Source: Desulfobacterales bacterium (lineage in GTDB: Bacteria; Desulfobacterota; Desulfobacteria; Desulfobacterales; JANQIE01). From it: a stretch of 36,594 bases of DNA. Below, in pieces: positions 1-36,594 of the stretch. Positions within the stretch are counted from its first letter, which is position 1, and each line of letters starts with the position of its first letter. The stretch is taken from contig JANQIE010000127.1 in assembly GCA_028282295.1 (NCBI GenBank), forward strand, positions 1 through 36,594. The letters run 5' to 3'. The notes beneath the pieces were generated by a model, which saw nothing but the letters and a program-made list of their open reading frames with translations, was not told the origin of the DNA and made no database searches. A program made the translations under genes and the position numbers.

Positions 1-104
1 GAGCATTTTAAAAACCGCAGGCATAGCAGGCTATGTCGAGGATTTTAAAAATGCGAGAACGCCGCCGGGGGCCAAAAGATGCTATTTCCGGATGGGCACC
101 TGCT
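1..104. repeat. Palindromic repeat family A, copy A1 (cut by window edge)
   Basis: This is the right half of an imperfect palindrome whose left end lies outside the window. It shares the apical block CCGCAGGCATAGC..GCTATGTCGAGG and the right end CCAAAAGATGCTATTTCCGG with the copies at 14380-14546, 20081-20232 and 31604-31757. The apical stem here is GCATAGC/GCTATG. It sits directly upstream of the zinc-ribbon gene. A second short inverted repeat, CCCGGCGCGGC..GCCGCGCCGGG, follows at about 135-161. Confidence 0.75.
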
Positions 105-188
105 ATATTCTGAGGCGCTGACATTTTGCTGCTCCCGGCGCGGCTTTGCCGCGCCGGGAGCATAACATTATCGCTCATCGGGGGATAC

Positions 189-767
189 ATGAGCCAAATT
201 CGGTTGGATGAACAGACAATTTTATTTGAAGACGCCTGGCTGACCAAAGGTGATTTAAAAGCGCAAATCGAGTCGAAAATGCAGGCCGGGGAAATGAATT
301 TCGCCAATCTGGCGATCGCCCTGGAAGAATTGACCACCGCCCTGGAAAACGCCCATACTATCGAAATCAAACTGACACTGCCAAAAGATCAATATCAAAA
401 ACTGCGCGCCCGCGGCGGTGAAAAAGACCTTGAATGTGTCAAAAAAGCCATTGCTGCGTACATCCGTAACGGTCATAAACCGCAAAAGCCCGTAGGCGAC
501 GCCACACCGGAGATAAAAGCCGAACCGACCCCGGCACCCCAGGCGGATCCGGCTGATAGCGACTTGAACGTACAACCGCCCCCGATTCAAACCGAAAGCG
601 AAAACGGCGCAAAGGCCAAAATCCGCTGTTCGGTTTGTCAAACCGCCATTGAGTTTGCCAAAAACGCCGCCACCGACGAAATCCAATGTCCCCAGTGCAA
701 CACCAAAGGGCGCATTAAAAAGAAAAGCAAAACCAGCAAAAAATTCCGCAACCATATCCTGGCTTAA
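189..767 (+). CDS. Zinc-ribbon protein of unknown function
   Basis: The 192-residue product is cytoplasmic, with no signal peptide or membrane segment. The N-terminal 95 residues are predicted mostly helical. Residues 96-140 form a Pro/Ala/Glu-rich linker. The C-terminus has a CxxC pair at C147/C150 and another at C167/C170, spaced like a zinc ribbon, followed by a Lys-rich tail that could bind nucleic acid. I chose the ATG at 189 because a GGGGA sequence lies just before it; an in-frame extension to 126 would run through repeat DNA. I do not recognise the family. A role in nucleic-acid binding is a guess from the ribbon and basic tail only. Confidence 0.75.
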   Translation: MSQIRLDEQTILFEDAWLTKGDLKAQIESKMQAGEMNFANLAIALEELTTALENAHTIEIKLTLPKDQYQKLRARGGEKDLECVKKAIAAYIRNGHKPQKPVGDATPEIKAEPTPAPQADPADSDLNVQPPPIQTESENGAKAKIRCSVCQTAIEFAKNAATDEIQCPQCNTKGRIKKKSKTSKKFRNHILA

Positions 768-846
768 TCCACCGCATCATTTTCAAATGCGATGGCCTTG
801 GATTTGACAGCCCCGCTCTTATTATCTATTAATCTATCTCAAGGCT

Positions 847-874
847 CGCGCAAAAAATGTGATTTTTTTGCGCG
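847..874. other. Inverted repeat, possible terminator
   Basis: CGCGCAAAAAA and TTTTTTGCGCG face each other across a short TGTGAT-like loop. It lies about 80 bases after the zinc-ribbon gene and upstream of the cytochrome promoter. The stem carries its own A and T runs, so it could stop transcription in either direction, but there is no classic GC stem followed by a separate T-run. Confidence 0.35.
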
Positions 875-946
875 CCCCCTTAACCATTCCCATCACAGTT
901 TAAATCAATACGGTTATTTTAATTGACACTCGCGGTCGTCATTTTT

Positions 947-975
947 TTGTCACAACCGCATCTTAAATTTACAAT
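947..975 (+). promoter_or_regulatory. Candidate sigma-70 promoter of the octaheme cytochrome gene
   Basis: TTGTCA (947-952) and TACAAT (970-975) are separated by 17 bases, close to the housekeeping consensus. They lie 27 bases before the start codon, which is preceded by a good ribosome binding site (GGAGG at 993-997). This is seen in sequence only; the match could be chance in an AT-rich stretch. Confidence 0.4.
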
Positions 976-1001
976 ATAAATTTTATTGAATTGGAGGGCA
1001 C

Positions 1002-2534
1002 ATGAAGCGCTTATTATGGGGTATTGTCTTTTTCGGGAGCTTATGGCTGGTCCCTGGCACCTTTGCAGCCGCGCAAATACCGGTCAGTGAAGCGACCGAG
1101 ACGTGCCTGGACTGTCATGCCACCATTCATCCGGGAATTGTCGCCGATTGGAAACAAAGCCGACACGCCCAAACAACTCCCAAAGCGGCGCTGGCGGCCA
1201 AACCGTTGGCGCGCAAGGTGTCCGCCCAAAGCATTCCTGAAAATTTATTGAACCAAGCCGTGGGGTGCGCTGAATGCCATACCCTGCGCCCCAAGGCCCA
1301 CGCCGACACCTTCGACCACGACGAGTTCAAGGTTCATGTGGTCGTCAGCCCCAAGGATTGCGCCACTTGCCATCCGGTGGAGGCCGACCAGTATTCCCAA
1401 AATATCATGTCGCATGCCTGGGGTAATCTGGCCAACAATAGCTTATACGCACAGTTGCAACGCGCAATCATCGGCACCCCCGAAGTACTTCCAACCGGCT
1501 TGAATTTCAAACCGGCCTCGCCCGCCACCCAGGCCGAAACCTGCTACTATTGCCACGGCACCCGCCTGGAATTCAAAGGTTTGCAGACACGCGAGACGGA
1601 TCTCGGGGAAATGGATTTCCCCGTGATCGACGGATGGCCGAACCAGGGGGTCGGGCGGATCAATCTGGACAACAGCCGGGGATCGTGTGCGGCCTGTCAC
1701 ACGCGCCACAGCTTTTCCATCGAAATGGCGCGCAAACCTTACACCTGCAAGGAGTGTCACGTGGGACCGGATGTGCCGGCCTTTAAGGTCTACGCATCAA
1801 GCAAACACGGGAACATATTCTCCACCATGAAGCAAAAATGGGACTTTAAAGCCGTGCCGTGGACGGTGGGGCAGGACTTTACCGCGCCGACCTGTGCTAC
1901 GTGCCACATCAGTCTGCTCGTGGACAGCGACGGCGAAGTGGTTGCGGAGCGAACACATCAGATGAACACGCGCCTGCCCTGGCGTATCTTCGGCTTACCC
2001 TATGCCCATGCCCATCCGATCAATCCGGATACAACAACCATCCGCAATAAATCGGGCTTGCCCCTGCCCACCGATTTGGACGGCACCCCGGCGGCCAGAT
2101 TTTTAATCGATGCCGCAACCCGGGCCGAACGCCAAGAGACCCTCCAGGCAATCTGTCTGCAATGTCACGATCAATCATGGGTCCAGGGACATTGGCGGCG
2201 TTTTGAAAAGACATTGCAGGAGACTAACAACGATACCTTGCTGGCAACCCAAACCATGCAACGCATCTGGTCGCAGGGTTTCGCCCAGGGCCTTGCCAGT
2301 AAAGCAAATCCGTTTGACGAAGCGGTTGAAAGACGCTGGCTGGATACCTGGTTGCTGTATGCCAACACGACCCGCTTTGCTTCGGCCATGGCCGGCGGCG
2401 GCGATTACGGGGTCTACGCGGACGGCCGCTATCATCTTCGCAAACGGATGGTGGAACTGGAGGAGTGGCTCAGGCTGCAGGTGAAGTTAAAAGCGGCCCA
2501 CGCCCCCTCTTCTTCAAAAAGTAAAACCAAATGA
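1002..2534 (+). CDS. Octaheme cytochrome c, hydroxylamine oxidoreductase (HAO)-like
   Basis: The 510-residue product is exported: residues 1-24 are a Sec signal peptide with a FAAAQ-type cleavage site. Eight CxxCH heme-binding motifs begin at C35, C89, C120, C181, C229, C249, C298 and C385. The block ARKPYTCKECHVGPD followed by an SKHG motif is typical of the HAO/octaheme family. These periplasmic enzymes either oxidise hydroxylamine or, in related groups, reduce nitrite or hydroxylamine. In HAO a C-terminal tyrosine cross-links to the active-site heme. Here Y469, Y472 and Y477 follow the last heme in the right region, but I cannot tell without alignment whether the catalytic one is present. 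No quinol-oxidising partner lies beside it. A convergent TPR gene follows. The family call is firm; the direction of catalysis is not. Confidence 0.85.
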   Translation: MKRLLWGIVFFGSLWLVPGTFAAAQIPVSEATETCLDCHATIHPGIVADWKQSRHAQTTPKAALAAKPLARKVSAQSIPENLLNQAVGCAECHTLRPKAHADTFDHDEFKVHVVVSPKDCATCHPVEADQYSQNIMSHAWGNLANNSLYAQLQRAIIGTPEVLPTGLNFKPASPATQAETCYYCHGTRLEFKGLQTRETDLGEMDFPVIDGWPNQGVGRINLDNSRGSCAACHTRHSFSIEMARKPYTCKECHVGPDVPAFKVYASSKHGNIFSTMKQKWDFKAVPWTVGQDFTAPTCATCHISLLVDSDGEVVAERTHQMNTRLPWRIFGLPYAHAHPINPDTTTIRNKSGLPLPTDLDGTPAARFLIDAATRAERQETLQAICLQCHDQSWVQGHWRRFEKTLQETNNDTLLATQTMQRIWSQGFAQGLASKANPFDEAVERRWLDTWLLYANTTRFASAMAGGGDYGVYADGRYHLRKRMVELEEWLRLQVKLKAAHAPSSSKSKTK

Positions 2535-2600
2535 GAATAGAGAATGCCTTCTGGCGAAAGCCGGAATCCAGCGTTCTTCCCCGTGTAAAACTGCATACCC

Positions 2601-2672
2601 TTGTCACCCCGGCGAACCCCGGATCAGGTCCGGGGCAGGCGCCGGGGTCCAGGGTCAAAACGATATCAACCT
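2601..2672. repeat. CCCCGG-type palindromic repeat family B, copy B1
   Basis: GTCACCCCGGCGAACCCCGG, then a CCCCGGATCAGGTCCGGGG palindrome, then GCCGGGGTCCAG and a tail resembling AAACGATATCAACC. The same core and tail recur at 5336, 14625 and 30195. It fills the gap between two convergent genes, where its strong GC stems could act as a bidirectional barrier. This type of dispersed palindrome is common across proteobacterial genomes. Confidence 0.8.
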
Positions 2673-2673
2673 T

Positions 2674-3342
2674 TTATTCTTCCTTTTGTTTGGCCGGCTC
2701 TTGTTGCCGGCCCATACCGCTTTTAAACTTAGCAACCATATCCCGCACCAACGCCCCACTCGGCGTCCGGGCCTGCGGGTTGACACGCACCAGATCTTCC
2801 CAGGCGTCAACAGCGCCCTGCGCGTCATTGAGATCATGCATCAAGACAATCCCTTTGTTAAACCGTGAGACCTCATGCTTCGGGTCGGCCCGCATCGCTT
2901 TTTCGAATGCCTCGATGGCTTTGCGGGGCTGACCCGTGCGGCGATACATAACCCCCATATCGGTCAATACATTGGCGTCGCCCGGCTTGATTTCCAGTGC
3001 CCGTTTGTAAGCCTCGATCGCCTTGTCATGCTGGCGCGTGTCAAAATAAAGATTGCCTAAATCCGTCCACACCTGGGCGTTGGTCGGCTCGGCCGCGGCC
3101 TGACGTTCCAGACGGTTTATTTGTTGCAACTCATCGGCGCTCGGACCGGCTGGCTGGGCCGGTTCAGCGGTTCGGGCGGCGGGCGGCATGCTTTGGGCCG
3201 GCATCACCGGTTGGGTGCTGCTTTTATACACCGCAACGACCACCCCGCATAAAAAGCCGATCACCAGACAGATAAAGGAAACCATGTACATAGTCTCCTT
3301 TTTCACCAGATTTGTATCCATATTCATTTTTGGCGTCCCCAC
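2674..3342 (-). CDS. Membrane-anchored tetratricopeptide repeat protein
   Basis: The 222-residue product has one N-terminal membrane helix (about residues 20-40, rich in V, I, C and G), a Pro/Ala/Gln-rich linker, and then at least three TPR units at about residues 75-195. The units carry the usual W..LG..Y......A...Y..AL...P pattern. TPRs form a protein-binding scaffold, here probably on the periplasmic face. It resembles the C-terminal TPR part of cytochrome c biogenesis factors (CcmH/CycH-like), which would suit the neighbouring octaheme cytochrome, but that link is inference. The start is a GTG with AAGGAG six bases upstream. An ATG 17 codons further in also has AAGGAG close by, so the exact start is open. 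Confidence 0.75.
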   Translation of the reverse strand: MGTPKMNMDTNLVKKETMYMVSFICLVIGFLCGVVVAVYKSSTQPVMPAQSMPPAARTAEPAQPAGPSADELQQINRLERQAAAEPTNAQVWTDLGNLYFDTRQHDKAIEAYKRALEIKPGDANVLTDMGVMYRRTGQPRKAIEAFEKAMRADPKHEVSRFNKGIVLMHDLNDAQGAVDAWEDLVRVNPQARTPSGALVRDMVAKFKSGMGRQQEPAKQKEE

Positions 3343-3457
3343 TCAGCACTCCTTATATTAATGCGTGATTATCGGTATCCGAGGCCAACCACAGGCAAGC
3401 CCTGAGCCCCTATATTTAAAATTCGTTTTATGCCATGCCGTGCCCGGAAATGTAAAC

Positions 3458-3469
3458 CCCAACGTTGGG
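3458..3469. promoter_or_regulatory. Perfect 12-bp palindrome CCCAACGTTGGG between divergent genes
   Basis: A self-complementary 12-mer in the 200-base gap between the divergent TPR and YgiQ genes. It may be an operator for a dimeric regulator. There is no independent support. Confidence 0.25.
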
Positions 3470-3543
3470 TAAACTGGAGATTGATTCGTGGACAAGGCGC
3501 ATTTTAACGATCCGCATTTTTTTGACGGCTATTTTATCTTTGA

Positions 3544-5316
3544 ATGACCCGGTTTTGTTTGGTACCAATAACACCTATGTATCTGCCAACAACACTCAAG
3601 GAAAGCGACAAGCGCAACTGGAAAACACTGGATGTCATCCTGGTTACCGGTGACACCTACATCGACAGCCCGTTTATCGGGGCGGCGGTGATCGGTAAGG
3701 TGTTGGTGGCGGCGGGCTACCGGGTCGGGCTGATCGCCCAGCCGGATGTCGGTTCGGATCGCGATATTGCCAGACTGGGTGAACCGCGACTCTTTTGGGG
3801 GGTTACCGGCGGTAGTGTCGATTCGATGGTGGCCAACTACACGGCCCTGAAAAAAAAACGCCGTTCGGACGATTTTACCCCCGGCGGACAAAATACCAGA
3901 CGCCCGGATCGCGCGGTGATCGCTTATGCCAATTTGATTCGCCGTTATCACAAAAAAACGGTTCCCATCGTCATCGGGGGGATTGAGGCAAGTTTGCGGC
4001 GCGTGGCACACTACGACTACTGGTCGAATCGCATTCGGCGCTCGATCCTTTTCGACGCCAAGGCCGATTACTTGCTCTACGGCATGGCCGAAGCATCCGT
4101 GGTCGCCCTGGCGACCTGTTTGGCGCGGGGAGAAGATCCCACGCATTTGCGGGGCTTATGCTACAAAGCGTCCGAAGCACCATCAACGTATGCGGCGCTG
4201 CCTTCGTTTGAATCGGTGCGTGCCGACACCAAAGCCTTCACACAGATGTTTCACCGGTTTTATCGCAACACCGACCCTCTGACGGCCAACGGTCTTCACC
4301 AGCAACACGCCGATCGCCTGCTGGTTCAGAACCCGCCGGCGCAACGGCTTGCACAATCCGAGTTGGACCGAATTCACGAACTTGGCTTTGAAAGGGATGT
4401 ACATCCTTTCTACAAAAAGCAGGGCAAGGTCACGGCGGTCGATACGATTCGTTTTTCACTCACTTCGCACCGGGGGTGTTATGGTGAGTGTAACTTCTGC
4501 GCTATCGCCGTGCACCAGGGCCGGACGGTGCAGTGGCGCAGCAAGGGATCGCTTCTCAGAGAAGCGCAAACCCTGGCCGCGCTGGATGATTTTAAAGGGT
4601 ATCTGCTCGACGTGGGGGGGCCGACGGCCAACATGTACGGCTTTGAATGTAACAAAAAACTAAAGAAAGGGGCTTGCCGTGACAAGCGTTGTCTCTACCC
4701 TGGCGTTTGCGCGCAACTTCCCGTCACGCACGGCCCCCAGATTGAGCTGCTGCACTCGTTGGAGAAGGTCGCCGGAATCAGGAAAGTATTCATCGCCTCC
4801 GGTTTGCGGTATGATTTACTGCGCAGCGACACAAAGCATCAGGCCCGCTACCTCAGGCGGCTGGTGCGCCGTCATGTGTCCGGGCAACTGAAAATCGCTC
4901 CGGAACACACCCACGTCGCGGTTTTGGCACATATGGGCAAAGGCGGTACCGACGATCTGTTATGGTTTAAAAAGCATTATGATCTTGAAAATAAAAAAGC
5001 GGGTAAAAAGCAGTTTTTGAGCTACTATGTCGTGGCGGCCCATCCGGGCTGTTCCGCCGAAGAGATGCATCATGTCAAAAAATTCTTCGCACGCCACTTG
5101 AAGCTTAAGCCGGAGCAAGTGCAGATTTTCACTCCGACCCCCTCGACCTATTCGAGCCTGATGTACGTCACGCAACGTGATCCGTTTTCCGGCAGCAAGT
5201 TATTTGTGGAAACGCGTTTAACCGGCAAGGCCGCGCAGAAAAAACAGATTGTGGCCGCACCACCCACTAAAAAGAAGACGAATCACCGGCGCAAAAATCG
5301 TTCAACCCGGTGCTAA
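3544..5316 (+). CDS. ygiQ: YgiQ family radical SAM protein (UPF0313)
   Basis: The product has up to 590 residues. The N-terminal domain contains VILVTGDTYIDSP and the GLIAQPD block typical of YgiQ. The radical SAM cluster CxxxCxxC is at C312, C316 and C319, so it should bind a [4Fe-4S] cluster and cleave SAM. The TIM-barrel and C-terminal extension follow (APEHTH, FTPTPSTYSSLMY), with a Lys/Arg-rich tail. YgiQ proteins are widespread and their substrate is not established. The start is uncertain: neither the ATG at 3544 nor the one at 3577 has a visible Shine-Dalgarno sequence. Comparison with the usual N-terminus (a PM-LPTT-like segment) favours 3544-3577 as the true range. The gene stands alone. 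Confidence 0.85.
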   Translation: MTRFCLVPITPMYLPTTLKESDKRNWKTLDVILVTGDTYIDSPFIGAAVIGKVLVAAGYRVGLIAQPDVGSDRDIARLGEPRLFWGVTGGSVDSMVANYTALKKKRRSDDFTPGGQNTRRPDRAVIAYANLIRRYHKKTVPIVIGGIEASLRRVAHYDYWSNRIRRSILFDAKADYLLYGMAEASVVALATCLARGEDPTHLRGLCYKASEAPSTYAALPSFESVRADTKAFTQMFHRFYRNTDPLTANGLHQQHADRLLVQNPPAQRLAQSELDRIHELGFERDVHPFYKKQGKVTAVDTIRFSLTSHRGCYGECNFCAIAVHQGRTVQWRSKGSLLREAQTLAALDDFKGYLLDVGGPTANMYGFECNKKLKKGACRDKRCLYPGVCAQLPVTHGPQIELLHSLEKVAGIRKVFIASGLRYDLLRSDTKHQARYLRRLVRRHVSGQLKIAPEHTHVAVLAHMGKGGTDDLLWFKKHYDLENKKAGKKQFLSYYVVAAHPGCSAEEMHHVKKFFARHLKLKPEQVQIFTPTPSTYSSLMYVTQRDPFSGSKLFVETRLTGKAAQKKQIVAAPPTKKKTNHRRKNRSTRC

Positions 5317-5335
5317 AGATAAAACTTCACCCACT

Positions 5336-5390
5336 GTCACCCCGGCGAAAGCCGGGGGCCAGGACCAAATCGATAAAAACCTTTTTTATA
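5336..5390. repeat. CCCCGG-type palindromic repeat family B, copy B2
   Basis: GTCACCCCGGCGAAAGCCGG with the tail CCAGGACCAAATCGATAAAA. It has the same layout as copies at 2601, 14625 and 30195 and lies between the convergent ygiQ and DUF3106 genes. Confidence 0.8.
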
Positions 5391-5443
5391 ATTCCACACG
5401 CCCCGCGCAATGTCTGCCGACCGGCAGGCGTCAGCCGGCGGAT

Positions 5444-6013
5444 CTACTCTCTACCCTCCCGCCACCGGTGGCGTTTAAGGCGTTGTTGCTGCTTTTGATG
5501 CCAACGCCGGCGTTGTTCGGGCGTCGCGTTTTTTAAGCGGTCACGAAACTGGCGGCGTTGCTCCGGCGTCATATTCTGCCAGCGCTGACGCATTTGCCGA
5601 CGTTTATCAGGTGGCAGGTTTTTAAACCACTGCCGGGCGCGGCGCAGGCGTTGCTGTTGCTCGGGCGGCAGGTTGCGAAACTGTTTAAACCGTTGGCGTA
5701 TCCGGCGACGTTGTTCCGGCGACATATTCTTCCAGGTCCTTAGCCGTTGTTCGGCCTGGTCGCGCTGCTCCGGCGACATAGTCGTCCAGCGCCGCAACCC
5801 TCTTCGCAACAGCTGTTGCCGCTCCGGTGCAAATGTATTCCATTGTTCGGCAAAACGCTGTAAAATGCGTTTCTCGGTCGCCGTCAAATCCTCCCAGGCC
5901 ACCCCACCACCGCTATTATCCGCGTAAACGGCTGCCGGAATACAAATAAGCGCGACCAGGATGCCCAGGATGCATTGAAAGCTTAGGTCGTGTACGATTT
6001 GTTTACTTGTCAT
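5444..6013 (-). CDS. DUF3106 protein, exported, Arg/Gln-rich repeats
   Basis: The 189-residue product has an N-terminal signal sequence (hydrophobic ILGILVALICIPAAVYA, cleavage after VYA). The mature part is about seven tandem units of roughly 19-20 residues with the pattern W..M(S/T)PEQR......R, typical of DUF3106. It is very basic and predicted helical. DUF3106 is of unknown function and resembles periplasmic LTXXQ/CpxP-like proteins only in its helical, Gln-rich character. I chose the ATG at 6013 because AGGAG lies seven bases upstream and a signal peptide follows; a longer ORF would add basic junk. It is the last gene of the sigma-factor operon and overlaps the preceding gene by 11 bases, so translation is probably coupled. 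Confidence 0.8.
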   Translation of the reverse strand: MTSKQIVHDLSFQCILGILVALICIPAAVYADNSGGGVAWEDLTATEKRILQRFAEQWNTFAPERQQLLRRGLRRWTTMSPEQRDQAEQRLRTWKNMSPEQRRRIRQRFKQFRNLPPEQQQRLRRARQWFKNLPPDKRRQMRQRWQNMTPEQRRQFRDRLKNATPEQRRRWHQKQQQRLKRHRWREGRE

Positions 6014-6248
6014 GGCGTTGCTCCTGTGGCGGCAATTCCATTTCTTCGATTTCGGCCGGATCGACCCATTGGCCATCCTTGGTCTCGAATTCACCTAAAA
6101 ATTCGAGCAGTTCCAACGATGGCGCCGTTTGTGCCCGGGTGGCGGTCTTCTTCTTATCGGCATCGCCGGCGCCGTCTTGCGCAACCGCCGCCGTATGCAG
6201 GCTCACCCAAAGCACAACATGGATGATCAGCCACGGATTAACCGGCAT
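6003..6248 (-). CDS. Small exported protein in sigma/DUF3106 operon
   Basis: The product has 81 residues. Residues 1-24 are a signal peptide (VNPWLIIHVVLWVSLHTAAVAQ). After a Lys/Thr/Ala linker comes the conserved-looking block LELLEFLGEFETKDGQWVDP and an acidic-proline C-terminus. Proteins with an LEFLG.(W/F)E..DG.W.DP block sit next to DUF3106 genes in other proteobacteria, as far as I recall, which supports a real gene. It overlaps the upstream gene by 11 bases and the downstream gene by 11 bases. The function is unknown; it could be part of a periplasmic signal or stress module controlled by the sigma factor. Confidence 0.7.
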   Translation of the reverse strand: MPVNPWLIIHVVLWVSLHTAAVAQDGAGDADKKKTATRAQTAPSLELLEFLGEFETKDGQWVDPAEIEEMELPPQEQRHDK

Positions 6249-6600
6249 CGGCCTGCTTTTCGGCCAACCATGAGTAGAAATCCAGATCGGCATACAATTC
6301 CAAATGGTCGGCAGCAGCGATAATATCCATATCTTCCAGCGTGGCAACCGGGCCGGAGTAGTCTTGCGGGGGCCGGGTGATATTGACGAACGTAAAAATC
6401 AACAGGGCGGTGGCGAGTCCGGCGGCAGGATATTTCATCCACTGCCACCAAGGCACCACAGTGGCCTTCTGCTTCGCCAACGCGGCTTGACGCGCCCGGG
6501 TCAAGCGCGCCAGTGTACCGGCATCCAGGTCCCGGGCGCTTTGGTCCAACGCCTTTTTGAACTCTTGAACAAACTTATCTTCCGTTTCTTTTGCTTTCAT
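6238..6600 (-). CDS. DUF3619-like membrane protein, putative anti-sigma factor
   Basis: The product has 120 residues: a cytoplasmic N-terminus of about 50 residues, one membrane helix (YPAAGLATALLIFTFVNI) and a short periplasmic tail ending LELYADLDFYSWL, which matches the C-terminal signature of DUF3619. The ATG overlaps the sigma-factor stop as ATGA, and AAGGA lies eight bases upstream, so I prefer it over a GTG two codons earlier. The topology and position directly after an ECF sigma gene suggest a membrane-bound inhibitor of that sigma factor. That role is inference; no ZAS zinc motif is present. Confidence 0.75.
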   Translation of the reverse strand: MKAKETEDKFVQEFKKALDQSARDLDAGTLARLTRARQAALAKQKATVVPWWQWMKYPAAGLATALLIFTFVNITRPPQDYSGPVATLEDMDIIAAADHLELYADLDFYSWLAEKQADAG

Positions 6601-7145
6601 GGCCACAGTCCTTCCAGCCGTTCACGCAAGGCCCGCACGGCCCGGGAGTAGTGTGTTTTGACCGATCCTTGGGAGCATCCCATGCTGCGAGCGGTCTCAG
6701 CCACACTCATCTCTTCCCAGGCCCGCAACATAAACGCTTGCTGCTGCCTTACCGGTAGTGATCGGATCGCCTGATCGAGCATTTTCTGTATATCGCCCAG
6801 TTCGGCGCATTCATCCGGTGTTTTGGCGCCGGTATCGGCGATGTTCGCCAAGGGATCCTGGTTTGCCAAATCATCGTCGGCACTTCGGCCCAGCCAGACC
6901 CGCCAGCGCCGGCGCACTTTCATACGCCGGTACCAGTCGCGAATCCGATTTTGCAAAATGCGATAAAACAGCGGCTTCCATAAGTTTTCCGGTTTGGCGG
7001 CATATTGTTTCACCATGTTCAACATGGCGTCCTGAACGATATCGAGCGCCTCTTCGGAGTCACCGGTGGCGATCTGGGCCATCCTGAAGGCCCGCCGTTC
7101 GACCGACATGAAAAACTGCTCCATTGTCAGGTAACCACCGGCCAT
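6597..7145 (-). CDS. ECF-type RNA polymerase sigma factor
   Basis: The 182-residue product has the two-domain layout of ECF sigma factors. Region 2 lies at about residues 10-80 (EEALDIVQDAMLNMVKQY, then FYRILQNRIRDWYRR). Region 4 lies at about residues 120-175 (LPVRQQQAFMLRAWEEMSV, and the helix-turn-helix AETARSMGCSQGSVKTHYSRA). The start has AAAGGAAA seven bases upstream. It heads an operon of four overlapping genes with a DUF3619-like protein, a small exported protein and DUF3106. A weak promoter-like pair, TTGCAA/TAGCAT with 17 bases between, lies on the minus strand at 7258-7230. The regulated genes are probably at least this operon. Confidence 0.9.
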   Translation of the reverse strand: MAGGYLTMEQFFMSVERRAFRMAQIATGDSEEALDIVQDAMLNMVKQYAAKPENLWKPLFYRILQNRIRDWYRRMKVRRRWRVWLGRSADDDLANQDPLANIADTGAKTPDECAELGDIQKMLDQAIRSLPVRQQQAFMLRAWEEMSVAETARSMGCSQGSVKTHYSRAVRALRERLEGLWP

Positions 7146-7386
7146 GCAGTTTCCTTTACGCAGGTATCGATTAGTTTCCTCGAAATCAACAAGCCCTTAA
7201 GCCCTGAAACCCTGATATGGTCATCGCCAATGCTAACCAACGTATTGTAAAGTTGCAACGGCTTAATTTTGCGCCGGATTTCCATACGCGCAAAAAACAC
7301 GCGTAGCCGGCTCTATGTTTATAAACGCATTATAAAAGGATCGGTTGACAGGGGCACGAGGATTTAGACAAAAAACTGAGGCGGGG

Positions 7387-7405
7387 ATTTCCTGATGGAA
7401 ATTTT
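7387..7405 (+). repeat. T-tailed hairpin, repeat C copy 1
   Basis: ATTTCC-TGAT-GGAAAT followed by TTT. A near copy is at 14561-14584 (GAATTCCTGATAGGAATT plus T-run). Both are preceded by a GGGG run. It may be a terminator-like mobile hairpin. Confidence 0.45.
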
Positions 7406-7485
7406 GTAGCTGTTCGCAGGGTAATGGCACGATCACTTCTCCGTGTCCCCGCGTTTGTGCACGGAATAAAAAGCGTCGCTTAAAA

Positions 7486-7549
7486 TTTCGCGCAGAAGCG
7501 CAGAGCACGCAGAGGGTCTATTTCTTCTCATCTGCGTCTCTGCGCGAAA
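7486..7549. repeat. GCGCAGAG-type inverted repeat
   Basis: TTTCGCGCAGA at the left and TCTGCGCGAAA at the right, with extra GCGCAGAG and ACGCAGAG units inside. This sequence style is a common intergenic repeat in deltaproteobacterial genomes. Confidence 0.6.
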
Positions 7550-7593
7550 CAAAAAATGGTTTTTCACTCTATTTTGCCAAACTCACTTGAGTT

Positions 7594-7818
7594 TCATGGA
7601 CAACCGCGTTTTTGGATCCGGCGATACAAACGTTTCGGCAGCCGGCCGTTAAAATTCTGCGACAGGTATTGCTGAAATGCGGCCAACGCCTCGATACGGC
7701 CTTCGGTAAAGCAGTGGTCGTCATCGTGCGGTTGCGGCTCGTCTTGCAGTTTTTGGTGGTGCTCCCGCAACCGTTGGTCGATAAACTGGTAGGCATCGAA
7801 AAGATAATTGTGGGACAT
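7594..7818 (-). CDS. Small protein of unknown function, possible paralog of next gene
   Basis: The 74-residue product is cytoplasmic. It starts MSHNYLFDAYQFIDQRL and contains an acidic His/Asp stretch (PHDDDH), then FTEGRIEALAAFQQYLSQNF and a basic C-terminus. The pattern Y...I...I....G..E.L.A...FL is shared with the 65-residue neighbour upstream, which suggests an old duplication. The ATG at 7818 has AAGAG seven bases upstream. It is the last gene of a minus-strand operon starting at the histidine kinase, 16 bases after the preceding gene. No family was recognised. Confidence 0.65.
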   Translation of the reverse strand: MSHNYLFDAYQFIDQRLREHHQKLQDEPQPHDDDHCFTEGRIEALAAFQQYLSQNFNGRLPKRLYRRIQKRGCP

Positions 7819-7834
7819 TGGAATACTCTTAAAT

Positions 7835-8032
7835 CTAATAGTATTTTTGGGTGTCAAGGTCAAACCGGGTGCTTAGAAAATCCCTGATGGCAATCAATTC
7901 CGCGAGTTGACCGGAGTGAAAACAGATTTCGCGGGTATTGCCCTGCTTGCGGGCCCGGTCTTTGGTCGCGGTACTTTCCTTGATTTTTTGGGTGATATAG
8001 TTGTGTATCTCCACCAGGTAATCATTGGCCAT
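7835..8032 (-). CDS. Small protein of unknown function
   Basis: The 65-residue product is predicted to be two helices: MANDYLVEIHNYITQKIKES and a second helix around GQLAELIAIRDFLSTRF, joined by a basic loop. AAGGAA lies seven bases before the ATG. It shares a helix-loop-helix layout with the following 74-residue protein. Position in the kinase operon suggests a regulatory or adaptor role, but nothing in the sequence shows it. Confidence 0.65.
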   Translation of the reverse strand: MANDYLVEIHNYITQKIKESTATKDRARKQGNTREICFHSGQLAELIAIRDFLSTRFDLDTQKYY

Positions 8033-8053
8033 TTTCGTGTTCCTTTTTTTGCC

Positions 8054-8293
8054 TCAATCATGCTTCAGTATTTTAGCACGCAGCCCTTTTATTTCTTCGC
8101 GGATATCTTCGATCGTATCCTTTGCCTGGCAATCGGCGCAAAGATAACTGCTTGCTTCGGCCGGTCGATCGCTGCAATCGATGCAGATGCCTTTAGCGGC
8201 CAGTTCCTTTTGCCGGCGCGACAACTTCAATTTGGTCATCGACGGTGGTTTACCGCTTTTGCGCTGCGCGCGCAATAAATCCATGTAGCCCAT
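8054..8293 (-). CDS. Small zinc-ribbon-like protein
   Basis: The product has 79 residues. Residues 1-32 are basic. C37/C40 and C52/C55 form a CxxC-x11-CxxC zinc-ribbon pattern, and a charged helix follows. AAGGTAA precedes the ATG by six bases. It lies 15 bases after the histidine kinase stop on the same strand, so it is almost certainly co-transcribed. A small metal-binding protein next to a kinase with Cys-rich PAS domains could be an adaptor, but this is inference. Confidence 0.7.
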   Translation of the reverse strand: MGYMDLLRAQRKSGKPPSMTKLKLSRRQKELAAKGICIDCSDRPAEASSYLCADCQAKDTIEDIREEIKGLRAKILKHD

Positions 8294-8308
8294 GTGTTAC
8301 CTTATATT

Positions 8309-10120
8309 TTATGCCTCACCATCGGAGGCGCTCTGCGGCAACCGCCGGCGCGGGAGGCGGATGCGAAAGGTCGTGCCCTGTCCCGGCTCGGATTCCAGTT
8401 CAATCCGTCCGCCGTGCTCCTGGATGATTTTTTTCGTCATCAACAATCCCAAACCGGTGCCGCCCAGGCCCTTGGTCGTGAAAAAGGTCGTGAACACCTT
8501 TTTCTTGATTTCGTAATCCATTCCACAGCCGTTATCAGCCACTTCATAAATAATAGTGCCGTTTTTTTCAAACGCACGCACCGTCACCCTGGAACCGCCG
8601 TCGGTGCTCACGCTGCAGGCATCGATGGCGTTGCCGACCAGGTTGGTCAGACATTCGTGCATGCTCTCGTAGTCGATCACGGCCGAGGCCAGTGTTTGCG
8701 GCAACTCAAATTGAAGCTGGATGCCCAATTCTTCGGCTTTCGTGGAATACATTTCAACCACTTCCTGGGCAATGTCGGCCGGATTGTTCACACGTGCCTT
8801 GATCTGGCGGCCCTTGGCAAACGATAAAAAGGCTTTGACAAACATCGATATCCGCTCAATGTTGCGCCGAAGCATTTCAATCCCCTTTTGGATGCGCTCC
8901 AGATTGCCCTTTTGCATTCCGGTGCTCAGCATGTACATGCCGCCCTCCAGGGCAGTGGTGAGATTCTTGATGCCATGCGCCAAACCGGCCACGGTCTGAC
9001 CGACAGCCGCCAGGCGCTCGGCTTCCAGTTTTTCGTTTTCCAGTTTCTTGATTTCACTTAGATCCTGAATGGAAAACGCCATGCCCGTCGAGCCGCCTTC
9101 GATTTTGAGCTGATTGCCGATCAGCCGCACCGGCACTTTCGCACCGGTCATGTCGGTAACTTCGGTTTCCGGCAAATACACATGTTGCGTACCGGCATCG
9201 ACCTGCCGCATGAATCCCTCGGGCAGCATACCGGCCAGACTTTGCCTGGAAACCTTCTGATCCGGTCCCACCTTGAAGGTATCCCGGGCAGCGGGATTGA
9301 AAATGCTGACCTGCCCCTCATTGTCGACGGCGAAAATGCCGTCCATGGAGGTTGTAATCATGGTTTCAAGAAAGGTGTGCGCAAACTTCAACCCATCTTC
9401 AAGTTTCAATGTTTGCGTGACATCGACCGCCAGCTCCATCACCATATCGAATGTCCCGTTGGACAAACGCAACGGGACCGTAATGACGTGCAAATGGATT
9501 GTCTGGCCGTCGAGGGTGCGCCAGATGTGATGGCCGGTGTGCAGCTCGCCGTCCTCAAACGTCTGGCGGGCAGTGCATTCACTGCATTTGTGATCGACGC
9601 CCTTTAACCCCTTGTAACAATGCAACCCTTCCAGATCGCCCAACATGGTGCGGGCGCGCTCGTTGCTTTTGACGATGCGGTAATTTTTATCGATAATCAA
9701 AATGCTGCACGGCACCTGATCAAAAAGCAATTGATACTCGCGTCGGATCTGCTCTGTCTCGGTGATGTCGGTGCACATTTCGATTAAATACGGGATGCGC
9801 CCCTTGTCATCCACCACCGGTGTCGTATGTTTGATATAGCGAGTAAAATTTCCCGCGGCATTGTAGCCAACTTCCTCATTGACCACCGGCTGACCATTTT
9901 GAAACGCAACTGCCCCTTTGCATTGCGGACACATAGAATCACGGCCCTTGTAGACTTCATAACATTTGCGATCTTGCCACGGGCCGAACATTTGCTCAAA
10001 GGCTTTATTGGCATACACCAAATTAAACGCCTGGTCGATCACGGCGATCGCCATGGGAACCGTATCGAACAAATGATGCTTTAACCAATCATCCAACTCT
10101 TTGGGAGGACGCATCAACAT
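8309..10120 (-). CDS. Soluble PAS-domain sensor histidine kinase
   Basis: The 603-residue product has no membrane segment, so it senses something in the cytoplasm. Three PAS domains lie at about residues 15-125, 128-240 and 245-360. The first two carry a Cys cluster, C53/C64/C67 and C168/C179/C182, in the pattern CY.....G.D..C..C, which could bind metal or an Fe-S cluster or respond to redox. The dimerisation helix has the phospho-acceptor H382 in HGIKN, with Gly-Ile-Lys rather than the usual Glu-x-Arg. The HATPase domain has NLVGNAID (N box), DNGCGMD (G1) and GLGGTGLGLLMTKKI (G2). It lies 154 bases downstream of a response regulator on the same strand, probably its partner, and ahead of three small genes. 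The start has AAAGGA upstream. Confidence 0.9.
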   Translation of the reverse strand: MLMRPPKELDDWLKHHLFDTVPMAIAVIDQAFNLVYANKAFEQMFGPWQDRKCYEVYKGRDSMCPQCKGAVAFQNGQPVVNEEVGYNAAGNFTRYIKHTTPVVDDKGRIPYLIEMCTDITETEQIRREYQLLFDQVPCSILIIDKNYRIVKSNERARTMLGDLEGLHCYKGLKGVDHKCSECTARQTFEDGELHTGHHIWRTLDGQTIHLHVITVPLRLSNGTFDMVMELAVDVTQTLKLEDGLKFAHTFLETMITTSMDGIFAVDNEGQVSIFNPAARDTFKVGPDQKVSRQSLAGMLPEGFMRQVDAGTQHVYLPETEVTDMTGAKVPVRLIGNQLKIEGGSTGMAFSIQDLSEIKKLENEKLEAERLAAVGQTVAGLAHGIKNLTTALEGGMYMLSTGMQKGNLERIQKGIEMLRRNIERISMFVKAFLSFAKGRQIKARVNNPADIAQEVVEMYSTKAEELGIQLQFELPQTLASAVIDYESMHECLTNLVGNAIDACSVSTDGGSRVTVRAFEKNGTIIYEVADNGCGMDYEIKKKVFTTFFTTKGLGGTGLGLLMTKKIIQEHGGRIELESEPGQGTTFRIRLPRRRLPQSASDGEA

Positions 10121-10274
10121 TCCAATCCTTTGTGGGTGATAGATGTAAGTGACAAGGATGTATTATGTGTTGAAGTAGTCAAGACGAACTTTGGAGTTTA
10201 CTGTCGTTGGCAGCAAATACTTTTTCGTAATCTTTAATAAACCGACGCGGGCTAACGCCACAAAAAAGTTCCGG

Positions 10275-10676
10275 CTATTTGCTTTGGGCGGTCAAATCGC
10301 CAACCAGTTCCAGGAATGCGGACAAGTCGACAGGTTTTTCGACAAACCCTTCCGGCGGTGCGATCGTGTCGTCGGCGACAAGTTTGCGAAAACCGTTATC
10401 CATGAATTCGGTGCGGACGGTTATCCCGCTGAGCATCGCCACCGGTATTTTAGAAAGGCGCAAGCAATTGCGTAGTTCTTTGTAAATCGAGATACCCGAA
10501 CGCTTGGGCATCATGACGTCCAACACAATTAAATCCGGCATTACTTTGTGCACCGCCTCCGTGACATTCGCCTGCGCCTCGACCGTACATGCACGAAACC
10601 CGCTGTCTTCAAGCGCTGCCATGAGATAGTCGCGGATGTCGGGTTCATCTTCGATAATCATTATAGTTTTAGCCAT
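10275..10676 (-). CDS. CheY-like single-domain response regulator
   Basis: The 133-residue product is a receiver domain only. The acidic pocket is E9/D10, the phospho-acceptor is D53 in LIVLDVMMP, and the conserved lysine is in FVEKPVD. An extra segment between beta-4 and beta-5 (VRTEFMDNGFRKLVADDTIAP) is longer than in CheY. The second regulator of this window (13189-13710) has a similar extension, so both belong to one subfamily. There is no DNA-binding domain, so output must be by protein contact. It likely receives phosphate from the kinase downstream. Confidence 0.85.
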   Translation of the reverse strand: MAKTIMIIEDEPDIRDYLMAALEDSGFRACTVEAQANVTEAVHKVMPDLIVLDVMMPKRSGISIYKELRNCLRLSKIPVAMLSGITVRTEFMDNGFRKLVADDTIAPPEGFVEKPVDLSAFLELVGDLTAQSK

Positions 10677-11097
10677 GCGCTTGCCTTTGTGATTGAGCCG
10701 GTAGAATGGATTCGTTACACAGCCGACATTATGTCAAAACCAAACCGTTAAGGCAAACCCTTTTACAGAACATCGCCAACAACCGACAAAGGCCTGACAC
10801 ACTTGCAGCAGGCAGTCGCCTGGTCGTCCATCTTGACCTTACACGTCGGGATTATTGGAAAAAATTTCATTTTTAACTTTCAAACCATACTATTTTAATA
10901 TATATTATTCCATTACGCTTTTCAACACCCCGGCCATGGACGCTATTCGGGTAGCGCCGCCTAAGGGACGGGCAATGGATGGCACAAAAAAAATCGCCCA
11001 ATACCGCAAAGCGTCGTTTTGCCGGTGATTTTTGTGTGACCAACTGAGTGACTAACCGGGTTGAACCCAAAAAAAGGAGGCATATTAAGGAGGCATT
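10677..11097. other. Divergent promoter region of response regulator and SQR-like gene
   Basis: No gene supported. It contains an AT-rich block (about 10858-10915) that is the likely promoter zone. After it come a CGCTA-TTCGGG-TAGCG hairpin (about 10941-10956) and the leader of the SQR-like gene. No riboswitch consensus was recognised. Confidence 0.5.
11074..11096 (+). promoter_or_regulatory. Duplicated Shine-Dalgarno AAGGAGGCAT before SQR-like gene
   Basis: AAGGAGGCAT occurs twice, at 11074-11083 and 11087-11096, 13 bases apart. The second is at normal spacing from the ATG at 11098. The first may be a ribosome standby site or simply a short tandem duplication. Confidence 0.5.
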
Positions 11098-12348
11098 ATG
11101 AAAAAAATCTTGATTTTAGGGTCGGGTGCCGGCGGGACCATGGTAGCCGCGAAACTGCGTAAAGAGCTCAGTGACCTGGAATGGTCCATCACCATTATCG
11201 ACAATGATGAAATGCACCACTATCAACCCGGCTGGCTGTTTATCCCCTTCGGCATCTACACGGCCGAAGACTGTATGAAGCCCAAGCGGGATTTCATTCC
11301 CAAAGGGGTTAAATTCGTACTGGACGAAGTAGTCGGCGTTGATCCGGATAAAAGAATCGTTGAGGCCAAAAACGGTAAATACGATTATGATTGGCTGGTC
11401 ATCGCCACCGGCTGCCGCATCGCCCCCGAAGAAGTGGAAGGACTGGAAGACTGGACACCGGATCCCAAATCGAATGTCGGCACCTTTTTCACCATGGAAA
11501 GCGCCGTTGCCCTGTATAAAAAAATGAAGTACTTCAGGTCCGGCAAGTTTATTTTCAATATTGCCGAAATGCCTCATAAATGCCCGGTTGTTCCCATGGA
11601 GTTTATCTTCATGGCCGATTGGTTCTATGCTGTCAACGGCGTGCGGGACAACATTGAGATAGAATTTGTCACCCCCAACACCGGCATCTTCACCAAACCG
11701 ATTGCAACCAAGGTGCTCAGTGTCGCGGCGCAGGAAAAGAATATCATGGTGACCCCCAACTTCCACCTCACCACGGTCAATCAGGAAGAAAAATATATCG
11801 AATCGGCCACCGGCGACAGGATCGACTATGATCTGTTTATTTCGACGATGCCGAACCTGGGCGCCGACTATGTGGATGAATCCGGCCTGGGCGACGGGAT
11901 GGGGTATGCCCTGACCGACAACCACACTTTGAAACATGAAAAACACGACCACATCTATATCGTCGGCGACGCCACCAACGTGCCCACCTCCAAAGCCGGC
12001 TCTGTGGCGCACTACGAAGCGGAGATCGTCGTGGAAAACATGCTGCTGGAAATCGAGGGTCAGGAGCCGAAACCCTCCTTCGACGGGCACTCCACCTGCT
12101 TTATCGTTTCCGGCTACGACAAGGCCTACCTGTTCGACTTCAACTACAAGACCGAGCCGCTGCCGGGCAAATACCCATTCCCCGGCTTAGGGCCGTTTGA
12201 TCTGGTCGGCGAAAGCAATATCAACTACTGGGGCAAAATGATGTTCAAATGGGTTTATTGGAATTTACTGCTCACCGGCCAGGACCTGCCGTTGGAACCG
12301 CAGATGAACATGGCCGGCAAGAACTGGCCCAGTGTTGAAACGGAATAG
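11098..12348 (+). CDS. sqr: Sulfide:quinone oxidoreductase-like FAD flavoprotein
   Basis: The 416-residue product begins with a GxGxxG FAD-binding motif (ILGSGAGGTMVAAKL) followed by the acidic end of the second strand (IIDND). Cysteines lie at C59, C106 (ATGC), C162 (HKCPVVPMEF) and C334 (STCFIV). SQR uses two or three redox cysteines; C162 and C334 are placed like the pair that carries the polysulfide bridge. The C-terminus has an amphipathic segment (FKWVYWNLLLTGQDLP) that in SQR anchors to the membrane at the quinone site. The reaction would be sulfide to sulfur compounds with electrons to quinone. Ten bases downstream is a DUF1641 gene, a frequent partner. The direction and substrate in a sulfate reducer are uncertain. 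Confidence 0.85.
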   Translation: MKKILILGSGAGGTMVAAKLRKELSDLEWSITIIDNDEMHHYQPGWLFIPFGIYTAEDCMKPKRDFIPKGVKFVLDEVVGVDPDKRIVEAKNGKYDYDWLVIATGCRIAPEEVEGLEDWTPDPKSNVGTFFTMESAVALYKKMKYFRSGKFIFNIAEMPHKCPVVPMEFIFMADWFYAVNGVRDNIEIEFVTPNTGIFTKPIATKVLSVAAQEKNIMVTPNFHLTTVNQEEKYIESATGDRIDYDLFISTMPNLGADYVDESGLGDGMGYALTDNHTLKHEKHDHIYIVGDATNVPTSKAGSVAHYEAEIVVENMLLEIEGQEPKPSFDGHSTCFIVSGYDKAYLFDFNYKTEPLPGKYPFPGLGPFDLVGESNINYWGKMMFKWVYWNLLLTGQDLPLEPQMNMAGKNWPSVETE

Positions 12349-12357
12349 GAGGCAGCT

Positions 12358-13047
12358 ATGACAAACGAAGAATTGATCTTAAAAAAGCTTGAAGATATTG
12401 AGGCGAAGATCGAGCCGATGCTCGCCGAACGCCAAAAATGGATCGAGCTCAGGCAAGATCTGGTGCCGTTGCAACATCAGGCGGTCAATCTGTTGACTGA
12501 ACATTTAAAAGAAGTTGAAGTCGGTTTTCAACTGGAGGATTTATTCCTGCTGCTTAAACAGACCATGCGCAACACCCAGAATTTTCTCTTTGCGCTGCAA
12601 GCCATGGACAACATCATCGAATTCGTCAAGGACATGGAGCCGCTGTTAAAATCGGCCGTACCCAAGATGATCGAACACCTGGATGACCTGGAACAAAAAG
12701 GGGTCTTTCGTATTTTAAAGGCAACCCTGGATGTTCGCGCCAAGGTGGCCGATGCCTATGACGGTAAGGATATTGACCAGATCGGCGATGGTATGGTAGC
12801 CATGTTGAAGCTGGCTAAAAAAATGTCGGACCCGCAAACGCTGGCGTTTCTCGAAAGGGCCGTCGAGATACCGGGCAGTGTCGACTTGAGCAACACCCAA
12901 AAAGTCGGCCCGTTCCGGATGCTTTCCGCTGGATTCAACAGCGATGTCAAAGAGGGCCTCGGCGTTTTGATCGAACTGACCAAAGCCATGAGCAAATTGA
13001 AGACCAACGGTCAGGAGCAGTTACCGGCAGACACCGCTGCCCAATAG
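12358..13047 (+). CDS. DUF1641 protein, partner of SQR-like flavoprotein
   Basis: The 229-residue product is almost entirely helical with no export signal. The central part (QNFLFALQAMDNIIEFVKD, then LDDLEQKGVFRILKATLDV) matches DUF1641 (COG2427) as I know it. DUF1641 genes often follow SQR-like or formate-dehydrogenase-associated genes; the biochemical role is unknown. A strong AGGAGG site precedes the ATG, with only nine bases after the SQR stop, so the two are one operon. Confidence 0.8.
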   Translation: MTNEELILKKLEDIEAKIEPMLAERQKWIELRQDLVPLQHQAVNLLTEHLKEVEVGFQLEDLFLLLKQTMRNTQNFLFALQAMDNIIEFVKDMEPLLKSAVPKMIEHLDDLEQKGVFRILKATLDVRAKVADAYDGKDIDQIGDGMVAMLKLAKKMSDPQTLAFLERAVEIPGSVDLSNTQKVGPFRMLSAGFNSDVKEGLGVLIELTKAMSKLKTNGQEQLPADTAAQ

Positions 13048-13084
13048 CTTGCCGCAAGCGTTGGATGCGAAGCCGTCGGCCGGA

Positions 13085-13106
13085 CAGCGCCCAAAACATG
13101 GCGCTG
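13085..13106. other. Small hairpin between DUF1641 and response regulator
   Basis: CAGCGCC and GGCGCTG face each other over an eight-base loop. There is no T-run after it. It may be an mRNA processing or stability element in the 141-base gap. Confidence 0.3.
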
Positions 13107-13188
13107 GGCTAGTACACCGGTCCGTGGCGAAACTAAAACCGGTTGAAAGCCATTCACACCAAAACGTCTGTTAAAAGGAGAGTATCTT

Positions 13189-13710
13189 ATGGCAAGTGCC
13201 TCGGAAAAAAAGATCCTGGTTGTGGATGATGAACCTGATGTTCGCAATTTTCTGGCCGCCTGTATCGAGGATGCCGGGTTTCAGGTGGAAACCGCGGCCG
13301 ACGGCGTGGAAGCCTTGGAAAAGGTCAAAGCCGATCCGCCCGACCTCATGACGCTGGACATGGTGATGCCCCGCAAATCGGGCATCAACGTGATGCGTAC
13401 CCTGCGCAGCAATGAAAGATACGCGAAACTGCCGGTGATCGTTATCACCGCTCACGCCCACGACGAACTGGGTAGCGAGGACATCAAGGGGTTCAACGCG
13501 TTTGCCTCCGGTTTGCGGCCGCGTTATACAATGGAAAAACCGGTGACACCGGAAAAACTGGTCAAAGCCATCGGTGATATCCTGCAGGTCGACGTCGAAA
13601 TGCCGGATGACGAACACTCGGCCGATGATCGTGCCCAGGTCATGAAAATGGTGGGTGAGACCGATCCGGAAACACTAAAGAAAATCCAGAAGCTATTGGG
13701 AAACGGTTAA
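13189..13710 (+). CDS. Response regulator receiver protein with C-terminal extension
   Basis: The 173-residue product has a receiver domain at residues 7-128: D13/D14 pocket, phospho-acceptor D57 in LMTLDMVMP, and lysine in MEKPVTP. As in the regulator at 10275-10676, the segment between beta-4 and beta-5 is extended (HDELGSEDIKGFNAFASGLR). A charged tail of about 45 residues follows, ending in a short helix (ETLKKIQKLLGNG); it is not a known DNA-binding domain. AAGGAG lies upstream of the ATG. It follows the SQR/DUF1641 pair and ends at a strong terminator, so it may be part of the same transcript and respond to sulfur or redox state. That link is inference. Confidence 0.85.
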   Translation: MASASEKKILVVDDEPDVRNFLAACIEDAGFQVETAADGVEALEKVKADPPDLMTLDMVMPRKSGINVMRTLRSNERYAKLPVIVITAHAHDELGSEDIKGFNAFASGLRPRYTMEKPVTPEKLVKAIGDILQVDVEMPDDEHSADDRAQVMKMVGETDPETLKKIQKLLGNG

Positions 13711-13746
13711 CGCAACAGCCGTTGCGCAATAAAGAGTGACCACGTT

Positions 13747-13791
13747 AAAAAGCCGTTTGCAATCGTCTGGCGATCGCAAACGGCTTTTTTT
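13747..13791. terminator. Strong bidirectional rho-independent terminator
   Basis: The stem AAAAAGCCGTTTGC..GCAAACGGCTTTTTT, extended inside by ATCG/CGAT, has a T-run on the plus strand and a matching A-run on the other side. It separates the response regulator (plus) from the convergent Rrf2 gene (minus) and could serve both. Confidence 0.9.
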
Positions 13792-13859
13792 ATATCTTGC
13801 CATGGGCCCAACAACCGGGCACCTTGCTCAGCATGCCTGCAGCCAGGTTTTGCGGCCGT

Positions 13860-14270
13860 CTACAAATCCTTTCCCTGCAGCAGATCGGCAATGGTTTTGG
13901 CGTCCAGTTTTGCGTAGAGGGCCTGGGTGGCTTCCTTCCATGCCAGGCGGACCCGGCAGTCATCCGCCATGGCGCATTTTTCAGGCAGGCTGACACATTC
14001 CACCAGATCGGTTTGACCTTCGAACAGACGGACAATTTGTCCCAACGTGATTTCATTCGGCGGTTTGGCCAGGATATGCCCCCCCTTGGGGCCGCGCACA
14101 CTTCGCACCAAATCGGCCTGTTTCAACGTTCGAATAAGTTGCTCCAAATACTTGGCGGGAATGTCCTGCTTTTCCGAAATCGTTCCCACCTGAACCGGTT
14201 TTTCTCCGGGATTGCGTGCCAGTTCCAACAGAATTCGGGTACCATAACGACTGCGAGTGGATAGTTTCAT
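13860..14270 (-). CDS. Rrf2 family transcriptional regulator with three cysteines
   Basis: The 136-residue product has an N-terminal winged helix-turn-helix (KLSTRSRYGTRILLELA, then IPAKYLEQLIRTLKQADLV and wing RGPKGGHILAKP). C92, C99 and C105 have the spacing of the Fe-S ligands in IscR-type Rrf2 proteins (C-x6-C-x5-C here), so it probably senses Fe-S supply, redox state or NO. No isc or suf genes are adjacent, so the target is not obvious; the SQR operon converges on it. The Shine-Dalgarno is weak (AGGC). Confidence 0.9.
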   Translation of the reverse strand: MKLSTRSRYGTRILLELARNPGEKPVQVGTISEKQDIPAKYLEQLIRTLKQADLVRSVRGPKGGHILAKPPNEITLGQIVRLFEGQTDLVECVSLPEKCAMADDCRVRLAWKEATQALYAKLDAKTIADLLQGKDL

Positions 14271-14379
14271 ATGTTGCGTGCCTATTTCGCCCGATCCGGT
14301 GGGTCGTGCCCACCAACTATTCAGTGTACTTCACAGATTTTGATTAACGATGAAAAGCAGATGATTGTCAATCCTAAAA

Positions 14380-14546
14380 TGTGCCCATCCGGAAATAGTA
14401 GATTTTAGTTCAGGCCAAGGCTGCAGCGAATTTGAAACCGCAGGCGTAGCCTTACTACGTCGCAAGAACGTGGATGGCTACGCCATTATTTCAAATTCGT
14501 GCGAACACCGGCCTGGACCAAAAGATGCCATTTCCGGATGGGCACC
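14380..14546. repeat. Palindromic repeat family A, copy A2
   Basis: The left end GTGCCCATCCGGAAATAGTA pairs with the right end CATTTCCGGATGGGCAC. Inner arms are CCAAGGC/GGCCTGG-like and AATTTGAAA/TTTCAAATT. The apical stem GGCGTAG..CTACG is present. This copy has an extra segment of about 25 bases (14465-14490) on the right side compared with copy A3. Confidence 0.85.
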
Positions 14547-14560
14547 AGCCTGCAAGGGGG

Positions 14561-14584
14561 GAATTCCTGATAGGAATTTTTTAC
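14561..14584 (+). repeat. T-tailed hairpin, repeat C copy 2
   Basis: AATTCCT-GAT-AGGAATT followed by TTT. It is a close relative of the hairpin at 7387. TTTGTCAAACTCACTTG, a motif also found at 7573-7589, follows directly. Confidence 0.45.
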
Positions 14585-14624
14585 TTTTGTCAAACTCACT
14601 TGGATTTTAAAAGGAAAACACCAC

Positions 14625-14676
14625 GTCACCCCGGCGAACGCCGGGATCCAGAATCAAAACGATATAGACCTTCATT
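14625..14676. repeat. CCCCGG-type palindromic repeat family B, copy B3
   Basis: GTCACCCCGGCGAACGCCGG, then GATCCAG and the tail AATCAAAACGATATAGACC shared with B1. Confidence 0.8.
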
Positions 14677-14741
14677 GTGCTCTTTATTCAAATTAATATC
14701 GTATTTTCAAAGCTTTACAAAATAAAAAAACAATTCACCAG

Positions 14742-14772
14742 TTGCCATACATCACTTTTTATGCCATACAAT
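14742..14772 (+). promoter_or_regulatory. Candidate promoter and direct repeat GCCATACA
   Basis: TTGCCA (14742) and TACAAT (14767) form a promoter-like pair with a long 19-base spacer. GCCATACA occurs twice with 19-base spacing and could be a regulator site. It lies 80 bases before the CheW-LysM start. Confidence 0.25.
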
Positions 14773-14853
14773 TAAGATCAATTGTTCCTCATTTTCGGCC
14801 TTTTGCTACCGGCGCGCTCACTTAAAAAAACAGATCATATTTGTATTGGCAGA

Positions 14854-16281
14854 ATGAAAACATCTGCGAATCAAAACCAGGAATCACAAGCCCAGCTCAC
14901 ATTCAAGGTCGGGCCGTACAAATTCGCAGTGGCGGCGGTGGATGTTGTTGCGATCATCCAGGTGCCGGTGTTCAGGCCCTTTGCCTCCACACAAAACGGC
15001 ATTGCCGGCGTGTTCGTGCATCGCGATCAGACGGCCACGATCATCAGCCTGCATCAAAAACTGGGGTTGCCCATGCCGGCCGACAAACAGGCCGGCCAAC
15101 TCATCCTCAGCCACATCGGCTCGGGGCTGACGGCGTTCTGGGTCGATGAGGTCCTTGACATGACGACAACCGAAGGCGTAACCCCTTTCAAATTATCGAC
15201 CGAGGCCTCCATTACCGCGTTTCACCGCTGTTTTATCAAGGACGACGCCATCTTTTATGAGACCGATTTCGAACGATTATTCGCCGTGCAGGCACCGGTC
15301 GAACTGGCTGAGGTCTCTCTGCCCGACGCTGAATCCAAGCCTCCGGCGGCTGAATCCGACAATTCACCCTCTTGCACCTCTTCACAGGATGCCGGCGGTT
15401 CGGATGACCGGACGCCGACAACAGGCTCCGAACTGCCAGACAGGGGCCAGTCTGACGCGGCGCAAATCATTGCAAAGCCCACAAGCCCCAGGGCACACAG
15501 ACCGCCAGCCCAAAAGCCGGTCGCGGCACGCAATGTTCCGGCAAAGCGCACACGCAGCGCCCGCAGCACACCACTCAAGTCATCCCTCCCGGCCGGACAG
15601 CCCCAAAGCCAACGCCTGCCTGACGAACAACACCGTCCTGCGACTATTTTGAAACGGCCATGGCTTTGGATGTTGCTCATCGTTGGTATCACAGCATCGC
15701 TTCTGCTTATGACCATCGACTTTCGTTCGCCGCAAAAATCGGACAAACCGCTTACCGCAAGCCAAACTGACCAAGCACGGGGCACAGCAGAGCCCAAGGT
15801 GTCCCCGCAACCTGTCATAGAAGAAGAACCGGCGGCGGAAGAAATGCGGACCGAGGCGCCCGCAATTACTGCGCAACCTGCCGACCCAACAGTTGCTGCT
15901 CCGAAACCGGATACCGCGCCACCCCCTGCGCCGCAGGCATCGACGTCCATCGCGATCGCAACCACCACGCCGCCGCCAAAAAAAGAAATCAACGTCAAGC
16001 AAATCCTGAAAATAGAAACAGAGGCGTTGCGGCTGACCATCGAACGTCCCGAAAAACCGGGCATCACAACGCCCTTGCCAAGCAAAACGGCTGAAACGAT
16101 TACCTCCGAAACCGTGCATGTGGTCGTCAAGGGCGACACCCTCTGGCACATTGCCATCCGGTATCTGGGCGACCCCTTGCGCTACCCGGAATTGGCAAAA
16201 CTAAGCCGGATCAAGGACCCGGATCTGATTTATCCCGGCGATATCATCCGTATCGTCAAACTAACGCAATCGACGCCCTGA
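14854..16281 (+). CDS. CheW domain-TM-LysM domain fusion protein
   Basis: The product has 475 residues. Residues about 13-148 match a CheW fold (LTFKVGPYKFAVAAVDVVAI, then GIAGVFVHRDQTATIISLHQ). A long Pro/Ala/Ser linker follows. One membrane helix is at about 270-290 (PWLWMLLIVGITASLLLM). A second Pro/Ala-rich linker leads to a LysM domain at 422-471 (HVVVKGDTLWHIAIRYLGD, ending PGDIIRIVKL). The layout predicts a cytoplasmic CheW module tied across the membrane to peptidoglycan. CheW normally couples receptors to CheA kinase, so this may fix a chemosensory array to the wall or sense wall state. No other che gene is nearby. The ATG at 14854 lacks a clear Shine-Dalgarno; a TTG 24 codons upstream is possible but gives no better start. 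Confidence 0.8.
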   Translation: MKTSANQNQESQAQLTFKVGPYKFAVAAVDVVAIIQVPVFRPFASTQNGIAGVFVHRDQTATIISLHQKLGLPMPADKQAGQLILSHIGSGLTAFWVDEVLDMTTTEGVTPFKLSTEASITAFHRCFIKDDAIFYETDFERLFAVQAPVELAEVSLPDAESKPPAAESDNSPSCTSSQDAGGSDDRTPTTGSELPDRGQSDAAQIIAKPTSPRAHRPPAQKPVAARNVPAKRTRSARSTPLKSSLPAGQPQSQRLPDEQHRPATILKRPWLWMLLIVGITASLLLMTIDFRSPQKSDKPLTASQTDQARGTAEPKVSPQPVIEEEPAAEEMRTEAPAITAQPADPTVAAPKPDTAPPPAPQASTSIAIATTTPPPKKEINVKQILKIETEALRLTIERPEKPGITTPLPSKTAETITSETVHVVVKGDTLWHIAIRYLGDPLRYPELAKLSRIKDPDLIYPGDIIRIVKLTQSTP

Positions 16282-16313
16282 TATAAACAGCCACCCCATT
16301 GAGGCTCGCGCTT

Positions 16314-18074
16314 ATGGCCGCCAAATCGAACGACCATCAGACAACCGAACCCGGCATCAACCAGATCGCCCAGGCGATCTTCGACGCCTACCAGGCATAC
16401 CACCACCGCTTCAAAACCTTCACCCGGCAAGTCGCTAACCACTTTCAAAAACGCGACTGGACCGCTTATCAAAAAGACGCCCTGAAACGGCTCGAACTTT
16501 ACCCGGCAGTAATCGATACCCAGGTACCGATCCTGCGCCGGCGGCTCAAGGGATTCACCAATGAGCACCAAAACCTGACCGCGTTGAAAAACGCCTATTT
16601 TGACTTGATCCGCGACTGCCCCAGTTGGGAAATTGCCGAAACCTTCTACAATTCGATCATTCGTCATGTTTTCGAAATCGTCGGCGTGGAGCCGGACATC
16701 GAGTTCGTCACCACCGGCATTCCGGAACCGCCGAACCGCGCCACCCGGCCGATCTACCAGACCTTTATTCCCAGCGGCGCCACCGCGCCTTTAATCCGCA
16801 CCATCGCGCAATTCTATGCACTGGCACCGGGCTTCGCGGACCTGGAACGCGACAGCCGCATTGTCGGCCAACGCATCGACGACCATCTGGCAAGCATCGG
16901 CGCCCTGCGCACCATTGACCGGGTCGAAATGGTCAACACCGCCTTTTATCGCGGCATGGGGGCCTATCTGATCGGGCGTCTGTACAGCGGATCGATGTGT
17001 CTGCCCCTGGTACTGGCCCTGGTAAACCGGCCCGCCGGGATCTGCATCGACGCCTTGCTGATGGAAGAGCGCCCCCTGAGCATCCTGTTCAGTTTCACGC
17101 GATCTTATTTCCATGTGGATATCGACCGGCCATCCAGTGTGGTGCGTTTCATCAAATCTTTGCTGCCGCGCAAACGCATCGCGGAAATTTACATCTCCTT
17201 AGGATACAACAAGCACGGTAAAACCGAACTGTTTCGGGAACTCCAGCAGCACCTGGCCTATTGTTGCGAGGAGCGCTTCGATTTTTCCCGCGGCAAACGC
17301 GGCATGGTGATGCTGGTCTACAACATGCCCAACGACGACCTGGTGTTCAAAATCATTCGCGACCGGTTTGCCCAACCCAAAAAAGCGACCCATGAAGATG
17401 TGCGCCGCAAGTACGATCTGGTGTTCAAACATGATCGCGCCGGCCGTTTGGTGGACACCCAGGAATTTGACTACCTCAAGTTTCATCCCTGCTGCTTCAG
17501 CGATGATCTGATGGCGGCCTTTACCCAAAAAGCCCGCCGCACCGTCATCATCGACCCGGAGGCGGTTGTGTTCAAGCATGTCTACGTCCAGCGCCGAGTC
17601 ATCCCCCTGGACATTTACATCAAGGAGGCTGACCACAAAGCAGCCGAAGCCGCCGTGCGTGATTTCGGCCAAACAATCAAAGACCTTGCCGCCGGCAACA
17701 TCTTTCCCGGCGATCTGCTGCTCAAAAACTTCGGGGTTACCCCCAAGGGCCGGGTGGTTTTCTACGACTACGACGAGTTAACCCTGGTGACCGACTGTAA
17801 CTTTCGAAATATGCCCCAAGCCGTCACCGAAGATGACGAACTAGCCGGCGAACCCTGGTTCTACGTGGATGAAAATGATGTATTTCCACAGGAACTGCAA
17901 AACTTTCTCGGATTGGCGCCCGCGTTAAAACAGATTTTCATGCAGCACCATGACGATCTGTTCACGGTGGCGTTTTGGGAGCAAATCAAACAACGGCTGC
18001 TCGCAGGGCAGATCATGCCTATTTTCCCCTACGCTGCCGCCGAACGACTTGGTACGCACGAAGCAATCAATTAA
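16314..18074 (+). CDS. aceK: Isocitrate dehydrogenase kinase/phosphatase
   Basis: The 586-residue product is close to the usual 570-600 for AceK. It reversibly phosphorylates isocitrate dehydrogenase; the phosphorylated enzyme is inactive, which sends isocitrate into the glyoxylate bypass. The N-terminal regulatory half begins IFDAYQAYHHRFKTFTRQV. The kinase half has the nucleotide loop RGKRGMVMLVYNMP and the lysine segment DLVFKIIRDRF, and later NFGVTPKGRVVFYDYDE. Single enzyme does both reactions at one site. I chose the ATG at 16314, nine bases after GAGG. It lies upstream of aceB and aceA, while in enterobacteria the order is aceB-aceA-aceK. AceK is rare outside Gamma- and Betaproteobacteria in my knowledge. 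Confidence 0.93.
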   Translation: MAAKSNDHQTTEPGINQIAQAIFDAYQAYHHRFKTFTRQVANHFQKRDWTAYQKDALKRLELYPAVIDTQVPILRRRLKGFTNEHQNLTALKNAYFDLIRDCPSWEIAETFYNSIIRHVFEIVGVEPDIEFVTTGIPEPPNRATRPIYQTFIPSGATAPLIRTIAQFYALAPGFADLERDSRIVGQRIDDHLASIGALRTIDRVEMVNTAFYRGMGAYLIGRLYSGSMCLPLVLALVNRPAGICIDALLMEERPLSILFSFTRSYFHVDIDRPSSVVRFIKSLLPRKRIAEIYISLGYNKHGKTELFRELQQHLAYCCEERFDFSRGKRGMVMLVYNMPNDDLVFKIIRDRFAQPKKATHEDVRRKYDLVFKHDRAGRLVDTQEFDYLKFHPCCFSDDLMAAFTQKARRTVIIDPEAVVFKHVYVQRRVIPLDIYIKEADHKAAEAAVRDFGQTIKDLAAGNIFPGDLLLKNFGVTPKGRVVFYDYDELTLVTDCNFRNMPQAVTEDDELAGEPWFYVDENDVFPQELQNFLGLAPALKQIFMQHHDDLFTVAFWEQIKQRLLAGQIMPIFPYAAAERLGTHEAIN

Positions 18075-18437
18075 AGCCCAATCCACAAAGGGCCGTTTCC
18101 GGATCAGCACCAACTGCCGTAAACATTGTATTTAGCGAAAGAGTGGCTATATTTTGAAAAACCGTAAATAAGAACAGTTTGTTGAAATTCCAACGGATCC
18201 ACGTCCGGCCCCGGTTACCTTGAATTGCGTCGCCCCCCCCTCACACCACATTCTGCCCCATGCTCTTTCTAAACCCTTTTGTCACTGGATGGTAACCAAA
18301 ATTAGAACAACCAATCGTGTCCATCCGCAAACCGTATCTCTATCGCGGAACCAGCCGTAGACGCCGAACCCGGCGCCGTTCTCCCGCGGCCGTTGCCGAG
18401 CGGACACCAATCAGCCACACGAACAGGAGAAGAGACT
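18075..18437. other. Gene-free region between aceK and aceB
   Basis: No gene seen. A fragment TTTCCGGATCAGCACCAAC at 18096-18114 resembles one end of repeat family A. A weak promoter-like pair TTGTCA (18279) and TTAGAA (18302) with 17 bases between may serve aceB. The remainder has no recognisable structure. Confidence 0.45.
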
Positions 18438-20036
18438 ATGGAAGCCACCTTATCCGTCGACGGGATAGACGTTTTCGGTGCTGTCCCCGACCCATTTGCC
18501 GGGATTCTGACTCCCGAGGCGCTCCGCTTCGCGGGCGCCCTCGCCCGCGAATTTGACGCCCGCCGCATTGAACTCTTGGAACGCCGCAAGTACATTCAAA
18601 CCCAAATCGACAAAGGCCACCTGCCCGACTTTTTGCCGGAAACCAGATCCATCCGGGAGAGCGACTGGCGCGTTGCCCCGATCCCGGCTGATCTTCAGGA
18701 CCGGCGGGTGGAAATCACCGGTCCGGTCGACCGCAAAATGATCATCAACGCCCTGAACTCCGGGGCCAAAACGTACATGGCCGATTTCGAGGATTCCCAC
18801 GCACCCACCTGGCGCGGCACCATCGAAGGCCAGATCAACCTGCACGACGCGGTCAACGGCACCATCGAATTTACCAGCCCGGAGGGCAAACAGTACCACG
18901 TGGGCCCCGATCCGGCGACCCTGATCGTACGACCGCGTGGCTGGCATCTGGTGGAAAAACACGTGCAGGTGGATGGCGCCCCCATTTCCGCCAGCCTGTT
19001 CGACTTCGGCCTTTACTTCTTTCACAATGCCGCCAAATTGATGCAAAACGGCACCGGTCCCTATTTTTATCTTCCCAAGCTGGAAAGTCATCTGGAAGCA
19101 CGCCTCTGGAACGATGTATTCCTGTCGGCGCAGGAAAAGCTGGGCATCGCGCCGGGCACCATCAAGGCCACCGTGCTGATTGAAACCATCCTGGCCGCCT
19201 TCGAGACCGAAGAGATTCTTTACGAACTAAAAGAACACATGGCGGGCCTGAATTGCGGACGCTGGGATTACATCTTCAGTTTCATCAAAAAATTCAAAAA
19301 CATTCCGGCCTACATCTTCCCGGACCGCGCCCAAATCACCATGACACGGCATTGCATGCATTCGTATTCCCTGCTGGTGATCAAAACCTGCCACCGGCGC
19401 GGCGCCCACGCCATCGGCGGGATGGCGGCCCAGATCCCGATCAAAGGCGATGCCGAAGCCAATCGCGCCGCCCTGCAAAAAGTACGGGAAGACAAGATCC
19501 GGGAAGCCGGCGACGGCCATGACGGCACCTGGGTGGCCCATCCGGGGCTGGTGGGCATCGCTCTTGAAGAGTTCAATACCGCCATGCCGACGCCCAACCA
19601 GGTCGACCTGTTGCGCGAAGACGTCAACATCACCGCCGCCGACCTGCTCAAACTGCCCCAGGGCACGATCACAGAGGCGGGCCTGCGCGGGAACATCGAC
19701 GTCGGTATCCAATACCTGGCGGCCTGGCTCAGCGGCAATGGCTGCGTCCCGCTCTACAACCTGATGGAAGACGCCGCCACCGCCGAAATCTCGCGCACCC
19801 AGGTTTGGCAATGGGTTCACCATCCCAGGGGCGTTTTGGAAGACGGCCGTGATGTGACCCTGGAACTTGTGCGTCACATCACCCGGGAAGAACTGGACAA
19901 GCTAAAAACCACGCTGGGTCCGGAACGATACGAAGCCGGCAAATTTGAACCGGCGGCGCGCCTGTTCGACGAAATCATTGCCGCCGAGACGCTGGAGGAA
20001 TTTCTTACATTAAAGGCATATGAACATTACGATTAA
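18438..20036 (+). CDS. aceB: Malate synthase A
   Basis: The 532-residue product matches the A-type length (about 530). It condenses glyoxylate with acetyl-CoA to malate, in the cytoplasm. The family signature [17 protein letters not shown] is intact. [13 protein letters not shown] supplies an active-site arginine, and [10 protein letters not shown] follows in the core. I chose the ATG at 18438 because AGGAGAAGAG precedes it; a longer frame starts in unconserved DNA. Isocitrate lyase follows after 220 bases that hold repeat A3. Confidence 0.95.
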
Positions 20037-20080
20037 CCAGGACGTCACAACCTTATCGAAAAAGCCGTTTTATCGTGCCC

Positions 20081-20232
20081 AACTGGTATCCATCCGGAAA
20101 TAGTAGATTTTGGTCCAGGCCGAGGCCGCAACGAATTTGAAACCGCAGGCGTAGCAAAGCTACGTCGAGGATGTCAAACTCGTGAAAACGCCGGCCTGGG
20201 CCAAAAGATGCTATTTCCGGTTGGATACCAAC
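20081..20232. repeat. Palindromic repeat family A, copy A3 (best preserved)
   Basis: Ends AACTGGTATCCATCCGGAAA and TTTCCGGTTGGATACCAACT are nearly complementary. Inner arms TTTTGGTCCAGGC/GCCTGGGCCAAAA and CGAATTTGA/TCAAACTCG also pair. The apical stem is GGCGTAGCAAAGCTACGTC. A transcript could fold into one hairpin of about 150 bases. It lies between aceB and aceA on the same transcript direction. Confidence 0.9.
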
Positions 20233-20256
20233 TAAAAAATCGAAAGGATGGTCAAT

Positions 20257-21597
20257 ATGCTAACCATAGAAGAAAAAGCCATTAAACTCAAAGAACGCAT
20301 CGAAAGTCATGATATCGACCCCGAGGCCGTGGCCGAAAAGAAATACCTCTGGAGCAACGATCCGCGCTGGGAAGGTATCGTGCGCCCCTACAGTCCGGAA
20401 GAAATGTTGCGGCTGCGCGGCACCTTGAAAATTGAGCACACCTTTGCCAAAGCCGGCGCCAAACGGCTGTGGCATTTACTGCAAACCGAAGACTACGTGG
20501 CGGCCCTGGGCGCGCTGACCGGCAACCAGGCCGTGCAACAGGTTGAAGCCGGCTTGAAGGCGATCTACTTGAGCGGATGGCAAGTTGCGGCCGATAACAA
20601 CTTATCCTACGAAATGTACCCCGACCAAAGCCTTTATCCCGCCAACAGCGTCCCGGTGGTTGTCAAACGGATCAACAACGCCTTGCGCCGGGCCGACCAA
20701 ATCCAGGTTTTGGACGGCCGTAAAAGCGGGCCCTATTGGTACGCCCCCATCGTGGCCGATGCCGAAGCCGGTTTCGGCGGACCGCTGAATGCTTTCGAAC
20801 TGATGAAGCAAATGGTCGATGCCGGCGCCGCCGGGGTTCATTTCGAAGACCAACTGGCGTCGGCCAAAAAATGTGGTCACATGGGCGGCAAAGTCCTGGT
20901 GCCGACCCGCGAATTTATCATCAAACTGATCGCAGCCCGGCTGGCCGCCGATATTTGCGGGGTCCCCACCGTGCTCATTGCGCGCACCGACGCCGAAGCC
21001 GCCAAACTCATCACCAGCGATGTGGACGAGCGCGATAAACCCTTTTTAAGAGGCGGCGAAAGAACCTCGGAAGGCTTTTTCTACATCAGCGGCGGTTTGG
21101 ATGCAGCCATTGCCAGGGGCCTCTCCTACGCCCCCTATGCCGATATGATCTGGTGTGAAACATCGCACCCGGATTTAGAAGAAGCCCAAAGATTTGCCGA
21201 GGGCATTCATGCAAAATTTCCCGACAAACTGCTTTGCTATAACTGCTCGCCCTCATTCAACTGGAAGGGTAACCTTGACAATGCCACCATCGCCAAGTTC
21301 CAGCGCGAGCTGGCCGCCATGGGGTACAAATTCCAGTTTGTCACCCTGGCCGGATTTCACTCCCTGAACATGGGGATGTTCGACCTGGCCTACACCTACA
21401 ACAAAGAAGGCATGCTGGCCTATTCCGAATTTCAACAGCAGGAATTCGCCCATGAAAAGAAGGAAGGCTACATGGCCATTACCCATCAAAAGTTCGTCGG
21501 CACCGGCTACTTCGACCGGGTAATGAGCTGCGTTTCCGGCGGTGATACCTCCGTAAAAGCGCTGACAGGATCGACCGAAGAGGATCAGTTCAAATAA
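20257..21597 (+). CDS. aceA: Isocitrate lyase
   Basis: The 446-residue product is about the usual bacterial length (430-445). It splits isocitrate into succinate and glyoxylate, the first bypass step. The signature [16 protein letters not shown] holds the catalytic cysteine C206. [19 protein letters not shown] is the metal and substrate region, and the C-terminal lid has SPSFNW. I chose the second ATG at 20257 (MLTIEEKA) because GAAAGGA lies eight bases upstream; the ATG at 20248 overlaps that site. The convergent rseC ends five bases downstream. Confidence 0.95.
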
Positions 21598-21602
21598 TTG
21601 AA

Positions 21603-22034
21603 CTATAGGATACGAATGACTTTGGGTTGGTAGTCGGATTTAACGGCCATTTTATTACTCACACGCCTGACGACAAAAAAGGACAAACCAAACGCCGCCA
21701 GGCCACAAATCACGGCTAACAAAGATTCACCGACATTGGTCAGCGATGAAGATAGCTGTTGACCGCCAAGGGCGCCGGCAATCAGGCATAAAATGGGAAA
21801 CACGTATAGCAAAAAGGAGGCTTTCAACAACGACGCGGTATCGAAACTGATCTTGACCCGGTCCCCTTCCCTTGCGCCCGCCAGATTGAGCGCCTGAACC
21901 TCCATCTCGTTGCCGCCGCCTTTACTCATGCAGGAGCCTTTCGAGCTGCAATGTTCACACGACGACGAACGGGTAGTTTTTACCAATGCATTGGCACCGG
22001 CAACTTTGATCACCGTGCCTTCCTCGGTCGCCAT
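21603..22034 (-). CDS. rseC: RseC/MucC family protein
   Basis: The 143-residue product has an N-terminal cytoplasmic part with a Cys cluster (C26, C29, C35 in SSCEHCSSKGSCMS) and then two membrane helices (SFLLYVFPILCLIAGALGG and LLAVICGLAAFGLSFFVV) joined by a short loop. RseC proteins occur with the Rnf/Rsx electron transport complex and the SoxR-reducing system. Here no rnfACDGE set is visible, but the gene lies just downstream of an RnfB-type fusion on the same strand, with a terminator between. AGGAG precedes the ATG. Confidence 0.85.
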   Translation of the reverse strand: MATEEGTVIKVAGANALVKTTRSSSCEHCSSKGSCMSKGGGNEMEVQALNLAGAREGDRVKISFDTASLLKASFLLYVFPILCLIAGALGGQQLSSSLTNVGESLLAVICGLAAFGLSFFVVRRVSNKMAVKSDYQPKVIRIL

Positions 22035-22060
22035 GAGGAGTCTCCTGAGTCAAATTGGTT

Positions 22061-22100
22061 CAAGCTTGTGTCCATCCGGAACCGGATGGGCACAAGCTTG
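22061..22100. repeat. Minimal family A palindrome (ends only)
   Basis: The 18-base arms AAGCTTGTGTCCATCCGG and CCGGATGGGCACAAGCTT meet over a two-base AA loop, with one G-T type mismatch. The arms equal the terminal sequences of family A, so this is either an internally deleted copy or a minimal active form. Confidence 0.75.
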
Positions 22101-22101
22101 C

Positions 22102-22133
22102 AAAAAACCACAGGGGGCTACGTTAGCCCCCTG
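22102..22133 (-). terminator. Rho-independent terminator after the RnfB-GltD gene
   Basis: A perfect 10-bp stem, CAGGGGGCTA/TAGCCCCCTG, with a three-base loop. On the minus strand it is followed by TGG and six T. It lies 45 bases after the stop of the RnfB-GltD gene and before rseC. Confidence 0.85.
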
Positions 22134-22177
22134 TTTAATCAACAATAATCATGCAAATATATCGAGGCAATGTCGCC

Positions 22178-24283
22178 CTAAGCGCCGACAGCCTCTTCGG
22201 GTTCGGATGCTTTGATTTGGATCGGGTCATGGCGGTAGCAAATCAATCCGCATTGCAGGCAGCGGGCTGCTTCCGTCCGGGCGGCATGGGCATCAAAACC
22301 GAGTTCGAGTTCCTTGCCGGCCGCGGCTTCGGCCGCACCGCTCAACGGCATGATCTGCCGTTTTGTCTTCTTTACGCTTTCAACATGATCGACGTTCTGC
22401 ACTTGAATCTCGGACGTGATGACATTCTCCGTCAGCGTCGGCCGAATACCGCTGATTATCTGATGAATTGAAACCGTTGCCCGGCGCCCGGCGCCGATGG
22501 CTTTTATTGCCGCACTGTAATCCGTAATGGCGTCGCCGCCGGCAAACACACCGACCTCTTCTTTGAAGACAGGCTGCTTGTAAGGCGTAACGGCTGACCA
22601 GCGTATGGCGGCCGATTTCTCAACGGCATCCTCGGCCGTTGCGCCCGAAGTCTCTTCGTTGACCCGTGTAAAAATTAATTCCGGATAGCGACCGGAAGCC
22701 AGCAGCAGGGTTTGAGCCGCCAACGCCTGCACATCACCGGAAACCAGATTAACGACCTCGACTGCCTGCAGTTGCCCCCCCGTACCGGAAAGACCACGAA
22801 TACCGGATGAGGATATCACCTTCAAACCATCGATGCCCGCTTTTTGCAGCGCGTCGTCATCCACCGGACTCAGGTCCCAGGATTCGCGGTTGATCAGGGT
22901 AATGGTTTGCGCGCCTTTTTGACGGCATTGTTTGGCAACCTCGAGGGCCGATTGGCCTCCGCCCAAAATGACCACATCTTTACCAATGGAAACATCCGCG
23001 GCGCCGCCCGCGCCGTCGCGGAGCAGATCAAGCAGCAGATAGGTGCCCGGAATTTGCTGTTCGACATCCGGCACCCTGGTGCGAGCCAGACGGCTGTCCC
23101 AACCGCCCGACGCCAGAAAGACAGCTTCGTAGCCCTCGGCCAGCAGACTGTCAATGGTCATGTCCCGGCCCAGCATCTGTCCGGTTTTGGCTTCCACCCC
23201 AATCTGCAGGATACCCTCGATATCCCAATCTAGTATATCCATGGAAAGGCGATTGGCGGCAACAGCGCTCCTGAGCAGACCGCCCAATTTATCACCGGCT
23301 TCGTATACCGTGGCCGCATGCCCCAAACGGGCGGCGAAAAACGCGGTCGACAGCCCGGCAACACCACCGCCAACAACCGCAATTTTACGATTGGTCGCCG
23401 GCGCCCGATACGGCAAGGTTCGACTGCCGCTTTCACGTTCGACATCGGCGCAATACCGTTTCAAAAAATTGATCGCCACCGGCTCATCATTATATTTACG
23501 GCGGCATTCGTCTTCACAGGGACGCGGACAGATGCGACCGATGACCGACGGGAAAGGATTGCGCTCTTTGATAACCTGTACGGCCTGCTTGTGATTGCCC
23601 CTGGCAATCTGTCCCACATATTCCCGGATGTTGATGCCGGCCGGACAAGCCCGCTGGCAAGGCGTAGTGCATTCCTCTGTGGTGTATTCGCGCAAAATCC
23701 GGCGGGTAATGGAAGACAGGTTGATGATATGTTTGGGGCAAACCCGCTCACAGGTGCCGCAGCCGGTGCACTTTTTCCCATCGACCTCGGGCAGCCCTTT
23801 GCCGCCCATGCGAATGGCATCAAAGGGACACACCTGCGCACAGGTGCCCAGTCCCAGACAACCGATCGTACAGACCTTGGAGCCACCGCCCAGCATGGCC
23901 ACGGCGCGGCAATCGTTCAAGCCGTTGTAGATATAGCGTTGATCCGCGTCCTGCACACCGTAGTAACACCCCGGCAGGGCGATATCCGGCTCAGTGGCCT
24001 CGATGGCCACTCCCATGATCGCGGCAATGGCTTCAGCCACTTCCGGACCGGCGGCCACGCATGAATTGGGGGCGGATTTGCCCGCCACCACCGCTTCGGC
24101 GTTGCTGGAGCAGCCCGGATACCCGCAACCACCGCAATTGGCACCCGGTAACACATCATCCACCGCCAGCACCAGCGGATCGACATAAACATAAAATATT
24201 TTGGACGCGGCCGCCAAACAGATACCCACCACGACCCCCAGACCTCCCATCAGAAAAATCGCACTTGCCAAGGATTCGGTCAT
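22178..24283 (-). CDS. RnfB-like/GltD-like fusion flavoprotein, putative bifurcating transhydrogenase subunit
   Basis: The 701-residue product has three parts. Residues 8-30 are a membrane helix, and 50-75 hold the RnfB cluster C50, C53, C58, C75 (GANCGGCGYPGC). Residues 138-182 carry two [4Fe-4S] ferredoxin sites (C138/142/148/152 and C172/175/178/182). Residues 200-660 match the GltD/NfnB type: C205, C209, C213 and C252, C256, C260 in the Fe-S domain, FAD motif VVGGGVAG at 303-310, and a nucleotide motif GGGQSALEVA from 441. That motif replaces the usual GGGN.A.D.A. A C-terminal CLQCGLIC follows. GltD-like subunits bind FAD and NADPH. With NuoE- and NuoF-like genes upstream this resembles the Stn (Sporomusa-type Nfn) transhydrogenase. 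The RnfB membrane helix is odd for that soluble family. Function is inferred. Confidence 0.85.
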   Translation of the reverse strand: MTESLASAIFLMGGLGVVVGICLAAASKIFYVYVDPLVLAVDDVLPGANCGGCGYPGCSSNAEAVVAGKSAPNSCVAAGPEVAEAIAAIMGVAIEATEPDIALPGCYYGVQDADQRYIYNGLNDCRAVAMLGGGSKVCTIGCLGLGTCAQVCPFDAIRMGGKGLPEVDGKKCTGCGTCERVCPKHIINLSSITRRILREYTTEECTTPCQRACPAGINIREYVGQIARGNHKQAVQVIKERNPFPSVIGRICPRPCEDECRRKYNDEPVAINFLKRYCADVERESGSRTLPYRAPATNRKIAVVGGGVAGLSTAFFAARLGHAATVYEAGDKLGGLLRSAVAANRLSMDILDWDIEGILQIGVEAKTGQMLGRDMTIDSLLAEGYEAVFLASGGWDSRLARTRVPDVEQQIPGTYLLLDLLRDGAGGAADVSIGKDVVILGGGQSALEVAKQCRQKGAQTITLINRESWDLSPVDDDALQKAGIDGLKVISSSGIRGLSGTGGQLQAVEVVNLVSGDVQALAAQTLLLASGRYPELIFTRVNEETSGATAEDAVEKSAAIRWSAVTPYKQPVFKEEVGVFAGGDAITDYSAAIKAIGAGRRATVSIHQIISGIRPTLTENVITSEIQVQNVDHVESVKKTKRQIMPLSGAAEAAAGKELELGFDAHAARTEAARCLQCGLICYRHDPIQIKASEPEEAVGA

Positions 24284-24318
24284 TCTCCGGTTGCTCCTGT
24301 TAATCTGAATTATGGACC

Positions 24319-24337
24319 CGAGGCGCGTAACGCCTCG
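24319..24337. other. Hairpin in gap between NuoF-like and RnfB-GltD genes
   Basis: CGAGGCG and CGCCTCG pair over a CGTAA loop in the 108-base gap. On the minus strand no T-run follows, so it is more likely an mRNA stability or processing element than a terminator. Confidence 0.3.
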
Positions 24338-24391
24338 AAAAATCTTATACGTAAACGTCTAACAAACAAAAAGCCGTTAAAAAATCACTAT

Positions 24392-26239
24392 CTAAAAAAT
24401 GGCGTCAAAGCGACATTTTTCATAACAGGTCAGACATTCGACACACTTGTCTTTATCGATGACAGCGATCTCTTTTTTCTTCCAGGTGATCGCGTCGGCC
24501 GGACATGCTTTGAAGCAAAGACCGCACCGCTTGCACAGTTTTTGATCGACCTCGAATTTGAGCAAGGCGGCGCACCGCTTGGCCGGACAGCGTTTTTCCA
24601 GGATATGGGCGTCGTACTCGTCCTTGAAATAACGCAGGGTGGAAAGCACCGGGTTGGGCGCGGTCTGGCCGAGTCCGCAAAGGGCGGTCTCCTTGATGAT
24701 GGCCGAAAGGACTTCCAGTTGCTCGATATCACTCGGTTCGCCCTCACCGTCACAGATTTTGTCTAAAAGTTGGAGTAGTCGGCGCGTGCCTTCACGGCAC
24801 GGAGTGCATTTGCCGCAGGATTCATCCTGGATAAAATCCATGAAAAAGCGGGCCATGTCGACCATGCAGGTGTGCTCGTCCATGACGATAGCGCCGCCGG
24901 ATCCCATGATGGCGCCGACTTTGGCGATTTCCTCGTAGTCGACCGGGATATCCAGGTATTGATCCGGCACACACCCACCGGAAGGACCGCCCAACTGCAC
25001 CGCCTTGAATTTACGCTTTTTGGGGATGCCGCCGCCGATATCGTAAATCATGGTCCGCAGCGAGGTTCCCATGGGGACTTCCACCAGCCCGATGTTGTTG
25101 ACGTCACCGGAAAGTGCGAACACCTTGGTGCCCTTGCTGGTTTCGGTTCCCACAGCGGCGTACCAGGCACCGCCGTTGATCATGATCTGGGGCACATTGG
25201 CCAGTGTTTCCACATTGTTCAAGATGGTCGGTTTTTCCCATAAACCCTTCAAGGCGGGAAACGGCGGGCGCGGACGGGGCATGCCGCGTTTGCCTTCGAT
25301 GGAACGCATCAGCGCGGTCTCCTCACCGCACACAAAAGCGCCGGCGCCCTGGTAAATCTCGACATTGAAATCAAAACCCGAGCCGAGAATGTCTTCACCG
25401 ATCAGGCCCAGTTCCTTGGCCTGTTCAATGGCAATCCCCAAACGCTTGATCGCCAGCGGATATTCGGTGCGGGCATAAATATACCCCTGGCGGGCGTTGA
25501 TGGCCTTGGCCGCGATGATCATGCCTTCCAGCACGGCGTGGGGATCGGCCTCTAAAATACTGCGGTCCATGAACGCCCCCGGATCCCCCTCGTCGGCGTT
25601 ACACAGGACAAACTTCACATCACCGGAACTTTTACTGGCAAAATCCCATTTGACGCCGGCCGGGAACCCCGCCCCGCCGCGGCCCCGCAGCCCGGAAGCC
25701 TTCATCTCGCCGATGATCTGTTCCGGGCTCATGTCAAACAGCGCTTTAGCCGCCCCCTGATAACCGTCCCGGGCAATATAGTCCTCGATTTTCTCAGGAT
25801 CGATGATCCCCTTGTTGCGCAGAGCGCGCGGCATCTGATGCGCAAAGAACGACATGTCGTCCTGCACCGGCACCGTTTTTTTTGTCATCGGGTCCTTGTA
25901 AAATAGCCGCTTAAGCGGCTTGCCCTCAACCAGATGGCTCTTGACCAACTCCGGCATATCCTCGGCAGACATTTTCTGGTAGAAAATGCCCCCCGGTTGC
26001 ACAACCATCAGGGGCCCCAGGGCGCAGAAGCCGTTGCAGCCGGTTTCCACAACACGCACCGTGTCGGTCAGCCCGTAATCGACAATGGCTTTGTCCAGCG
26101 CGTCCTTGACCTTGAGGCTACCGGTGGCATGGCATCCGGTACCGCCGCACATCAGCAGCTTGAATCCGTCTTTCACAGCGTATTGCTCGGCCGCTTTTTC
26201 TCTTAATGCATTTAGATCCTGAACCGTAAGTTTCGACAT
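24392..26239 (-). CDS. NuoF/HydB-like NADH-binding subunit with extra ferredoxin domains
   Basis: The 615-residue product starts with a thioredoxin-like [2Fe-2S] domain (C31, C36, C68, C72). The NuoF core follows: NADH loop GLRGRGGAGFPAGVKW, FMN segment NADEGDPGAFMDR, GAGAFVCGEETALMRSIEG, and the [4Fe-4S] site ESCGKCTPCREGT. Two further [4Fe-4S] clusters lie at the C-terminus (CKRCGLCFKACP and CVECLTCYEKCR). This is the HydB/StnB layout of electron-bifurcating enzymes rather than complex I NuoF. It would oxidise or make NADH at FMN and pass electrons to ferredoxin and the GltD-like subunit. It is flanked by a DRTGG gene and the RnfB-GltD fusion. AAGGA precedes the ATG. Confidence 0.92.
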   Translation of the reverse strand: MSKLTVQDLNALREKAAEQYAVKDGFKLLMCGGTGCHATGSLKVKDALDKAIVDYGLTDTVRVVETGCNGFCALGPLMVVQPGGIFYQKMSAEDMPELVKSHLVEGKPLKRLFYKDPMTKKTVPVQDDMSFFAHQMPRALRNKGIIDPEKIEDYIARDGYQGAAKALFDMSPEQIIGEMKASGLRGRGGAGFPAGVKWDFASKSSGDVKFVLCNADEGDPGAFMDRSILEADPHAVLEGMIIAAKAINARQGYIYARTEYPLAIKRLGIAIEQAKELGLIGEDILGSGFDFNVEIYQGAGAFVCGEETALMRSIEGKRGMPRPRPPFPALKGLWEKPTILNNVETLANVPQIMINGGAWYAAVGTETSKGTKVFALSGDVNNIGLVEVPMGTSLRTMIYDIGGGIPKKRKFKAVQLGGPSGGCVPDQYLDIPVDYEEIAKVGAIMGSGGAIVMDEHTCMVDMARFFMDFIQDESCGKCTPCREGTRRLLQLLDKICDGEGEPSDIEQLEVLSAIIKETALCGLGQTAPNPVLSTLRYFKDEYDAHILEKRCPAKRCAALLKFEVDQKLCKRCGLCFKACPADAITWKKKEIAVIDKDKCVECLTCYEKCRFDAIF

Positions 26240-26258
26240 AAAAACAAATCCTTGAAGT

Positions 26259-26612
26259 CTACCAGGAGCCGTCCAGCCCCCGAAGTCCGTTCATGTATAG
26301 CCGTCCACAGGCCACAAACAATGAATAATCGGTCAGCAGCACCGGCATGTCAAAAGACGTCGCCAGGTCGACAATTGCCTGGCCGGGTTTTTTACCGCGA
26401 ACCATGACCGTGGCGGCCACGCCGGCCAGCTTGGCCGCACGCAGGGCTTCTTCCGTGTTGACGCCGGTCAGGAAAACCGCGTCTTTAGCCACCGCCGACA
26501 AAATATCGTCCATCAAATCGGCGGCACCGCCGCCGACAATATTTTGATCGAGTTTATCCTCACCACAAAGTACGGTCGCCTTTAAAATGGTCTTGATCTC
26601 GTATAATTTCAT
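26259..26612 (-). CDS. DRTGG domain protein
   Basis: The 117-residue product is a stand-alone DRTGG-type domain (KLYEIKTILKATVLCGEDKL, then GGGAADLMDDILS and TVMVRGKKPGQAIVDLA). Such domains accompany HydABC-type hydrogenase and phosphotransacetylase proteins; they are presumed regulatory. A start at 26612 fits the family, though GAGGAGG lies 12 bases away; the ATG at 26633 would give 124 residues. It lies 19 bases before the NuoF-like gene, so they are co-transcribed. Confidence 0.75.
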   Translation of the reverse strand: MKLYEIKTILKATVLCGEDKLDQNIVGGGAADLMDDILSAVAKDAVFLTGVNTEEALRAAKLAGVAATVMVRGKKPGQAIVDLATSFDMPVLLTDYSLFVACGRLYMNGLRGLDGSW

Positions 26613-26749
26613 AATCGGGTTGGACCTCCTCATCCAAGAAAATTAGATGCGCATCAGTCCGTTCAGGCACCGACAGCATTTTGTCATTTCGAGAATTTCA
26701 CAGGCGGTATGCGTTCACCCAGCAGGCCCGAAGTCCGTACACGGTGGGC

Positions 26750-26779
26750 AAAAAAAACCCTGATTCGTTCGAATCAGGG
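26750..26779 (-). terminator. Terminator or attenuator directly after NuoE-like gene
   Basis: The stem CCCTGATTCG/CGAATCAGGG is followed on the minus strand by eight T. It begins four bases past the NuoE-like stop and precedes the rest of the module, so it should reduce downstream transcription. Confidence 0.85.
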
Positions 26780-26783
26780 TATA

Positions 26784-27281
26784 TCAATCGTAATCTTTCA
26801 GAATTCCCAAAACATTGTCGGCCGAAACATCGCCATGGGTATCATCACCGATGACCATCACCGGCGCCAGGCCACAAGCGCCCAGGCAACGAACGCCCTC
26901 CAAGGAAAAACGGCGATCTTCCGTGGTACCGCCTTCTTTGAGATCATATTCATTACCGATCCGGCCGAGAATCTCCTTGACTCCTTTTACATAACAGGCG
27001 GTGCCGGTGCAAACTTTCACCGTATGCCGGCCTTTCGGCTCCATGGAAAACAGGGCATAAAAAGACGCAACCCCATAAACTTCGCTGCGTGCCAAATTCA
27101 TGCCGATGCCGATATAATCCATGACCTCAACCGGCAGATACCCCACGATGGTCTGACATTCCCGCAACACGGTGATGATGGACCCTGCAATGGAACGATT
27201 TGCTGCTATTACCTGATCAATTTGATCCCACATCTCACCGGTGATGTCGGCGTGCTGCGGACGATTTTGATTGTTGGACAT
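26784..27281 (-). CDS. NuoE/HydC-like [2Fe-2S] subunit
   Basis: The 165-residue product has an N-terminal helical part and a thioredoxin-like [2Fe-2S] domain. Ligands are in VKVCTGTACYVKG and CLGACGLAPV. The pattern LPVEVMDYIG...VYGVASFYALFS is that of NuoE. It should relay electrons within the NuoEF-type unit. I chose the ATG at 27281 (GGGAG eight bases upstream); a GTG three codons earlier overlaps that site. It is the first gene of the module, separated from the rest by a terminator. Confidence 0.9.
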   Translation of the reverse strand: MSNNQNRPQHADITGEMWDQIDQVIAANRSIAGSIITVLRECQTIVGYLPVEVMDYIGIGMNLARSEVYGVASFYALFSMEPKGRHTVKVCTGTACYVKGVKEILGRIGNEYDLKEGGTTEDRRFSLEGVRCLGACGLAPVMVIGDDTHGDVSADNVLGILKDYD

Positions 27282-27842
27282 CCAATTCACTCCCAGATGA
27301 TTTTTGTCGTTTATAAGGATTTTTAATCACCAGCGTAAAGCAAATCCGAACCATAGAAAAAAATATCATAAATGTCAATCACCACATCGCCCAAAAATAC
27401 GAACCGAACGCCCCGGTGCCGATTGCTTTGTATCGCGTGCAACTTGACTGCGACCGGGAGCTGGACTATAGGTTTGAAACTTGAAATTGTAAATTTGAAA
27501 TTTGAGGGCGGTATTCTGCCTTTTATGTATTAACCCGGCAACAAAATACCTTTAAAATTATGATTCCGGCGAGCGCCGGAATCAAGCGTCAATTCTGGAT
27601 GCCGGATCAAGTCCGGCATGACGACGGTTTGCATATTTAGTCCCCGGTTTAATATAGAATCGGCAGCTCTTAATAAAAATCGGCAATTCTTGTATCGCTC
27701 TCGCAAACGGCGGCAATCACGGATAGTTACGGCAGGACACATCGTCCCCGGCCAAATTGCCCCATTCCATTTTTTTCGAATTTCAAACTTCAAGTCTCAA
27801 GTTTCAAACATAATTCACTACAGCCCGTCACAGGAGGTTGCT
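27282..27842. other. Gene-free region upstream of purine nucleoside phosphorylase
   Basis: It contains GAAACTTGAAATTTG-type tracts at about 27472-27506 and, inverted, at about 27778-27808, which flank the 127-bp repeat DR1. Divergent promoters for the NuoE-like gene and the phosphorylase must lie here; none is convincing. The short ORFs across it are repeat translations. Confidence 0.55.
27529..27655. repeat. 127-bp direct repeat DR1
   Basis: It differs from DR2 (30021-30147) at about six of 127 positions by eye. It contains the palindromes ATTCCGGCGAGCGCCGGAAT and ATGCCGGATCAAGTCCGGCAT, both of the widespread CCGG type, and ends GGTTTAATAT. Confidence 0.9.
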
Positions 27843-28670
27843 TTGGAATTTGGCAGAGTCCAGGCCGGGGAAACGGCCGCCTATTTGAAACCCCGAATGA
27901 AAGACCGGCCCGCCATCGGTTTGGTGACCGGCACCGGCCTGGGCGACAGTGCCGAGGTCTTTGAGGTCGAAGACACAATCGACTACCAGGACATTCCTCA
28001 CTTTCCGGTTTCAACGGTTGAAAGCCACTACGGCCGCCTGTTGATCGGCCACAAAGGGCCGCACACGGTGATGGCGCTGCAAGGCCGCTTTCACCTGTAC
28101 GAAGGCTACACGCCCCAAGCGGTGACCTTTCCGGTTCGCGTCATGCAGGCCCTGGGGGTCCGCGGTTTAATCCTGTCCAATGCCGCCGGCGGTCTGAATC
28201 CCGCGTTTACGCCCGGCGAGATCATGGTCATCAAGGATCACATCAATCTGACCGGCGCCAACCCGCTCGTCGGCCCTAATGACGATGATTGGGGCCTGCG
28301 CTTTCCGGACATGAGCTTTGCCTACGATCCGCAACTGGCCGCCAGGACCACCGCCTTTGCCGCGGCTGAAGGCATCGCCGTTCAAAAAGGCATCTACGCC
28401 GGTCTGAAAGGCCCTTCGCTGGAAACACCGGCTGAAATCAGATACCTTAAAACCATCGGGGCTGATGCGGTCGGATTTTCGACAGTCATGGAAGTCATTG
28501 CCGCCGTGCATGCCGGGATCAAAGTGATCGGCTTATCGACCATCACCAATGTCCACACGCCGGACGATCCCGCTCCGGCCACCGTGGAAGAAATCCTGGC
28601 CGTGGCCCGCGAAGCCGCACCGCATCTGCAAACCCTGACCACCAAAATCATGGAGCAAATCGATGTCTGA
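27843..28670 (+). CDS. Purine nucleoside phosphorylase (trimeric type)
   Basis: The 275-residue product matches the usual length of trimeric PNP. It splits inosine or guanosine, and possibly methylthioinosine, with phosphate. Seen are GLVTGTGLG (phosphate loop), HYGRLLIG, NAAGGLNPAFTPGEIM, GPSLETPAEIRYLK and STVMEV. N236 in STITN is at the position that selects 6-oxopurines in PNPs, rather than the Asp of MTA phosphorylases. I chose a TTG start because AGGAGG sits five bases upstream and the family N-terminus begins here; the longer open frame runs through repeat DNA. Its stop overlaps the deaminase gene by eight bases, so deamination and phosphorolysis are coupled. Confidence 0.88.
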   Translation: MEFGRVQAGETAAYLKPRMKDRPAIGLVTGTGLGDSAEVFEVEDTIDYQDIPHFPVSTVESHYGRLLIGHKGPHTVMALQGRFHLYEGYTPQAVTFPVRVMQALGVRGLILSNAAGGLNPAFTPGEIMVIKDHINLTGANPLVGPNDDDWGLRFPDMSFAYDPQLAARTTAFAAAEGIAVQKGIYAGLKGPSLETPAEIRYLKTIGADAVGFSTVMEVIAAVHAGIKVIGLSTITNVHTPDDPAPATVEEILAVAREAAPHLQTLTTKIMEQIDV

Positions 28671-29973
28671 AACACAAGTCGATCTGATCATCGACAACGG
28701 AATCGTGCTGACAATGAATCCCAACCAGGGCCAAATCACGGCGGGCGCCGTGGCCGTCAAAAACGACCGCATCACCGCTGTCGGCCCGGCGGCTGATTTA
28801 AAAGGGTTCACGGCGTCCAAACGGATCGATGCCCGCGGCGGTATCATCATGCCGGGGTTGATCAACACCCATACCCACGCGGCCATGACATTGTTTCGCG
28901 GCCTGGCCGACGATCTACCCCTGATGACCTGGCTCAACGAGCATATCTTCCCGGCGGAAGCCAAGCTCGACGACGACACGGTTTACTGGGGCGCCCTGTT
29001 GGGCTGTGCGGAAATGATCCGGTCGGGGACCACCTGTTTTTGCGACATGTACCTTTTCGAACAAGCCGTGGCCCGGGCCGCCAAAAACGCCGGGATGCGG
29101 GCGGTGGTGGGTGAAGTGCTGTTCGATTTTCCATCGCCGAATTACGGCCCCATCGAGAAAGGCTTTGAATATACCGAGAACCTGATCGCCCGATGGCAAG
29201 ACGACGATTTGATCGTACCGGCCGTGGAGCCGCACTCGCCCTACCTGTGTGCGCCGCAACTGCTCGAAAAAGCGGCCGGAATCGCCATGGACCGTAAAAT
29301 CCCGCTGGTGATCCATGTGTCTGAAACCAAAACCGAGGTTCAACAAATCCGGGAAAAATACAGCCGCACACCAATGGGGCACCTGGCGCACCTGGGCATC
29401 TTGTCACCACGTTTGGTGGCCTGCCACTGCGTGGTGCTGAGCGATGACGACATGGCCCTGATGGCGCAACACGACGTCAAGGTTGCCCACAATCCGGAAA
29501 GCAACATGAAGCTGGCCTCGGGCATCGCCCCGGTGCCGCAGTTGACAAAACAGGGCATCTGTGTCGGCCTGGGCACCGACGGCTGCGCCAGCAACAACAA
29601 CCTGGACCTGTTCGCCGAAATGGATACGGCCGCCAAACTGCATAAAGTCAACACCCTCGACCCCACGGTGGCCGACGCCGCCTCGGTGCTGAAAATGAGC
29701 ACCATCGACGCTGCCCGCGCCCTGGGTCTGGATCATCTTACCGGCTCGCTGGAAACCGGTAAAAAAGCGGACATCATCGTCATCGACACACACAAGCCGC
29801 ATCTGACACCCATGTACAACCCGGTGTCGCATCTGGTCTACGCGGTCAACGGCAGCGATGTTGCCGCCACAATCATCAACGGTCAAGTGGTCATGGAAGA
29901 CGGCCGGTTGTCGACATTGAATCAGAATGAGATCTTTGCCAAAATCCGGGAGATCACCGCGAAAATCCGATAG
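28663..29973 (+). CDS. mtaD: Amidohydrolase, 5-methylthioadenosine/S-adenosylhomocysteine deaminase type (1)
   Basis: The 436-residue product is of the TrzN/MtaD family. Metal ligands are in NTHTH (H70/H72), EPHSPYLC, IHVSET, ACHCVV and LGTDGCASNN. FRGLADDLPLMTWLNEHIFP is the family block. The enzyme removes the 6-amino group of MTA or SAH to give methylthioinosine or S-inosylhomocysteine. The upstream PNP could then cleave methylthioinosine. SAM-radical and methyltransferase by-products would be recycled this way. Other adenosine-like substrates are possible. A paralog of identical length follows at 30283. Confidence 0.87.
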   Translation: MSETQVDLIIDNGIVLTMNPNQGQITAGAVAVKNDRITAVGPAADLKGFTASKRIDARGGIIMPGLINTHTHAAMTLFRGLADDLPLMTWLNEHIFPAEAKLDDDTVYWGALLGCAEMIRSGTTCFCDMYLFEQAVARAAKNAGMRAVVGEVLFDFPSPNYGPIEKGFEYTENLIARWQDDDLIVPAVEPHSPYLCAPQLLEKAAGIAMDRKIPLVIHVSETKTEVQQIREKYSRTPMGHLAHLGILSPRLVACHCVVLSDDDMALMAQHDVKVAHNPESNMKLASGIAPVPQLTKQGICVGLGTDGCASNNNLDLFAEMDTAAKLHKVNTLDPTVADAASVLKMSTIDAARALGLDHLTGSLETGKKADIIVIDTHKPHLTPMYNPVSHLVYAVNGSDVAATIINGQVVMEDGRLSTLNQNEIFAKIREITAKIR

Positions 29974-30020
29974 GACGAAACGCAATCGTACCTACCAAGA
30001 TAAAGGCGTACTATCATTTT

Positions 30021-30147
30021 ATTAACCCGGCAATAAAATACCTTTAAAATTGTGATTCCGGCGAGCGCCGGCATCAAGCGTCAATCCTGGATGCCGGATC
30101 AAGTCCGGCATGACGAAGGTTTGCATATTTAGTCGCCGGTTTAATAT
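30021..30147. repeat. 127-bp direct repeat DR2
   Basis: A near-identical copy of DR1. The pair encloses the phosphorylase and first deaminase genes in direct orientation. Confidence 0.9.
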
Positions 30148-30148
30148 G

Positions 30149-30266
30149 CTGGATTCCGGGGCCTGCCCCGGACCCGATCCGGGGTTCGCTGGAATGACGC
30201 AGGAACGTAGCCCGTCACCCCGGCGAAAGCCGGGGTCCAGAATCTAAACGACGAAATACCTTTTAA
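30149..30266. repeat. CCCCGG-type palindromic repeat family B, copy B6
   Basis: GGATTCCGGGGCCTGCCCCGG, GATCCGGGGTTCGCTGGAAT and GTCACCCCGGCGAAAGCCGG follow one another, ending in a CTAAACGACGAAATACC tail like B1-B3. Confidence 0.8.
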
Positions 30267-30282
30267 ATAAAGGGGAACCCAA

Positions 30283-31593
30283 ATGACGTACGACCTGTTA
30301 ATCCATGGCGGTACCATCGTCACCGTGGACAAAGACCAACGCGTGATCGCAAACGGCCTTGTCGGCGTAAAAGACGGCCGGCTGGCATGCGTGCGACCGC
30401 ACCTTGCGTCGGCGCCGCTGCCGGATGCGGCAGAAACCATCGACGCGCGCGGGGGCCTGATATTGCCGGGCCTGGTCAATACTCACACCCATCTGCCAAT
30501 GACCCTGTTTCGGGGGCTGGCCGACGACCTGCCGTTGATGACCTGGCTGAACGAACATATTTTCCCGGCCGAAGGGGCCCACATCAATCCGGAAACGGTC
30601 AAACTCGGCGCGCAACTGGCCTGTGCCGAAATGCTGTTGTCCGGCACCACCTGTGTGTGCGACGGCTATTTTCACGAGGACGACATCGCCGCAGCCGTGG
30701 CTGAAACCGGCATGCGGGCCGTGTTGGCCCAGGGCGTGATCGACTTTCCGGCGCCGGGCGTGCCTGACCCGGCCCAAAACGTCGCCACGGCCCGTGACTT
30801 CACAGCCCGTTGGCGCGATCGCCATCCCCTGATCACGCCCTCCATCTTTTGTCATTCCCCCTACACCTGCTCAGCCGCGACCTTGGAAAAAGCCAAACAA
30901 ACGGCACGAGACGCCGGTGTGCTGTTTCAGATCCACGCAGCAGAAACCGAATTTGAAAAAAACCAGACCCTGAAAGAACACGGCGCCACCCCGATCGGCT
31001 ACCTGCACCGGCTCGGCCTGCTGGATGAAGCCACCTTGCTGGTGCACGCAGTCTGGCTGACTGAACAGGACATTGACCTCATCGCCGCCGCCAAGTCACC
31101 GGTTTCCCACAATCCCCAAAGCAACATGAAACTCGGCGCCGGCATCGCGCCGGTGCCCGCCTTGCTCCAAGCCGGAATCACCGTCAGCCTCGGCACCGAC
31201 GGCTGCGCCAGCAACAACAATCTGGACCTGTTCGAAGAGATGGACATGGCCGCCAAGTTGCACAAAATCGCCACCGAAGACCCCACGGTCCTTGATGCCG
31301 AGACCACCCTGGGTCTGGCAACCCGCAACGGCGCGCGGGCGCTGGGTTTGCACCAAACCACCGGTTCGCTGGCCGAAGGCAAAGCGGCTGATCTGATCAT
31401 CGTTTCCACCCGGCCGGCCCATATGCGTCCGCTGTATCATCCGGCGTCTCACTTGGTGTACACGGCCAACGGCGCGGACGTCAGCGATGTGGTAGTGGCC
31501 GGCAAGGTCGTGGTTCGCAACCGGGAACTGCTGACCCTGGACCTGGAAAGCCTGCTGCAACGCGCTACGGCCATGGGCAAAACCATTGCCTGA
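30283..31593 (+). CDS. Amidohydrolase, MTA/SAH deaminase type (2), paralog
   Basis: The 436-residue product has the same layout as its neighbour: NTHTH (H68/H70), FCHSPYTC, IHAAETEFE, LVHAVWL and LGTDGCASNN. Blocks such as FRGLADDLPLMTWLNEHIFP and GTDGCASNNNLDLF are identical, but the middle part differs (GYFHEDDIAAAV against MYLFEQAVARAA). This suggests an old tandem duplication with changed substrate preference. It may deaminate MTA, SAH, adenosine or 5'-deoxyadenosine, the last being made by radical SAM enzymes. The start has GGGGAA upstream. Confidence 0.85.
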   Translation: MTYDLLIHGGTIVTVDKDQRVIANGLVGVKDGRLACVRPHLASAPLPDAAETIDARGGLILPGLVNTHTHLPMTLFRGLADDLPLMTWLNEHIFPAEGAHINPETVKLGAQLACAEMLLSGTTCVCDGYFHEDDIAAAVAETGMRAVLAQGVIDFPAPGVPDPAQNVATARDFTARWRDRHPLITPSIFCHSPYTCSAATLEKAKQTARDAGVLFQIHAAETEFEKNQTLKEHGATPIGYLHRLGLLDEATLLVHAVWLTEQDIDLIAAAKSPVSHNPQSNMKLGAGIAPVPALLQAGITVSLGTDGCASNNNLDLFEEMDMAAKLHKIATEDPTVLDAETTLGLATRNGARALGLHQTTGSLAEGKAADLIIVSTRPAHMRPLYHPASHLVYTANGADVSDVVVAGKVVVRNRELLTLDLESLLQRATAMGKTIA

Positions 31594-31603
31594 TGCCGCT
31601 GCC

Positions 31604-31757
31604 TTGCTTGTGTCCATCCGAAAATGATAAATTTTGGTTCCCGGCAAGGCCCGAGTAATTTAGAACCGCCGGCATAGCGCGCTATTCCGAGAATTCTAAA
31701 ATTGCGCGGACGCCGCCGGGGATCAAAAGATGCCATTTCCGGATGGACACTTGCTTG
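31604..31757. repeat. Palindromic repeat family A, copy A4
   Basis: The ends CTTGTGTCCATCCG and CGGATGGACACTTG pair. The apical stem is GCATAGCGCGCTATTC and the inner arms are AATTTAGAA/TTCTAAAATT. It lies between the second deaminase and adenine deaminase. Confidence 0.85.
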
Positions 31758-31824
31758 CGGACCGTGCCGTACACATAGTAAGAAAAACAAACGTACGCCC
31801 ATTCAAAAAATGACAGGAGGGTTG

Positions 31825-33543
31825 ATGCAACTGCCCCGACTCATCCAAATTGCCCGCGGTGAGCGGCCCGCCGACCTGCTACTGAAAGGCGGCAGGATTA
31901 TCAACGTGTTCAGCGGCACCCTTATCGATGCATCGCTGGCCATCGCCGCCGGCGCCATCGTTGGTTGGGGTGACTACGAGGCCCATGCTGAAATCGACTT
32001 GAACGGCAGCTTCGTTGCACCGGGTTTTATCGATCCGCATGTGCATATCGAAAGCAGCATGGCGTGCGTCACCGAATTTACGCGCGCGATCCTGCCCCGC
32101 GGGACCACGACCGTAATGGCGGACCCGCATGAGATCGCCAACGTTCTGGGGTTGGACGGTATCCACTACATGCTTGAATCGAGTCTGAACCAGCCGATGA
32201 ACCTTCTGTTCACCCTTCCTTCCTGCGTTCCGGCAACCCATCTCGAAACAGCCGGCGCACACCTGAAAGCGGAAGATTTGCAACCGTTGATGAGCGACAA
32301 CAAAATCGTCGGCCTGGCGGAGATGATGAATTTTCCCGGCGTACTGGGACAGGCCCCGGATGTCATCGCCAAAATCAACGCCGCCCGCACACGCCGTCTG
32401 GCCCTGGACGGGCACGCCCCCGGCCTGACCGGCAAGGACCTGAACGCCTACACCGCCGCCGGGATAGCCAGCGACCACGAATGCACCAACGCCGACGAGG
32501 CCCGTGCCAAGATGGCCGCCGGCATGCACATCATGATTCGACAAGGCACCGGCGCGCGCAACCTCCACGATTTGCTGCCGGCCGTGAATCCGCACACGGC
32601 GCGCCGCATGATGTGGTGTACCGACGATCGTCACCCCCATGACCTGCTGGACGATGGGCATATCGACGCGATTGTGCGTGAAGCCGTTCAATCCGGCCTG
32701 GACCCCATCCTCGCCATCCAAATGGCCACCCTCAATCCGGCGCAGTACTTCGGGCAACATCACCTGGGCGCCATCGCCCCCGGCCGCCGGGCCGACCTGG
32801 TCGTGTTCGATGACCTGCGCCGGCCGGAAATACACCAGGTATTCAGCGAGGGACGGCTGGTGGCGGAAAACGGTATCATGCGGCCGCAAATCGAGCGGCC
32901 GCAAATTGTGCCGCTGCCCCCGGCCATGAACCTGCGGCCGGCCATGATCGATTTTCGTATCCCGGCTGAACAAACGCACGCCCGCATCATCGAACTGGTT
33001 GCAGACCAACTGATGACCAGACAGCAGATTGCCGAAGTGTCGCTTGAAAACGGCAAAGCGGTGAGCGATCCTGAACGCGACCTGCTGAAGCTGATCGTCG
33101 TGGACCGCCACACCGATTCGGGCCGCACCGGCAAAGCCTTTGTCAAAGGCTTCGGCCTGCAATCCGGCGCCCTGGCGTCGAGTGTGGCGCACGATTCACA
33201 CAACATCATCGCGGCAGGTGTCAGCGACGCGGATCTGCGCCTGGCAATCACCACCGTGGTGGATATGAAGGGCGGTCTGGCGGCTGTCCAGAACGGCAAG
33301 ATCCTGGCAGCACTGGACCTGCCCATCGGCGGCCTGATGTCGACCGAGCCGATCAGCGTCATCCGGTCCAAACTGGATGAACTGCTGGCCGCCGCCCGCC
33401 GGCTGGGTTGCCGCCTGCAAGACCCGTTCATGACCCTTTCGTTCCTGGCCCTGCCGGTGATCCCGGAACTCAAACTCACCGACCACGGACTGATCGATGT
33501 CGACCGGTTCGAACCGGTGCCGTTATTTGTGAAGACACCCTGA
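31825..33543 (+). CDS. ade: Adenine deaminase
   Basis: The 572-residue product is the usual length. It converts adenine to hypoxanthine and ammonia. Seen are IDPHVHIESS (metal ligands H72/H74), ADPHEIANV, DGHAPGLTGKDLNAY, IASDHECTNADEA and CTDDRHPHDLLDDGHID. The C-terminal DUF-like domain has SVAHDSHNIIAAGVSD, typical of microbial Ade. I chose the ATG at 31825 because AGGAGGG lies four bases upstream; longer frames are repeat DNA. It completes a salvage set with PNP and two deaminases. Confidence 0.93.
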   Translation: MQLPRLIQIARGERPADLLLKGGRIINVFSGTLIDASLAIAAGAIVGWGDYEAHAEIDLNGSFVAPGFIDPHVHIESSMACVTEFTRAILPRGTTTVMADPHEIANVLGLDGIHYMLESSLNQPMNLLFTLPSCVPATHLETAGAHLKAEDLQPLMSDNKIVGLAEMMNFPGVLGQAPDVIAKINAARTRRLALDGHAPGLTGKDLNAYTAAGIASDHECTNADEARAKMAAGMHIMIRQGTGARNLHDLLPAVNPHTARRMMWCTDDRHPHDLLDDGHIDAIVREAVQSGLDPILAIQMATLNPAQYFGQHHLGAIAPGRRADLVVFDDLRRPEIHQVFSEGRLVAENGIMRPQIERPQIVPLPPAMNLRPAMIDFRIPAEQTHARIIELVADQLMTRQQIAEVSLENGKAVSDPERDLLKLIVVDRHTDSGRTGKAFVKGFGLQSGALASSVAHDSHNIIAAGVSDADLRLAITTVVDMKGGLAAVQNGKILAALDLPIGGLMSTEPISVIRSKLDELLAAARRLGCRLQDPFMTLSFLALPVIPELKLTDHGLIDVDRFEPVPLFVKTP

Positions 33544-33564
33544 ACCAAGCGTAAAACCAAAGCC

Positions 33565-34020
33565 ATGTCCCCAGACACACAGTCGATCCAAACGCAGCTC
33601 AGCCGCCTTTTCGCCCAACAGCGGCTGGGCGTGCTCGCAACTCAACATCAGACCGGGCCCTATACCAGCCTGGTCGCCTTTCACGCCGCCCAGGACCTCA
33701 GGAGCCTGCTGTTCGCCACCGCCCGCAGTACCCGCAAGTACGCCAACCTGAAGGCCACGCCCCATGTGTCGATGCTCATCGACAACCGGTCACACCAGGA
33801 GAACGACTTTCATCAGGCCATCGCCGTGACCGCCACCGGCCGGGCGGAAGAACTGGCCGGGCCGGAACAACAGGCCGCCCTGGTACAGCTCAAGGCCAGA
33901 CATCCGGTGCTCGTCGAATTTTATGACTCGCCGACGTGCGCATTGATCCGCATCAACGTGACTAGCTATTATCTGGTCAGCCGGTTTCAGCACGTCATTG
34001 AATTGCACATGCAAACATGA
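33565..34020 (+). CDS. PNPOx-fold flavin-binding protein
   Basis: The 151-residue product begins LSRLFAQQRLGVLATQHQ, then LFATARSTRKYANLKATPHV and VSMLIDNR, the pattern of the pyridoxamine-phosphate-oxidase-like split-barrel family. These bind FMN or heme-like cofactors and have varied roles. It is too divergent to name a substrate. Its stop overlaps the next start as ATGA, so the two proteins are made together. No clear Shine-Dalgarno. Confidence 0.85.
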   Translation: MSPDTQSIQTQLSRLFAQQRLGVLATQHQTGPYTSLVAFHAAQDLRSLLFATARSTRKYANLKATPHVSMLIDNRSHQENDFHQAIAVTATGRAEELAGPEQQAALVQLKARHPVLVEFYDSPTCALIRINVTSYYLVSRFQHVIELHMQT

Positions 34021-36167
34021 CTTTCATTCTACCATTAGCAGACATTTCGGATCAGAACCGCCATGCGGTGGGAGGAAAAGGATACGCCCTGGCGTTGCTG
34101 AAACGTCAAGGATTTAATGTCCCCGAAGCGCTATGCATTACCGGCCGGGTCTACCGTAAGTATCTTGAACAGACCGGGCTCAAGGCGCGTATCGCCTTTG
34201 AGTTAAATCGCAAAGACTTCGCGCAGATGCGTTGGGAAGAAATTTGGGACACGGCGCTGAGAATCCGTAATCTCTTTCACAACACCCCGCTACCGGAAGC
34301 ATTGGCAGCCAAGCTGGCCCCCGGCATTGAGAAAATTTTCGGTAACCGCCCCGTGGCCGTGAGATCCTCGGCCCCGGAAGAAGATTCGGCCGCCGCATCA
34401 TTTGCCGGATTGCATGAATCGTTTGTGAATGTGACCGGAACGCCGGCCATCCTCGAACGGATCAAGCTGGTCTGGGCGTCCCTGTGGTCCGACGCCGCCC
34501 TGTTGTACCGCCACGACACCGGGCTCGATCCGGCAAAAAGCGTCATGGCCGTCGTGGTGCAGGCCTTTATCACCGGCCGGCAATCGGGCGTCTGTTTCAG
34601 CCGCAGCCCGGCCGCTGCCGGCGAGGCCGTCATCGAGGCCGTGCCGGGCTTGAACCAGGGGCTGGTGGACGGCATTGTGGAACCCGACCGCTGGCACCTG
34701 CGCCGAACCGACGGCGCCCCCAGAGCCTACCGGCAGGCGCAACATGACCGTCAGATCAGTCCCGCTGCCACCGGCGTTCAAACCGTTTCCCTGCCTGCCA
34801 CCGAAAATGCCGCGCCCGTCTTGTCCGCGCCCCAGGTCGACGCGGTGTTTCAACTGGCCCTGAGCGTCGAAGCATTGCTGGCAACACCGGTGGATATCGA
34901 ATGGACCGTGGCCGACGGGCGGCTTTACCTGTTACAGGCCCGCCCGGTGACCGCACAGACCGACGATCCCGCAGATACCAAACGCAAATGGTATTTGAGC
35001 CTGCATCGCAGTTTCGACAACCTCAAACAATTGCGACACCGCATCGAATCCGAATGGCTGCCGGCCATGGATGCCGAAGCCGAGGCAATGGCCCGCATCG
35101 ATCCCACCGCTCTGAGCGACGACGCCCTGGCGGCCGAAGTCGCCCGGCGCAGCGCCATCAACACCAAATGGGTCGGCATCTACTGGGATCATTTTATCCC
35201 TTTTGCCCATGGGGTGCGTCTTTTCGGGCAGGTTTACAACGACGCGCTCAAGCCGGAAGATCCCTTTGAATTCATCACGCTCCTGGCGCCCGAAAAAATG
35301 GAAAGCACCGCGCGCAACCGGATGCTGATCCGGATGGCAAAAATGGTGCAGGCCAACCCCCGGCTTCGCCAGGCCCTGCAGGACGATGACGAGGATCGCA
35401 TCGGGAAGGAATTCAAGCAGGCACTCAACCGCTTCAGCCGGCGCTTCGGTGACCTGACCTGTCCGGTAAGCGGTCAGGGGATTTGCCGCTTTGACAATCG
35501 CATGATCTTTAACATTGTCCTGGAACTGGCGGCGGCGGGAGAACCGGCCCTGCCGGACGAACCAATGGATACAGCGGGCATGGAGCAGCATTACCTAAAC
35601 GCATTTAGTACTTCCGACCGCGACCACGCCGCCGCCTTGCTCGACCTGGCCCGCGCCAGCTACCGCCTGCGCGACGATGACAATATCTATTTAGGTCGCA
35701 TCGAAAGACAATATTTTGCTGCGGTTCAGGAGCAAGAAAGACGTCTTGCCCCGCCACAAGACAAAACGAGAAGCACCCCTGCTTCCAATCAAAAAGACTC
35801 CCCGAAATCACGAGCAGGGCTTATGATGCAGGCCCGCCAGCTTGTGGGCCAACCCGCCGGCCCCGGCCTGGCCAGCGGCCGAGCGCGAACAATTCGCAAA
35901 CACGAAGATCTGGCTCAATTCAAAGCCGGAGAAGTACTGGTGTGTGACGCCGTCGACCCGAACATGACGTTTGTCGTGCCGCTGGCCACGGCGATTGTCG
36001 AACGGCGCGGAGGAATGTTGATCCACGGCGCCATCATCGCCCGCGAATACGGCCTCGCCTGCGTCACCGGGGTGCCAAATGCAACCAATTTGATCGCCAC
36101 CGGCGACTTAGTGACCGTCGACGGCTACCTGGGGGTTGTGACGATTACGCATGCGTCAAGGACCTAA
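34017..36167 (+). CDS. PEP synthase/rifampicin phosphotransferase-like enzyme
   Basis: The 716-residue product has an N-terminal ATP-grasp domain at about residues 10-315 (VGGKGYALALL, RSSAPEEDSAAASFAGLHE, IEWTVADGRLYLLQARPVT). A helical middle domain at about 320-600 has no clear relative. The C-terminal swivelling domain at about 610-716 has H670 in GGMLIHGAIIAREYG, the phospho-carrier position. The PEP/pyruvate-binding TIM barrel of PEP synthase is absent. This ATP-grasp/helical/His layout is that of rifampicin phosphotransferase and related dikinases, so it likely transfers phosphate to a small molecule held by the middle domain. The substrate is unknown. Confidence 0.8.
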   Translation: MTFILPLADISDQNRHAVGGKGYALALLKRQGFNVPEALCITGRVYRKYLEQTGLKARIAFELNRKDFAQMRWEEIWDTALRIRNLFHNTPLPEALAAKLAPGIEKIFGNRPVAVRSSAPEEDSAAASFAGLHESFVNVTGTPAILERIKLVWASLWSDAALLYRHDTGLDPAKSVMAVVVQAFITGRQSGVCFSRSPAAAGEAVIEAVPGLNQGLVDGIVEPDRWHLRRTDGAPRAYRQAQHDRQISPAATGVQTVSLPATENAAPVLSAPQVDAVFQLALSVEALLATPVDIEWTVADGRLYLLQARPVTAQTDDPADTKRKWYLSLHRSFDNLKQLRHRIESEWLPAMDAEAEAMARIDPTALSDDALAAEVARRSAINTKWVGIYWDHFIPFAHGVRLFGQVYNDALKPEDPFEFITLLAPEKMESTARNRMLIRMAKMVQANPRLRQALQDDDEDRIGKEFKQALNRFSRRFGDLTCPVSGQGICRFDNRMIFNIVLELAAAGEPALPDEPMDTAGMEQHYLNAFSTSDRDHAAALLDLARASYRLRDDDNIYLGRIERQYFAAVQEQERRLAPPQDKTRSTPASNQKDSPKSRAGLMMQARQLVGQPAGPGLASGRARTIRKHEDLAQFKAGEVLVCDAVDPNMTFVVPLATAIVERRGGMLIHGAIIAREYGLACVTGVPNATNLIATGDLVTVDGYLGVVTITHASRT

Positions 36168-36442
36168 CGGACTAGTAATCGGAGAAAAGACCTGTTTTTT
36201 TTGTAATCTATTGTACTTGTAAGAGCGGCAGCCCCGGCACTGCGACGCCACGTCCATAGAAGTAAAAGGTTAGGCGTCCTGGCTACTCACTTATGGGTCC
36301 TATATATGAATTTTTTTTACCGCAGCTTCCTGCGGTTAGGCCTGAATTTGGTGTTGTTTTCCATATCAAATTTTTGTATAGGCGATATATGTAAAAACCA
36401 ACAAACATTTTTCCATTTTTATTAATTAATATTTACTTCGAC

Positions 36443-36485
36443 GGAAATTTTCCATACTATAAGGGTGATATAAGGAAAGCTTTCC
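36443..36485. promoter_or_regulatory. Two GGAAA/TTTCC palindromes, possible operator
   Basis: GGAAATTTTCC at 36443-36453 and GGAAAGCTTTCC at 36474-36485, spaced about three helical turns (31 bases) and each followed by ATA. A dimeric regulator could bind both. Confidence 0.4.
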
Positions 36486-36497
36486 ATATATTGACAC

Positions 36498-36584
36498 TGA
36501 TAGGTGGCTTGAAGCGCCTATCAAGGTAGTAAAAAGGCGGGAAGAGCTCACCCGTCTCAACGCATGGTGGATCGCCATGTTTTT
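36498..36584 (+). ncRNA. Possible structured leader RNA ending in terminator-like hairpin
   Basis: GATAGGTGGCTT pairs with AAGCGCCTATC at about 36498-36522. GGCGGG pairs with CCCGTC at about 36537-36557. CATGGTG-GAT-CGCCATG at 36563-36579 is followed by five T. The last resembles an attenuator. No known riboswitch consensus was recognised. Confidence 0.3.
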
Positions 36585-36594
36585 CACCGGTTAC

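Follow-up and report, generated by a model that had tools for sequence, protein, structure and literature searches.

Detailed knowledge of how chemosensory arrays find and keep their place in the cell is limited to a handful of systems, all of which rely on several proteins. In Vibrio, HubP is targeted to the cell pole by its LysM domain and places the arrays through ParC and ParP, according to the available excerpt of the source (PMC8789113). In Pseudomonas putida, FimV binds the cell wall through its LysM domain, and the chemotaxis system depends on this protein for its placement, as described in the accessible part of the report (PMC12918733). ParP, for its part, is described in an excerpt of a further source as inserting a CheW/P5-like domain into the arrays (PMC5706961). 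We analyzed a DNA stretch of 36,594 nucleotides (hereafter the window) from a Desulfobacterales bacterium, in which one gene codes for a protein joining a CheW domain, a membrane helix and a LysM domain. Among the matches listed in the open-access literature, no description of a CheW–LysM protein was found.

The window protein shares a full-length CheW fold with the CheW coupling protein (PF01584); of the four receptor-groove positions, three are hydrophobic. Unlike CheW, it is membrane-bound and joined to a LysM domain, and the NLRG motif, an important hallmark of the CheW surface, is mostly lost among its relatives. CheV also carries a CheW domain fused to another module, which in that case is a receiver domain, whereas Pfam recognizes no receiver in the window protein. 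HubP and FimV resemble it more in layout, as they consist of one chain with a periplasmic LysM domain, one membrane helix and a long cytoplasmic part which, in the portions of the sources available, recruits partners (PMC8789113, PMC12918733). In contrast to them, the order of the parts and the predicted topology are reversed, with the N-terminus inside and the LysM domain C-terminal, and the window protein carries the CheW domain itself. No match to FimV_core (TIGR03505) was obtained with NCBIfam at E ≤ 0.01, the only LysM matches at this threshold being PRK11198 and SafA-type models, and no TPR match was found with Pfam. The original prediction had stated that CheW is not part of FimV-like proteins, and this holds, given the lack of an NCBIfam FimV match and the reversed order. 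The protein was thus assigned neither to FimV/HubP nor to CheV, whose tested features it does not show. With wall-binding LysM proteins such as YgaU (PRK11198), it has only the LysM domain in common, which is of similar type and scores 35.3 bits, below the cut-off of 134. The likeness to ParP, acting with ParC, lies in a CheW/P5-like domain on a Pro-rich linker which couples arrays to a positional anchor (PMC5706961, in part). By its description in the same excerpt, ParP has neither membrane helix nor LysM domain and reaches its anchor via ParC (PMC5706961). The window gene, in contrast, has an Rrf2 regulator and aceK as neighbors and lies outside any che operon and not next to parC; on this gene setting and on the description of ParP, it was set apart from the latter.

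Domain layout and predicted topology

Pfam recognized two domains in the window protein, CheW at residues 15-106 (45.6 bits against a cut-off of 23.5, E 7e-12) and LysM at residues 422-467 (38.5 bits against a cut-off of 20.9, E 1e-9), and no extra sensory domain. In the AF2 full-length model, the CheW fold is followed by the membrane helix and by a LysM-like strand-helix-helix-strand end at 415-472, with pLDDT < 50 at 158-264, 292-355 and 357-414 (Table 1). The union of CheW, membrane helix and LysM in one chain, as originally predicted, is therefore borne out by Pfam, AF2, hydropathy and Foldseek, and the long Pro/Ala linkers of the same prediction correspond to the disordered stretches between the domains of this model.

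Table 1. Features of the CheW–LysM gene and its product, in window coordinates.
Feature	Position	Strand	Basis
CheW-TM-LysM protein, 475 aa plus stop	14854..16281	+	intact frame; start region common to homologs
CheW fold, residues about 12-144	14887..15285	+	Pfam CheW 15-106; AF2 strands and helix to 144; Foldseek
Arg57, equivalent of the CheW NLRG arginine	15022..15024	+	kept here; 7/32 members
Cytoplasmic disordered linker, residues about 145-268	15286..15657	+	pLDDT < 50 at 158-264
Single transmembrane helix, residues 269-287	15658..15714	+	AF2 helix 269-287; hydropathy peak 270-288
Periplasmic Pro/Ala-rich linker, residues 288-421	15715..16116	+	mostly pLDDT < 50
LysM domain, residues 422-467	16117..16254	+	Pfam LysM; identical coordinates in genome search; conserved block HxVVKGDTLWxIA

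An upstream in-frame TTG at 14782 would add 24 residues to the protein. Its homologs begin at or near the ATG and have no hydrophobic leader, which favors the ATG and a cytoplasmic N-terminus. When the positive-inside rule was applied to 16 proteins, the charge before the helix was higher in 10, equal in 2 and lower in 4. Since the window protein itself is a tie, its probable topology, with the CheW domain inside the cell and the LysM domain in the periplasm, rests mainly on domain logic.

Across the window genome, CheW was found above the cut-off at 12 places, of which the protein studied here is the weakest, and LysM at 10 places. A contig shared with a che cluster of this genome also codes for a 191-aa protein composed of an N-terminal hydrophobic stretch and a LysM domain (L215:16587-17162).

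The CheW–helix–LysM family and its distribution

A search for the same architecture, named in the original prediction as a check, revealed that the CheW–helix–LysM layout recurs in Gammaproteobacteria MAGs and in the window's class. When named genomes were scanned for the window protein, 65 loci were obtained. Reading of the frames in the first 17 of them (L013-L029) placed CheW and LysM together in a single frame in 14, including L014, where the contig start truncates CheW; the genes of L019 and L021 are cut at contig ends. L025 was dropped from the family, as its protein (L025:143-1513) has no CheW but, besides a membrane helix, a pair of LysM domains of the same type. The carriers among these loci are Gammaproteobacteria MAGs, some of which are labelled Ectothiorhodospiraceae. 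In the other 48 loci, a profile search at E ≤ 0.01 gave a clear CheW-like plus LysM protein only in L032, from a Nitrospirae MAG.

In the window's class, both halves were found in one frame in at least 4 of 291 genomes, the window genome included, this being a lower bound because only the top 4 candidates per genome were scored. A sample of 40 relatives contained the full-length protein in the window genome and in 1 of the 39 others. The gammaproteobacterial class sample, also a lower bound as only the top 3 candidates per genome were scored, gave both halves in one frame in at least 11 of 369 genomes, halves side by side in different frames in at least 2 more, and, in at least 7 further genomes, a short CheW, a single half, or two halves on distinct contigs. 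Of the 54 genomes in the order of G305, 14 have the two halves in a single frame, and in 3 others (G304, G710 and G711) contig ends cut or split them.

Both Pfam domains are present in each of the 15 sequences of alignment A1, with CheW at E ≤ 0.001 throughout. In a larger set of 32 members, which leaves out L014 (CheW cut) and L032 (triple CheW) and in which L195 (G438, halves in different frames) is not counted, a membrane helix follows the CheW domain in every case and the LysM motif is in frame in 31, the exception being L197, whose LysM lies in a neighboring frame. The constant presence of both domains in A1 and of the helix in all 32 members indicates that the CheW–LysM join is not due to chance, and CheW–helix–LysM is a real protein family. 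That the gene is an assembly artefact or a functionless chance fusion is a negligible possibility: the draft state of the window genome (326 contigs) is the only point found in its favor, and it is refuted by conservation, as the same domain order occurs in many independent genomes of three groups, with intact frames and conserved sequence blocks.

Among the members, the cytoplasmic linker spans 115-530 residues (median 195, 32 members) and the periplasmic one 69-249 residues (median 147, n = 31); both are long and disordered, with little conservation. The LysM block HxVVKGDTLWxIA..Y...P..Y.ELA hardly varies. The periplasmic linker of most members also contains a short conserved stretch like GITIxLExP (A1 columns about 660-690).

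The Nitrospirae protein (L032:3472-6216, 915 residues) is built differently, with three CheW stretches followed by a long charged stretch rich in Glu, Ala and Arg, a membrane helix and a LysM domain. Of 14 genomes in the class of this MAG, 7 contain a CheW-to-LysM protein of this form in a single frame, 1 has a cut frame and 6 have none. The same architecture, with three CheW-like domains, is found in the Nitrospirota proteins L206-L211. The CheW–LysM link may have arisen more than once, with a single CheW domain in the form of Gammaproteobacteria and the window's class and three in that of Nitrospirota.

Fold and surface of the CheW domain

The original prediction had set structure prediction as the test of its CheW assignment, and this assignment stands. 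The AF2 model of residues 1-166, built from a 14-row alignment with 13 relatives, has a mean pLDDT of 80.9 and a pTM of 0.75, and all 18 PDB matches obtained with Foldseek at E ≤ 0.001 are CheW or CheA-P5. In addition, a profile of the family N-terminal domain retrieved six CheW sequences from the PDB by sequence alone (best E 1e-15). The N-terminal domain is thereby confirmed as a CheW fold.

In CheW from T. maritima, the residues of the receptor groove are L14, V27, I30 and V33, according to the part of the source available (PMC5706961, section 9). These positions were mapped onto the family through the alignment. The L14 equivalent is L, I or V and the V33 equivalent hydrophobic in all 32 members, and the I30 equivalent is V or I in 30, while the position of V27 is occupied by T, S or A in 29 of the 32. 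The NLRG arginine is found in only 7 of 32 members, compared with 7 of 7 canonical CheWs of the window genome; the window protein is among those that keep it, with the next Gly replaced by Asp. Residues new to the CheW domain and specific to the family were also found (VGP..CC and F.H.G). As judged from the alignment, the family CheW domain appears to have mostly kept the receptor groove and mostly lost NLRG, its surface having diverged. The rarity of the NLRG arginine, together with T, S or A at the V27 position, implies that the domain may bind receptors or CheA less well or not at all.

In a tree of the 32 member CheW domains and the seven canonical CheWs of the window genome, the canonical ones are set apart (100/99), although one member, L196 from G631, falls on their side of the midpoint root. 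The window domain belongs to a set of six (97/92) together with three others of the window's class and two gammaproteobacterial domains. The finer branching order is unsure because several branches are long. Taken as it stands, the tree would fit a horizontal spread between the window's class and Gammaproteobacteria.

Genomic setting and putative role

Of 22 genomes searched for the CheA dimerization domain, 21 have it above the cut-off. By frame reading, 19 of these 22 are carriers of the CheW–LysM gene, and CheA is present in 18 of them; the search gave none in G298, whose genome measures 2.1 Mb. Among the genomes of the G305 order, a strong CheA (E < 1e-10) was obtained in 16 of 17 carriers, three of which have cut or split genes (G304, G710 and G711), versus 16 of 37 non-carriers, G717 (short CheW only) being counted among the latter (Fisher p = 3.3e-4, uncorrected for kinship). 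The carrier G723 has only a weak CheA match.

The CheW–LysM gene itself has housekeeping surroundings and is almost never beside che genes. It follows a ksgA-like gene in 8 loci and an acyltransferase-like gene in 7, and lies beside rpsF/rplI-like genes in 3, these names being read from the sequences and not from family searches. The exception is one of the two G713 copies, located behind chpA, a CheW-like gene and then a UDG-superfamily gene, all on the same strand (L194:319-9511). Genes of GGDEF/EAL, histidine kinase or SpoIIE type occur near some copies, their kind and place not being constant. An operon with a chemotaxis function is unsupported, the loci being housekeeping contexts. At L013:7423-7908, the CheW–LysM gene adjoins a small gene that has relatives in 6 further loci and stands at position +1 in all but one of the 7; some copies contain an HExxH-like motif, and no Pfam match was found at E ≤ 0.001.

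In the window, 17 bases separate the CheW–LysM stop from the aceK frame, and aceK, malate synthase and isocitrate lyase directly follow the gene (16299-21597). Upstream, a palindromic repeat of roughly 165 bases (14381-14545) looks like a MITE or REP-type element; of 638 candidate copies in the genome, 40 were scored, giving about 40 scored copies with 87-93% identity. Elsewhere in the window, 11098-12348 gives a full-length NCBIfam match to the type III sulfide quinone reductase, selenoprotein subtype.

In the order of G305, 49 of the 54 genomes, most carriers among them, have FimV_core above the cut-off, and a replacement of FimV was set aside since carriers do not simply lack it. CheA clusters were taken from 13 of 17 carriers and 7 of 16 strong-CheA non-carriers, and a ParA-type ATPase motif was present in 13 of 13 of the former versus 4 of 7 of the latter, of which one cluster is cut to 4.8 kb. 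With this motif in every carrier cluster, a replacement of ParC/ParP in Gammaproteobacteria is unsupported. In the window's class, a motif search detected the ParA-type motif in 0 of 7 CheA clusters of four carriers. As FimV_core and ParA-type genes are present in carriers, the CheW–LysM protein seems not to fill a gap left by them.

We propose, with confidence evenly divided for and against, that this protein is a wall-tethered and diverged CheW-type adaptor which tethers a chemosensory array, combining the role of HubP, ParC and ParP in one chain. Array docking, wall binding and placement would proceed as follows. The CheW domain, in the cytoplasm, would dock on chemoreceptor tips and/or CheA within the array, where it would take the place of a minor fraction of the ordinary CheW. 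The long cytoplasmic linker would bridge the base layer of the array to the membrane, which is crossed by the helix, and the LysM domain would grip peptidoglycan and hold the array, or a nascent array, at a place defined by the wall such as the pole. One molecule would hence do the work of HubP as LysM anchor, of ParC and of ParP as CheW-like array insert in Vibrio; in gammaproteobacterial carriers, it would act beside ParC/ParP and not instead of them. An array-to-wall tie is made plausible by the co-occurrence with CheA, the apparently partly kept receptor groove and the long linkers. The conserved layout, the G713 copy behind chpA and the precedents of HubP and FimV also speak for it. The inner membrane lies roughly 25 nm from the array base layer, and even the shortest cytoplasmic linker (115 residues) has a contour of ~40 nm, which exceeds this gap and counts for a tether. 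The changes at the NLRG arginine and the V27 position, the housekeeping loci and the absence of a visible vacancy for an anchor count against it, as do the weak CheA match of G723, the missing one of G298 and the fact that the CheA association is uncorrected for kinship.

Alternatively, the CheW fold may have been repurposed, binding neither CheA nor receptors and carrying another client, for instance an envelope or cyclic-di-GMP protein, to the wall. The loss of NLRG in most members, the altered groove position and the new family-specific residues speak for such a change of partner, as do the nearly complete lack of adjoining che genes and the proximity of some copies to genes of GGDEF/EAL, histidine kinase or SpoIIE type. 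We nevertheless consider it unlikely, because strong CheA is enriched in carriers, the rest of the receptor groove is retained and the neighboring signaling genes are inconstant in kind and place. It was also proposed in the original prediction that the protein could report the state of the wall. LysM engagement or wall–membrane tension would then shift the seating of CheW and adjust CheA activity, making the protein a sensor input and not a passive anchor. The anatomy is the same as for a tether, and peptidoglycan stress has been linked to the Wsp chemosensory-like system, in the excerpt of the source available (PMC9600634). Such a function is quite improbable, as Pfam recognizes no extra sensory domain and both linkers, being long, disordered and poorly conserved, are a poor route for passing a conformational change.

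Returning to the wall-tethered adaptor, it is conceivable, though we lean slightly against it, that these proteins form a new class of coupling proteins linking the cytoplasmic chemosensory lattice to peptidoglycan across the inner membrane in one chain, perhaps with multiple origins, and giving arrays a wall-directed place or an input on wall state with no need for a distinct landmark protein. If true, such a link would allow the placement of arrays to be tested with a single deletion and a single domain swap, and the roles of CheW would extend from signaling adaptor to cell-organizing tether.
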